The translations under genes and the position numbers were made by a program. A stretch of DNA of 40,792 nt from positions 1 to 40,792 of the forward strand of contig PHEU01000018.1 of assembly GCA_002841295.1 (NCBI GenBank), in the 5' to 3' direction. Below are positions 1 to 40,792 of this stretch, piece by piece. The notes under the pieces are model-generated. The model did not search any database and was not told where the DNA came from. It was given only the letters and a program-made list of their open reading frames with translations. The first letter of the stretch is position 1, and every line of letters begins with the position of its first letter. The stretch comes from Actinobacteria bacterium HGW-Actinobacteria-6 (GTDB lineage: Bacteria; Actinomycetota; Coriobacteriia; Anaerosomatales; Anaerosomataceae).

Positions 1-89
<89 letters not shown>

Positions 90-283
90 AGTGATCACAA
101 ACCGAAGTCTGTGTTCTGCGAAGATATGGACCTGGCAAGGTCCGGTGGATCCACCTGCGTCGGCAAAGGTACCGACCGGTTTGGATCCGGTTAAATGTCT
201 CACCGGTTTGGTCTGTTGACTGACCCTCTCGGTGTGACGGGATTCATGTGTCTGCTATGCAGACCTTACTGGCTTCATCACAG

Positions 284-299
284 TATCCAGTTTTCAAGG
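284..299 (-). promoter_or_regulatory. rRNA leader conserved motif (boxA-like)
   Basis: The minus strand reads CCTTGAAAACTGGATA, close to the CTTTGAAAACTGGATA element common in Gram-positive rRNA leaders and spacers, where it overlaps the boxA antitermination site. It lies about 200 nt upstream of the 16S start and about 20 nt downstream of the predicted promoter, the expected place for an antitermination signal. The rest of the leader (90-283) contains inverted repeats that could form the 16S processing stalk; I did not resolve it. Confidence 0.6.
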
Positions 300-319
300 T
301 TCAGGTGCAGCGAGGGGAT

Positions 320-348
320 ACGTTACTGGTCTTGCACCTCGCTGTCAA
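320..348 (-). promoter_or_regulatory. rrn promoter candidate
   Basis: On the minus strand a perfect -35 TTGACA (343-348) is followed after 17 nt by TAACGT (320-325), which keeps the important first two and last bases of a -10 box. An A-rich stretch lies just upstream of the -35 (349-370), as expected for an UP-like element of an rRNA promoter. Transcription would start near 313 and give a leader of about 225 nt. The perfect -35 and the position before the 16S gene support the call; the -10 is imperfect. Confidence 0.6.
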
Positions 349-397
349 TCACTTCTTTTGACTCATTTTCGCGCTTGGATTTCGGCTTCCGGAGCGT

Positions 398-423
398 AAA
401 AAACGCCCCCTCTTCGGAGGCGT
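398..423 (-). terminator. Intrinsic terminator upstream of rrn
   Basis: On the minus strand an 8-bp GC-rich stem (ACGCCTCC with GGGGGCGT, five-base loop) is followed at once by six T. This is a textbook Rho-independent terminator for leftward transcription. It separates the rrn promoter from upstream transcripts (tyrS and the candidate small RNA). Confidence 0.85.
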
Positions 424-527
424 CGGATGGTGGAGCGACCGCCACTATGTGGCCGTGTTCCCTTATCCGATTGCCTTCACCGTAACCCGACTTTTCAAGT
501 CTGCGCTCCACTCTGTCGCCGAAGCAG
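398..527 (-). ncRNA. Candidate structured small RNA of unknown family
   Basis: A leftward unit of about 130 nt sits between tyrS and the rrn promoter, with a promoter-like sequence upstream (535-563) and a strong terminator at its end. Inside it GTGGAGCG (504-511) pairs perfectly with CGCTCCAC (430-437) over 8 bp. That stem encloses two small hairpins, GACTT-GAA-AAGTC and CCAC-ATA-GTGG. The closing stem and about 80-nt span look superficially tRNA-like, but there is no T-arm or anticodon arm. It does not match SRP RNA, 6S RNA, tmRNA or any riboswitch I can recognise. A 62-codon frame overlaps it but has no convincing ribosome-binding site. Confidence 0.4.
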
Positions 528-534
528 CTTGGCT

Positions 535-563
535 ACTTTAGCACCGTGGAAAGCCGAGCGCAA
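535..563 (-). promoter_or_regulatory. Promoter candidate for the small RNA
   Basis: Minus strand: -35 TTGCGC (558-563), exactly 17 nt, then -10 TAAAGT (535-540). The -10 matches four of six consensus bases and the -35 three of six. The spacing is ideal and the start would fall near 527, about 130 nt before the terminator. Confidence 0.4.
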
Positions 564-599
564 GGGCGCATCTCAGATTACTTTGAATCAGTGCGCTAT

Positions 600-633
600 G
601 AGGCGCGGTGCGGGCGCCAGACACCGTCGCCTC
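600..633 (-). terminator. Hairpin just after the tyrS stop
   Basis: On the minus strand GAGGCG-A-CGGTG pairs with CACCG-CGCCTC around an eleven-base loop, starting 2 nt after the tyrS stop codon. There is no T-tract behind it, so it may be a weak or factor-assisted terminator, or a 3'-end stabilising hairpin. Confidence 0.4.
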
Positions 634-635
634 TA

Positions 636-1841
636 TTAGTACGCGCGTACGCGGGCATAACGACGCTTCCCCGCCTGCAGTACCGCTCCTTCGATGGAGG
701 CCCACGCAATATCGTACGTGCCGGGCTCCACAGAGTCGCCATCGATACGAAGTCCACCCCCGTCGATCAGGCGGCGTGCCTCAGATGTTGAGGCGACGAG
801 TCCGACCTCCTTGAGCATGGCCGGCAGGTGCACCGGATCCACGCGGGCGACCTGGAACTCAGTGACGTCCTCCGGCACCTGGTGCTCCTTGAACACCCGA
901 TCGAATGCAGCTTCCGCTGCAGTCGCCTCTTCTGGTGAGTCGTAGAGTGCGACGATTTCACGAGCCAGGCGACGCTTCATCACGTTGGGGTGTGCCGTTC
1001 CGGAGGCAAGCTCGGCCTCCAACACATCAACCTCTTCGACGGTCAGGGTGGTGCACAGCCGGTAGTACTTGACCATCAGCTCATCAGGAATCGACATCAC
1101 CTTGCCGAACTTCTCGGCTGGCTCATCAGTGAGGCCTATGTAGTTGCCGTACGACTTGCTCATCTTCTGCACGCCGTCCGTGCCCTCAAGAAGCGGCAAC
1201 GTGAGGCAGACTTGCGGCTCCATGCCCGATTTCTCCATGAGCTCTCGGCCGGCAAGTAGATTGAAGAGTTGGTCGGTGCCGCCAAGCTCAACATCCGCTT
1301 CGATGGCGACCGAGTCGTACGCCTGGGCAACTGGATACAGGAATTCATGCAGAGAAATCCCCTGACCGGAGGAATAACGCTTCGAGAAGTCGTCGCGCTC
1401 CAGGATGCGCGCGACAGTGAATCGACTCGTGAGCTTGAGGATGCTCTCGAAGTCGAGAGCTCCAAGCCACTCGGAGTTGCGACGCAACTCGGTGCGCTCA
1501 GGATCGAGGATCTTGAACGCTTGAGTTATGTACGTCTCGGCATGCGCATCTATCTGTTCGCGCGTGAGCGGCGGACGCGTGCTGTTACGCCCAGAGGGAT
1601 CGCCGATGAGCGCCGTGAAGTCCCCGATGATCAGCACCACTGTATGACCGAGGTCCTGGAACTGTCGCAGCTTTCTCAGCGGCACCGCGTGACCGAGGTG
1701 GAGATCGGGCGCGGTGGGATCTACGCCGAGCTTGATGCGCAGCGGACGGTCCTGGCTCAGCTTCTTGAGAAGGTCGGCCTCAGGAACGAGGTCGGCAATT
1801 CCGCTCTTGATGACGTGCATCTGCTCGGCAGGCGTGCTCAC
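636..1841 (-). CDS. tyrS: Tyrosyl-tRNA synthetase
   Basis: This cytoplasmic class I enzyme activates tyrosine with ATP and charges tRNA-Tyr. The 401-residue product has the HIGH-type motif HLGH within DLHLGHAVPL near residue 48, and the KMSKS loop (KMSKSYGNY) near residue 229. The KMSKS spelling and the length fit the TyrZ-like branch of bacterial TyrRS. A C-terminal S4-like RNA-binding domain follows (from about residue 340, with TSEARRLIDGGGLRI). The start is GTG at 1841, preceded by AAGGAGAG at suitable spacing; an internal ATG at codon 8 is less likely. It is transcribed away from the divergent PBP gene at 2047, sharing a roughly 200-nt intergenic region in which I found no T-box and no clear promoter. 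No frame damage is seen. Confidence 0.97.
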   Translation of the reverse strand: MSTPAEQMHVIKSGIADLVPEADLLKKLSQDRPLRIKLGVDPTAPDLHLGHAVPLRKLRQFQDLGHTVVLIIGDFTALIGDPSGRNSTRPPLTREQIDAHAETYITQAFKILDPERTELRRNSEWLGALDFESILKLTSRFTVARILERDDFSKRYSSGQGISLHEFLYPVAQAYDSVAIEADVELGGTDQLFNLLAGRELMEKSGMEPQVCLTLPLLEGTDGVQKMSKSYGNYIGLTDEPAEKFGKVMSIPDELMVKYYRLCTTLTVEEVDVLEAELASGTAHPNVMKRRLAREIVALYDSPEEATAAEAAFDRVFKEHQVPEDVTEFQVARVDPVHLPAMLKEVGLVASTSEARRLIDGGGLRIDGDSVEPGTYDIAWASIEGAVLQAGKRRYARVRAY

Positions 1842-2046
1842 TCTTGCTCTCCTTGCGGTCTCCCGTGAGCAAGCGGCTCGTTACCGAACCGCTACGCCTC
1901 GCGGGGTGGTTGGCTCGGCGTTTGCACGTCATACTAGCACGACGAACGACCCTCTTCCGCGAGCATGCGATACTCTTGACGGGAGGATGGTGTCGTTCGT
2001 CGGACGTATGACCGAAGACGTCACAACCTGCGAACAAGGCGAGGAC

Positions 2047-4665
2047 ATGACTGACTACGACGCACACAACCGGCGCGGCCAGGGATCACCCCGGGACGCA
2101 CGACGTCAGCCGCAGCCACGCCCGCGCACCCGGACCACTCCTCCGGCGAAGCGCAGCACACGCCCGCCGCAGGGACAGCGTCCACCCCAAGGACAGCGCC
2201 CGCCCGTGAAGCGGGCACCCGGCAAGGGAAGGCGCCCTGTCGCCAAGAAGCGACGTTGGCTCAGATTGCTGCTGCTCACTTTCCTGCTTGGCACTGTGAT
2301 TGCGGCTGTCACGGGCGGTGTCGTGTACGCGCAGCTCTCCAAAGAACTCCCGGACCTGAATGCACCCCTGAAGGGTCGCGATCAGACGACCACCATTCTT
2401 GACCGCAACGGCAAAGTCATCACGAAGGTCTTCAGCGATCAGAACCGCACCGACGTCAAGCTGGAGACGATTCCTGCGGCGCTGCGTCAGGCGGTCATCT
2501 CGACCGAAGATCAGCGATTCTACGAGCACAAAGGCGTCGACCCCCTCGGCATCCTGAGGGCGCTGTGGGTCGACATCAGGAACCCTTCCGCGATGCACGG
2601 CGGATCGACTATCACGCAGCAGTACGTGAAGATCGCGATCGTCACCGATGAGCGCACGATAAAGCGCAAGCTCATGGAAGCGATGCTCGCGTACCGTCTC
2701 GAGAAGAACTACACGAAAGATCAGATTCTCGAGCTGTACTTGAACACCATCTACTTCGGTCACGGTTCTTACGGCGTTCAGACTGCCGCACAGAAGTACT
2801 TCGGCAAGAACGTGAAGGATCTTGACCTTGCACAGTGCGCGATGATCGCCGGCGTGATCAAATCGCCTGGACGCTACTCACCGTTCCTGGATGAGGACGC
2901 CGCACGCGGGCGACGAGCGACTGTGCTCGGCCAGATGGCCGAACTTGGATACGCGACTGAAGCCGACGCAGATGCCGCAGCGAAGTCCGACTTTGACCTC
3001 GTGGAGCTCAAGAAAGCCTCAGGCAAGGCCCCGTACTTCGTTGAATACGTGAAGAGCCTGCTCAGCGAAGAATACGGATCCGAGGCTGTCTATCACAGCG
3101 GGCTGCGCGTGAAGACCACGCTTGACCTCACTATGCAGGCGGCGGCCGAGAAAGCCGTGGCAAACGCCCTTGACAAGGATAGTGACCCATCGGCATCGCT
3201 GGTAGCGGTAGACCCGAAGACCGGTGAGATCCTTGCGATGGTGGGTGGCCGGGATTTTCAGACGCAGCAGTACAACGTCGCCGTTCAGGGCCATCGTCAG
3301 CCCGGCTCGGCATTCAAGCCATTTGTGCTTGCGACGGCGCTCATGAACAACATCTCCTCTGAGAGCACCTACTCCTGTGGCCCCGCATCTTTCCCGATAT
3401 CTGGCGGACAGACATGGAAAGTCACCGGGGCGAGCGGCGGTCGGACTGGCGCAATGCGACTCAGGGAAGCGACTGAGGACTCCGTGAACTCGGTCTATGC
3501 GGCAGTCATTCTCGATGTCGGAGCGAAGAAGGTCGCAGCAACTGCTAAGGACATGGGCATCGCGACGCCTATCACTGCGGTTCCCGCAATCGCGCTCGGC
3601 GGCCTCAAGGAGGGCGTCACGCCACTTGAGATGGCCTCGGCGTACGGCACACTCGCAAACGGCGGCATCAATGTGCCGGCCCACGGCATCCTCGAAGTGA
3701 AGGACTCAAGCGGAAAGACGCTGGAGGTGGCTATCCCGGAGGGCACGAGGGCGATTCCTGCAGCTGTGGCATACCTCACGACCGACATCCTCAAGGGCGT
3801 CATCAGCAACGGAACCGGGTCCAGAGCTCGCATCGGCAGGACTGCGGCCGGCAAGACAGGAACCACGCAGCAATACCGTGACGCATGGTTCTGTGGCTAC
3901 ACGCCAGACCTCGCCGCGTCTGTGTGGGTCGGCTTTGCGGACTCCCAGAAGGCGATGCTCTCAATCCACGGCCGCAAGGTCACCGGTGGGTCCTTCCCTG
4001 CCGAGATATGGGCCGCCTTCATGAAAGAGGCACTCAAAGACACCCCGAAGAGCGAGTTCAAGCAACCAGCCGGGCTTGTCTCGACGAAGATATGCCTGGA
4101 ATCCGGACAGAAGGCTGGAGAGTACTGCACTAAGACCGGACGCGGCCTCTTCCTGACCGCTCATGCGCCTGGGGTATGCGAACTACACAAGACGCCAATC
4201 GACCCGCCAGTTCCCGACCTGATCGGGATGACCAAGGAAGCTGCGCTTTCGGCGCTACAGAAGCTCGGGATAGAGTACAAGGTCAAAGAGAAGGTGTACG
4301 ACGATGTTGCTGCTGGCATCGTGGCAGAACAGACGCCGCAGGCCGGCAGCGAGACAACAGCGAAGACTGTCGTAACTGTAGTCGTCTCCAAGGGGACGGC
4401 GGCCGACAAGGCACCAGTTCCGTCGTTCACATTCACCCCCGTCGCGCCCAAGTCTGGCGACAAGCTGACCTTCGACGCATCAGCATCGACCGATGATGGC
4501 ACGATTGCGAAGTACTCGTGGGAGTTCGGAGACGGCACACCGATTGCCAGCGGCAAGACAGCAACGCACACCTATACAGCCCCGGGAACCTACACCGTGG
4601 TTCTATGGGTGACCGATGATAAGGGCCAGGCGGCAAGCCTGACCCAGACAGTCTTGGTCAAGTAG
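2047..4665 (+). CDS. Class A penicillin-binding protein with PASTA and PKD domains
   Basis: Bifunctional peptidoglycan synthase of 872 residues: a glycosyltransferase polymerises lipid II and a transpeptidase cross-links the stem peptides. Residues 1-70 are a cytoplasmic tail very rich in Pro, Arg, Gln and Lys; a single membrane anchor follows (about 71-96). The GT51 domain shows catalytic Glu154 (STEDQRFYEHKG) and GGSTITQQ near 185. The transpeptidase has S421-AFK, S479-VN and K603-TG. After it come a PASTA domain (about 722-783) and a C-terminal PKD-like domain (about 792-870, with YSWEFGDG and HTYTAPGTYTV). The ATG at 2047, with GGCGAGG just upstream, is chosen; the longer open frame runs back over tyrS. 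It stops 2 nt before the convergent U32 gene stop. PASTA domains bind muropeptides or beta-lactams in other proteins; the PKD fusion is unusual. Confidence 0.93.
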   Translation: MTDYDAHNRRGQGSPRDARRQPQPRPRTRTTPPAKRSTRPPQGQRPPQGQRPPVKRAPGKGRRPVAKKRRWLRLLLLTFLLGTVIAAVTGGVVYAQLSKELPDLNAPLKGRDQTTTILDRNGKVITKVFSDQNRTDVKLETIPAALRQAVISTEDQRFYEHKGVDPLGILRALWVDIRNPSAMHGGSTITQQYVKIAIVTDERTIKRKLMEAMLAYRLEKNYTKDQILELYLNTIYFGHGSYGVQTAAQKYFGKNVKDLDLAQCAMIAGVIKSPGRYSPFLDEDAARGRRATVLGQMAELGYATEADADAAAKSDFDLVELKKASGKAPYFVEYVKSLLSEEYGSEAVYHSGLRVKTTLDLTMQAAAEKAVANALDKDSDPSASLVAVDPKTGEILAMVGGRDFQTQQYNVAVQGHRQPGSAFKPFVLATALMNNISSESTYSCGPASFPISGGQTWKVTGASGGRTGAMRLREATEDSVNSVYAAVILDVGAKKVAATAKDMGIATPITAVPAIALGGLKEGVTPLEMASAYGTLANGGINVPAHGILEVKDSSGKTLEVAIPEGTRAIPAAVAYLTTDILKGVISNGTGSRARIGRTAAGKTGTTQQYRDAWFCGYTPDLAASVWVGFADSQKAMLSIHGRKVTGGSFPAEIWAAFMKEALKDTPKSEFKQPAGLVSTKICLESGQKAGEYCTKTGRGLFLTAHAPGVCELHKTPIDPPVPDLIGMTKEAALSALQKLGIEYKVKEKVYDDVAAGIVAEQTPQAGSETTAKTVVTVVVSKGTAADKAPVPSFTFTPVAPKSGDKLTFDASASTDDGTIAKYSWEFGDGTPIASGKTATHTYTAPGTYTVVLWVTDDKGQAASLTQTVLVK

Positions 4666-4667
4666 AC

Positions 4668-7070
4668 CTACCGGATTCCCCTGAAGAAGTGCCCACTTGT
4701 GGCCGGATTGGCGATTGCCACTACAGGCGGCTCTCCGCCGCTTGCGACATGTCGCACCGCCTCGACCATAGATGATGTGATATCGGACGCCTCGGATGGC
4801 GTCTCGGTCGTCATTTCCAAACGCACGGCCGCGACACCTGCGCCGATAACCTCGGCAAGAGCGCGGCTGAGGTCGAGCGTTACCGCGTTGAACACGTGAG
4901 AACGCCCGCCTGAGTCTGTGAGTACCGGGAACTGATACTCCTTCTGGTCCCGTAGCCACCACAGGCTGCGTCGGCGGACGCACGTGGCGCACGAGTGCGC
5001 GCACTCCCCCGCCGCCTGCAAGATGCAATGTTCGCTCACCATGAGCTCTAGGCGACCATACACGAGCGCGCCGATTGGAGCAGACGAGCCACGGGCGACC
5101 TCAGCCAGACGCGAGCCAGTCAGCTCAGGCGATGCCCATACCAGCTCAGCACCGAGATCCTGCAGCGCCGTCGCCGACCACGGGTTTGTGACATTGAGCG
5201 GCCAGTCCGCTTGCACGGGAGTGCCCGCTTTTATCGCAGCCGCAAGTTGACCGAGAGTCGCGACCACAACCGGTCCGAGGTCGGTCCAGGCTGAAAGCAG
5301 CGCCAAATCACCGGCGTGAGCGACGCGCGGCAGCAGCGGGATAACGCCGTCTGGCAGCTCCCGGGGCTCATCGAGCGCAGTCACGCGCAGAAACACACTC
5401 GAGGCGCCGGCCGAGAGGCATGCCTCAGCAGTCTCAAGGTCCCAGGTGCTCACCACGACGTCGGGTGCCGCTGGCCGCGCTGGTCTGGCGAGCGCGGGCG
5501 GCTTCGGATCGCTCACAACGCGACCGCTCCACTGCGCGAGGCGGGCGACGTCAAGCGCTTCAAGCGCCGCGCGACGTGCCTTGTGTAGCGCAGAGAAGCC
5601 AATCCCCACGCCATGCTCCAAGTCAACGTTCCAGCCGTCGACAGAGTATCCGGTACCACCGACACGGCCGACGTGCTCGATGACTTCGTCGAGCGTCACG
5701 GCCTTCGTACGCGCGACCTCAACGACGGGTCCCTCGGCAGAAGCAGAGAACCCGGCAGCACTCACCTCCACGAGCAGCGGCAATCCAGCTTTGAGTCGAA
5801 CGGCTATCTCAACCGGCGTTGCGCGATGATCGACTGCAGCTCCTCCTGTGAATGTGCGCCGCGCAGCGTCAAGCATGGTCGCGTTCGCGACCCGAAAGAC
5901 GCGGTCGCCCTGAGCGACTTGGTCCTCGACCGAGAGACGCACTCGATCTCCTACCACCGCATGGACAGCGCGACGTCCGTCGATCTCGACTTCCCCAACG
6001 CGCTGGGCGCTGCGTCCCCGCGAGGTCCAGAACTGGATCGTGTCGGCCGAATCAATCGAACGATCGAGCGATATCTCGGCCCAACCCGGACCAGCGGCTG
6101 CAACGCGCCCGATGGGCACGCCACGGTTGTTCGGGCGAGCGTAGCTCATCATCTCGTTGCCGCTCGTGCCGAGCAGATATGCGTCGGTGAACCCTCGACT
6201 GAAGGCCTCTTCAAGGAGCGACCACTCGCCGGGAGTAACCATATAGCCGTCAGGGTCAGCCATCGCCCGATCGAGTGCCGCGCGGTACACACCAACGACG
6301 ACCGCCACGTACTCCGGGACTTTCATGCGGCCCTCGATCTTGAGGGCCGAGACGCCTGCGCGTACAAGAGCAGGCAGATGTGCGATTCCTGCTGCATCTT
6401 TCGGCGATAAGAGGTGCCTGCCAGGCGATGGCATCTCGGCGCCATCCTCGGCGATAAGCGAGTACTGCAGGCGACACGGCTGTGCGCACAGCCCGCGATT
6501 CGCGGAACGGCCACCAATGGCCGACGACATCAGGCATTGGCCAGAGTATGAGAAGCACAGAGCACCGTGTATGAAGGCTTCTACCTCCACAGGCGAGTCT
6601 GCGACGATTTCAGCGATTTCCGGTATCGAGACCTCACGTGCGAGAGTGACCCGCGAGACTCCTAGTCCCGCGAGCACGCGAACCGTTGAAGGATCGTGCG
6701 CGTCGATTTGCGTGGAGGCATGCACCCTGATATCCGGAAGCGTGCTCTGAATCGCTCGAAGCAGCCCGAGGTCCTGCACGATGACGGCGTCGATGCCCGC
6801 TGCCCATGCGCCGTCGATCAGCGTGAGCGCCGCAGGCATCTCCTCCGGCAGAACCACGATGTTCGCCGTCAGGTAGACACGAACACCTCGGAGGTGCGCG
6901 AACCGGCACCCATCGGCGAGGCTCTCAAGATCGAAGTTGGCGGCACCCCGGCGGGCATTGAACTCGCCGAGGCCGAGGTAGACTGCGTCGGCGCCGTTGT
7001 TGACGGCAGCGACCAACGCGTCGGGGCTTCCCGCCGGCGCAAGTAGTTCCGTTCTGACTGTATCCGGCAT
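4668..7070 (-). CDS. U32 family peptidase, RlhA/YdcP-like
   Basis: An 800-residue cytoplasmic protein of the U32 (collagenase-like) family. The signature EAFIHGALCFS is at 164-174, with Cys172, Cys179, Cys195 and Cys199 in the conserved four-cysteine pattern. Related E. coli proteins (RlhA, TrhP) act in RNA hydroxylation and probably carry an Fe-S cluster, so modification of 23S rRNA or tRNA is likelier than proteolysis. The length and the extra C-terminal region (a DUF3656-type insert, then a second cysteine cluster CxxxxxxxCxxxCxxC) match the long RlhA-like subgroup. The start is ATG 7070, with GAGAGAGG 5 nt upstream; a GTG 15 nt earlier overlaps that site. A TATACT sequence at 7103-7108 could be its -10. 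It is divergent from the second PBP and sits between the two PBP genes; no functional link to them is visible. Confidence 0.88.
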   Translation of the reverse strand: MPDTVRTELLAPAGSPDALVAAVNNGADAVYLGLGEFNARRGAANFDLESLADGCRFAHLRGVRVYLTANIVVLPEEMPAALTLIDGAWAAGIDAVIVQDLGLLRAIQSTLPDIRVHASTQIDAHDPSTVRVLAGLGVSRVTLAREVSIPEIAEIVADSPVEVEAFIHGALCFSYSGQCLMSSAIGGRSANRGLCAQPCRLQYSLIAEDGAEMPSPGRHLLSPKDAAGIAHLPALVRAGVSALKIEGRMKVPEYVAVVVGVYRAALDRAMADPDGYMVTPGEWSLLEEAFSRGFTDAYLLGTSGNEMMSYARPNNRGVPIGRVAAAGPGWAEISLDRSIDSADTIQFWTSRGRSAQRVGEVEIDGRRAVHAVVGDRVRLSVEDQVAQGDRVFRVANATMLDAARRTFTGGAAVDHRATPVEIAVRLKAGLPLLVEVSAAGFSASAEGPVVEVARTKAVTLDEVIEHVGRVGGTGYSVDGWNVDLEHGVGIGFSALHKARRAALEALDVARLAQWSGRVVSDPKPPALARPARPAAPDVVVSTWDLETAEACLSAGASSVFLRVTALDEPRELPDGVIPLLPRVAHAGDLALLSAWTDLGPVVVATLGQLAAAIKAGTPVQADWPLNVTNPWSATALQDLGAELVWASPELTGSRLAEVARGSSAPIGALVYGRLELMVSEHCILQAAGECAHSCATCVRRRSLWWLRDQKEYQFPVLTDSGGRSHVFNAVTLDLSRALAEVIGAGVAAVRLEMTTETPSEASDITSSMVEAVRHVASGGEPPVVAIANPATSGHFFRGIR

Positions 7071-7221
7071 GCCGGCCTCTCTCACGACGCTTGTGCCCGA
7101 GAAGTATACACCGCCCGCTCAATGGCCTCCGAGGTCACCGTTGCTCAACCGATGATGCCTTTTACCTGGCAATATACGGCTGCCTGAGGCAAAATAGACC
7201 GTTGAATGGAAGGAGTCCTCT

Positions 7222-9426
7222 TTGTCCCGACGCAGCCGTATTAGGCGTCATCATCCCAAACACACCGTTCTCCGGGTTCTGCTCAGCGGCCTGGCGCTTA
7301 CGCTCGTGGTAACCATCTTGCTCGCCGGAGTAGGCACAGCCGCCGCAATCGGACTTGCAACCAACTGGCTCACGGACCTGCCCAGCGTCACGGATCCTGC
7401 CGCATTCGCCGTCGCCCAGACCACCAAGATCTACTCGGCGGACGGCAAGCTTCTCGCAAACCTCTTCCTGGAGAACCGCCAGGTTGTCTCGCTCGACGAG
7501 ATATCCCCTTCCCTTCTACACGCCGTCGTTGCGGTCGAAGATGAGCGTTTCTACGAGCACAACGGCTTCGACGCCATCGGCATCGTACGCGCTGCCGTCA
7601 CCAACTTACGCGCAGGCGGTGTTTCAGAGGGTGCTTCAACAATCACCCAGCAGATCGTCCGCAACACCGTGCTCTCGGCAGAACGGACCGACATCTCCTA
7701 CAAGCGCAAAGTCCGTGAGGCGTATCTCGCGTATAAGCTTGAAGAAGTCATGTCAAAAGACGACATCCTTTCTATGTACCTGAACACCGTCTACTACGGC
7801 GAAGGCGCATACGGAGCGGAGTCCGCGGCGCTCACCTACTTCAACAAGAGCGCGAAGGACCTGACAATCGCCGAGGCGGCACTGCTCGCGGGACTCCCCC
7901 AGCAGCCGAGCCGCCTTTCGCCGTACGACAACATAGAAGGCGCCACCGCGCGACGCCAGTGGGTGCTCCAGAAGATGTACGAACAGGAGTACATCAGCAA
8001 AGCGGAGTACGACGAAGCCGTTGTCGAGAAGGTGATACTGAAGCGGGCAAAGAACCTGAATGAACACGGTGTGTACTCGGCTCCGTACTTTGTCGCGTAT
8101 GTTAAGAAGGTTCTCCAAGACGAATTCGGCACGTCGCTTGTGTTCAAGGGCGGCCTCAAGGTCTACACCTCACTCGATACCAAGCTGCAGAGCCAGGCCG
8201 AGAAAGCTGTTGGCAACGTACTGAACCTGAAGAGCGACCCCGACGCCGCACTGGTGGCGATCGACCCCTCATCGGGCAACATCAAGGCACTGGTCGGCGG
8301 ACGCGATTGGGACACGAACAAGTTCAACTTCGCGACCCAGGCAAAGCGTCAGCCCGGTTCCTCTTTCAAGATGTTCACCCTCGTGACGGCGCTCGCTTCA
8401 GGAATGCCGCCGAAGCGAATGCTCGACTCCTCATCGCCTGCAGTCATCCAAACCGGCGGGAAGCCATGGGTAGTCGGTAACGCTGAAGGCGGCGGCAAGG
8501 GCTACATCACGCTCCAGCAAGCCACGACTCACTCGGTCAACACAGCCTATGCGCGGCTCGCCAAGGAGCTGAGCGCAGCGAAGATCGTCAAGACCGCAAA
8601 GGCCATGGGAATCACCACCAAGCTCGAGCCGTACCTCTCCATCACCCTCGGGGGCCAGGAAGTTACGCCGCTTGAGATGGCGTCGGCATATGGAACGCTC
8701 GCGAACGAAGGGCGCCACTACCCCGCGACCGCAGTCACCAAGGTGGTTGATGCTGGCGGCAAGACCATTTTCGAGTCCGACGCTGAAGGATCGCAGGCAA
8801 TCACGCGTGAGGTTGCGTATGCCGCAACGCAGATCCTGAAGGGCGTCATCACTGGAGGAACGGCTACGCGCGCGAATATCGGCCGACCGGCTGCAGGCAA
8901 GACCGGAACCACGCAAGATTACCGTGATGCATGGTTTGTCGGTTACACGCCGCAGCTGTCGTGCTCGGTGTGGATGGGATACACACCGGAGAAGCCGATG
9001 CGTAACGTACATGGGCGGAGAGTCTTCGGTGGCACCTTCCCGGCACAGATCTGGCATGACTTCATGTCCGCAGCCTTGAAGAACGAACCCAAGCTGAACT
9101 TCAAGTCGGCACCATCGCCGAAGTACACATGGAAATCTACGTGGGACATTCCTAAGACCGAGGTTCCATTGGTTGTGGGGATGACCGAGGGCAGTGCTGG
9201 CAGCATGCTCAAGAAGGCCGACTACAAGGTAACCGTCAGCTACGCGTACAGTCCGAGCATTGCCAAGGGGCGCGTCATCAGTCAGAGTCCGGCCGGTGGC
9301 ACCAAAGTCTTGCCCGGGGCAACCGTGACTATCGTGGTATCAAAGGGCATAGATCCAAGCACACCACCACCTCCTCCACCACCGCCTGACGCAACCAGCA
9401 CGCCCCCGGCAACGGGGACGCCATAG
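7222..9426 (+). CDS. Class A penicillin-binding protein with PASTA domain
   Basis: A second bifunctional peptidoglycan synthase, 734 residues, paralogous to the protein at 2047. It has a short basic N-terminus and a membrane anchor at about 16-48. The GT51 domain has catalytic Glu106 (VEDERFYEHNG) and ASTITQQ; the transpeptidase shows S380-SFK, S438-VN and K560-TG. A single PASTA domain (about 648-709) is followed by a tail with eight consecutive prolines and Pro/Thr-rich residues, instead of the PKD domain of its paralogue. The start is TTG at 7222: GGAAGGAG lies 6 nt upstream, and no other start fits this site. The gene ends in the left arm of a 19-bp inverted repeat shared with the convergent neighbour. 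The two enzymes may be division- or elongation-specific, but the sequence does not say which. Confidence 0.94.
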   Translation: MSRRSRIRRHHPKHTVLRVLLSGLALTLVVTILLAGVGTAAAIGLATNWLTDLPSVTDPAAFAVAQTTKIYSADGKLLANLFLENRQVVSLDEISPSLLHAVVAVEDERFYEHNGFDAIGIVRAAVTNLRAGGVSEGASTITQQIVRNTVLSAERTDISYKRKVREAYLAYKLEEVMSKDDILSMYLNTVYYGEGAYGAESAALTYFNKSAKDLTIAEAALLAGLPQQPSRLSPYDNIEGATARRQWVLQKMYEQEYISKAEYDEAVVEKVILKRAKNLNEHGVYSAPYFVAYVKKVLQDEFGTSLVFKGGLKVYTSLDTKLQSQAEKAVGNVLNLKSDPDAALVAIDPSSGNIKALVGGRDWDTNKFNFATQAKRQPGSSFKMFTLVTALASGMPPKRMLDSSSPAVIQTGGKPWVVGNAEGGGKGYITLQQATTHSVNTAYARLAKELSAAKIVKTAKAMGITTKLEPYLSITLGGQEVTPLEMASAYGTLANEGRHYPATAVTKVVDAGGKTIFESDAEGSQAITREVAYAATQILKGVITGGTATRANIGRPAAGKTGTTQDYRDAWFVGYTPQLSCSVWMGYTPEKPMRNVHGRRVFGGTFPAQIWHDFMSAALKNEPKLNFKSAPSPKYTWKSTWDIPKTEVPLVVGMTEGSAGSMLKKADYKVTVSYAYSPSIAKGRVISQSPAGGTKVLPGATVTIVVSKGIDPSTPPPPPPPPDATSTPPATGTP

Positions 9427-9469
9427 ATAGCGAAGAGCCCGGGCACCGCGCCCGGGCTCTTCGCTATCT
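9425..9469. terminator. Perfect 19-bp inverted repeat, probable bidirectional terminator
   Basis: AGATAGCGAAGAGCCCGGG (9425-9443) and its exact complement (9451-9469) flank a seven-base loop between two convergent genes. The left arm begins within the PBP stop codon. Neither side has a clear T-tract, so the length and GC content of the stem, not a U-run, would have to drive termination. Confidence 0.7.
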
Positions 9470-9485
9470 CCACTACTATCACGGC

Positions 9486-10442
9486 CTATGCATTGCGAGC
9501 CACACGAACCATTCCGGAGACGCAGTGGACTTCGACGCCCCTGCTTTCAATCTCATCGAGGATCAGATTCATGCCAAGCGCGTCGGAAGAGATATGCCCT
9601 GCAATCACCAGGTTGAGCTTCAACTTCTCGGCGTGCTTGCGATGCTCCTCTGAGTAGTGCATCCCGACGAGCGTTCCGACCCCCGCCGTCGAGAGCCGGT
9701 CGAGCGCCTCTTTGGGTCCCGAGGTGCCGCCCGTCATATCGACGACGATTCTGCCGCATCGGCCAGCATCGGAACCCTGAACGACGATCGGACCGTAGCC
9801 TTTCCTGGCAGCATCGGCATACTCAGGGATACGTCGCAGCGACCTCACGAGGTCATCAAGCGTGCGAGGCGCCTCGGCCTCTACGTGGCTCAACACGAAC
9901 GCATTCACGCTATTGTCGGCGGGCGTATGACACGACATCGACGCGAAGCCAAGAGCGCGGGCAGCATCGATGGCACGGTAGTGATTAACCGGCATGATGC
10001 TCCGGCGTACCTCCTCGGCGCGAGGCGCGATGAGTGCATCCGCTGCGGCGATTCCCACGCCCTGCGCGGCCCACAGATCCGCCTGCATGTACATCACCTC
10101 GTGCAGATTGGCGTATCCCGGTCCCTCGGGGTGATGCGCGAGAACGAGGTCGATCGTCGCGCCGTTCGCGCGCATTCGATCGGCGAGCACCACCTCCCCG
10201 ACCTCCATGTCGATGCCCGTGATGAGGCCGCGAATCTCCATCTCTGGATCGCCAACGCAGATTCTTGTGTCGGAGTACGGGTTGGTCAGTCTCTCCGTGT
10301 CAAAGAACTGCCGGTCGTCTTCTTCGAGCTTGTCATACGCCTTGCGCGCCTCATCGAGAACGTGCTTGATTTCAGCTTCGCTCCGGACATCCTCGTGCAT
10401 GCCCTTGTCGATCGCGGTTCGGTAGATTTCGCTCAGCTTCAT
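9486..10442 (-). CDS. NIF3-like (DUF34) metal-binding protein
   Basis: A 318-residue protein resembling the NIF3/DUF34 family, whose members bind a dinuclear metal site; the biochemical role is unsettled. Visible hallmarks are the paired histidines in LAHHPEG (103-104), the HTPADN segment near 172-177 and a C-terminal AGHISSDALGMN, which correspond to the family's His-His, Asp and His/acidic ligand positions. The central region (VVVQGSDAGRCGRI onward) is more divergent than in typical members. ATG 10442 is chosen with a weak AGGG upstream; an in-frame ATG at 10574 would add 44 basic, low-complexity residues that look non-native. It is the last gene on the minus strand before the 9425-9469 hairpin, 186 nt behind the acetyltransferase gene, so it may have its own promoter (a TACAAT-like sequence lies near 10577). 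Confidence 0.65.
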   Translation of the reverse strand: MKLSEIYRTAIDKGMHEDVRSEAEIKHVLDEARKAYDKLEEDDRQFFDTERLTNPYSDTRICVGDPEMEIRGLITGIDMEVGEVVLADRMRANGATIDLVLAHHPEGPGYANLHEVMYMQADLWAAQGVGIAAADALIAPRAEEVRRSIMPVNHYRAIDAARALGFASMSCHTPADNSVNAFVLSHVEAEAPRTLDDLVRSLRRIPEYADAARKGYGPIVVQGSDAGRCGRIVVDMTGGTSGPKEALDRLSTAGVGTLVGMHYSEEHRKHAEKLKLNLVIAGHISSDALGMNLILDEIESRGVEVHCVSGMVRVARNA

Positions 10443-10628
10443 GCGATTGCCCTTCGGTCTGCGCGCCATGCCTCGGCCCGGACGCGGTTCTTCCTTGAGG
10501 GAGGTACCCATTGCGGATGCGATGAAAGCGCGAGCGCAGCCAATATTCCGCCGAGAGACCCCGTGCTTCGACATTGTATGCGAACGGCAAGTCCCTGTGG
10601 CCGATTCTATACAGGCCGAAATGCCTTG

Positions 10629-11123
10629 CTACAGCGGACGCTTGAGAAAGACGAGCGACACGTCGGCGGGTACGTGACTGAAGTCGCGAAACGACTCTGT
10701 CGCCACAAAGCCAAGACTCCGGTACATCCTGAGCGCGCTGTCCATGACTCCGGGTAGCGTGGTCAGGTAGCACTCGGCGTATCCCAGAGCTCGGGCATGA
10801 TCGAGCGCCGCGCGAGCGAGCGCCCTGCCAAGTCCTTGACCACGTACTTCGCCTCGCACGAAGAGACGTTTGATCTCACACGCCGTGCCACTCTGCTCGC
10901 GAATGCCTACAATCCCAACGGCTCGTCCGGAGTCGTCGCGAGCTAGCAGGAGCACGCCACCGGGCGCCTCGTACGGCGCCGGGAGTGTCTGAGTCTCGGC
11001 CGCGACAGTGGTCGTACCCGCAAGATCGCCGAGCCACGAACCGTACGCTTCAAAGAGCGTCCAGGCGTCGTCAAGCCCCACCGGATCATTGCGCTCGACG
11101 ACCGAGATGTAGAACTGCGACAT
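10629..11123 (-). CDS. GNAT family N-acetyltransferase
   Basis: A 164-residue acetyl-CoA-dependent acyltransferase. The fold core is clear: IVGIREQSG and IKRLFVR strands, the acetyl-CoA loop RGQGLGRALA, then ALRMYRSLGF near the C-terminus. The substrate is unknown. The start is ATG 11123, 7 nt after the argH stop, with GGGGGAG at the end of argH as ribosome-binding site, so it is very probably translated as part of the arginine operon. The position invites comparison with ArgA-type acetylglutamate synthases and with ArgH-GNAT fusions known in some marine bacteria, but this operon already has the recycling enzyme ArgJ. A separate role in amino acid or polyamine acetylation is equally possible. 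Confidence 0.85.
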   Translation of the reverse strand: MSQFYISVVERNDPVGLDDAWTLFEAYGSWLGDLAGTTTVAAETQTLPAPYEAPGGVLLLARDDSGRAVGIVGIREQSGTACEIKRLFVRGEVRGQGLGRALARAALDHARALGYAECYLTTLPGVMDSALRMYRSLGFVATESFRDFSHVPADVSLVFLKRPL

Positions 11124-11130
11124 TCGGTCG

Positions 11131-12549
11131 CTACTCCCCCAGGTTCTCCGCCATCCAGAGCTCATCTGCAGCAAGTGCGGCAGCCGCAGCAGCACGCTGC
11201 TCGGCGACCCGCGCCGGTGAGGTGCCACCTTCGGTAACCCGACGGGAGACGACGTTGGCGATGTCGACGGACGAGAGGGCGTCTTCCTTAAACACAGGGG
11301 ATGCCGCCGCGAGTTCAGCGTGCGTGAGCTCCTGCAACGAGCGACCTTCGCGCTCGCAGGCGAGCACGAGCTTGCCGACGACTTCGTGCGCCTCTCGGAA
11401 GGGAACACCGTGCGCCGCGAGGTAGTCTGCAAGATCGGTGGCGGCCATGAAGCCTCCACGGGCACCCTCGGCCATTCGAGCTGCATTCACGCGCATCGTA
11501 GAGAGCATGCCTTCGACCGCGGTGAGCGAATCGGCAAGCGTGTCGATCGCATCGAACGCGGGCTCCTTGTCCTCCTGCATGTCTTTGTTGTACGCCAGCG
11601 GAAGGCTCTTGAGCGTCACGAGCAGCGCCGTGAGGTCGCCCACCACTCGACCGGTCTTGCCGCGCACGAGCTCGGCAAAGTCGGGGTTCTTCTTCTGTGG
11701 CATGATGCTTGAGCCGGTCGACCAGGCATCGTCCATCGTGATGAAGCCGAATTCCTCGGTCGACCACAGGATGAGCTCCTCGGCGAGGCGCGAAAGGTGC
11801 ACCATGCCGAGAGCGCATGCGTACGTGAGGTCAGCGAGGAAGTCGCGGTCCGAGACGGCATCGAGCGAGTTCGGCGACACTGCCGAGAAGCCGAGCTCAT
11901 CGGCAACAGCGCGTCTGTCGAGCGGGAACGTGGTGCCTGCGAGCGCGGCGCTGCCAAGCGGCAGGACGTCCGCGGCCTCGTAGGCATGTTGCAGTCGCCG
12001 CGCATCGCGCGTGAGCATCCATGAGTACGCCAGCATATGGTGGCCGAAGAGCACCGGCTGTGCCTTCTGGAGGTGCGTGTAACCGGGCATGACGACGTTC
12101 TCGTGCTCGCCCGCGAGGCGCACCAGCGTGGCGCGCACACCCGCGTTGGCTGAAAGCAGTCGAAGTGCCTCGCGCTTGGCGTGGAGGCGTGTGTCGGTGG
12201 CAACCTGGTCGTTACGCGAACGCCCGGTATGCAGCCGCTTGCCCGCATCACCGATACGTCGCGTGAGCTCGCCCTCGACGGCCATGTGGATGTCCTCGTC
12301 AGCGTAGTCGAACGCGAACTCCCCTGCCTTGATATCGGCTAGTATGCCGAGGAGCCCAGCCTCGATGGCAGAGGCATCCTCGGTAGAGATCACACCTTGC
12401 GTGCCGAGCATCCGTGCGTGCGCGATCGACCCGGCGATGTCCTCGGCGTAGAGGCGTGCGTCAACGCCGAGTGACGCACCGAAGCGCTGCTGGAACTCGC
12501 CGGGCGTGCCGGTGAAACGGCCGCCCCAGGGGGTCTTCGCGTCTGGCAT
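11131..12549 (-). CDS. argH: Argininosuccinate lyase
   Basis: This enzyme performs the last step of arginine synthesis, splitting argininosuccinate into arginine and fumarate; it is cytoplasmic and tetrameric. The 472-residue product shows the superfamily signature GSSIMPQKKNPD and the conserved TPGYTHLQKAQP segment with its active-site histidine. The start is ATG 12549 (MPDAKTPWGGRF), 5 nt after the argG stop; the longer open frame runs back into argG and is rejected. It is coupled to argG on the left-going arginine transcript. The length is normal for the family. Confidence 0.97.
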   Translation of the reverse strand: MPDAKTPWGGRFTGTPGEFQQRFGASLGVDARLYAEDIAGSIAHARMLGTQGVISTEDASAIEAGLLGILADIKAGEFAFDYADEDIHMAVEGELTRRIGDAGKRLHTGRSRNDQVATDTRLHAKREALRLLSANAGVRATLVRLAGEHENVVMPGYTHLQKAQPVLFGHHMLAYSWMLTRDARRLQHAYEAADVLPLGSAALAGTTFPLDRRAVADELGFSAVSPNSLDAVSDRDFLADLTYACALGMVHLSRLAEELILWSTEEFGFITMDDAWSTGSSIMPQKKNPDFAELVRGKTGRVVGDLTALLVTLKSLPLAYNKDMQEDKEPAFDAIDTLADSLTAVEGMLSTMRVNAARMAEGARGGFMAATDLADYLAAHGVPFREAHEVVGKLVLACEREGRSLQELTHAELAAASPVFKEDALSSVDIANVVSRRVTEGGTSPARVAEQRAAAAAALAADELWMAENLGE

Positions 12550-12554
12550 CAAGC

Positions 12555-13781
12555 CTATACCTCGCCCTCTTTGCCGACCTTGCGGCGCTGGCGTGCCCAG
12601 ACCTTCGTGGGCAGTCCGTGCAGATCGATGAAGCCCTTCGCAGCCTTGTGGTCGAAGCTGTCGGACTCGTCGTACGTCGCGAGGTTGTAATCGTAGAGCG
12701 AGTACGGGCTGCGGCGGCCAACGGTCACGCAGCTGCCCTTGAAGAAGCGGAGGCGGACGTCGCCGGTAACGAGCTGCTGAGTCGACTCGATGAAACCGTC
12801 GAGCGCCTCTTTGAGCGGCGAGTACCACATACCGTTATAGACAAGCTCGGACCACTTCTGCTCGATCTGGAGCTTGTAGTGGAGCAGGTCACGTTCAAGG
12901 CACAGGTCCTCAAGCGCCTTGTGGGCAGTGATGAGCGTAAGAGCGCCGGGAACCTCGTAGATCTCGCGGCTCTTCACGCCGATGAGACGGTTCTCGATCA
13001 TGTCGATGCGACCAAAGCCGTGCTTGCCTGCGAGTTCGTTCATGCAGTTGATGACCTCATGGAAACTCATGATCTCGCCGTTGAGCGCAACCGGGATGCC
13101 CTGCTCGAAGCTGAGCTCGACATACTCCGGGTCGTCGCACTGATGACCGCGGGCGTCTGCGGTGAGCGTGTAGATGTCTGCCGGCGGCTCGACCCACGGG
13201 TCTTCGAGCACACCACACTCGATCGCGCGTCCCCAGAGGTTGTCGTCGATCGAGTACGGGCTCTTCTTCGTTGTGGGTACGGGAATCCCACGTGCCTCGG
13301 CGTACTCCATCTCCTGTTCACGGGTGTGAAGATCCCACTCGCGAACCGGAGCCATGATCTCAATATCGGGATCAAGGGCGGCAATACCGACCTCGAAGCG
13401 TACCTGGTCGTTGCCCTTTCCGGTACAGCCGTGCGCGATGTACTTCGCCTGATGGCGGTGCGCCTCTTCGACGAGGTGCTTCACGATGATCGGCCGACTC
13501 ATTGCCGAGACGAGCGGGTACTTGTTCTCATACAGCGCGTTCGCCTTGAGCGCCTTGGCAATGAACTCCTCGACGTACTCCTCGCGCACGTCTTTCACGA
13601 TCGACTCGACTGCGCCGATGCCAAGAGCCTTCTGGCGAACGACCTCAAGGTCCTGACGCTCCTGACCGACGTCGATCGCGAGTGCGATGACGTCAACGTT
13701 CTTCTCTTCTTTCAGCCACTGGATCGCGACTGAAGTGTCGAGACCACCGGAGTACGCCAGAATAACCTTCTCTTTGCTCAC
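12555..13781 (-). CDS. argG: Argininosuccinate synthase
   Basis: This ATP-dependent enzyme condenses citrulline and aspartate to argininosuccinate. The 408-residue product begins with the PP-loop AYSGGLDTSVA (about residues 9-19) typical of the N-type ATP pyrophosphatases. It also has the conserved segments HGCTGKGNDQVRFE and SPYSIDDNLWGR. The start is GTG 13781, with GAAGAAGGGG upstream. It lies between argR (27 nt away) and argH (5 nt). Nothing is odd in the frame. Confidence 0.97.
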   Translation of the reverse strand: MSKEKVILAYSGGLDTSVAIQWLKEEKNVDVIALAIDVGQERQDLEVVRQKALGIGAVESIVKDVREEYVEEFIAKALKANALYENKYPLVSAMSRPIIVKHLVEEAHRHQAKYIAHGCTGKGNDQVRFEVGIAALDPDIEIMAPVREWDLHTREQEMEYAEARGIPVPTTKKSPYSIDDNLWGRAIECGVLEDPWVEPPADIYTLTADARGHQCDDPEYVELSFEQGIPVALNGEIMSFHEVINCMNELAGKHGFGRIDMIENRLIGVKSREIYEVPGALTLITAHKALEDLCLERDLLHYKLQIEQKWSELVYNGMWYSPLKEALDGFIESTQQLVTGDVRLRFFKGSCVTVGRRSPYSLYDYNLATYDESDSFDHKAAKGFIDLHGLPTKVWARQRRKVGKEGEV

Positions 13782-13808
13782 GCTGTATGCCCCTTCTTCC
13801 GACGTAGC

Positions 13809-14240
13809 CTAGGTATGGCCACGAAACTTGGTGATGCTGTCCAGTACCGACTCAGCGTCGGCGTCAGTACGGGCGATGATGAGAATCGTGTCGTCTCCGG
13901 CTATCGAGCCGAGCACCTCATCGAGCTCCGCACCGTCAAGGGCTGCGCCAACACCCGCGCCGGCACCCGTACTACACTTCACTAAGACGAGGTTGTTCGC
14001 ACGCACGACGCTCGTCACGAGCTCAGAGATCATGCGCTGAAGATGCAGGTCCTCGGCGAGCACGTATACGCCCTCAGGGAGCTTGCGCAGCCCCATGTCG
14101 GCAATGTCACGCGAGACCGTGGCCTGCGTGCAGTCGTAGCCGTGCTGCTTGAGGCGATCCACTAGGTCTCGCTGGGTACGAACCCGCTCGCGTCGCACGA
14201 TCTTTCGGATTGCGTCTTGTCGTTCGCGTCGCTTTCTCAT
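13809..14240 (-). CDS. argR: Arginine repressor
   Basis: This 143-residue regulator normally forms hexamers that bind ARG boxes when arginine is present. The N-terminal winged helix-turn-helix has the recognition segment CTQATVSRDI. The C-terminal domain carries the arginine-binding GAGAGVGAALD motif and GDDTILIIA. It is encoded inside the operon it should control, between argF and argG, as in other actinobacteria, so it is probably autoregulated through the operator in front of argC. The ATG start has AAGGGTGGGAAG upstream. Confidence 0.95.
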   Translation of the reverse strand: MRKRRERQDAIRKIVRRERVRTQRDLVDRLKQHGYDCTQATVSRDIADMGLRKLPEGVYVLAEDLHLQRMISELVTSVVRANNLVLVKCSTGAGAGVGAALDGAELDEVLGSIAGDDTILIIARTDADAESVLDSITKFRGHT

Positions 14241-14273
14241 CTGTCTCTTCCCACCCTTTGGCAGATTGTTTTC

Positions 14274-15206
14274 CTAGAGCACCAGCGAGAGCCAGGCCCG
14301 CTGTGCATGAAGGCGGTTCTCGGCCTCATCAAAGACGACGGAGTAGCCCGCGTCTATGACTTCGTTCGTGACCTCTTCGCCGCGATGCGCCGGGAGGCAG
14401 TGCATGAAGATGGCGTCGCTGTTCGCAAGCGACATGAGCGGCGCGTCTATGGAGTAGCCCGCGAATTCCTTGACCCGCGCAGCATGCTCGGCTTCCTGGC
14501 CCATTGACGCCCACGTGTCAGTGATCACAACGTCTGAGCCGCTCACCGCAAGCTTCGGGTCGTTCGTGACCTCAAGCTGCGCGCCAGTGCCGTAGCGCTC
14601 GGCAAGTCCACGCGCGGTTGCCACAACGTCTGCCGAAGGCTCGAAACCAGCCGGACCGGCGATGGTCACGTGCATGCCGGTGAGTGCTCCTGCGAGAAGG
14701 TAGGTATTGGCCATGTTGTTGCCGTCACCGACGTAGGCGAGCTTGAGACCTGCGGTGCGACCTTTGTGCTCGCGGATGGTCAGCAGGTCAGCAAGACCCT
14801 GACATGGGTGGTAGTCATCGGTCAGCGCATTCACGACAGGCACCGAGGCATGCTCGGCAACCTCTTCGATATGCGCCTGCGCGAACGTGCGAAGCACGAT
14901 GACGTCAACGTAGCGCTCAAGGACCTTGATGGTGTCGTGCACGGTCTCCTCGCGCGAGAACGCATCTGCGGGTCCGAGCACGACCGGATGCAGGCCAAGA
15001 TCGACGCACGCCAGCTCGAAGGAGACGCGCGTACGCAACGACGGCTTCATGAAGATGAGGGCCGCAGACTTGCCGGTGGCAACCGGCGGTTTACCTGTAG
15101 TCTTTCGAAGATGCTTCTGGGCAATCGCCCGTTCAAGAACAGTCTCGACTTCTTGAGGGGTGAGATCACCAAGGGTAAGTAGATCGCGACCATGTAGGTT
15201 CTGCAT
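14274..15206 (-). CDS. argF: Ornithine carbamoyltransferase
   Basis: The enzyme converts ornithine and carbamoyl phosphate to citrulline. The 310-residue product has the carbamoyl-phosphate motif SLRTR, the HPCQGLADL segment and the ornithine-loop MHCLPAHRGEEV near the C-terminus. ATG 15206 overlaps the argD stop by one base (TGATG) and has AGGGAG upstream, so translation is probably coupled. An arginine-catabolic arcB role is unlikely in this biosynthetic operon. Confidence 0.97.
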   Translation of the reverse strand: MQNLHGRDLLTLGDLTPQEVETVLERAIAQKHLRKTTGKPPVATGKSAALIFMKPSLRTRVSFELACVDLGLHPVVLGPADAFSREETVHDTIKVLERYVDVIVLRTFAQAHIEEVAEHASVPVVNALTDDYHPCQGLADLLTIREHKGRTAGLKLAYVGDGNNMANTYLLAGALTGMHVTIAGPAGFEPSADVVATARGLAERYGTGAQLEVTNDPKLAVSGSDVVITDTWASMGQEAEHAARVKEFAGYSIDAPLMSLANSDAIFMHCLPAHRGEEVTNEVIDAGYSVVFDEAENRLHAQRAWLSLVL

Positions 15207-16408
15207 CAGGAACTCCCTAGCGCTGCGGACAGTGTCTGGAGAAGTGTATCAACTTCCGCCTTGTTGCATACCAATGGCGGAAGAAAACGTAACACAGAAT
15301 CGCCGACGTTCAGCGCAACAATGCCGTGTTCCAGCGCTTCTGATGCAACGCGCGCTGCAATCGGCTCGGCAAGCGTGATTCCCACCATCAAACCGCGGCC
15401 GCGAACATCTATGATCGCCCCCGTCTTCACGCCAAGCGCTGAGAGGCCCTCGCGCATGTACGTCCCCACTGCGATCGCATTCGCGCCGAGGTGCTCAGCT
15501 TCGAGAGCATCGATGGTAGCGAGTGCGGCGGCACACACGACCGGACCGCCACCAAAGGTGGAGCCATGGTCCCCGGGGCGGAATGCATCTGCGACTGGGT
15601 CAATGGCGACGACCGCGCCGATCGGCAGGCCGTTGGCCATACCCTTGGCAAGCGTCATGATGTCCGGCTTCACGCCGTACCCCTGCCACGCGAACGGGGT
15701 GCCCGTGCGGAAGAACCCGGTCTGGACCTCGTCGAAGATGAGCAGCACACCGCGCTCGTCGCAGAGCGTGCGCACGGCGCTCAGATACGCCGGATCGCAC
15801 TCGAAAACCCCGCCCTCGCCCTGAATCGGCTCGAGCAACACCGCGCACACCGTCTGGTCCATCTCGGCAAAGAGCGCGTCGATGTCGTTGAGCGGAATGT
15901 GGGTGAAGCCGCTCGGCAGCGGCTCGAAGGCTTCTTGCTTGGACGGCTGGCCGGTCGCCGCAAGCGTTGCCAGCGTCCTGCCGTGGAACGAGCGTTCCGC
16001 CGAGATGATCCTTGTGCAGCTCTCACCACCATTCGCCTTGCCATAACGCCTCGCAAGCTTGATCGCACCCTCGTTCGCCTCGGCGCCGGAGTTTGCGAAG
16101 AAGACCTTCGCGCCGCCACCGAAAAGCCCGATGAGGCGCTCGGCAAGCTCGTCGCGATGCTCGACGTAGAAGAGGTTGCTCACGTGAACGAGCTTACTCA
16201 TCTGCTCGCACACCGCGTCCGTGACGGCCGGATGGGCATGCCCGAGGTTAACAACACCGATGCCGGCGATGAAGTCGAGGTACTCGCGACCAGCATCGTC
16301 GTAGAGGCGCATTCCTTCGCCGCGCACGAACATCACCGGCTTGCGGGCGTACGTGGGCATGTGGACGCGAGCGTCGAGCGCTGTGGTGGTATCGAAGAGC
16401 TCGCCCAT
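15206..16408 (-). CDS. argD: Acetylornithine aminotransferase
   Basis: A PLP-dependent class III aminotransferase converting N-acetylglutamate semialdehyde to N-acetylornithine; relatives also act in lysine synthesis. The 400-residue product has NSGAEANEGAIKLAR, the IFDEVQTGFFRTG cofactor segment and the Schiff-base lysine in TLAKGMANGLPIG, followed by GSTFGGGPV. The ATG start lies 1 nt after the argB stop. The assignment as ArgD rather than a GABA or ornithine aminotransferase rests mainly on its position between argB and argF. Confidence 0.95.
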   Translation of the reverse strand: MGELFDTTTALDARVHMPTYARKPVMFVRGEGMRLYDDAGREYLDFIAGIGVVNLGHAHPAVTDAVCEQMSKLVHVSNLFYVEHRDELAERLIGLFGGGAKVFFANSGAEANEGAIKLARRYGKANGGESCTRIISAERSFHGRTLATLAATGQPSKQEAFEPLPSGFTHIPLNDIDALFAEMDQTVCAVLLEPIQGEGGVFECDPAYLSAVRTLCDERGVLLIFDEVQTGFFRTGTPFAWQGYGVKPDIMTLAKGMANGLPIGAVVAIDPVADAFRPGDHGSTFGGGPVVCAAALATIDALEAEHLGANAIAVGTYMREGLSALGVKTGAIIDVRGRGLMVGITLAEPIAARVASEALEHGIVALNVGDSVLRFLPPLVCNKAEVDTLLQTLSAALGSS

Positions 16409-16409
16409 C

Positions 16410-17339
16410 TTACAGCGTCACCTCGCCCTCATATGCGGCGTACGTTGCGTCATCCGACAGGCCAAGGCTGCCATCGTGCGTGATCATCGTGCCCACGCCG
16501 GCGTCGGTGAAGATCTCAAGGAGTATAGAGTGCGCAATCGTCCCGTTTAGGATATGTGCACGCTCAACTCCACCGCTGAGCGCCGAGATGCACGCAGTCA
16601 CCTTTGGCAGCATGCCGGTGGCGAGCTGGTCGTTGGCGATCAGGTCGACTGCCTCAGCAAGCGAAAGGGCGCTGATGAGCGAGTCCTTGTCCGAGAAATC
16701 CGCATAGAGTCCGTCCACGTCGGTAAGGAAGATGACCTTCTCGGCATGAAGCGCGGTTGCAAGTGAGGCTGCCACGCTGTCGGCGTTGATGTTGTACGAT
16801 CCGCCATCTTCGCCGGAGCCAACGGATGCGATGACCGGGATGAAGCCGTCCTCGATGAGGTTGGCCACAACCGTCGTGTCGATGCTGGTGACCTCTCCCA
16901 CGCGACCGAGCCGTGGGTCCATCTGCTTCGCGCTGATGAGCTTGGCATCGTCGCCCGAGATCCCTACCGCAAGACGACCGTGCGTGTTGATCTCCGAGAC
17001 GAGCTCCTTGTTGTTCTTACCGACGAGCACCATCTTCACGACTTCCATCGCGGCATCGTCAGTGACCCTCAGCCCCTGGTAGAACTCGACCGGCATGCCG
17101 AGTCGCTCCATGTACGACGTGATGTCCGGGCCGCCGCCATGCACGATGACCGGATTCACGCCGACGAGTTTCATGAGCACGATATCCTCGGCCACGCTGG
17201 CCCTCAGCGCCGGGTCGGTCATCGCGGAGCCACCGTACTTGATGACGACGACGCGACCCCACGTGCGCTTGATCCACGGGAGTGCCTCGGTGAGCGTGGT
17301 CGCCTTCGCGAGCAACTCCTGCATGATTTCACTTCTCAT
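16410..17339 (-). CDS. argB: Acetylglutamate kinase
   Basis: This enzyme phosphorylates N-acetylglutamate, the usual feedback-controlled step of the pathway. The 309-residue product has the N-terminal KYGGSAM phosphate-binding loop, the HGGGPDI substrate segment and VIASVGSGEDG/NINADSVAA of the amino acid kinase fold. ATG 17339 overlaps the argJ stop as ATGA, with GGGGAG upstream; a second ATG 15 nt later is less well placed. An N-terminal helix of about 25 residues precedes the fold, the type of extension linked to arginine-sensitive hexameric kinases. Feedback inhibition is inferred from that only. Confidence 0.96.
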   Translation of the reverse strand: MRSEIMQELLAKATTLTEALPWIKRTWGRVVVIKYGGSAMTDPALRASVAEDIVLMKLVGVNPVIVHGGGPDITSYMERLGMPVEFYQGLRVTDDAAMEVVKMVLVGKNNKELVSEINTHGRLAVGISGDDAKLISAKQMDPRLGRVGEVTSIDTTVVANLIEDGFIPVIASVGSGEDGGSYNINADSVAASLATALHAEKVIFLTDVDGLYADFSDKDSLISALSLAEAVDLIANDQLATGMLPKVTACISALSGGVERAHILNGTIAHSILLEIFTDAGVGTMITHDGSLGLSDDATYAAYEGEVTL

Positions 17340-18553
17340 GAGCGGTACTCCCCGTTGATGCGAACGTATTCGTAGCTAAGGTCGCACGTCCAGACGGTAG
17401 CCTCGCCGCTGCCGAGCCCAAGATCGACCGCAATCTCCACGTCGCTCTCTGCAAGTGCGACTGCGGCATCTTCCTCGCTGAATGGCACGGCTGTGCCGCC
17501 CTCGCAGGTAAGGATGCCCGCGAACGTGATGCGAACGCGTGTGGCGTCCACCCTGGCGGGCGACTTCCCGATTGCCATCGCCACGCGGCCCCAGTTGGCG
17601 TCCGCGCCGAAGATAGCGGTCTTCACGAGCGGCGAGTTCGCGATTGCGAAGGCGACCGCCTCGGCATCAGACTCGCTCTCGGCGCCCGTGACGGTGATGG
17701 CGATGAGCTTGGTCGCGCCTTCACCGTCGCGCACCACCATGCGAGCGAGTTCGCCGCACACGTGCTCGATGGCCGAGGAGACAACCGCAAAGCCCTGGTC
17801 ATTCGGGTCGATCAGATCGCCGCCAGCAGACCCGCTTGCCATGAGCACGCACATATCGTTGGTCGACGTGTCGGAATCCACCGTGATGCGGTTGAACGTA
17901 CGCGCAACTGCCGCGCGGAGCGCTGCGTCGCAGCTTGCGGAAGTCAACGGCGCATCGGTCGTGACGAACGCCAACATGGTCGCCATATTCGGCTGGATCA
18001 TGCCACTTCCCTTGGCCATGCCGCCGACCGTGTACGTGATGCCATCAAGCTCGAATGCGACGCCCGTCGTCTTCACGAACGTGTCGGTCGTGAGTATCGC
18101 CTCGGCGGCATCTTCACCGGCGACAAGGTCGAGCGCCTCGGCAGCTTCATCGATACCGGCGAACACAAGCTCCATCGGCATCGGAACACCGATCACACCC
18201 GTGGATGCCACAAGCACGTCAGCAGCGTCACAGCCGAGCGCGGTCGCGGTCGCCTCGGCCATCGCGCGAGCATCGGCCATCCCCGACTCTCCTGTGCATG
18301 CGTTCGCATTGCCGGCGTTCACGATGATCGCCCTGAGCAAGCCGTCGGAGATACTCTCACGCGAGACGACGACGGGCGGTGCAGCCATACTGCTGGTCGT
18401 GAATACGGCAGCAGCAGGACAGCGCTTCTCGGCCACGATGAGCGCGATGTCTTTGCGACCGGACTTCTTGATGCCCGCGCTCACACCGGAGGCCATGAAG
18501 CCGAAGGATGCAGTGATGCCACCCTCGACGAATGCAAGATCGTGTTCAGCCAC
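17336..18553 (-). CDS. argJ: Glutamate N-acetyltransferase / amino-acid acetyltransferase (ArgJ)
   Basis: ArgJ transfers the acetyl group from acetylornithine back to glutamate, closing the acetyl cycle; bifunctional forms also use acetyl-CoA. The 405-residue precursor shows NAGNANACTG near residue 78 and the self-cleavage site KGSGMIQPNMATMLAF, where the Thr after the Ala becomes the nucleophile of the beta chain. GTG 18553 is the start, with GGGAGTG 8 nt upstream. It follows argC by 22 nt and overlaps argB by 4 nt. Whether it is mono- or bifunctional cannot be read from sequence; no other acetylglutamate synthase is obvious here apart from the unassigned GNAT downstream of argH. Confidence 0.96.
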   Translation of the reverse strand: MAEHDLAFVEGGITASFGFMASGVSAGIKKSGRKDIALIVAEKRCPAAAVFTTSSMAAPPVVVSRESISDGLLRAIIVNAGNANACTGESGMADARAMAEATATALGCDAADVLVASTGVIGVPMPMELVFAGIDEAAEALDLVAGEDAAEAILTTDTFVKTTGVAFELDGITYTVGGMAKGSGMIQPNMATMLAFVTTDAPLTSASCDAALRAAVARTFNRITVDSDTSTNDMCVLMASGSAGGDLIDPNDQGFAVVSSAIEHVCGELARMVVRDGEGATKLIAITVTGAESESDAEAVAFAIANSPLVKTAIFGADANWGRVAMAIGKSPARVDATRVRITFAGILTCEGGTAVPFSEEDAAVALAESDVEIAVDLGLGSGEATVWTCDLSYEYVRINGEYRS

Positions 18554-18575
18554 TACGTATTCACTCCCAAATCGA

Positions 18576-19613
18576 TCAGATAACCGGAACCGGCGCGTTG
18601 AGACCTTCGGTCTCAGACATACCGAGGATGATGTTCGCGCACTGCACGGCCTGGCCGGACGTGCCCTTCACGAGATTGTCGATCGCACATGAAACGATGA
18701 GCGTACCGGACGCCGAATCGACAGCTATGCCGATGTGGGCGCGATTGCTTCCGCGGACCTCGGCGGTTGCCGGCATACGACCGACGGGGTGCACGGTGAC
18801 AAACGGTTCCCCAGCATACTTGGCAGTGTAGAGCGCGTGCACTTCGCTGGCATCAGTACCGCGTGCAACCTCCAAGTAGACGGTCGAGAGCAACCCGCGG
18901 GACATTGGCACCAGATGCGGCGTGAACGCCACACGCGGGTTCGCCAGGCCGAGATTCGCAAGGCCCTGCGCGATTTCTGGCGTATGCCGGTGCGAAGCGA
19001 CCTTGTATGCCGCGACTGATTCGTTGGCTGCGACGTAGTGTGCAACGGGCGACGTTGAGCGACCAGCGCCAGACACGCCAGACTTCGCGTCGACGATAAC
19101 CCTATCCGAAACCACAATGCCTGCCTCGATGGCGGGTGCGGCTGCCAGGAGCGTCGCTGTAGGGTAGCAGCCGGGACACGCAATAAGCCGAGCACCAGGA
19201 ATCGCCTCGCGCCACAGCTCTGGGAGCCCGTAGACAGCCTCAGCAAGCAGATCCTCGGCGGTATGCGGTGTCGCGTACCACGCCGCGTATACCTCCGCAT
19301 CGCGCAGGCGAAAGTCCGCCGAGGCATCGATCACGATGAGTCCGGCCTCGATGAGCGCCGGAGCGATTGCCAGCGCGGCAGTGTGTGGCACGGCCAGGAA
19401 TGCGAGGTCGGCCTCCGCGACAATCGCCTGAGTGTCCGGCGCAACATACGCAAGAGCGCAACCGGCAAGCGAAGGATAGACATCGGAAACGAGCTTGCCG
19501 GCGTCTGCAGCGGACGTCACCATGACGAGCTCCATCTCAGGATGCCCGAGCACAAGTCGCGTAAGCTCCACGCCGGCATAACCGGCAGCGCCTACTATGG
19601 CGACCTTCGTCAC
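18576..19613 (-). CDS. argC: N-acetyl-gamma-glutamyl-phosphate reductase
   Basis: This NADPH-dependent reductase makes N-acetylglutamate semialdehyde. The 345-residue product starts with the nucleotide-binding VGAAGYAGVEL motif and has the active-site cysteine in IACPGCYPTA, plus GVSGAGRS. The start is GTG 19613, with GGAGG 5 nt upstream. It is the first gene of the operon, 27 nt downstream of the predicted transcription start. Confidence 0.96.
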   Translation of the reverse strand: MTKVAIVGAAGYAGVELTRLVLGHPEMELVMVTSAADAGKLVSDVYPSLAGCALAYVAPDTQAIVAEADLAFLAVPHTAALAIAPALIEAGLIVIDASADFRLRDAEVYAAWYATPHTAEDLLAEAVYGLPELWREAIPGARLIACPGCYPTATLLAAAPAIEAGIVVSDRVIVDAKSGVSGAGRSTSPVAHYVAANESVAAYKVASHRHTPEIAQGLANLGLANPRVAFTPHLVPMSRGLLSTVYLEVARGTDASEVHALYTAKYAGEPFVTVHPVGRMPATAEVRGSNRAHIGIAVDSASGTLIVSCAIDNLVKGTSGQAVQCANIILGMSETEGLNAPVPVI

Positions 19614-19646
19614 TGATGCCTCCGTACGACGCGGGATAGTCGCACG

Positions 19647-19675
19647 ATTGTACGTTCAAATCGCATAGAGGTCAA
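19647..19675 (-). promoter_or_regulatory. Promoter of the arg operon
   Basis: Minus strand: -35 TTGACC (19670-19675), exactly 17 nt, then -10 TACAAT (19647-19652); each matches five of six consensus bases. The start would be near 19640, just ahead of the argC GGAGG. This is the best-looking sigma-70-type promoter in the window. Confidence 0.8.
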
Positions 19676-19697
19676 CACTTATGCAATTTTATCGCAA
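19649..19697 (-). promoter_or_regulatory. Putative ArgR operator (two ARG-box-like sites)
   Basis: Two AT-rich, roughly 18-nt imperfect palindromes bracket the arg promoter. On the minus strand TTGCGATAAAATTGCATA (19680-19697) lies just upstream of the -35, and TATGCGATTTGAACGTACA (19649-19667) covers the spacer and -10. Both share the TGCGAT half. The arrangement of two boxes, one over the promoter, is typical for ArgR, and argR itself is in the operon. No in-window comparison with other targets is possible. Confidence 0.55.
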
Positions 19698-19710
19698 ACT
19701 GCTTACGTCA

Positions 19711-19733
19711 GAATCCAATACAAAGTTGGATTC
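19711..19733. repeat. 8-bp inverted repeat between pheT and the arg promoter
   Basis: GAATCCAA (19711-19718) and TTGGATTC (19726-19733) are exact complements with a seven-base spacer. No T-tract follows on the minus strand, so it is a weak candidate for the pheT terminator. It could also be a protein-binding palindrome upstream of the arg promoter. Confidence 0.45.
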
Positions 19734-19758
19734 ATATCGCACCCATGCACAATAATGT

Positions 19759-22191
19759 TTAGCCGCGTACCTCAGCACCTACTGCTTTGCATACCTTGCG
19801 CACCAACCGCTCGTGCGCCGGCTTGACCTCTTCATCGGTGAGCGTGCGGTCGGCCGCGCGGTACGTGAGCGAGAAAGCAAGGCTGCACTTGCCTTCGGGT
19901 AGTCGCCTGACCCCGGCATCCTTCGCATCCCTGTACACGTCGAAGAGCGTCACCGACTCGAGCAGCGGCTTGCCTGCCGAGCGGATCGAATCAAGCACTC
20001 GCTCGGCCGTCACGTCCTCGTCGACGACGAGCGCAAGATCGAGCGTGGCGGCCGGGAACCTCGGTAGCTCGACGTACCGGACCTCGGAAGAAGAAGCCTT
20101 GATAAGCATCTTCACGTTGAGCTCGAAGAGCGTGACCGGACCCGTGACCTCGTACGCGTCGAGCACTGACGGTGCGACTTCGCCGATCCATCCGGCAACA
20201 TCGCCGCCGATGATGATCTCGGCAGCACGTCCCGGCTGAAGCCACGGGAGCACAGCGGCGCGCATACGCCACCGGGTGATATCCATCTCATCGAGTAGCG
20301 TTTCAACGACGCCTTTGCCGTCGAAGAAGTCGAGCGGCACTGACGTCTCATTCCAGCCAGCCTGATTCCAGGACCCTGCCAGTACCCCCGCGACCATCGG
20401 TCGCTCTTTGGGTGACTTGCGGCCGGGCGAGGTCCAGAAGACCGTGCCGAGTTCATACATGTGTACGTCGGCAACGCCGCGGCGTTGGTTGTATGAAACC
20501 GCTTTGAGCAGTCCCACGCTGAGCGTCCAACGCATCTGGGATTGCTCACCTGACATCGGATTGAGCAAGTCGACGGGAACTTCATCAGGTCCAAGTGACC
20601 AGGACATGCGCTCCATATCCACCGGATCAGCGAACGCGAGTGCCAGGTGTTCGTTCAGGCCAGCGGCCCGCAGCGCGACTCCAATGCGATTCCGTCGAGC
20701 CTGCGTCTCAGTCAGCGCGCCAACGCGCTCGCGACCGCCGGGGAGCGTGGACGGAACCCGCTCCATGCCCCACACCCGCACGACCTCCTCGTGCAAGTCG
20801 ACCTCTCGCTCGATGTCGGGGCGAAACGTCGGAACCGTAACGGCCAGGTCGTCACCGGCAAGCTCAGAGTAGATGCCGAGGCCTGACAGGATCGCCATGA
20901 CCTCCCGGGGAACAAGGCTGATGCCGAGATGATCGTTCATGCGTCCGATGCGGAGTGTGATCCTTCGAGGACGGGCCTTCACGGGATACTCGTCAACGAT
21001 TCCCTTAGAGACAGACCCACCAGCGATTTCGGCCAGCAACTCAGCAGCGCGATCTGCGGCGCGCACCGCGATTTCGGGATCCACACCCCGCTCAAAGCGG
21101 ATCGATGCTTCCGATATGAGACCGAGACGACGGCTCGTGCGGCTGACGGACGCGCGATCAAACGAAGCAGACTCCAACAGGATGTCGACCGTGGTCTCGG
21201 AGACCTCGGTGCTCTCCCCGCCCATGACTCCGGCGAGTGCCACTGGGCCGCTCGGATCAGCGATTACCAGCGTCTCGGCGGTGAGCTCTCGGTCCTGCCC
21301 ATCAAGCGTGCGAAGGGTCTCACCCTCGCGCGCCGAGCGCACGATGATCGCAGCCTTGTCGTCGGTGGCCGCAATCGTGGAGAGATCGAAGGCATGTAGC
21401 GGCTGCCCGAGTTCAAACATCACGTAGTTGGTGATATCAACGACGTTGTTAATCGGACGGGCGCCCGAGGCGACCACTCGCTCGGCCAACCATGCCGGTG
21501 ACGGACCTATCTTCACGCCACGAATGATGCGCGCGGTGTACCGCGAACACAGCTCCGGGTTCTCGATCGTGACTGAGACGGCGTCGCCGGTGGCATCATC
21601 AGCCTCAGTCGGCTTCGAGCGCGGCTCCTTGACTGGCTTGTTGGTAATGGCGCCGATCTCTCGCGCCACGCCGACCACAGAAAGACAGTCGGGTCTGTTG
21701 GGGGTGACCTCCAGCTCGAGCACGGTGTCACTCATGCCGTAGTACGCCGAGAATGACTCGCCCACCGGCGCGTCTGCCGACAGGATGAGGAGCCCGGAGG
21801 CATCGCCGCCCACGCCGAGCTCGGTCGCCGAGCACAGCATGCCCTGCGATTCGAGGCCACGCAGCTTAGCGCGCTTGATCGTAAGGCCATTTGGAAGTGT
21901 TGCCCCAACGAGAGCGACGGGCACCTTATCACCCGCAGAGAAGTTATCGGCACCACACACGATATTGCGGGGTTCGCCGTCACCGACGTCAACCGAACAA
22001 TACGAGAGCTTCTCGGCGTCAGGGTGCTTCTCACGGGTGAGAACAAGCCCCACGACAACCCCGTCCAGAGCAGCGCCGAGCGTGTGCACGGCCTCCACTT
22101 TGGTGCCGGTCATATCCATCCGGTCGCATAGATCCGTGATGCTCAGATCCACGTCCACCAGGTCTTTCAGCCACTTGAGCGAAACACGCAT
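19759..22191 (-). CDS. pheT: Phenylalanyl-tRNA synthetase beta subunit
   Basis: The non-catalytic subunit of the alpha2-beta2 PheRS carries tRNA binding and editing. The 810-residue product has, in order, an N-terminal MRVSLKWLKD start, an EMAP/OB-type tRNA-binding domain (about 40-150, with VVVGLVLTREKHPDAEKL), the B3/B4 editing domain (with RPINNVVDITNYVMFELGQPLHAFD), a B5 region and a C-terminal FDX-ACB anticodon-binding domain. ATG 22191 is chosen, with GGAAGGA about 9 nt upstream; the longer frame (to 22287) overlaps the end of pheS. It is 58 nt behind pheS and shares its T-box control. Confidence 0.97.
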   Translation of the reverse strand: MRVSLKWLKDLVDVDLSITDLCDRMDMTGTKVEAVHTLGAALDGVVVGLVLTREKHPDAEKLSYCSVDVGDGEPRNIVCGADNFSAGDKVPVALVGATLPNGLTIKRAKLRGLESQGMLCSATELGVGGDASGLLILSADAPVGESFSAYYGMSDTVLELEVTPNRPDCLSVVGVAREIGAITNKPVKEPRSKPTEADDATGDAVSVTIENPELCSRYTARIIRGVKIGPSPAWLAERVVASGARPINNVVDITNYVMFELGQPLHAFDLSTIAATDDKAAIIVRSAREGETLRTLDGQDRELTAETLVIADPSGPVALAGVMGGESTEVSETTVDILLESASFDRASVSRTSRRLGLISEASIRFERGVDPEIAVRAADRAAELLAEIAGGSVSKGIVDEYPVKARPRRITLRIGRMNDHLGISLVPREVMAILSGLGIYSELAGDDLAVTVPTFRPDIEREVDLHEEVVRVWGMERVPSTLPGGRERVGALTETQARRNRIGVALRAAGLNEHLALAFADPVDMERMSWSLGPDEVPVDLLNPMSGEQSQMRWTLSVGLLKAVSYNQRRGVADVHMYELGTVFWTSPGRKSPKERPMVAGVLAGSWNQAGWNETSVPLDFFDGKGVVETLLDEMDITRWRMRAAVLPWLQPGRAAEIIIGGDVAGWIGEVAPSVLDAYEVTGPVTLFELNVKMLIKASSSEVRYVELPRFPAATLDLALVVDEDVTAERVLDSIRSAGKPLLESVTLFDVYRDAKDAGVRRLPEGKCSLAFSLTYRAADRTLTDEEVKPAHERLVRKVCKAVGAEVRG

Positions 22192-22249
22192 CGCTGTGAT
22201 CCTTCCGTCATCGCCGCCAGGCGGCGGAGCATTTGTGGGTGCTTCGGGC

Positions 22250-23311
22250 TTAGAACTGCCGCAGGAACCGCATGTCACCGTCAACAAACAGGCGCAGATC
22301 CGGGATTCCGTACTTAAGCGCGGCTACCCGCTCGGCGCCCACGCCGAATGCGAACCCGCTGTAGCGCTCGGGATCGATACCCACATAGCCAAAGACGTTC
22401 GGGTCGACCATTCCGCTGCCGAGCACCTCGATCCAACCTTCACCGCTGCAGCTGCGACAGCCGCTGCCGCCACACATACCGCATGAGATGTCGACCTCGG
22501 CTGAGGGCTCGGTGAACGGGAAGAAGTGCGGACGCAGGCGAACGCGACGCTTCGGGCCGAAGATCTCACGAACGAAGTGCTCGAGCGTGCCCTTCAGGTC
22601 TCCGAATGTGATCCCTTCGTCGACCACGAGGCCTTCGATCTGCGTGAACTGCGGTAGATGGCTTGGATCCGCGACATCGCGCCGGTATACCCTGCCGGGT
22701 GCGAGGACATAAATGGGCGGCTGCTGCCGCTCCATCACGTGCACCTGGACCGGGCTCGTATGCGTTCGCAGCAGCACGTCTGACTCGCCATCGACGGCCG
22801 CATGGTCACCCGAGAGGTCGCGCACGTAGAACGTGTCGGTTGCAGCACGCGCGGGGTGCTCCGGCGGATGATTGAGCGCCGTGAAGTTGTAGTAGTCGAG
22901 TTCTACCTCGGGGCCTTCGCCGATCTTGTAACCCAGTCCAAGGAACACCTGCACGATGTCGTCCAGCGTCTGAGATATGAGGTGCTGCTTGCCTGGAAGG
23001 CGATGGCGTCCGGGTAGGGTGACATCAATAGCCTCTGCCACGAACCTGTCGGCAAGCGCTGCTCCCGCAAGCTCGCCTCGGCGTGACTCTATGGCTTCTT
23101 CAAGCGCAACGCGAACCTCGTTCGAGACCTTGCCAACGGCAGGTCGCTCCTCGGGCGGCAGCGAGCCCAACCCTCGAAGCACGGCCGTCAGTGAACCCTT
23201 CTTGCCGAGAAACGCAATACGCACGTCCTCAAGGGTGCCCAGATCAGACACGGAACCCAGTGCTGCTACCGCCTCTGCCTGAAGCGCCCGCAGCTCGTCA
23301 ACGATGCTCAT
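22250..23311 (-). CDS. pheS: Phenylalanyl-tRNA synthetase alpha subunit
   Basis: The catalytic subunit of PheRS, 353 residues. An N-terminal coiled-coil region (1-100) precedes the class II core, with FTQIEGLVVDEG, the motif-2 segment RLRPHFFPFTEPSAEVD and motif 3 GFAFGVGAERVAALKYG. A four-cysteine insertion (C-x2-C-x4-C-x2-C, in CGMCGGSGCRSC) follows motif 2 and could hold zinc; similar inserts occur in Gram-positive PheS. ATG 23311 has AAGGAG upstream. Confidence 0.97.
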   Translation of the reverse strand: MSIVDELRALQAEAVAALGSVSDLGTLEDVRIAFLGKKGSLTAVLRGLGSLPPEERPAVGKVSNEVRVALEEAIESRRGELAGAALADRFVAEAIDVTLPGRHRLPGKQHLISQTLDDIVQVFLGLGYKIGEGPEVELDYYNFTALNHPPEHPARAATDTFYVRDLSGDHAAVDGESDVLLRTHTSPVQVHVMERQQPPIYVLAPGRVYRRDVADPSHLPQFTQIEGLVVDEGITFGDLKGTLEHFVREIFGPKRRVRLRPHFFPFTEPSAEVDISCGMCGGSGCRSCSGEGWIEVLGSGMVDPNVFGYVGIDPERYSGFAFGVGAERVAALKYGIPDLRLFVDGDMRFLRQF

Positions 23312-23340
23312 TCACGTTCTCCTTATGATTCGCGGGAACA

Positions 23341-23650
23341 GAAAAGAGCCGTCCCCCGTCCTGGTATGAATCCAAGGACGGGAACGGCTCCCGCGGTACC
23401 ACCCTGGTTGGCGCAAACATGCGCGCCCTCTCAGCACAAGCAGGCGTACTGCTCGCCACCGGTCTTATCCGGCTGTCCGATATCGGTGGACCCCGGCTTC
23501 CCTACTCAGGCGCTGGCCCGTTCAGGTCGCTGCTGGTGGAGTGAACCGTCCGCTGCGCTTCCCGGGGCTCTTCCAGTCCATGGAGCCCCTTCCCTGGCGG
23601 GAAACTCTTGTGCGAACGCATCTCCGTCATCGCGCTTGTATGATGCAATT
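23341..23650 (-). promoter_or_regulatory. T-box leader controlling pheST
   Basis: The minus strand contains the canonical T-box AGGGTGGTACCGCG (23392-23405), which pairs with uncharged tRNA through its NGG/ACC region. A strong terminator follows directly: GAGCCGT.CCCGTCC with its complement, then TTTTC (23341-23390). Upstream, a long paired region fits stem I; the triplet TTC followed by A (23543-23545) is a candidate phenylalanine specifier, though another TTC lies near 23611. By known T-box logic, uncharged tRNA-Phe would favour the antiterminator and pheST transcription. The T-box, terminator and downstream gene are certain; the specifier choice is not. Confidence 0.93.
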
Positions 23651-23657
23651 TTGGGCG

Positions 23658-23666
23658 AGTATAGCA
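23658..23666 (-). promoter_or_regulatory. Extended -10 promoter of the phe T-box transcript
   Basis: The minus strand reads TGCTATACT, an extended -10 (TGn plus TATACT), about 8 nt before the start of the leader. No good -35 is present at 16-18 nt, as is common for extended -10 promoters. It lies directly after the stop codon of the signal peptidase gene. Confidence 0.55.
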
Positions 23667-23668
23667 CA

Positions 23669-24070
23669 TCATCTGAGTGCCTCGATGAGCGCCGAGACGG
23701 CCTTGCCGCTCGGTATGACAACAGTCGCAACTCCACGTATACGGCGCTGTGGAATCGAGTCTCTGTCATCGACCGGATTGGCATCGCCGCGCGTTGTGAC
23801 ACTCCCGTCGGGGAGCACCGCAACCACGCGGTGGACAACCCCTCTCGGCCACTCCGGGTGATCGAAGTACACGATGTCCCCGGCTCTTAGCCCTTGCGCC
23901 GACCGCCGGTACACCACGACGTCACCGGGCGCCACGGTCGGCTGCATGGAGCCTCCTCGGATGAGTGTAGCCCCGAAGAACACAGCCACGAGCCCCCAGG
24001 CGGCGACAGTAACGAACTTCGCCACTCGCCGGGTCATTCGAAATCGGTCGCCGCCTGAAGACTCCGGCAT
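23669..24070 (-). CDS. SipW-like (ER-type) signal peptidase I
   Basis: A 133-residue membrane protease that would remove signal peptides outside the cell membrane. One N-terminal membrane segment spans about 17-37. The nucleophile Ser41 is in GGSMQPTVAPGD. The second catalytic position is a histidine (His80 in GVVHRVVAV), not the lysine of ordinary bacterial Lep enzymes, and TRGDANPVDD (93-102) supplies the conserved Gly-Asp and Asp. This Ser/His/Asp pattern is that of SipW, archaeal and ER signal peptidases (S26B). ATG 24070 overlaps the stop of the upstream secreted-protein gene as ATGA, so the two are coupled. The short C-terminus lacks a clear second membrane segment. Its natural substrate is inferred to be the partner at 24070-24552. 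Confidence 0.88.
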   Translation of the reverse strand: MPESSGGDRFRMTRRVAKFVTVAAWGLVAVFFGATLIRGGSMQPTVAPGDVVVYRRSAQGLRAGDIVYFDHPEWPRGVVHRVVAVLPDGSVTTRGDANPVDDRDSIPQRRIRGVATVVIPSGKAVSALIEALR

Positions 24071-24552
24071 CAGTGCACCTGCTCGGCATCCACGTAGAAG
24101 GTCATCTTCACGTAGTCACCAGTCAGTTCGTTTCCCGCCGAAGCCGGCAGACCAAGCCCGAATGTGAGCTTCGCTCGCGCTCCCGGGGCCAGCTCAAACG
24201 GCGATGTCTTGAGCACGCTGAGCGGCCCGTTATAGACAACGGCCCCGTCAGCTGCGACCTGACACGTGAGCGCGTTGTAGAACTCGGTGATGCCGGCTTT
24301 CTTGGCGCCTGTCACGACAAAACTGGCCGGTAGCGACCCTGCGTTCATCACCGTCAGGGTCCGCTCGGTGATGGTTCCGGGCGCGACGGAGTCCATCGAG
24401 ATCGCAGCTGACGTCGGCTCGCACGAAACCGCAACTCCTCCTGCCCGGATCATGTTCTCAGCAACCTCACCGCGTCCCGTGAAGTACGCGCCTGCGGACC
24501 CCGCACACGCAGCCACGCCGATTGCCAGCAACAACAACATGAAGCGCTTCAT
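24070..24552 (-). CDS. Secreted TasA/camelysin-like protein with SipW-type signal peptide
   Basis: A 160-residue exported protein. The N-terminus (MKRFMLLLLAIGVAACAGSA, then GAYFTGRGEVAENMIRAGG) has the look of SipW-dependent signals: a long hydrophobic stretch followed by a GAYFT box, with cleavage likely around residue 22. The mature part is a small beta-rich domain with a proline/glycine turn pattern (VAPGTITERTLTVMNAGSLPASFVV) like TasA, CalY and camelysin, and two cysteines (44 and 97) that could form a disulfide. TasA proteins build biofilm fibres in Bacillus; camelysins are cell-surface proteins. The ATG start has GGGGAGAG directly upstream. It is the first gene of a two-gene unit with the signal peptidase. 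Sequence similarity is at motif level only, so fibre formation is inference. Confidence 0.7.
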   Translation of the reverse strand: MKRFMLLLLAIGVAACAGSAGAYFTGRGEVAENMIRAGGVAVSCEPTSAAISMDSVAPGTITERTLTVMNAGSLPASFVVTGAKKAGITEFYNALTCQVAADGAVVYNGPLSVLKTSPFELAPGARAKLTFGLGLPASAGNELTGDYVKMTFYVDAEQVH

Positions 24553-24621
24553 AACTCTCCCCTTTCCTGGTGTCGCCGAGGGGAGAACGACGAGACTGGA
24601 CTGCCGCTTCTGCGGTCCACG

Positions 24622-24667
24622 TCATGATGAACCCGGGGGATGAACAGAGGCTGACCAATACCTGAAC
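24622..24667 (-). promoter_or_regulatory. PHO-box-like direct repeats upstream of the TasA-like/SipW-like genes
   Basis: Reading the minus strand, four units begin with G(T/G)TCA: GTTCAGGTATT, GGTCAGCCTCT, GTTCATCCCCC, then GTTCATCATGA. The first three follow each other at exactly 11 nt; the fourth comes after a 2-nt shift. Direct repeats of about 11 nt beginning GTTCA are the known form of PhoP sites (PHO boxes) in actinobacteria such as Streptomyces. They end 70 nt before the ATG. No clear -10 was seen. The reading as a PhoP site is inference from pattern. Confidence 0.45.
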
Positions 24668-24680
24668 AGGCGCCAACCGA

Positions 24681-24717
24681 ACACAAACGAAGAGCCCCGC
24701 AGATGCGGAGCCCTTCG
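24681..24717 (-). terminator. Terminator of the infC-rpmI-rplT operon
   Basis: A 14-bp stem (CGAAGGGCTCCGCA with TGCGGGGCTCTTCG, two G-U pairs, two-base loop) on the minus strand is followed by TTTGTGTT. It lies 22 nt after the rplT stop. Confidence 0.85.
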
Positions 24718-24739
24718 CTGAAGTCTAGTTGCGCTCTGA

Positions 24740-25099
24740 CTACGCTGAGTGCGCGGCCTTTGCAACCTCGGCAAGCTTGGTGAACGACGCCGGGTCGTTC
24801 ACGGCCATGTCCGAGAGAACCTTACGGTCCAAGGTGATCTCGGCCTTCTTGAGTCCGTTCATGAACACGGAGTACGAAAGCCCGTTCAGACGCGCAGCGG
24901 CGTTGATGCGTGCGATCCAGAGACGGCGAATCTCGCGCTTCTTATTGCGGCGGTCGCGATAGACGTACTGCAGCGAGTGCTGCACCTGCTCTTTCGCGGC
25001 ACGGTAGCTGCGGCTCTTAGCGCCGTAGTAACCCTTGGCGGCCGTAAGTACAGTTGCGCGCTTCTTCTTAGCGCTTACGGCACGTTTCACTCTAGGCAT
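24740..25099 (-). CDS. rplT: Ribosomal protein L20
   Basis: A 119-residue large-subunit protein, needed early in 50S assembly; it binds 23S rRNA and in many bacteria represses its own operon through the leader mRNA. The highly basic N-terminus ([14 protein letters not shown]) and [18 protein letters not shown], then [15 protein letters not shown] are diagnostic. ATG has AGGAGAG upstream. It is the last gene of the infC operon. Confidence 0.98.
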
Positions 25100-25132
25100 G
25101 GTGAATCTCTCCTCACGTCAAACGGCGTCGGA

Positions 25133-25330
25133 CTAACCGATGCCCAGATTCTTCTTGATAACCTTCATGTCAGATGCGTGTACCAGCGAATCCGCCTTGA
25201 AGGCGCGCTTCCGCTTCGGGCTCTTCTTCTCAAGAATGTGGCTCTTGAACGCATTGGCCCGCTTGATCTTGCCGGTACCGGTGAGACGGAAGCGCTTGGC
25301 CGTCCCCTTGTGCGTCTTCATCTTCGGCAT
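25133..25330 (-). CDS. rpmI: Ribosomal protein L35
   Basis: A 65-residue basic ribosomal protein ([20 protein letters not shown], then [12 protein letters not shown]) of normal family size, between infC and rplT. ATG 25330 has AGGAG upstream; 31 nt separate it from infC and 33 nt from rplT. Confidence 0.98.
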
Positions 25331-25361
25331 TGCTCACGACTCCTTCGTGTGCCCGGATCCG

Positions 25362-26054
25362 CTACTCGGCGTCCGTGGTCTCAACTTCAACGACAGCTAC
25401 TTCCGCTTCGGTGGCTTCCGGGACTTCCGGCACCTCAGCGGCTTCCGGGGCGACCGGAGCCTCGATTACTTCCTGGGCCTCAATGGCTTCCGCAGCATCC
25501 GGGACTTCAGTAGCAACGGCCTTCTCGCCCTTGACGGGCTCCTTCTTCACCGGCGCCAACAGCATCAGCATGTTGCGCCCTTCCAGCTTCGGCTGGCTCT
25601 CAACCGTACACAATTCCTTCACGTCTTCTGCAAGCCGCTCAAGAATCGCTAGGCCGCGCTCCGCGTGCACCATCTCGCGACCTCTGAACATGATCGTTAT
25701 CTTGACCTTAGCGCCACTCTCGAGGAACCGAATGACGTGACGCTTCTTGGTCTCGTAATCATGCTTATCGATCTTGGGACGGAACTTGATCTCTTTGACC
25801 TGCACCGTCGTCTGATGCTTCCGCGCCTTTTTCGCCTTCATGGCCTGTTCGTACTTGAACTTGCTGTAGTCCATGATGCGGCACACGGGCGGGTCAGCTG
25901 TGGGCGCGATCTCCACAAGGTCGAGTGCCTGCTCATCGGCGAAGCGCATTGCGTCCGGCATATTGAAGATTCCGAGCTGCTCGCCCTCGGCTCCAATGAG
26001 TCGGCAACGCGGGGCACGGATGCGCTCGTTGATCCTCGGCTCGGTCGTGCTGAT
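25362..26054 (-). CDS. infC: Translation initiation factor IF-3 (ATC start)
   Basis: IF-3 prevents early 50S joining and checks the start codon on the 30S subunit. The core is clear: an N-domain with RINERIRAPRCRLIG, a lysine-rich linker near 72-82, and a C-domain with KVKITIMFRGREM. ATC at 26054 is chosen as start: GGAGGTGG lies 7 nt upstream, and the family's conserved N-terminus begins just after it. In E. coli and many bacteria infC also uses a rare AUU/AUC/AUA start, which lets IF-3 control its own synthesis. The upstream in-frame ATGs would put the attenuator inside the coding region. After the roughly 172-residue core comes an unusual tail of about 58 residues made almost only of Ala, Glu, Val and Pro. 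The protein is 230 residues in total. Confidence 0.95.
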   Translation of the reverse strand: MSTTEPRINERIRAPRCRLIGAEGEQLGIFNMPDAMRFADEQALDLVEIAPTADPPVCRIMDYSKFKYEQAMKAKKARKHQTTVQVKEIKFRPKIDKHDYETKKRHVIRFLESGAKVKITIMFRGREMVHAERGLAILERLAEDVKELCTVESQPKLEGRNMLMLLAPVKKEPVKGEKAVATEVPDAAEAIEAQEVIEAPVAPEAAEVPEVPEATEAEVAVVEVETTDAE

Positions 26055-26270
26055 AGGCGTTCCACCTCCGCTGTCCGCGGCCATCATGGCCGCATCGTTC
26101 ACCAAAACAAAAATCCCGGCGGCTACTGCCATCGGGACGATATACGAAACGCGGTCATCTGAGACCGCTCCGCTTTCTCGACCAGACGGCTGCTTGGTTC
26201 CTGCGCCGCAAGGTGGGGACCACACGCACCCCAAGGGTAGGGGTCCCACTTGTCTGTATGCAGTTGTAGC
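26055..26270 (-). promoter_or_regulatory. infC operon leader (putative ribosomal-protein autoregulation)
   Basis: About 215 nt of untranslated leader lie between the predicted transcription start and the infC ATC. It contains a large hairpin (26213-26249; GTGGGAC with GTCCCCAC, inner CCCC/GGGG), a GCGGTC/GACCGC hairpin (26153-26170) and a terminator-like hairpin (26104-26136). In Bacillus, L20 causes premature termination in the infC leader; this arrangement fits such control. It may match the Rfam L20 leader class, which I cannot test here. Confidence 0.6.
26104..26136 (-). terminator. Attenuator in the infC leader
   Basis: Minus strand: CCCGATGGC-AGTA-GCCGCCGGG (one mismatch and one G-U) followed by ATTTTTGTTTT. 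It is an intrinsic terminator shape 50 nt before the infC start, in a leader and with no gene end nearby except the sensor kinase at 26324, so attenuation is likely. Confidence 0.75.
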
Positions 26271-26276
26271 CTGGTC

Positions 26277-26306
26277 AGTATATCCGCAGGACCTCGCTCT
26301 GTCCAA
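26277..26306 (-). promoter_or_regulatory. Promoter of the infC operon
   Basis: Minus strand: -35 TTGGAC (26301-26306), 18 nt, -10 TATACT (26277-26282). It lies just behind the stop codon of the sensor kinase gene and about 7 nt before the leader. Confidence 0.65.
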
Positions 26307-26323
26307 CTTCGACGAATTGGCGG

Positions 26324-28444
26324 CTACTCTCTGGGTAGCACTACCGTGAACGTGCTCCCCTTGCCGTACTCACTCTCGAACTCAATCCTGCCGCCGAGCA
26401 CCTCCACCAAACGCCTCGAGATCGGGAGACCCAGCCCCGTGCCATCTGATCGGGCACCGTTCTCGTCCTCAACCCGGACGAACATCTCAAACACACGCCA
26501 CGCATCTTCCGCCCGTATGCCACGACCCGTGTCGCTCACGACGATCCTGACAGCTTGCTCGTCCGTACTGAGTGAGATCTCCACCGTACCAGCGTTGGTG
26601 AACTTCTCCGCATTGCCGAGAAGGTTCCAGAGGATCTGCTCGAGCAGCAGTGGATCCGTGTGGATGCACACGTTGGGCTCGATGACCCGAGAGAGCGCCA
26701 CGCGCTTGTGCTCAAGAGCCGGAGCGATGCGGTCGGCGACCTCACCACACAAATGTGAGATGTCGACTTCTTCAATGTTTGCCTCAACGGCACCTGCGGC
26801 GATGCGCGCGAGATCGAGAATTCCATCAACAACTCTCAGGAGATGGCGACCTGAGTCATTGATCATCTCAATCTGGCGGCGCTGTTCATCCGTGAGATCG
26901 CCCACCATTCCACCGGCAAGAAGACTTGAGAATCCGATGACCGAGTTGAGCGGTGTTCGCAGCTCGTGACTGAGATTCGCGAGGTATGCGTCCTTCGCGA
27001 CCGAGGCGCGCTCCAGCTCCTCATTCGCCTTGCTCAGCTCCCCTGTGCGCTCCTTGACGAGATCCTCCAGGTGCTGCTGATACTCAGCCACCTGGCGCTG
27101 GGCTTCGGCGCGTAGCGAGATGTCATTGACGATGGTGTACAACATCAAGTTGTCCCCGAAGTGCATCGGCGTAGAGTAGATCTCCACCTCAAACTGAGTG
27201 CCATCCGCACGGCAATGGGTGAACGTTCGGGCCCGGCCACCATCGGCGATCGTCTCAGTGACCTCACGCGCCACAATGTCATCCGAATCCACACTGAGTT
27301 CGCCAACAGTCATGCCAATCAAGCTCGCAATCGGCCAACCGTACATCTTGGCGGCAGCCGCATTGGCATCAAGGATCTTCGCGTCTTCGGCAGCGACGAG
27401 AAGCATCGGTGACAGGCTGCTCTCAAACAGCGTGGAGTACCTCTCCTCACTTTCACGAAGCTCGCGTTCCGCCCGAGCACGATCCGTGACGTCATGAATG
27501 ATCGAGTAAAGGAGATGACGCCCCTGGGCCACGATAGGACCAGTGAACACCTCGACATCGCGAAGCTCACCGGACGAGAGCCTGTGACAGAAACTGAAGG
27601 AGGCTCGCTCGCCAGCTGCAGCGCGCGCCATCTCGGCGGCAGCCTCCTGAGGGGAGAGCGTGTTGATCTGAGACATATGCATGGTTGCCAGCTGCTCCTG
27701 GCTCCACCCGTAGTATGCGGCTGCAGCGCCGTTCGCCTGGACTACTCTCTGGGTGCCGGGATCGACGATGAGCATCACGGATGCACTGTCCTCGAACATG
27801 GACCTGTACCGCGATTCACTCTCGCTCAACCGTTCCCGCGTTAGCTCGAAGTACGCGATAAGCGCGCCGAAGGCGATGATGAACTCGAGGAAGGCTCCGA
27901 ACATGAAACCAAAGGGGGCGAACGATGCCACTCCCCGCAAGAATGGGTAGTCGAGGTTATGCAGCCCCCATGTGATGAATGCGACTCCGGTGATCTTTCC
28001 CCACGGACCCGATTGCGTGATGCTGCGATACCAAACCACGCCGGCGGCGATGTTCGCGACTCCGCGAAACGTCCACGCAGCAATGCCGAGGTAGAACTCC
28101 GGGAGTGCGAGTGTGGCGGCGACGATAGTCCAAGCTGCGACAGCAAGCGCAAGGCCCCTGTGCCACTTCGGAATCGTCTTGCCGGCGAGGGCGTACGAGC
28201 CGTCCAGCAGTAAGACTCCAGTAACCAGGACGAGCAGGTAATTGACGAGCGCCGGGCCAACGGCCGTCGAGTGGCTGAGTACCTGATAGAGCTCGACCCC
28301 GAATCGCGCCGAATAGGCAAGCCAGGCGACCCCCCAGATGCCCATCCACGGCTCGCGTTCCCTCGCATACAGATACAAGAAGACCGCGGAAAGGATCACG
28401 CTTCCGCTCAAGATCGCGACGATGGCTGGTGCAAGCCAGCTCAC
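26324..28444 (-). CDS. Membrane PAS-PAS sensor histidine kinase (orphan)
   Basis: A 706-residue sensor kinase. Residues 1-200 form about seven hydrophobic segments, a membrane sensor resembling 7TM input domains. Two PAS domains follow (about 212-325 and 334-445), then a coiled coil (450-485), a HisKA domain with phospho-acceptor His493 in LSHELRTPLNS, and a HATPase domain with N607-LLGNAEKF, DTGRGI and GTGLGLPISRRLV. The start is GTG 28444, with GAGAGG about 7 nt upstream. It lies 33 nt behind thrS and may be read with it. No response regulator or other partner is encoded in the window, and the signal is unknown. Confidence 0.93.
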   Translation of the reverse strand: MSWLAPAIVAILSGSVILSAVFLYLYAREREPWMGIWGVAWLAYSARFGVELYQVLSHSTAVGPALVNYLLVLVTGVLLLDGSYALAGKTIPKWHRGLALAVAAWTIVAATLALPEFYLGIAAWTFRGVANIAAGVVWYRSITQSGPWGKITGVAFITWGLHNLDYPFLRGVASFAPFGFMFGAFLEFIIAFGALIAYFELTRERLSESESRYRSMFEDSASVMLIVDPGTQRVVQANGAAAAYYGWSQEQLATMHMSQINTLSPQEAAAEMARAAAGERASFSFCHRLSSGELRDVEVFTGPIVAQGRHLLYSIIHDVTDRARAERELRESEERYSTLFESSLSPMLLVAAEDAKILDANAAAAKMYGWPIASLIGMTVGELSVDSDDIVAREVTETIADGGRARTFTHCRADGTQFEVEIYSTPMHFGDNLMLYTIVNDISLRAEAQRQVAEYQQHLEDLVKERTGELSKANEELERASVAKDAYLANLSHELRTPLNSVIGFSSLLAGGMVGDLTDEQRRQIEMINDSGRHLLRVVDGILDLARIAAGAVEANIEEVDISHLCGEVADRIAPALEHKRVALSRVIEPNVCIHTDPLLLEQILWNLLGNAEKFTNAGTVEISLSTDEQAVRIVVSDTGRGIRAEDAWRVFEMFVRVEDENGARSDGTGLGLPISRRLVEVLGGRIEFESEYGKGSTFTVVLPRE

Positions 28445-28477
28445 GTGTTTCCTCTCCCGGCCCGGGAACGCGGAACC

Positions 28478-30394
28478 CTACGGACGCTCGGACAGCACCT
28501 GCCGTGCAAACGCCTCAATGCTCATCGCCCCAATGTCACCCTGGGTGCGCTCGCGAACTCCCACTTCGGCAGACTCGACTTCTTTGTCGCCGAGGACAAG
28601 CATATACGGCACCTTCTGCTGCTGGGCCTTGGCGATCTTCACGCGCATCGGCTCGTTATCCGAGTACACCTCGGCCCTGACTCCGGCTGACTCAAGCTCA
28701 CGCCGGGTTTGCTCGGCATACTCCAGGTGACGGTCGGAAATCGGGATGAGCACGGCCTGCACAGGTGCAAGCCATGTTGGCAGCGCACCGGCGTAGTGCT
28801 CGATGAGGATGCCGAAGAAGCGTTCCATGCTGCCGAGAATCGTGCGGTGGAGCATGTACGGCTGCGCGTCGCTGTTCTCGGTGGTGCGGTATGTGAGCCC
28901 GAAACGCTCGGGCAAGTTGAAGTCGACCTGGATGGTGGAGCACTGCCACGTGCGACCGATTGCGTCGCGGAGCTTGATGTCGATCTTCGGGCCGTAGAAG
29001 GCGCCGTCGCCCTCGTTGACGTCGTAAGCCAACCCGCGTGCCTCACACGCGCCCATGAGCGACTTGGTCGCCACGTCCCAGAACTTCTCGTCACCGATGG
29101 ACTTCTCGGGGCGGGTCGAAACCTCAGCCGTGTACTCGAAACCGAAGACCTGACGCATGACGTAGTCCACCAAGTCCAGCATGGCAACGACTTCGTCATG
29201 CACCTGCTCGGCAGTGCAGAAGATATGCGCATCGTCTTGGGTGAACCCACGGGCACGCATGAGGCCATGCACAACGCCGGACATCTCGTGACGGTAGACG
29301 GTGCCGAACTCGAACATGCGCATCGGTAGGTCACGGTAGCTGCGACCTTCATTGCCGTAGATCATCAGATGGCCAGGACAGTTCATCGGCTTGATGCCGT
29401 ATTCGTTGACCTTGCCGTCGCCTTCGTCGATCTCGAAGAAGTACATGTTGTCGCGGTAGTTCTCGTAGTGCCCTGAGATCTTCCACACGTCTGCCTTGTA
29501 CATGTGCGGCGTGATCACCTCAACATAGTCACGGCGATAGAGCTCGGCACGCAACCACTCCTGGAGCAGACGAAGCACGCGCGCACCCTTGGGGTGATAC
29601 AGCGGCAGCCCGGCGCCGGCCTCCTCGTGGAAGCTGAACAGATCGAGTTCCTTGCCGAGCTTGCGGTGGTCGCGCTTCTCGGATTCCTCCAGACGCATGA
29701 GGTGCGCGTCGAGGTCCTTCTGGGTGAGCCAGGCGGTGCCGTAGATGCGCTGCAACATCGGACGCGTGCTGTCGCCGCGCCAGTACGCACCGGCAAGCTT
29801 CATGAGCTTGAACGCGCCGAGAAGTCCTGTAGAAGGAACGTGCGGTCCTCGGCAAAGGTCGGTGAATGCACCCTGGGTGTAGGTCGAGATTACCTCACCC
29901 TCAGGAAGTTCCTCGATGAGCTCACGCTTGTATGGCTGACCCTCGAACGCGTCCCAGGCCTCGAGCTTATCGAGGACGCCGCGGGCGAACGTCTTCTCCT
30001 CGGACACGATCTCACGCATGCGCGTCTCGATAGACTCCAGGTCCTCAGGAGTGAACGGGCGATCGATATCGAAGTCGTAGTAGAAGCCGTCTTCAATCGC
30101 AGGGCCGATGCCGAACTTGGCCAGCGGGAACAGGTCTTTGACCGCCTCGGCCATCACGTGCGCGGCCGAGTGGCGAACGATATGGAGCGCTTCCGGGCTC
30201 TTGGGCGTGATGATCGCGATCTCATCGCCATCCGAGATGACTGTGCCGAGGTCCACAAGCGAGCCGTTCACGGTGCCTGCAAGCGCGGCGGCCGCAAGTC
30301 GGGGGCCGATAGCCGAGGCAACATCGAGCACTGTGGCGCCCTCGGGCACCTTGATCGTATTGCCATCAGGAAGCTTCGCTGAGATCTCGACCAT
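28478..30394 (-). CDS. thrS: Threonyl-tRNA synthetase
   Basis: This class II synthetase of 638 residues charges tRNA-Thr and edits mischarged serine. The domains are TGS (1-60), the editing domain with HSAAHVMAEA near 71, the catalytic core with MNCPGHLMIYG and RMFEFGTVYRHE, and a C-terminal anticodon-binding domain. There are two adjacent ATGs at 30397 and 30394; GGAGG leaves only about 3 nt to the first, so the second is preferred. No T-box is visible upstream. Confidence 0.97.
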   Translation of the reverse strand: MVEISAKLPDGNTIKVPEGATVLDVASAIGPRLAAAALAGTVNGSLVDLGTVISDGDEIAIITPKSPEALHIVRHSAAHVMAEAVKDLFPLAKFGIGPAIEDGFYYDFDIDRPFTPEDLESIETRMREIVSEEKTFARGVLDKLEAWDAFEGQPYKRELIEELPEGEVISTYTQGAFTDLCRGPHVPSTGLLGAFKLMKLAGAYWRGDSTRPMLQRIYGTAWLTQKDLDAHLMRLEESEKRDHRKLGKELDLFSFHEEAGAGLPLYHPKGARVLRLLQEWLRAELYRRDYVEVITPHMYKADVWKISGHYENYRDNMYFFEIDEGDGKVNEYGIKPMNCPGHLMIYGNEGRSYRDLPMRMFEFGTVYRHEMSGVVHGLMRARGFTQDDAHIFCTAEQVHDEVVAMLDLVDYVMRQVFGFEYTAEVSTRPEKSIGDEKFWDVATKSLMGACEARGLAYDVNEGDGAFYGPKIDIKLRDAIGRTWQCSTIQVDFNLPERFGLTYRTTENSDAQPYMLHRTILGSMERFFGILIEHYAGALPTWLAPVQAVLIPISDRHLEYAEQTRRELESAGVRAEVYSDNEPMRVKIAKAQQQKVPYMLVLGDKEVESAEVGVRERTQGDIGAMSIEAFARQVLSERP

Positions 30395-30414
30395 CATGTA
30401 CCTCCGATAAGGAA

Positions 30415-30436
30415 CCGCCCCGCGACGGCGGGGCGG
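30415..30436 (-). terminator. GC-rich hairpin upstream of thrS
   Basis: Nine paired bases (CCGCCCCGC with GCGGGGCGG) and a four-base loop, followed on the minus strand by TTCCTT. It could end the zinc-ribbon gene transcript or be a thrS leader hairpin. The T-run is poor. Confidence 0.5.
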
Positions 30437-30483
30437 ACCGACTATTCATTCAGTTTACCCGCTCACGCAAGCCCTATGCGAAT

Positions 30484-30921
30484 CTACTGCTTTGACTTGC
30501 AGTACGGGCATACGCTCCATTCGAGTCTCAGCGCCTTGTCGCAGTTCGTGCACTCCTTCTTGAGCTTCTTCATGCACGAAGGGCAGATCAGGAAGTCCTT
30601 GTCGACAGGCTTGAAGCATGCGGGGCAGACTGGGTTCTCACGTGCGAGTTCCGCCTCGCGGGCCCGTATCTCAAGCTCGCGCTCACGAGCATCCTCACGA
30701 GTCTCCGGTGGGCGCACGACCAGATAGACGGCCCAACCGGCAAACGGGAAGAGCAGCGAGACAAGCGCCCAGAACCAGGGCATCGCGTCCCTGCGCTGTG
30801 CATCGCGCCATGTCCAGAACCCGAGCGCCACATGAAGCACCGCGAAGAACAGCAGGCTCAGGTTCCTCACGAGCAGGATTCCTGGCATGTACTGCTGAAG
30901 CGGTTCCATTATTGCGTCCAT
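30484..30921 (-). CDS. Membrane protein with C-terminal double zinc ribbon
   Basis: A 145-residue protein of unknown role. Two membrane segments (about 14-37 and 48-70) form an N-terminal hairpin of the PLDc_N-like sort (WFWALVSLLFPFAGWAVYLVV). A charged helix (73-94, rich in Arg and Glu) leads to two zinc ribbons with eight cysteines: CPAC/CPSC and CTNC/CPYC. This architecture would anchor a metal-binding adaptor on the cytoplasmic face of the membrane. ATG 30921 has GAGGGG upstream. It lies 113 nt behind folC and 87 nt ahead of thrS, and nothing links it to either by function. Confidence 0.8.
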   Translation of the reverse strand: MDAIMEPLQQYMPGILLVRNLSLLFFAVLHVALGFWTWRDAQRRDAMPWFWALVSLLFPFAGWAVYLVVRPPETREDARERELEIRAREAELARENPVCPACFKPVDKDFLICPSCMKKLKKECTNCDKALRLEWSVCPYCKSKQ

Positions 30922-31034
30922 GGGATCCCCTCTCGCCCTGACGGGCTAACTTACGGACACACACTGTCCGGAGCACGACTAACGGAATTCTAGCGTATTC
31001 GCCACGCCTCGGCACGCAACAACCATGCAACAGC

Positions 31035-32342
31035 CTATTGGGCCGACAGGACAGCCCGCGCTTCACCTGCGACGTAAATGCTGCCGGCCACGACCAACCC
31101 GGCCCCAGCATACGGCTCCGCACACTCAAGGGCTCCCGCAACGCTGTCCGCGATCGCGAGCACGGTGCCTCCCTCATTGCACACGACCGCAGCGAGTGTC
31201 GAAGGCACCATCGCACGTTCGGAGCGGCTGCACGTGCACACGAATCCAGCCGAAACCGGAGCAAGCTCACGCACGATACCGACAGCGTCTTTGTCAGCCA
31301 TCACGCCGAGGATGAAGACCGGATACACGTCGCCGAAAGCCTCGCGCACGGCGCCCGCAAGCACAGCGGAAGCCTCCGGGTTGTGCGCGCCATCGATGAC
31401 AACTGGCGGCACAGCGCGAATCAACTCAAAGCGACCCGGAAACGTCATCGCCGAGAGAGCCTCCCGAAGTAGTGCCTCGTCAAGCGATTGGCCGAGGGCC
31501 GCCTCGGCGGCAGCGATGGCGACCGCAACGTTAGGAGCTTGGTATGACGGCGCGAATATCAGCAAGTCGGTGTACGGCGCCAGCGCGCCGTCCACATCGA
31601 GCCTCATCGCGGCGCCAGGGGCGTCCGGTGCCGAGGTCACTCGCCAGGTCACATCGGCCCCCGACAGACCGACGCGAACGACTGGAGCGCCCATCTTGGC
31701 GGCGCGCTCCAAGAGAATCTGCTCGACTCCGAAGCAGCCGGGACCGAGCACGGCAACCGAACCTGTCTTGATGATGCACGCCTTGTCAGCGGCGATTTCT
31801 TCGCGTGTGCTGCCGAGACGGTCCATATGATCCAGACCCACTCCGGTTATGACCGAAACGCGGGGCGACACGACGCTCGTGGCATCCCAGCGGCCTCCCA
31901 ATCCCACTTCGAGCACGGCCCACAGCGTACCAGCGCGAGCGAACGCCGAAAGGGCGGCGGCCGTGAGCAGCTCAAACTCTGTGAATACGCCATCGCCGGG
32001 ACTGAGACCGGCTGCAGCGTCGATCGCTGAGCCGAGCGCGAAGGCGAACTCATCCTCGGCGATGGGCACACCGTCTATAGCGATGCGCTCCGTGTATGAG
32101 ACCAGATGCGGGCTGGTGTAGGTGCCCGTGCGCAGCCCGTGCGCATGCAAGATCGCCGAGAGCAGCCTCGTGACCGATGTCTTGCCGTTGGTTCCGGTAA
32201 CCTGAACGCTGTGAAACGACCGGTCCGGGTGCTCCATCGCGGCAACGAGCGACCTGATGCCGTCGAGCGACGGGTTGATTCCAAACTTCAGGGCGCAATC
32301 AAGTGCCGCGAGCGCTTCTGGATATGTGAGTCCCACTTCCAT
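31035..32342 (-). CDS. folC: Folylpolyglutamate / dihydrofolate synthase
   Basis: A cytoplasmic Mur-ligase-family enzyme that adds glutamate to folates and, in many bacteria, to dihydropteroate. The 435-residue product has the P-loop VTGTNGKTSVTR (about 48-59), the folate-family TSPHLVSYTERI segment and VLEVGLGGRWDATS; VIDGAHNPEA marks the C-terminal domain. ATG 32342, 5 nt after the valS stop, has GAGGTAG upstream, so valS and folC are cotranscribed as in many Gram-positive bacteria. Confidence 0.95.
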   Translation of the reverse strand: MEVGLTYPEALAALDCALKFGINPSLDGIRSLVAAMEHPDRSFHSVQVTGTNGKTSVTRLLSAILHAHGLRTGTYTSPHLVSYTERIAIDGVPIAEDEFAFALGSAIDAAAGLSPGDGVFTEFELLTAAALSAFARAGTLWAVLEVGLGGRWDATSVVSPRVSVITGVGLDHMDRLGSTREEIAADKACIIKTGSVAVLGPGCFGVEQILLERAAKMGAPVVRVGLSGADVTWRVTSAPDAPGAAMRLDVDGALAPYTDLLIFAPSYQAPNVAVAIAAAEAALGQSLDEALLREALSAMTFPGRFELIRAVPPVVIDGAHNPEASAVLAGAVREAFGDVYPVFILGVMADKDAVGIVRELAPVSAGFVCTCSRSERAMVPSTLAAVVCNEGGTVLAIADSVAGALECAEPYAGAGLVVAGSIYVAGEARAVLSAQ

Positions 32343-32347
32343 GGGCT

Positions 32348-35023
32348 CTACCTCGCGAGGTCGGTGATCTGTGCCGTGAGCTTCTCGACCTGCTGCGCAA
32401 GCTCAGTTGCACGGGCACGGTCCTTCTCGATGACCTCAGGAGCAGCCTTGGCGAGGAAACCTTCGTTGGAGAGCTTCTTGGTCAGACGGCCGAGTTCTTC
32501 CTCGGCCTTGCTGAGGTCCCTAAGCGCACGCTCGCGCTCGGCCTCGAAGTCCACGAGACCCTCAAGCGGAACAAAGAGCTCCATGCCACCGGCGACTGCG
32601 ATCGCAGCGTGGGCAGGCTTGGCCGCCGCACCATCGATCACGAGGTCGCCAACGCCGGCAAGCTCATGCAAGTAGTGCCTCTGCGACTCCGCGAGCAAGG
32701 CGTCAGAGCCGCTCGCCTTCACAATCAGCGAGACTTGGACCTTCGGCGGCAGGGAGTACCTGGCCCGCACTGCGCGAACTTCGGTCACGAGCTCCTGGAG
32801 CACACGCATCGATGCCTCGGCATCCTCGTCGCGAAGGTCCGCGAGGCCGGTCGGCCAGGCGGCGATCATGAGCGAATCCGCCTTGTCTTCGGCGGCAAGT
32901 GGGAGGTTCTGCCAGATCGCTTCGGTGATGAACGGCATCATCGGATGCAGCAGTCGAAGCGCACGGTCTAAGACGAAGACGAGGTTGCGCTGCGCTGTGA
33001 GCGCAGTCTCCCCGCCCGCCGCAAGACGGCCTTTGGCGAGCTCGATGTACCAGTCACAGAACTCATTCCAGAAGAAGTCGTAGAGCGCGCGGGAGACTTC
33101 ACCGAATTGGAACGCTTCTGTGCCCGCTGCCCGCGCGGCGTCGGCATCCAGCCCAAGGTCGACCGTCTCGGCAAGCGCTGCGAGGCGCGAGAAGATCCAG
33201 CGGTCCGCGACGGTCTCTGCCTTCGGGGCGCCCGGGACGTACTCGTCACCGATGTTCATCAACACGAAGCGGCTGGCGTTCCAGATCTTGTTCGCGAAAT
33301 TGCGGGATGACGCCAATTTCTCCTCGGCGAACTTGATGTCCTGGCTGCCGGTGGTCTGCAGCATGAGGCCAAAGCGCATGCCGTCTGCACCGTAGTGCTT
33401 CATCAGGTCAAGCGGATCGACACCCGTGCCAAGCGACTTGCTCATGCGCTTGCCTTCGGCATTGAAGACCGTCGGGTGGATGATGACCTCGGAGAACGGA
33501 ATGTCACCGGCGAATTTGAGACCCTGCATGATCATGCGAGCGACCCAGAGGAATAGAATATCGCGGGCTGTCGAGAGCACCGTCGTCGGATAGAAGTAAT
33601 CGAGCTCCGGCGTCTCGTCCGGCCAGCCGAGCGTAGCGAAGGGCCAGAGCGCCGAGGAGAACCACGTATCGAGCACGTCCTCGTCCTGGCGCACCGCAGC
33701 GGCGCACTTCGGACAAACGCTGATGTCGGTCTCGCTGGCGGTCATCTCGCCACACGAGTCGCAGTAGAAGACAGGAATCTGGTGACCCCACCACAGCTGA
33801 CGTGAGACACACCAATCGCGGATGTTCTCCATCCAGTGGTAGTACACGTTTGACCAGCGCTCCGGATGGAAACTCACACGCCCGTCACGCACGCACTCTA
33901 TCGCAGGCGCAGCGATCGGCTTCATATCCACGAACCACTGGTCCGAGAGCCACGGCTCAACGACGGTATGACAGCGGTAGCAGTGACCTACCGAGTGGAC
34001 ATGGTCATCGATCTTCACCAGTAGTCCTGCGGCGTCCAGGTCGGCTACAACGCGCTTTCGGGCCTCGTAGCGGTCCAGACCCTCATACGGGCCTCCCTCG
34101 GCTGTAATGGTCGCATCGGCGGCGAGAACATTAATCTTCGCACAGTCGTGGCGCTCACCGATCTCGAAGTCGTTCGGGTCATGCGCCGGAGTCACCTTGA
34201 CGGCACCGGTGCCGAAGGAAGGATCCACGTACTCGTCAGCAACGATGGGAATCTCTCGGCCAAGGAGCGGGAGGACGACTGTTGCACCGATGAGGTCGCG
34301 ATATCGATCGTCATCCGGATGAACAGCCACGCACGTATCGCCGAGCATGGTCTCCGGACGAGATGTCGCGACGATCACATGGTCCTTGCCCGCAACCGAT
34401 TCCTTCAGCGGGTAGCGCAGGTGCCACAGGTGACCGTCGAGTTCTTCGTGTTCGACTTCAATGTCCGAGAGGGCGGTCGTGCAGCGAGGACACCAGTTGA
34501 TGATTCGCTTTCCGCGGTAGATAAGGCCCTCGTTGAAGAGTTCGACGAACACGCGCTTGACCGCGCGCTGATACGGCTCATCCATCGTAAAGTGCTCGTC
34601 TGTGAAGTCGCACGAGCAACCCATCGCCTTGAGCTGTCCGATGATCGTGGAGCCGTGCTCAGCACGCCACTCCCAACACAACTCGATGAATCGCTCACGA
34701 CCAACGTCGTAGCGTGAGAGACCCTCGGCGGCGAGCTTCTGCTCTACCTTGTTCTGCGTTGCGATGCCCGCGTGATCGGTACCGATGACCCAGCGGGTCG
34801 GTCGGCCGGTCATGCGTGAGCGACGGGTCAGAACATCCTGGATGGTGTTATTGAGGGCGTGCCCCATGTGAAGCGAGCCCGTGACGTTGGGAGGAGGAAT
34901 GACGATCGTGAACGGAGCAGTGCCCGGCGCGACTTCCTGACCGAAGTACCCTGCCTCGGTCCACATAGAGAATATCGCGCTCTCAACTAAATCGGGCTCG
35001 TACGCCTTGGACATCTCGCTCAT
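32348..35023 (-). CDS. valS: Valyl-tRNA synthetase
   Basis: A class I synthetase of about 891 residues that charges and proofreads tRNA-Val. It has PPPNVTGSLHMGHA (HIGH motif), the connective-peptide editing domain with TSRPETMLGDT, a zinc-type CDSCGE/CPKC insert, the KMSKS loop (KRMSKSLGTGVDP) and a C-terminal coiled-coil arm (after about 825). The start is uncertain: in-frame ATGs lie at 35035, 35023 and 35014. GAAGGG abuts the first and sits about 12 nt from the second, so 35023 is taken. The frame stays open to 35227, but that part is not conserved-looking and covers the promoter region of the opposite gene. Confidence 0.95.
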   Translation of the reverse strand: MSEMSKAYEPDLVESAIFSMWTEAGYFGQEVAPGTAPFTIVIPPPNVTGSLHMGHALNNTIQDVLTRRSRMTGRPTRWVIGTDHAGIATQNKVEQKLAAEGLSRYDVGRERFIELCWEWRAEHGSTIIGQLKAMGCSCDFTDEHFTMDEPYQRAVKRVFVELFNEGLIYRGKRIINWCPRCTTALSDIEVEHEELDGHLWHLRYPLKESVAGKDHVIVATSRPETMLGDTCVAVHPDDDRYRDLIGATVVLPLLGREIPIVADEYVDPSFGTGAVKVTPAHDPNDFEIGERHDCAKINVLAADATITAEGGPYEGLDRYEARKRVVADLDAAGLLVKIDDHVHSVGHCYRCHTVVEPWLSDQWFVDMKPIAAPAIECVRDGRVSFHPERWSNVYYHWMENIRDWCVSRQLWWGHQIPVFYCDSCGEMTASETDISVCPKCAAAVRQDEDVLDTWFSSALWPFATLGWPDETPELDYFYPTTVLSTARDILFLWVARMIMQGLKFAGDIPFSEVIIHPTVFNAEGKRMSKSLGTGVDPLDLMKHYGADGMRFGLMLQTTGSQDIKFAEEKLASSRNFANKIWNASRFVLMNIGDEYVPGAPKAETVADRWIFSRLAALAETVDLGLDADAARAAGTEAFQFGEVSRALYDFFWNEFCDWYIELAKGRLAAGGETALTAQRNLVFVLDRALRLLHPMMPFITEAIWQNLPLAAEDKADSLMIAAWPTGLADLRDEDAEASMRVLQELVTEVRAVRARYSLPPKVQVSLIVKASGSDALLAESQRHYLHELAGVGDLVIDGAAAKPAHAAIAVAGGMELFVPLEGLVDFEAERERALRDLSKAEEELGRLTKKLSNEGFLAKAAPEVIEKDRARATELAQQVEKLTAQITDLAR

Positions 35024-35202
35024 GCGATGTTTCATCCCTTCGATGATTCGGTAGGAGACGATTCTAAGGGAAACAGCTTCCTGCAGCGAATCCGCAACTC
35101 GTCCCCGGGACTCGTCTATTCGGACCCGCGCTCGCCGATGGCTTCTATGAACGAACCTAAAGCAGTTAGAATACAAGCGTTGACTCAGATAAGGGGTGCT
35201 GT

Positions 35203-35421
35203 ATGGCTGACTGTGAATGTCTACCAAAATGTCTCTTCTTCAACGACCAGATGACCGACATGCCGTCGATGTCGAATATCATCAAGCAGCGATACTGTCG
35301 CGAAAGCAACACACAGTGCGCGCGCCATATGGTGTTTCGGATTCTCGGTAGCGCAAGCGTGCCGGTCGACTTGTACCCAAGCCAGACGGAGCGTGCCGAA
35401 GAGATCCTCTCGGCACTCTGA
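35203..35421 (+). CDS. Small cysteine-containing protein, function unknown
   Basis: A 72-residue protein on the opposite strand to all its neighbours, starting with ATG after AAGGGG at good spacing. It has five cysteines: Cys4, Cys6 and Cys10 at the start, then a YC...CAR pair (Cys32, Cys39), ending with VPVDLYPSQTERAEEIL. The pattern CxFF-N-M-P...YC...CARh...LG...VP-DL-P recalls short proteins I have seen as conserved hypotheticals, and the cysteines suggest metal or Fe-S binding; this is from memory, not a search. It is divergent from valS and convergent with clpX, closed by its own strong hairpin. No partner gene is evident. Confidence 0.75.
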   Translation: MADCECLPKCLFFNDQMTDMPSMSNIIKQRYCRESNTQCARHMVFRILGSASVPVDLYPSQTERAEEILSAL

Positions 35422-35440
35422 CGACATCGGCTCAACAACG

Positions 35441-35469
35441 AAGAAGGGGCCCACCAGGGGCCCCTTCTT
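35441..35469. terminator. Bidirectional terminator between the small protein and clpX
   Basis: AAGAAGGGGCCC and GGGCCCCTTCTT form a perfect 12-bp stem with a five-base loop between convergent genes. The A/T end of the stem gives a short U-rich stretch (CUUCUU) in both directions. Confidence 0.8.
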
Positions 35470-35488
35470 GGTATTAGAGCATCAGAAC

Positions 35489-36751
35489 TTACGCGGATTC
35501 GTCGACCGATTTCCGCTCACAGAGCTCGATCATGGGCGAACCGGTGCCATCAACGACCTCGCGTGTGATTTTCACGCTATGCACGTCGGTGCGACCTGGC
35601 AGGTCGTACATCAAGTCGAGCAGCAGCGCCTCAAGAATGGAGCGCAAGCCTCTCGCACCCGTCTGCCGCTTGATAGCCTGCGCGGCCACGGCAGTCAGCG
35701 CGTCATCAGTGAACGTCAACTCGACACCTTCGAGTGAGAAGAGGCGCTGGTACTGCTTGACGAGCGCGTTCTTCGGCTCGGTCAGGATGCGTACGAGTTC
35801 GGTCTCGCCGAGTTCCTCAACGTGCGCTACAACCGGGATGCGACCGATGAACTCCGGAATAAGTCCGAACCGGTGCAGGTCCTCCGGAAGCGCCTGCGCT
35901 AGCAGGGTTCCGGTGTCATGCTTGCTCGCATCTGAGAGCTCGGCACCAAAGCCGACACCCTTCTTGCCGATGCGATCGGCGATGATCTTCTCAAGACCGA
36001 CGAACGCTCCACCGAGCAAGAACAAGATATTCGTCGTGTCGATCTTAATGAGCTCCTGCTGCGGGTGCTTACGCCCGCCCTGCGGCGGCACCGACGCCTC
36101 AGTGCCCTCAAGAATCTTGAGGAGCGCCTGCTGCACGCCTTCGCCGGACACGTCGCGCGTGATCGACAGGTTCTCGGCCTTACGGGCGATCTTGTCGATC
36201 TCATCGATGTAGATGATGCCAACTTCAGCTTTTGAAGTGTCAAAGTCGGCCGCAGTGATGAGCTTGAGCAGGATGTTCTCGACGTCCTCGCCGACATAGC
36301 CGGCTTCGGTGAGCGTCGTTGCGTCGGCGATAGCGAACGGAACCTTCAGAATACGTGCGAGCGTCTGTGCGAGAAGCGTCTTTCCACAGCCCGTCGGGCC
36401 GAGAAGCAAGATGTTGCTCTTCGCTATCTCAACGTCCTCAGAGCTGTCGCACGGAGCACAGCGAACGCGCTTGTAGTGGTTATAGACCGCGACCGCAAGC
36501 GTCTTTTTCGCCAGATCCTGGCCCACGACGTACTCGTCGAGCATCGCGAGAATCTCGCGCGGCGTGGGAAGCTCCTCAGGACCGACGGGCGTCCACTCAT
36601 CAACCTGACCCTCGTCGACGATGTCGTTGCATAGGTCAACGCACTCATCACAGATGTAGACTCCCGGACCGGCTATGAGTTTGCGGACCTGATGCTGCGG
36701 CTTGCCGCAGAACGAACACACCAGGTTCTCTGTGCTGTCGCGATGTTCCAC
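35489..36751 (-). CDS. clpX: ATP-dependent Clp protease ATPase subunit ClpX
   Basis: The hexameric unfoldase that feeds substrates to ClpP. The 420-residue product has the N-terminal zinc-binding domain (Cys12, Cys15, Cys34, Cys37), Walker A GPTGCGKT at 118-125, Walker B IIYIDEID and the GYVGEDVE pore-region loop. The start is GTG 36751, with GAGG about 11 nt upstream, 5 nt behind clpP. The C-terminus ends shortly after the AAA+ small domain, as normal. Confidence 0.97.
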
Positions 36752-36756
36752 GGTTC

Positions 36757-37368
36757 TTATGCCTCGCTCTTCGGACGATGTTCCATGACGGCATCCACGA
36801 GACCATACGCTACGGCCTCGGCAGCGGTCATGATGTTGTCACGCTCGGTATCGAGGTGGATCTTCTCGACCGACTGACCGGTGTGCTTTGCGAGAACCTC
36901 GTCAAGAGTCGCCCGCATACGCAGCATCTCCTTGGCCTGGATCTCAATGTCAGTAACCTGACCCTGCGTACCGCCCCACGGCTGGTGGATGAGCACCCGG
37001 CTGTTAGGCAGTGCAAAGCGCTTGCCATGCGCGCCGGCAGCAAGAAGAACCGCAGCCATTGACGCGCACTGGCCGATACAGATCGTGCTGACATCGGAGC
37101 GGATGTACTGAATCGTGTCGTAGATCGCCATACCCGAGGTGACGGAGCCACCCGGCGAGTTGATGTAGAGATTGATGTCCTTGTCCGGATCCTCGCTCTC
37201 CAAGTGGAGAAGCTGAGCGATGACGAGGCTTGCAATGCTGTCATCGATCTCATGGCCGAGGAACACCACTCGCTCGTTGAGCAGGCGGGAGAAGATATCA
37301 AAAGAACGCTCACCCCGCGAGGTCTGCTCAACAACGATGGGAACGAGCCCGTTTGCTTCGTGGATCAT
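36757..37368 (-). CDS. clpP: ATP-dependent Clp protease proteolytic subunit
   Basis: A serine protease that assembles into two stacked heptameric rings. The 203-residue product has catalytic Ser103 (GQCASMAAV), His128 (LIHQPWGG) and Asp177 (DTERDN). The conserved SPGGSVTSG oxyanion segment is present. ATG 37368 follows AGAGGAG, 2 nt behind the tig stop. The operon tig-clpP-clpX places a chaperone next to the protease it partners. Confidence 0.97.
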
Positions 37369-37370
37369 GC

Positions 37371-38750
37371 TTACTCCTCTTCGGCCTTCACAGCCTTCGC
37401 GCTCTTGCGCTTGGGTGCGGCCTTCTTGACCTTCTTCTCTTCGGGAGCAGAGAGCTCCTCCTCGAGGATCTCAACGTTGGCGATCAGCCACTCAACCGCC
37501 TTCTGGTGAGCGATGCTCTCTTTCACTATCGGCGTCGCACCGGCACGACGAAGATCCGCACGCGCTTCTGCCACGGCCGAGACATCGCCGCCCGCGATCT
37601 CGAGGAACGCTTCGTCCATGTCGGCATCCGTGACTTCCATACCCTTGGCAGCGAAGAGCGCCTCAAGTGCAAGATCCTCGGACACACGCAGCTTGGCCTG
37701 CTCGGCGATATCCGCCTGGATCTGCGTGACCTCAACGCCGGTCGCTTCAAGATAATCCGGGAGCGACATCTTGCGCTGCTCAAGGCTCTCGAAGAAGTCC
37801 CGGGTCATGCTCGCCGTGCGCTGCTTCACGATCTCCTCGGGAACCTCACCATCAAGGCGCGATCCGATGAGTTCGCGGACGAGCAGCTCTACACGGCGGT
37901 TGTAGCCGACCGCCTTGCTGTCGTCGAGCTTCTTGCGGATGTCGTCACGCATCTCGGCGAGTGTGTCGAAACCGCCGACACTCGTAGCGAACTCATCATC
38001 AAGTGCAGGCATGACCTTTGCCTTGACCTCGTGAACGGTGATGTCAAAGCGAGCCTTCTTACCGACGAACTCCTCATTGGAGGAGGTGTCAGGAATCTCA
38101 AACTCAGCCGTGACCTCATCGCCGGCAGACGCGCCAACGAGGGCTGCATCGAACTCGGCAGGCATGAGTCCGCGACCCATCTCAAAGAGGTACTTGTCCA
38201 CGGTGTTGCCGTCGTACGCTTCACCGTCAACGGTACCGACAAAGGAAAGCAGTACGAAGTCCTCAGCCTCAATGGCACGCTCGACCGGCTCCACCGTCGC
38301 GAAACGCTCGCGCGTGTGCTCGACCTGAGCATCGACCTCAGCATCGGTCGTGGTCTTCGAGCCGGCCACGATGCGCAAGTCATCCAGCGAACTCAGCTTG
38401 AACTCGGGGCGCACCGGTACCTCGGCGACATACGTGAACGCTTCGCCCGGAACAAGCGCGTCAAGCTCTCCCATATCCGGGGACTCGGTGGGGCGCAGGC
38501 CCTCATCGTCCACAGCCAGGGGGTACGACTCATCGACGAGTGCCTCCTGGGCCTCGGCAAGCACGGCCTCGGGGCCAACGTGTGAATCGATGATCGGGCG
38601 AGGGGCCTTGCCCTTCCGGAACCCGGGTATACGCAGTTTGCCCGCGACATCGCGGTACGCCTTCTCAATTGCAGTGTCTACGTCAGCTGCCGGGATGGTA
38701 ACGGACAAACGGACGAGATTGCCTTCCAAACGCTCGACAGTGGTTTCCAA
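37371..38750 (-). CDS. tig: Trigger factor
   Basis: A ribosome-bound chaperone with peptidyl-prolyl isomerase activity. The 459-residue product has the N-terminal ribosome-binding domain with FRKGKAPRP near residue 44, a central FKBP-type domain (about 155-240, with [15 protein letters not shown]) and a C-terminal helical chaperone domain. It ends in a Lys/Ala/Glu-rich tail ([19 protein letters not shown]). The start is TTG 38750, with GGAGG 4 nt upstream; no ATG fits the conserved N-terminus. No clear promoter was seen before it; the tRNA-Leu gene lies 58 nt upstream on the same strand, so read-through is possible. Confidence 0.96.
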
Positions 38751-38807
38751 CGATCCTCCAGGTGTACAGGTGTTCCAGCACGCCTACTGCGGGCTGTCTT
38801 TACGTAG

Positions 38808-38892
38808 TGGTGCGGGCGAGAGGATTTGAACCTCCACGAGTTGCCTCACCGGGACCTAAACCCGGCGCGTCTGCCATTCCGCCACGCCCGCG
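38808..38892 (-). tRNA. tRNA-Leu (anticodon UAG)
   Basis: An 85-nt class II tRNA including an encoded CCA (38808-38810). The acceptor stem is GCGGGCG/CGCCCGC, the anticodon loop TTTAGGT gives UAG, a long variable arm follows, and the T-arm is GGTTCAAATCC. It reads codon CUA and other CUN codons by wobble. Confidence 0.97.
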
Positions 38893-38914
38893 CGGCTAAC
38901 GAGCCAAGCATTCA

Positions 38915-38923
38915 TGATAGCAA
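38915..38923 (-). promoter_or_regulatory. Extended -10 promoter for tRNA-Leu
   Basis: The minus strand reads TGCTATCAT, an extended -10 of the same form as that of the phe T-box promoter. It is about 22 nt upstream of the tRNA 5' end. No good -35 is visible. Confidence 0.45.
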
Positions 38924-38978
38924 AAAGACGGCCGCAAGCAGACATGACCAGTGTTCGGACGAACGATCAGACCTCAGA

Positions 38979-40502
38979 TCACGCAAGCTTGTCATCCGCA
39001 ACGTGATACCGCGGGTCCTCCAACACGTTCACTTCCATCATTCCTTTTGCCTTGTCGAGCAGTTCGAGGCAATCCGGACTCAGGTGGCGCAGGTGCAGCC
39101 GCTTGCCCTCGGCCACATAGCGCGAAGCGAGCGCATCGATGGCTTCGAGTGCTGAGTGGTCAACCACTCTGGCACGCTTGAATTCGACCACTACGTCCTG
39201 GGGGTCATCCTTCGGCGCGAACAGTGTCTGAAACTCGCCTGCGGATGCGAAGAACAGTGAGCCCTCTAGCTCGTATACGCGCCACCCGTTGGCATCATCG
39301 TACGCGGTCACGTTGATGTGCTTGGCATGCTCCCACGCGAATACGAGAGCAGCAATTATGACGCCAGCGATCACGGCGATCGCAAGGTCCGTCATGACCG
39401 TTACCACGGTCACACCAATGACGATCAGCGCATCGGCGCGCGGAATACTTCGAAGCGAGCGGATACTTCCCCACTCGAAGGTCTTCTCGGCAACCACGAC
39501 CATCACGCCCACGAGCGCGGCGAGTGGGATCCGCTCAATAAGCGGTGATCCAAACAGGATGAAGGACAGCAAGAACACCGCTGCCGAGAGGCCGGAGAGT
39601 CGCCTGAGCGCGCCGTTGTTCACGTTGATCATGCTCTGGCCGATCATCGCGCAACCGCCCATGCCACCGAAAAGGCCGGTGACGACGTTGGCAGCACCCT
39701 GCGCGAGACACTCCTTGTTTGGACGCCCGCGGGTGTCCGTCATGGTGTCGATCAAGTTCAGGGTAAGCAGCGTCTCGATGAGGCCCACGGCTGCCATGAT
39801 CATTGAGTACGGGAGGATGATTCGCAGGGTCTCTAGGCTGAAAGGAACCATCGGGATGCTGAACTTGGGCAGCCCGCCGGCGATTGAAGCCATGTCGCCC
39901 ACGGTCCGGGTATCCAGTCCTAGTGCGAAGACCAGACCTGACACCGCAACGATGCCGACGAGTGTTGCCGGGACAGCCTTGGTCAGCCTCGGGAGGAGGT
40001 AGATGATCCCAACCGTTAGCGCGATGAGTCCGGCCATCAACAGAAGCTCCGGGCCTTGCATCCATATCGCGACGCCGTCAGGTCCCGGGACCTTCAAGCT
40101 CTGGAACTGCGCCATGAAGATGACGACAGCCAAGCCGTTGACGAATCCAAGCATCACGGGGTAGGGCACCATGCGAATGAACTTGCCGAGCTTCGCCAGT
40201 CCGAACACAATCTGCAAGATGCCCATGAGGACCACCGCGGCAAACAGATACTGCACACCGTGCTCGACGACGAGCGCCACCGCAACCACAGCAAGTGCGC
40301 CTGTGGCACCAGAAATCATCCCGGGTCGACCGCCGAACAGCGATGTGACAAAGGAGATGATCAGCGCCGCGTAGAGGCCGACCAGGGGATCAACGTGCGC
40401 CACAAGAGCGAAAGCGATCGCCTCGGGCACCAGCGCGAGTGCCACGGTCAGTCCACTGAGCAGGTTGGTCTTGATCTCTTGCGGGGTCACGGCTGAACTC
40501 AA
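38979..40502 (-). CDS. SulP family anion transporter with STAS domain
   Basis: A 507-residue membrane carrier of the SulP (SLC26-like) family, members of which move sulfate, bicarbonate or other anions. The membrane region (1-390) starts with GLTVALALVPEAIAFALVAHV, the family's signature region, and holds GLFGGMGGCAMIGQSMIN. A cytoplasmic STAS domain follows (about 395-490; VVVEFKRARVVDHSALEAID). The start is TTG 40502, with GAAGGAG 6 nt upstream. The sequence does not distinguish sulfate from bicarbonate as substrate; no sulfate-assimilation or carbonic anhydrase gene is next to it. It is a single-gene unit between two tRNA genes. Confidence 0.93.
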   Translation of the reverse strand: MSSAVTPQEIKTNLLSGLTVALALVPEAIAFALVAHVDPLVGLYAALIISFVTSLFGGRPGMISGATGALAVVAVALVVEHGVQYLFAAVVLMGILQIVFGLAKLGKFIRMVPYPVMLGFVNGLAVVIFMAQFQSLKVPGPDGVAIWMQGPELLLMAGLIALTVGIIYLLPRLTKAVPATLVGIVAVSGLVFALGLDTRTVGDMASIAGGLPKFSIPMVPFSLETLRIILPYSMIMAAVGLIETLLTLNLIDTMTDTRGRPNKECLAQGAANVVTGLFGGMGGCAMIGQSMINVNNGALRRLSGLSAAVFLLSFILFGSPLIERIPLAALVGVMVVVAEKTFEWGSIRSLRSIPRADALIVIGVTVVTVMTDLAIAVIAGVIIAALVFAWEHAKHINVTAYDDANGWRVYELEGSLFFASAGEFQTLFAPKDDPQDVVVEFKRARVVDHSALEAIDALASRYVAEGKRLHLRHLSPDCLELLDKAKGMMEVNVLEDPRYHVADDKLA

Positions 40503-40515
40503 TTACGGCTCCTTC

Positions 40516-40544
40516 ATAGAATGCATGTACCTCACGGCTGTCAC
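40516..40544 (-). promoter_or_regulatory. Promoter candidate for the SulP gene
   Basis: Minus strand: -35 GTGACA (40539-40544, five of six), 17 nt, -10 TTCTAT (40516-40521, weak). The start would be only a few bases ahead of the ribosome-binding site, so the leader is very short. Confidence 0.4.
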
Positions 40545-40656
40545 CCGGGACAGCGGTGCCGCCGGAACGCGAAAGCGCATCCCCGGGGGCCGGCAGGCGG
40601 AACGGCGAACTCTACAGTCCGAGGACACCCCGGTCAAGCGTGCGATCGCAGGCAAT

Positions 40657-40688
40657 GCAAAAGGCCCCCGACCGGAGTCAGGAGCCTT
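40657..40688 (-). terminator. Terminator of tRNA-Lys
   Basis: A 12-bp stem (AAGGCTCCTGAC with GTCGGGGGCCTT, three G-U pairs, four-base loop) on the minus strand, followed by TTGC. It begins 11 nt after the tRNA-Lys 3' end. Confidence 0.75.
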
Positions 40689-40699
40689 GGCAATATCGA

Positions 40700-40775
40700 T
40701 GGTGGGCCGTATAGGGATCGAACCTATGACCTTGGGATTAAGAGTCCCCTGCTCTACCAGCTGAGCTAACGGCCC
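40700..40775 (-). tRNA. tRNA-Lys (anticodon CUU)
   Basis: A 76-nt tRNA with encoded CCA (40700-40702). The acceptor stem is GGGCCGT/ACGGCCC, the D-arm GCTCAGCTGGTAGAGC, the anticodon loop CTCTTAA and the T-arm AGGTTCGATCCCT. It reads AAG. Confidence 0.98.
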
Positions 40776-40792
40776 ATCAAACGCTAGGACAT

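Follow-up and report, generated by a model that had tools for sequence, protein, structure and literature searches.

What two small adjoining genes, one for a secreted TasA-like protein and one for an ER-type signal peptidase, are doing between rplT and pheST is the question raised by this locus. The genes lie in a 40,792-nucleotide stretch of Actinobacteria bacterium HGW-Actinobacteria-6 (the window analysed here), from the order Anaerosomatales (OPB41) of the class Coriobacteriia. Our preferred answer, which we hold to be probable though well short of assured, is that the pair forms a two-gene module for secretion and assembly. The genes and their boundaries are as follows.

24070..24552, minus strand: TasA/camelysin-family secreted protein, 160 aa, ATG start (PF12389, PDB profile match, AF2 model)
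23669..24070, minus strand: SipW-like ER-type signal peptidase, 133 aa, ATG start (TIGR02228, PF10502; Ser41, His80, Asp96, Asp102)
24068..24072, minus strand: TGATG, one-base stop/start overlap, from the sequence
24556..24567, minus strand: Shine-Dalgarno of the TasA-like gene, GGGGAGAG / GAAAGGGGAGAG, from the sequence
24686..24719, minus strand: terminator-like hairpin after rplT, between the pair and infC-rpmI-rplT (15-bp stem, -26.6 kcal/mol, z -6.2)
23371..23639, minus strand: T-box leader of pheST, downstream of the pair and outside the module (RF00230, E 8e-9)

An earlier note on this DNA had the two genes overlapping as ATGA. The actual junction is TGATG, in which the last base of the stop (TGA, 24072-24070) is also the first of the start (ATG, 24070-24068), an overlap of one base, not four. 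Ahead of the tasA start, a purine-rich tract is present in most relatives. The minus-strand order is HK - infC - rpmI - rplT - pair - T-box - pheS - pheT - argC, with rpmI recognised via a conserved frame in relatives. Because a strong hairpin follows rplT and a T-box precedes pheS, the pair is probably transcribed on its own as a short unit, separate from rplT before it and T-box-pheST after it; on the strength of these boundaries we rejected its being part of either operon. The T-box leader scores 47 bits, below the Rfam gathering score of 93, yet has clear hallmark motifs, and its core motif GGNACCGCG was found in 45/47 relatives. A simple scan for a sigma-70-like promoter serving the pair found none. 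In three relatives (loci L022, L031 and L082) the rplT-tasA gap is widened to 527-870 bp, perhaps with an extra gene. Further upstream, an ORF of 706 aa (26324-28444, minus strand), sensor-kinase-like and with PAS-like repeats, lies between infC and thrS, and related kinases occur near infC in several relatives, not all.

The TasA/camelysin-like assignment proposed earlier for the 160-aa protein is borne out by Pfam PF12389, Peptidase_M73 (25.8 bits, above the cut-off of 22.5), which 39/40 orthologues also match (E <= 0.01), and by a profile match to TasA. A single-sequence search of the PDB gave no significant match, so profiles were used; with distant relatives added, the profile found TasA at E 8e-10 (5OF1) and E 1e-9 (8AUR). 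This match consists of an N-terminal block and the final strand (34-83 and 142-162, in colinear order, the latter weak by itself), and the final strand of the TasA-like protein ends in xAxQ, with the Gln invariant in 27/27 aligned proteins. With the NCBIfam TasA equivalog NF046066 the window protein scored 12.5 bits, against a cut-off of 450, and with TIGR04088 (cognate_SipW) it gave no match. The BsaA family TIGR04090 did not list it at E <= 10 and matched 15/27 members of the wider alignment at E <= 1. Judged by its sequence, the protein is a relative within the TasA family and not TasA itself. The Pfam name M73, and nothing else, would speak for a camelysin-type metallopeptidase. We regard that candidate as scarcely credible, as the sequence is without HExxH; moreover, TasA itself is a fibre protein of the matrix, and the CalY proteins of B. 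cereus are required for pellicles (PMC9674648, PMC4475387).

Structure prediction points the same way. The AF2 model was built from an 18-row alignment (A2), not from the deeper order alignment, and has a pLDDT of 73 overall, mostly 75-94 over residues 51-160 and <50 for residues 1-39, so that confidence is low for the candidate donor segment. Its top structural match is the TasA fibre 8AUR (Z 8.6, rmsd 3.0, 122 aligned), followed by the CanA cannula (Z 8.1) and the P. calidifontis bundling pilin (Z 8.0), all three being self-assembling extracellular polymers. The TasA-like fold on which the earlier note had made its reading depend therefore ranks first, but with a small margin over generic beta-sandwiches, since unrelated Ig-like folds score Z 7.5-7.9. 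The fold alone would not decide the assignment; the sequence profile carries it and the fold agrees.

The 133-aa protein exceeds the cut-offs of both PF10502, Peptidase_S26 (34.2 bits against 22.9), and NCBIfam TIGR02228, the archaeal/ER-type signal peptidase (56.8 bits against 51.85), and aligns with the human SEC11A/C catalytic subunits. It has a Ser-His dyad instead of Ser-Lys, with conserved Asp, and S41, H80, D96 and D102 are each conserved in 45/46 aligned relatives, at least one alignment row being truncated. The earlier description of an ER-type enzyme with Ser41/His80 was accurate. Against the Bacillus SipW equivalog NF046067 it reached 25.7 bits, below the cut-off of 190.

Which proteins might such an enzyme cut? 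A SipW-type signal profile gave one strong match in each of three related genomes (G003, G006, G012) and two in the window's genome (G000), where the second lies on another contig in a separate four-gene cluster that has its own SipW. The statement that the TasA-like protein is the only local substrate was thus right, and it seems to be the sole substrate of the pair's peptidase genome-wide. The second cluster (contig C36, locus L072, 2558-5272) encodes a larger SipW (106 bits with TIGR02228), a 202-aa TasA-like/SipW-signal protein and two further products, a choice-of-anchor-D-like protein and one more exported protein; neither TIGR02228 nor the SipW-signal profile gave a strong counterpart of it in G003, G006 or G012. 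Extra PF12389 matches away from the rplT/pheST locus lie in clusters on G029 contig C20 and G031 contig C24.

ER-type peptidases are the general signal peptidase in archaea, and the housekeeping locus is conserved, so one could suppose that the enzyme is the general signal peptidase of the order and its TasA-like neighbour incidental. We consider this very unlikely and rejected it, as P-type signal peptidases are present: one is encoded in the window's own genome, where SipW is consequently not the only signal peptidase, and others in a genus that has no sipW (below). The single clear SipW-type substrate in each of the three related genomes, with the second in the window's genome attended by its own SipW, also tells against it. 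A dedicated module therefore remains our reading, and it is one without TapA, whose absence had been claimed earlier and is supported by TIGR04087: no match over the cut-off in 21 genomes, against 1/14 control genomes over it, with B. subtilis among the matching controls.

The start of the TasA-like protein bears most directly on how the two products might work together.

24487..24552, minus strand: SipW-type signal peptide, residues 1-22, ending A20-G21-A22 (orthologue alignment)
24439..24486, minus strand: predicted mature N-terminus, residues 23-38, YFTGRGEVAENMIRAG, candidate donor strand (compared with TasA 28-42)

The predicted mature part is residues 23-160, 138 aa. In 40/40 orthologues the cleavage motif reads A-x-A followed across the predicted site by [YF]-F, with A20, A22 and F24 invariant and residue 23 either Tyr or Phe. 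An aromatic residue at P2' is poorly handled by E. coli signal peptidase I, a P-type enzyme, and TasA, with Phe at P2', is processed by SipW (PMC10269814). A site of A-G-A then Tyr-Phe is accordingly ill-suited to an ordinary P-type signal peptidase, and the SipW-like enzyme would be expected to do the cutting. A lipoprotein reading of the signal peptide (VAAC) was rejected because the Cys is not conserved among orthologues. Both F24 and P58 are invariant in orthologues and correspond to TasA F29 and P62, F29 being part of the donor strand and P62 forming the 'proline box' at the interface between protomers (PMC9674648, PMC10151520). The profile alignment to TasA begins at about residue 31 and the segment before it was placed by the shared P2' Phe, so F24 was equated with F29 from the cleavage context that they share, the lengths differing by one residue.

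How widely is the pair kept? A profile search of the order, sampled across 16 families, found one full-length tasA-like orthologue in 66/69 genomes; one tasA-like copy in the sample is cut by a contig end, and the three genomes without the gene are 74-85% complete. Among 329 other genomes of the class there was no full-length orthologue, and in 16 of them the matches were weak or distant, the best with E 3e-13 where the order gives 1e-60 or better. Outside the class, a sample of the phylum gave E 6e-22 at best. The distant relatives examined have different surroundings, and most adjoin SipW-like genes. A search of viral contigs gave no relatives, and a literature search on a TasA-like/SipW module in Coriobacteriia returned nothing specific. 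Within the order the locus is stable: pheS lies downstream in 48/48 genomes with loci examined and rplT upstream in 39/47, the examined flank being short in the remainder.

The dedicated pairing of protease and substrate proposed earlier is supported, as sipW is the next gene after tasA, on the same strand, in 58/60 genomes. The earlier note had also held that the module reading would fail if relatives kept only one gene of the two; with both retained in 58/60 it stands as a rule but not as an absolute, because one genus (G028, G043) has tasA without sipW. In these two genomes tasA is followed only by the T-box before pheS, the TIGR02228 matches are weak and read as P-type signal peptidases, and the tasA orthologues retain the P2' Phe, suggesting no strict need for SipW in this genus. 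The gene has apparently been lost here, although the assemblies are fragmented (90% and 79% complete) and a copy may lie elsewhere. The genus offers a natural experiment on the role of ER-type signal peptidases.

Pairwise identities average 56% (TasA-like protein), 44% (SipW) and 70% (PheS), and dN/dS is 0.035-0.11 for tasA, 0.08-0.28 for sipW and 0.03-0.13 for pheS. Selection on the TasA-like protein is about as strict as on a tRNA synthetase, and the pair ranks among the fixed core functions of Anaerosomatales. Occurrence across the order, adjacency and selection together take the pair beyond chance. Whereas TasA-type proteins are chiefly familiar from accessory genes under biofilm control, a mostly uncultured subsurface order here has one as a core gene, present in single copy, under strong constraint and at a housekeeping locus.

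Constraint as strict as that on a housekeeping gene would also fit an essential envelope protein, and it is possible, if rather doubtful, that this TasA-family surface protein, though cut by SipW, forms no filaments and has, for instance, a structural role in the envelope as a wall-associated monomer or oligomer. Its beta-sandwich fold is a common one, and at 160 aa it is far shorter than TasA. However, the invariant F24 and P58 fall on the TasA protomer interface, the relatives of known structure that the sequence profile places nearest are filament proteins, and a wall-anchoring motif is not apparent by eye.

In the secretion and assembly module that we favour, the 160-aa pre-protein would be exported via Sec, and the co-translated SipW-like ER-type peptidase would cleave it between residues 22 and 23, releasing an N-terminal segment that starts YFTG. 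The mature 138-aa beta-sandwich would then be a compact TasA. By analogy with TasA we infer that polymerisation is extracellular, the freed N-terminal strand of one subunit inserting in the next, and that thin filaments could result without a TapA-type starter. A precedent for SipW-dependent self-polymerisation without helpers is the sipW-bsaA system of C. perfringens (PMC7395162). No anchoring or nucleating partner of the pair was identified.

Two members of the order are in culture, Anaerosoma tenue M08DHB and Parvivirga hydrogeniphila Es71-Z0120. Pili-like appendages cover the cells of both and are tied to no named gene; in one strain the appendages occurred only with solid ferrihydrite and a dense extracellular matrix formed in late stationary phase, and the reported appendage width is 0.8-0.9 nm, a figure that may be an error (PMC9686372). 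The genomes inferred to match both strains (G012 and G016, of the window's family) carry the pair in the same place, and the pair thus supplies a named candidate for the appendages of both cultured members. That these appendages, ferrihydrite-dependent in one strain, are donor-strand filaments of the compact TasA is a tentative proposal that we think improbable as it stands. If true, a TasA-type surface filament would define an order that belongs to neither Firmicutes nor Archaea, and two genes without a starter protein would suffice to make it. Type IV pili are an equally good or better candidate, since T2SSE/PilB-type ATPases are encoded in 31/31 genomes checked, with 3 to 11 T2SSE-family matches in each. 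We give an even chance to the appendages being type IV or Tad pili and the module doing other work, such as building the late-growth matrix, to which the dense late-stationary matrix of the one strain would correspond. Type IV pili are about 6-8 nm wide, so appendages of the reported width would be thinner, though the reported width may be wrong. The pili alternative concerns the appendage link and is compatible with a secretion-and-assembly module.

How new is such a module? The earlier note saw a minimal version of the Bacillus system in a different phylum; no TapA was indeed found, but B. cereus and C. perfringens both manage without it, and further TasA-like/SipW loci are known from other Actinobacteria, which makes this less of a novelty than the note suggested. 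The apparent novelty lies in how strictly the pair has been fixed at a single locus throughout the order, in the small size of the protein and in how strong selection is. Like B. subtilis tapA-sipW-tasA, the pair joins a SipW-type peptidase to a TasA-family substrate with P2' Phe, proline box, xAxQ end and beta-sandwich. It differs in having no TapA, in placing the substrate gene first and the peptidase second, in a mature protein of 138 aa against 234 for TasA, in its position at the rplT/pheST boundary, and in scoring below the NCBIfam equivalog cut-offs. C. perfringens sipW-bsaA, from an obligate anaerobe, also combines SipW with a self-polymerising substrate and no TapA: the transcript is bicistronic, and BsaA needs SipW for export and polymerisation and polymerises alone (PMC7395162). 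There, in contrast, sipW comes first, in a seven-gene operon with a two-component system, and the host belongs to the Firmicutes. B. cereus sipW-calY1/calY2 (camelysin) shares TasA-family proteins, SipW and the absence of tapA (PMC4475387, PMC10151520), but has two substrates and lies near sinI/sinR. The archaeal bundling pilins are TasA-related donor-strand filaments (PMC9674648) and resemble the window protein in fold (AbpA 7UEG, Z 8.0) and by a weak profile match (AbpX 9RHP, E ~1e-3 to 2e-3), although they belong to Archaea. Other Actinobacteria (Agreia, Agromyces, Microbacterium and others) have SipW clusters that likewise combine SipW with TasA-like proteins, these having AAW/AYW-type signals and, in those aligned, 15-27% identity to the window protein, but the clusters often have several substrates per peptidase and stand in other surroundings.
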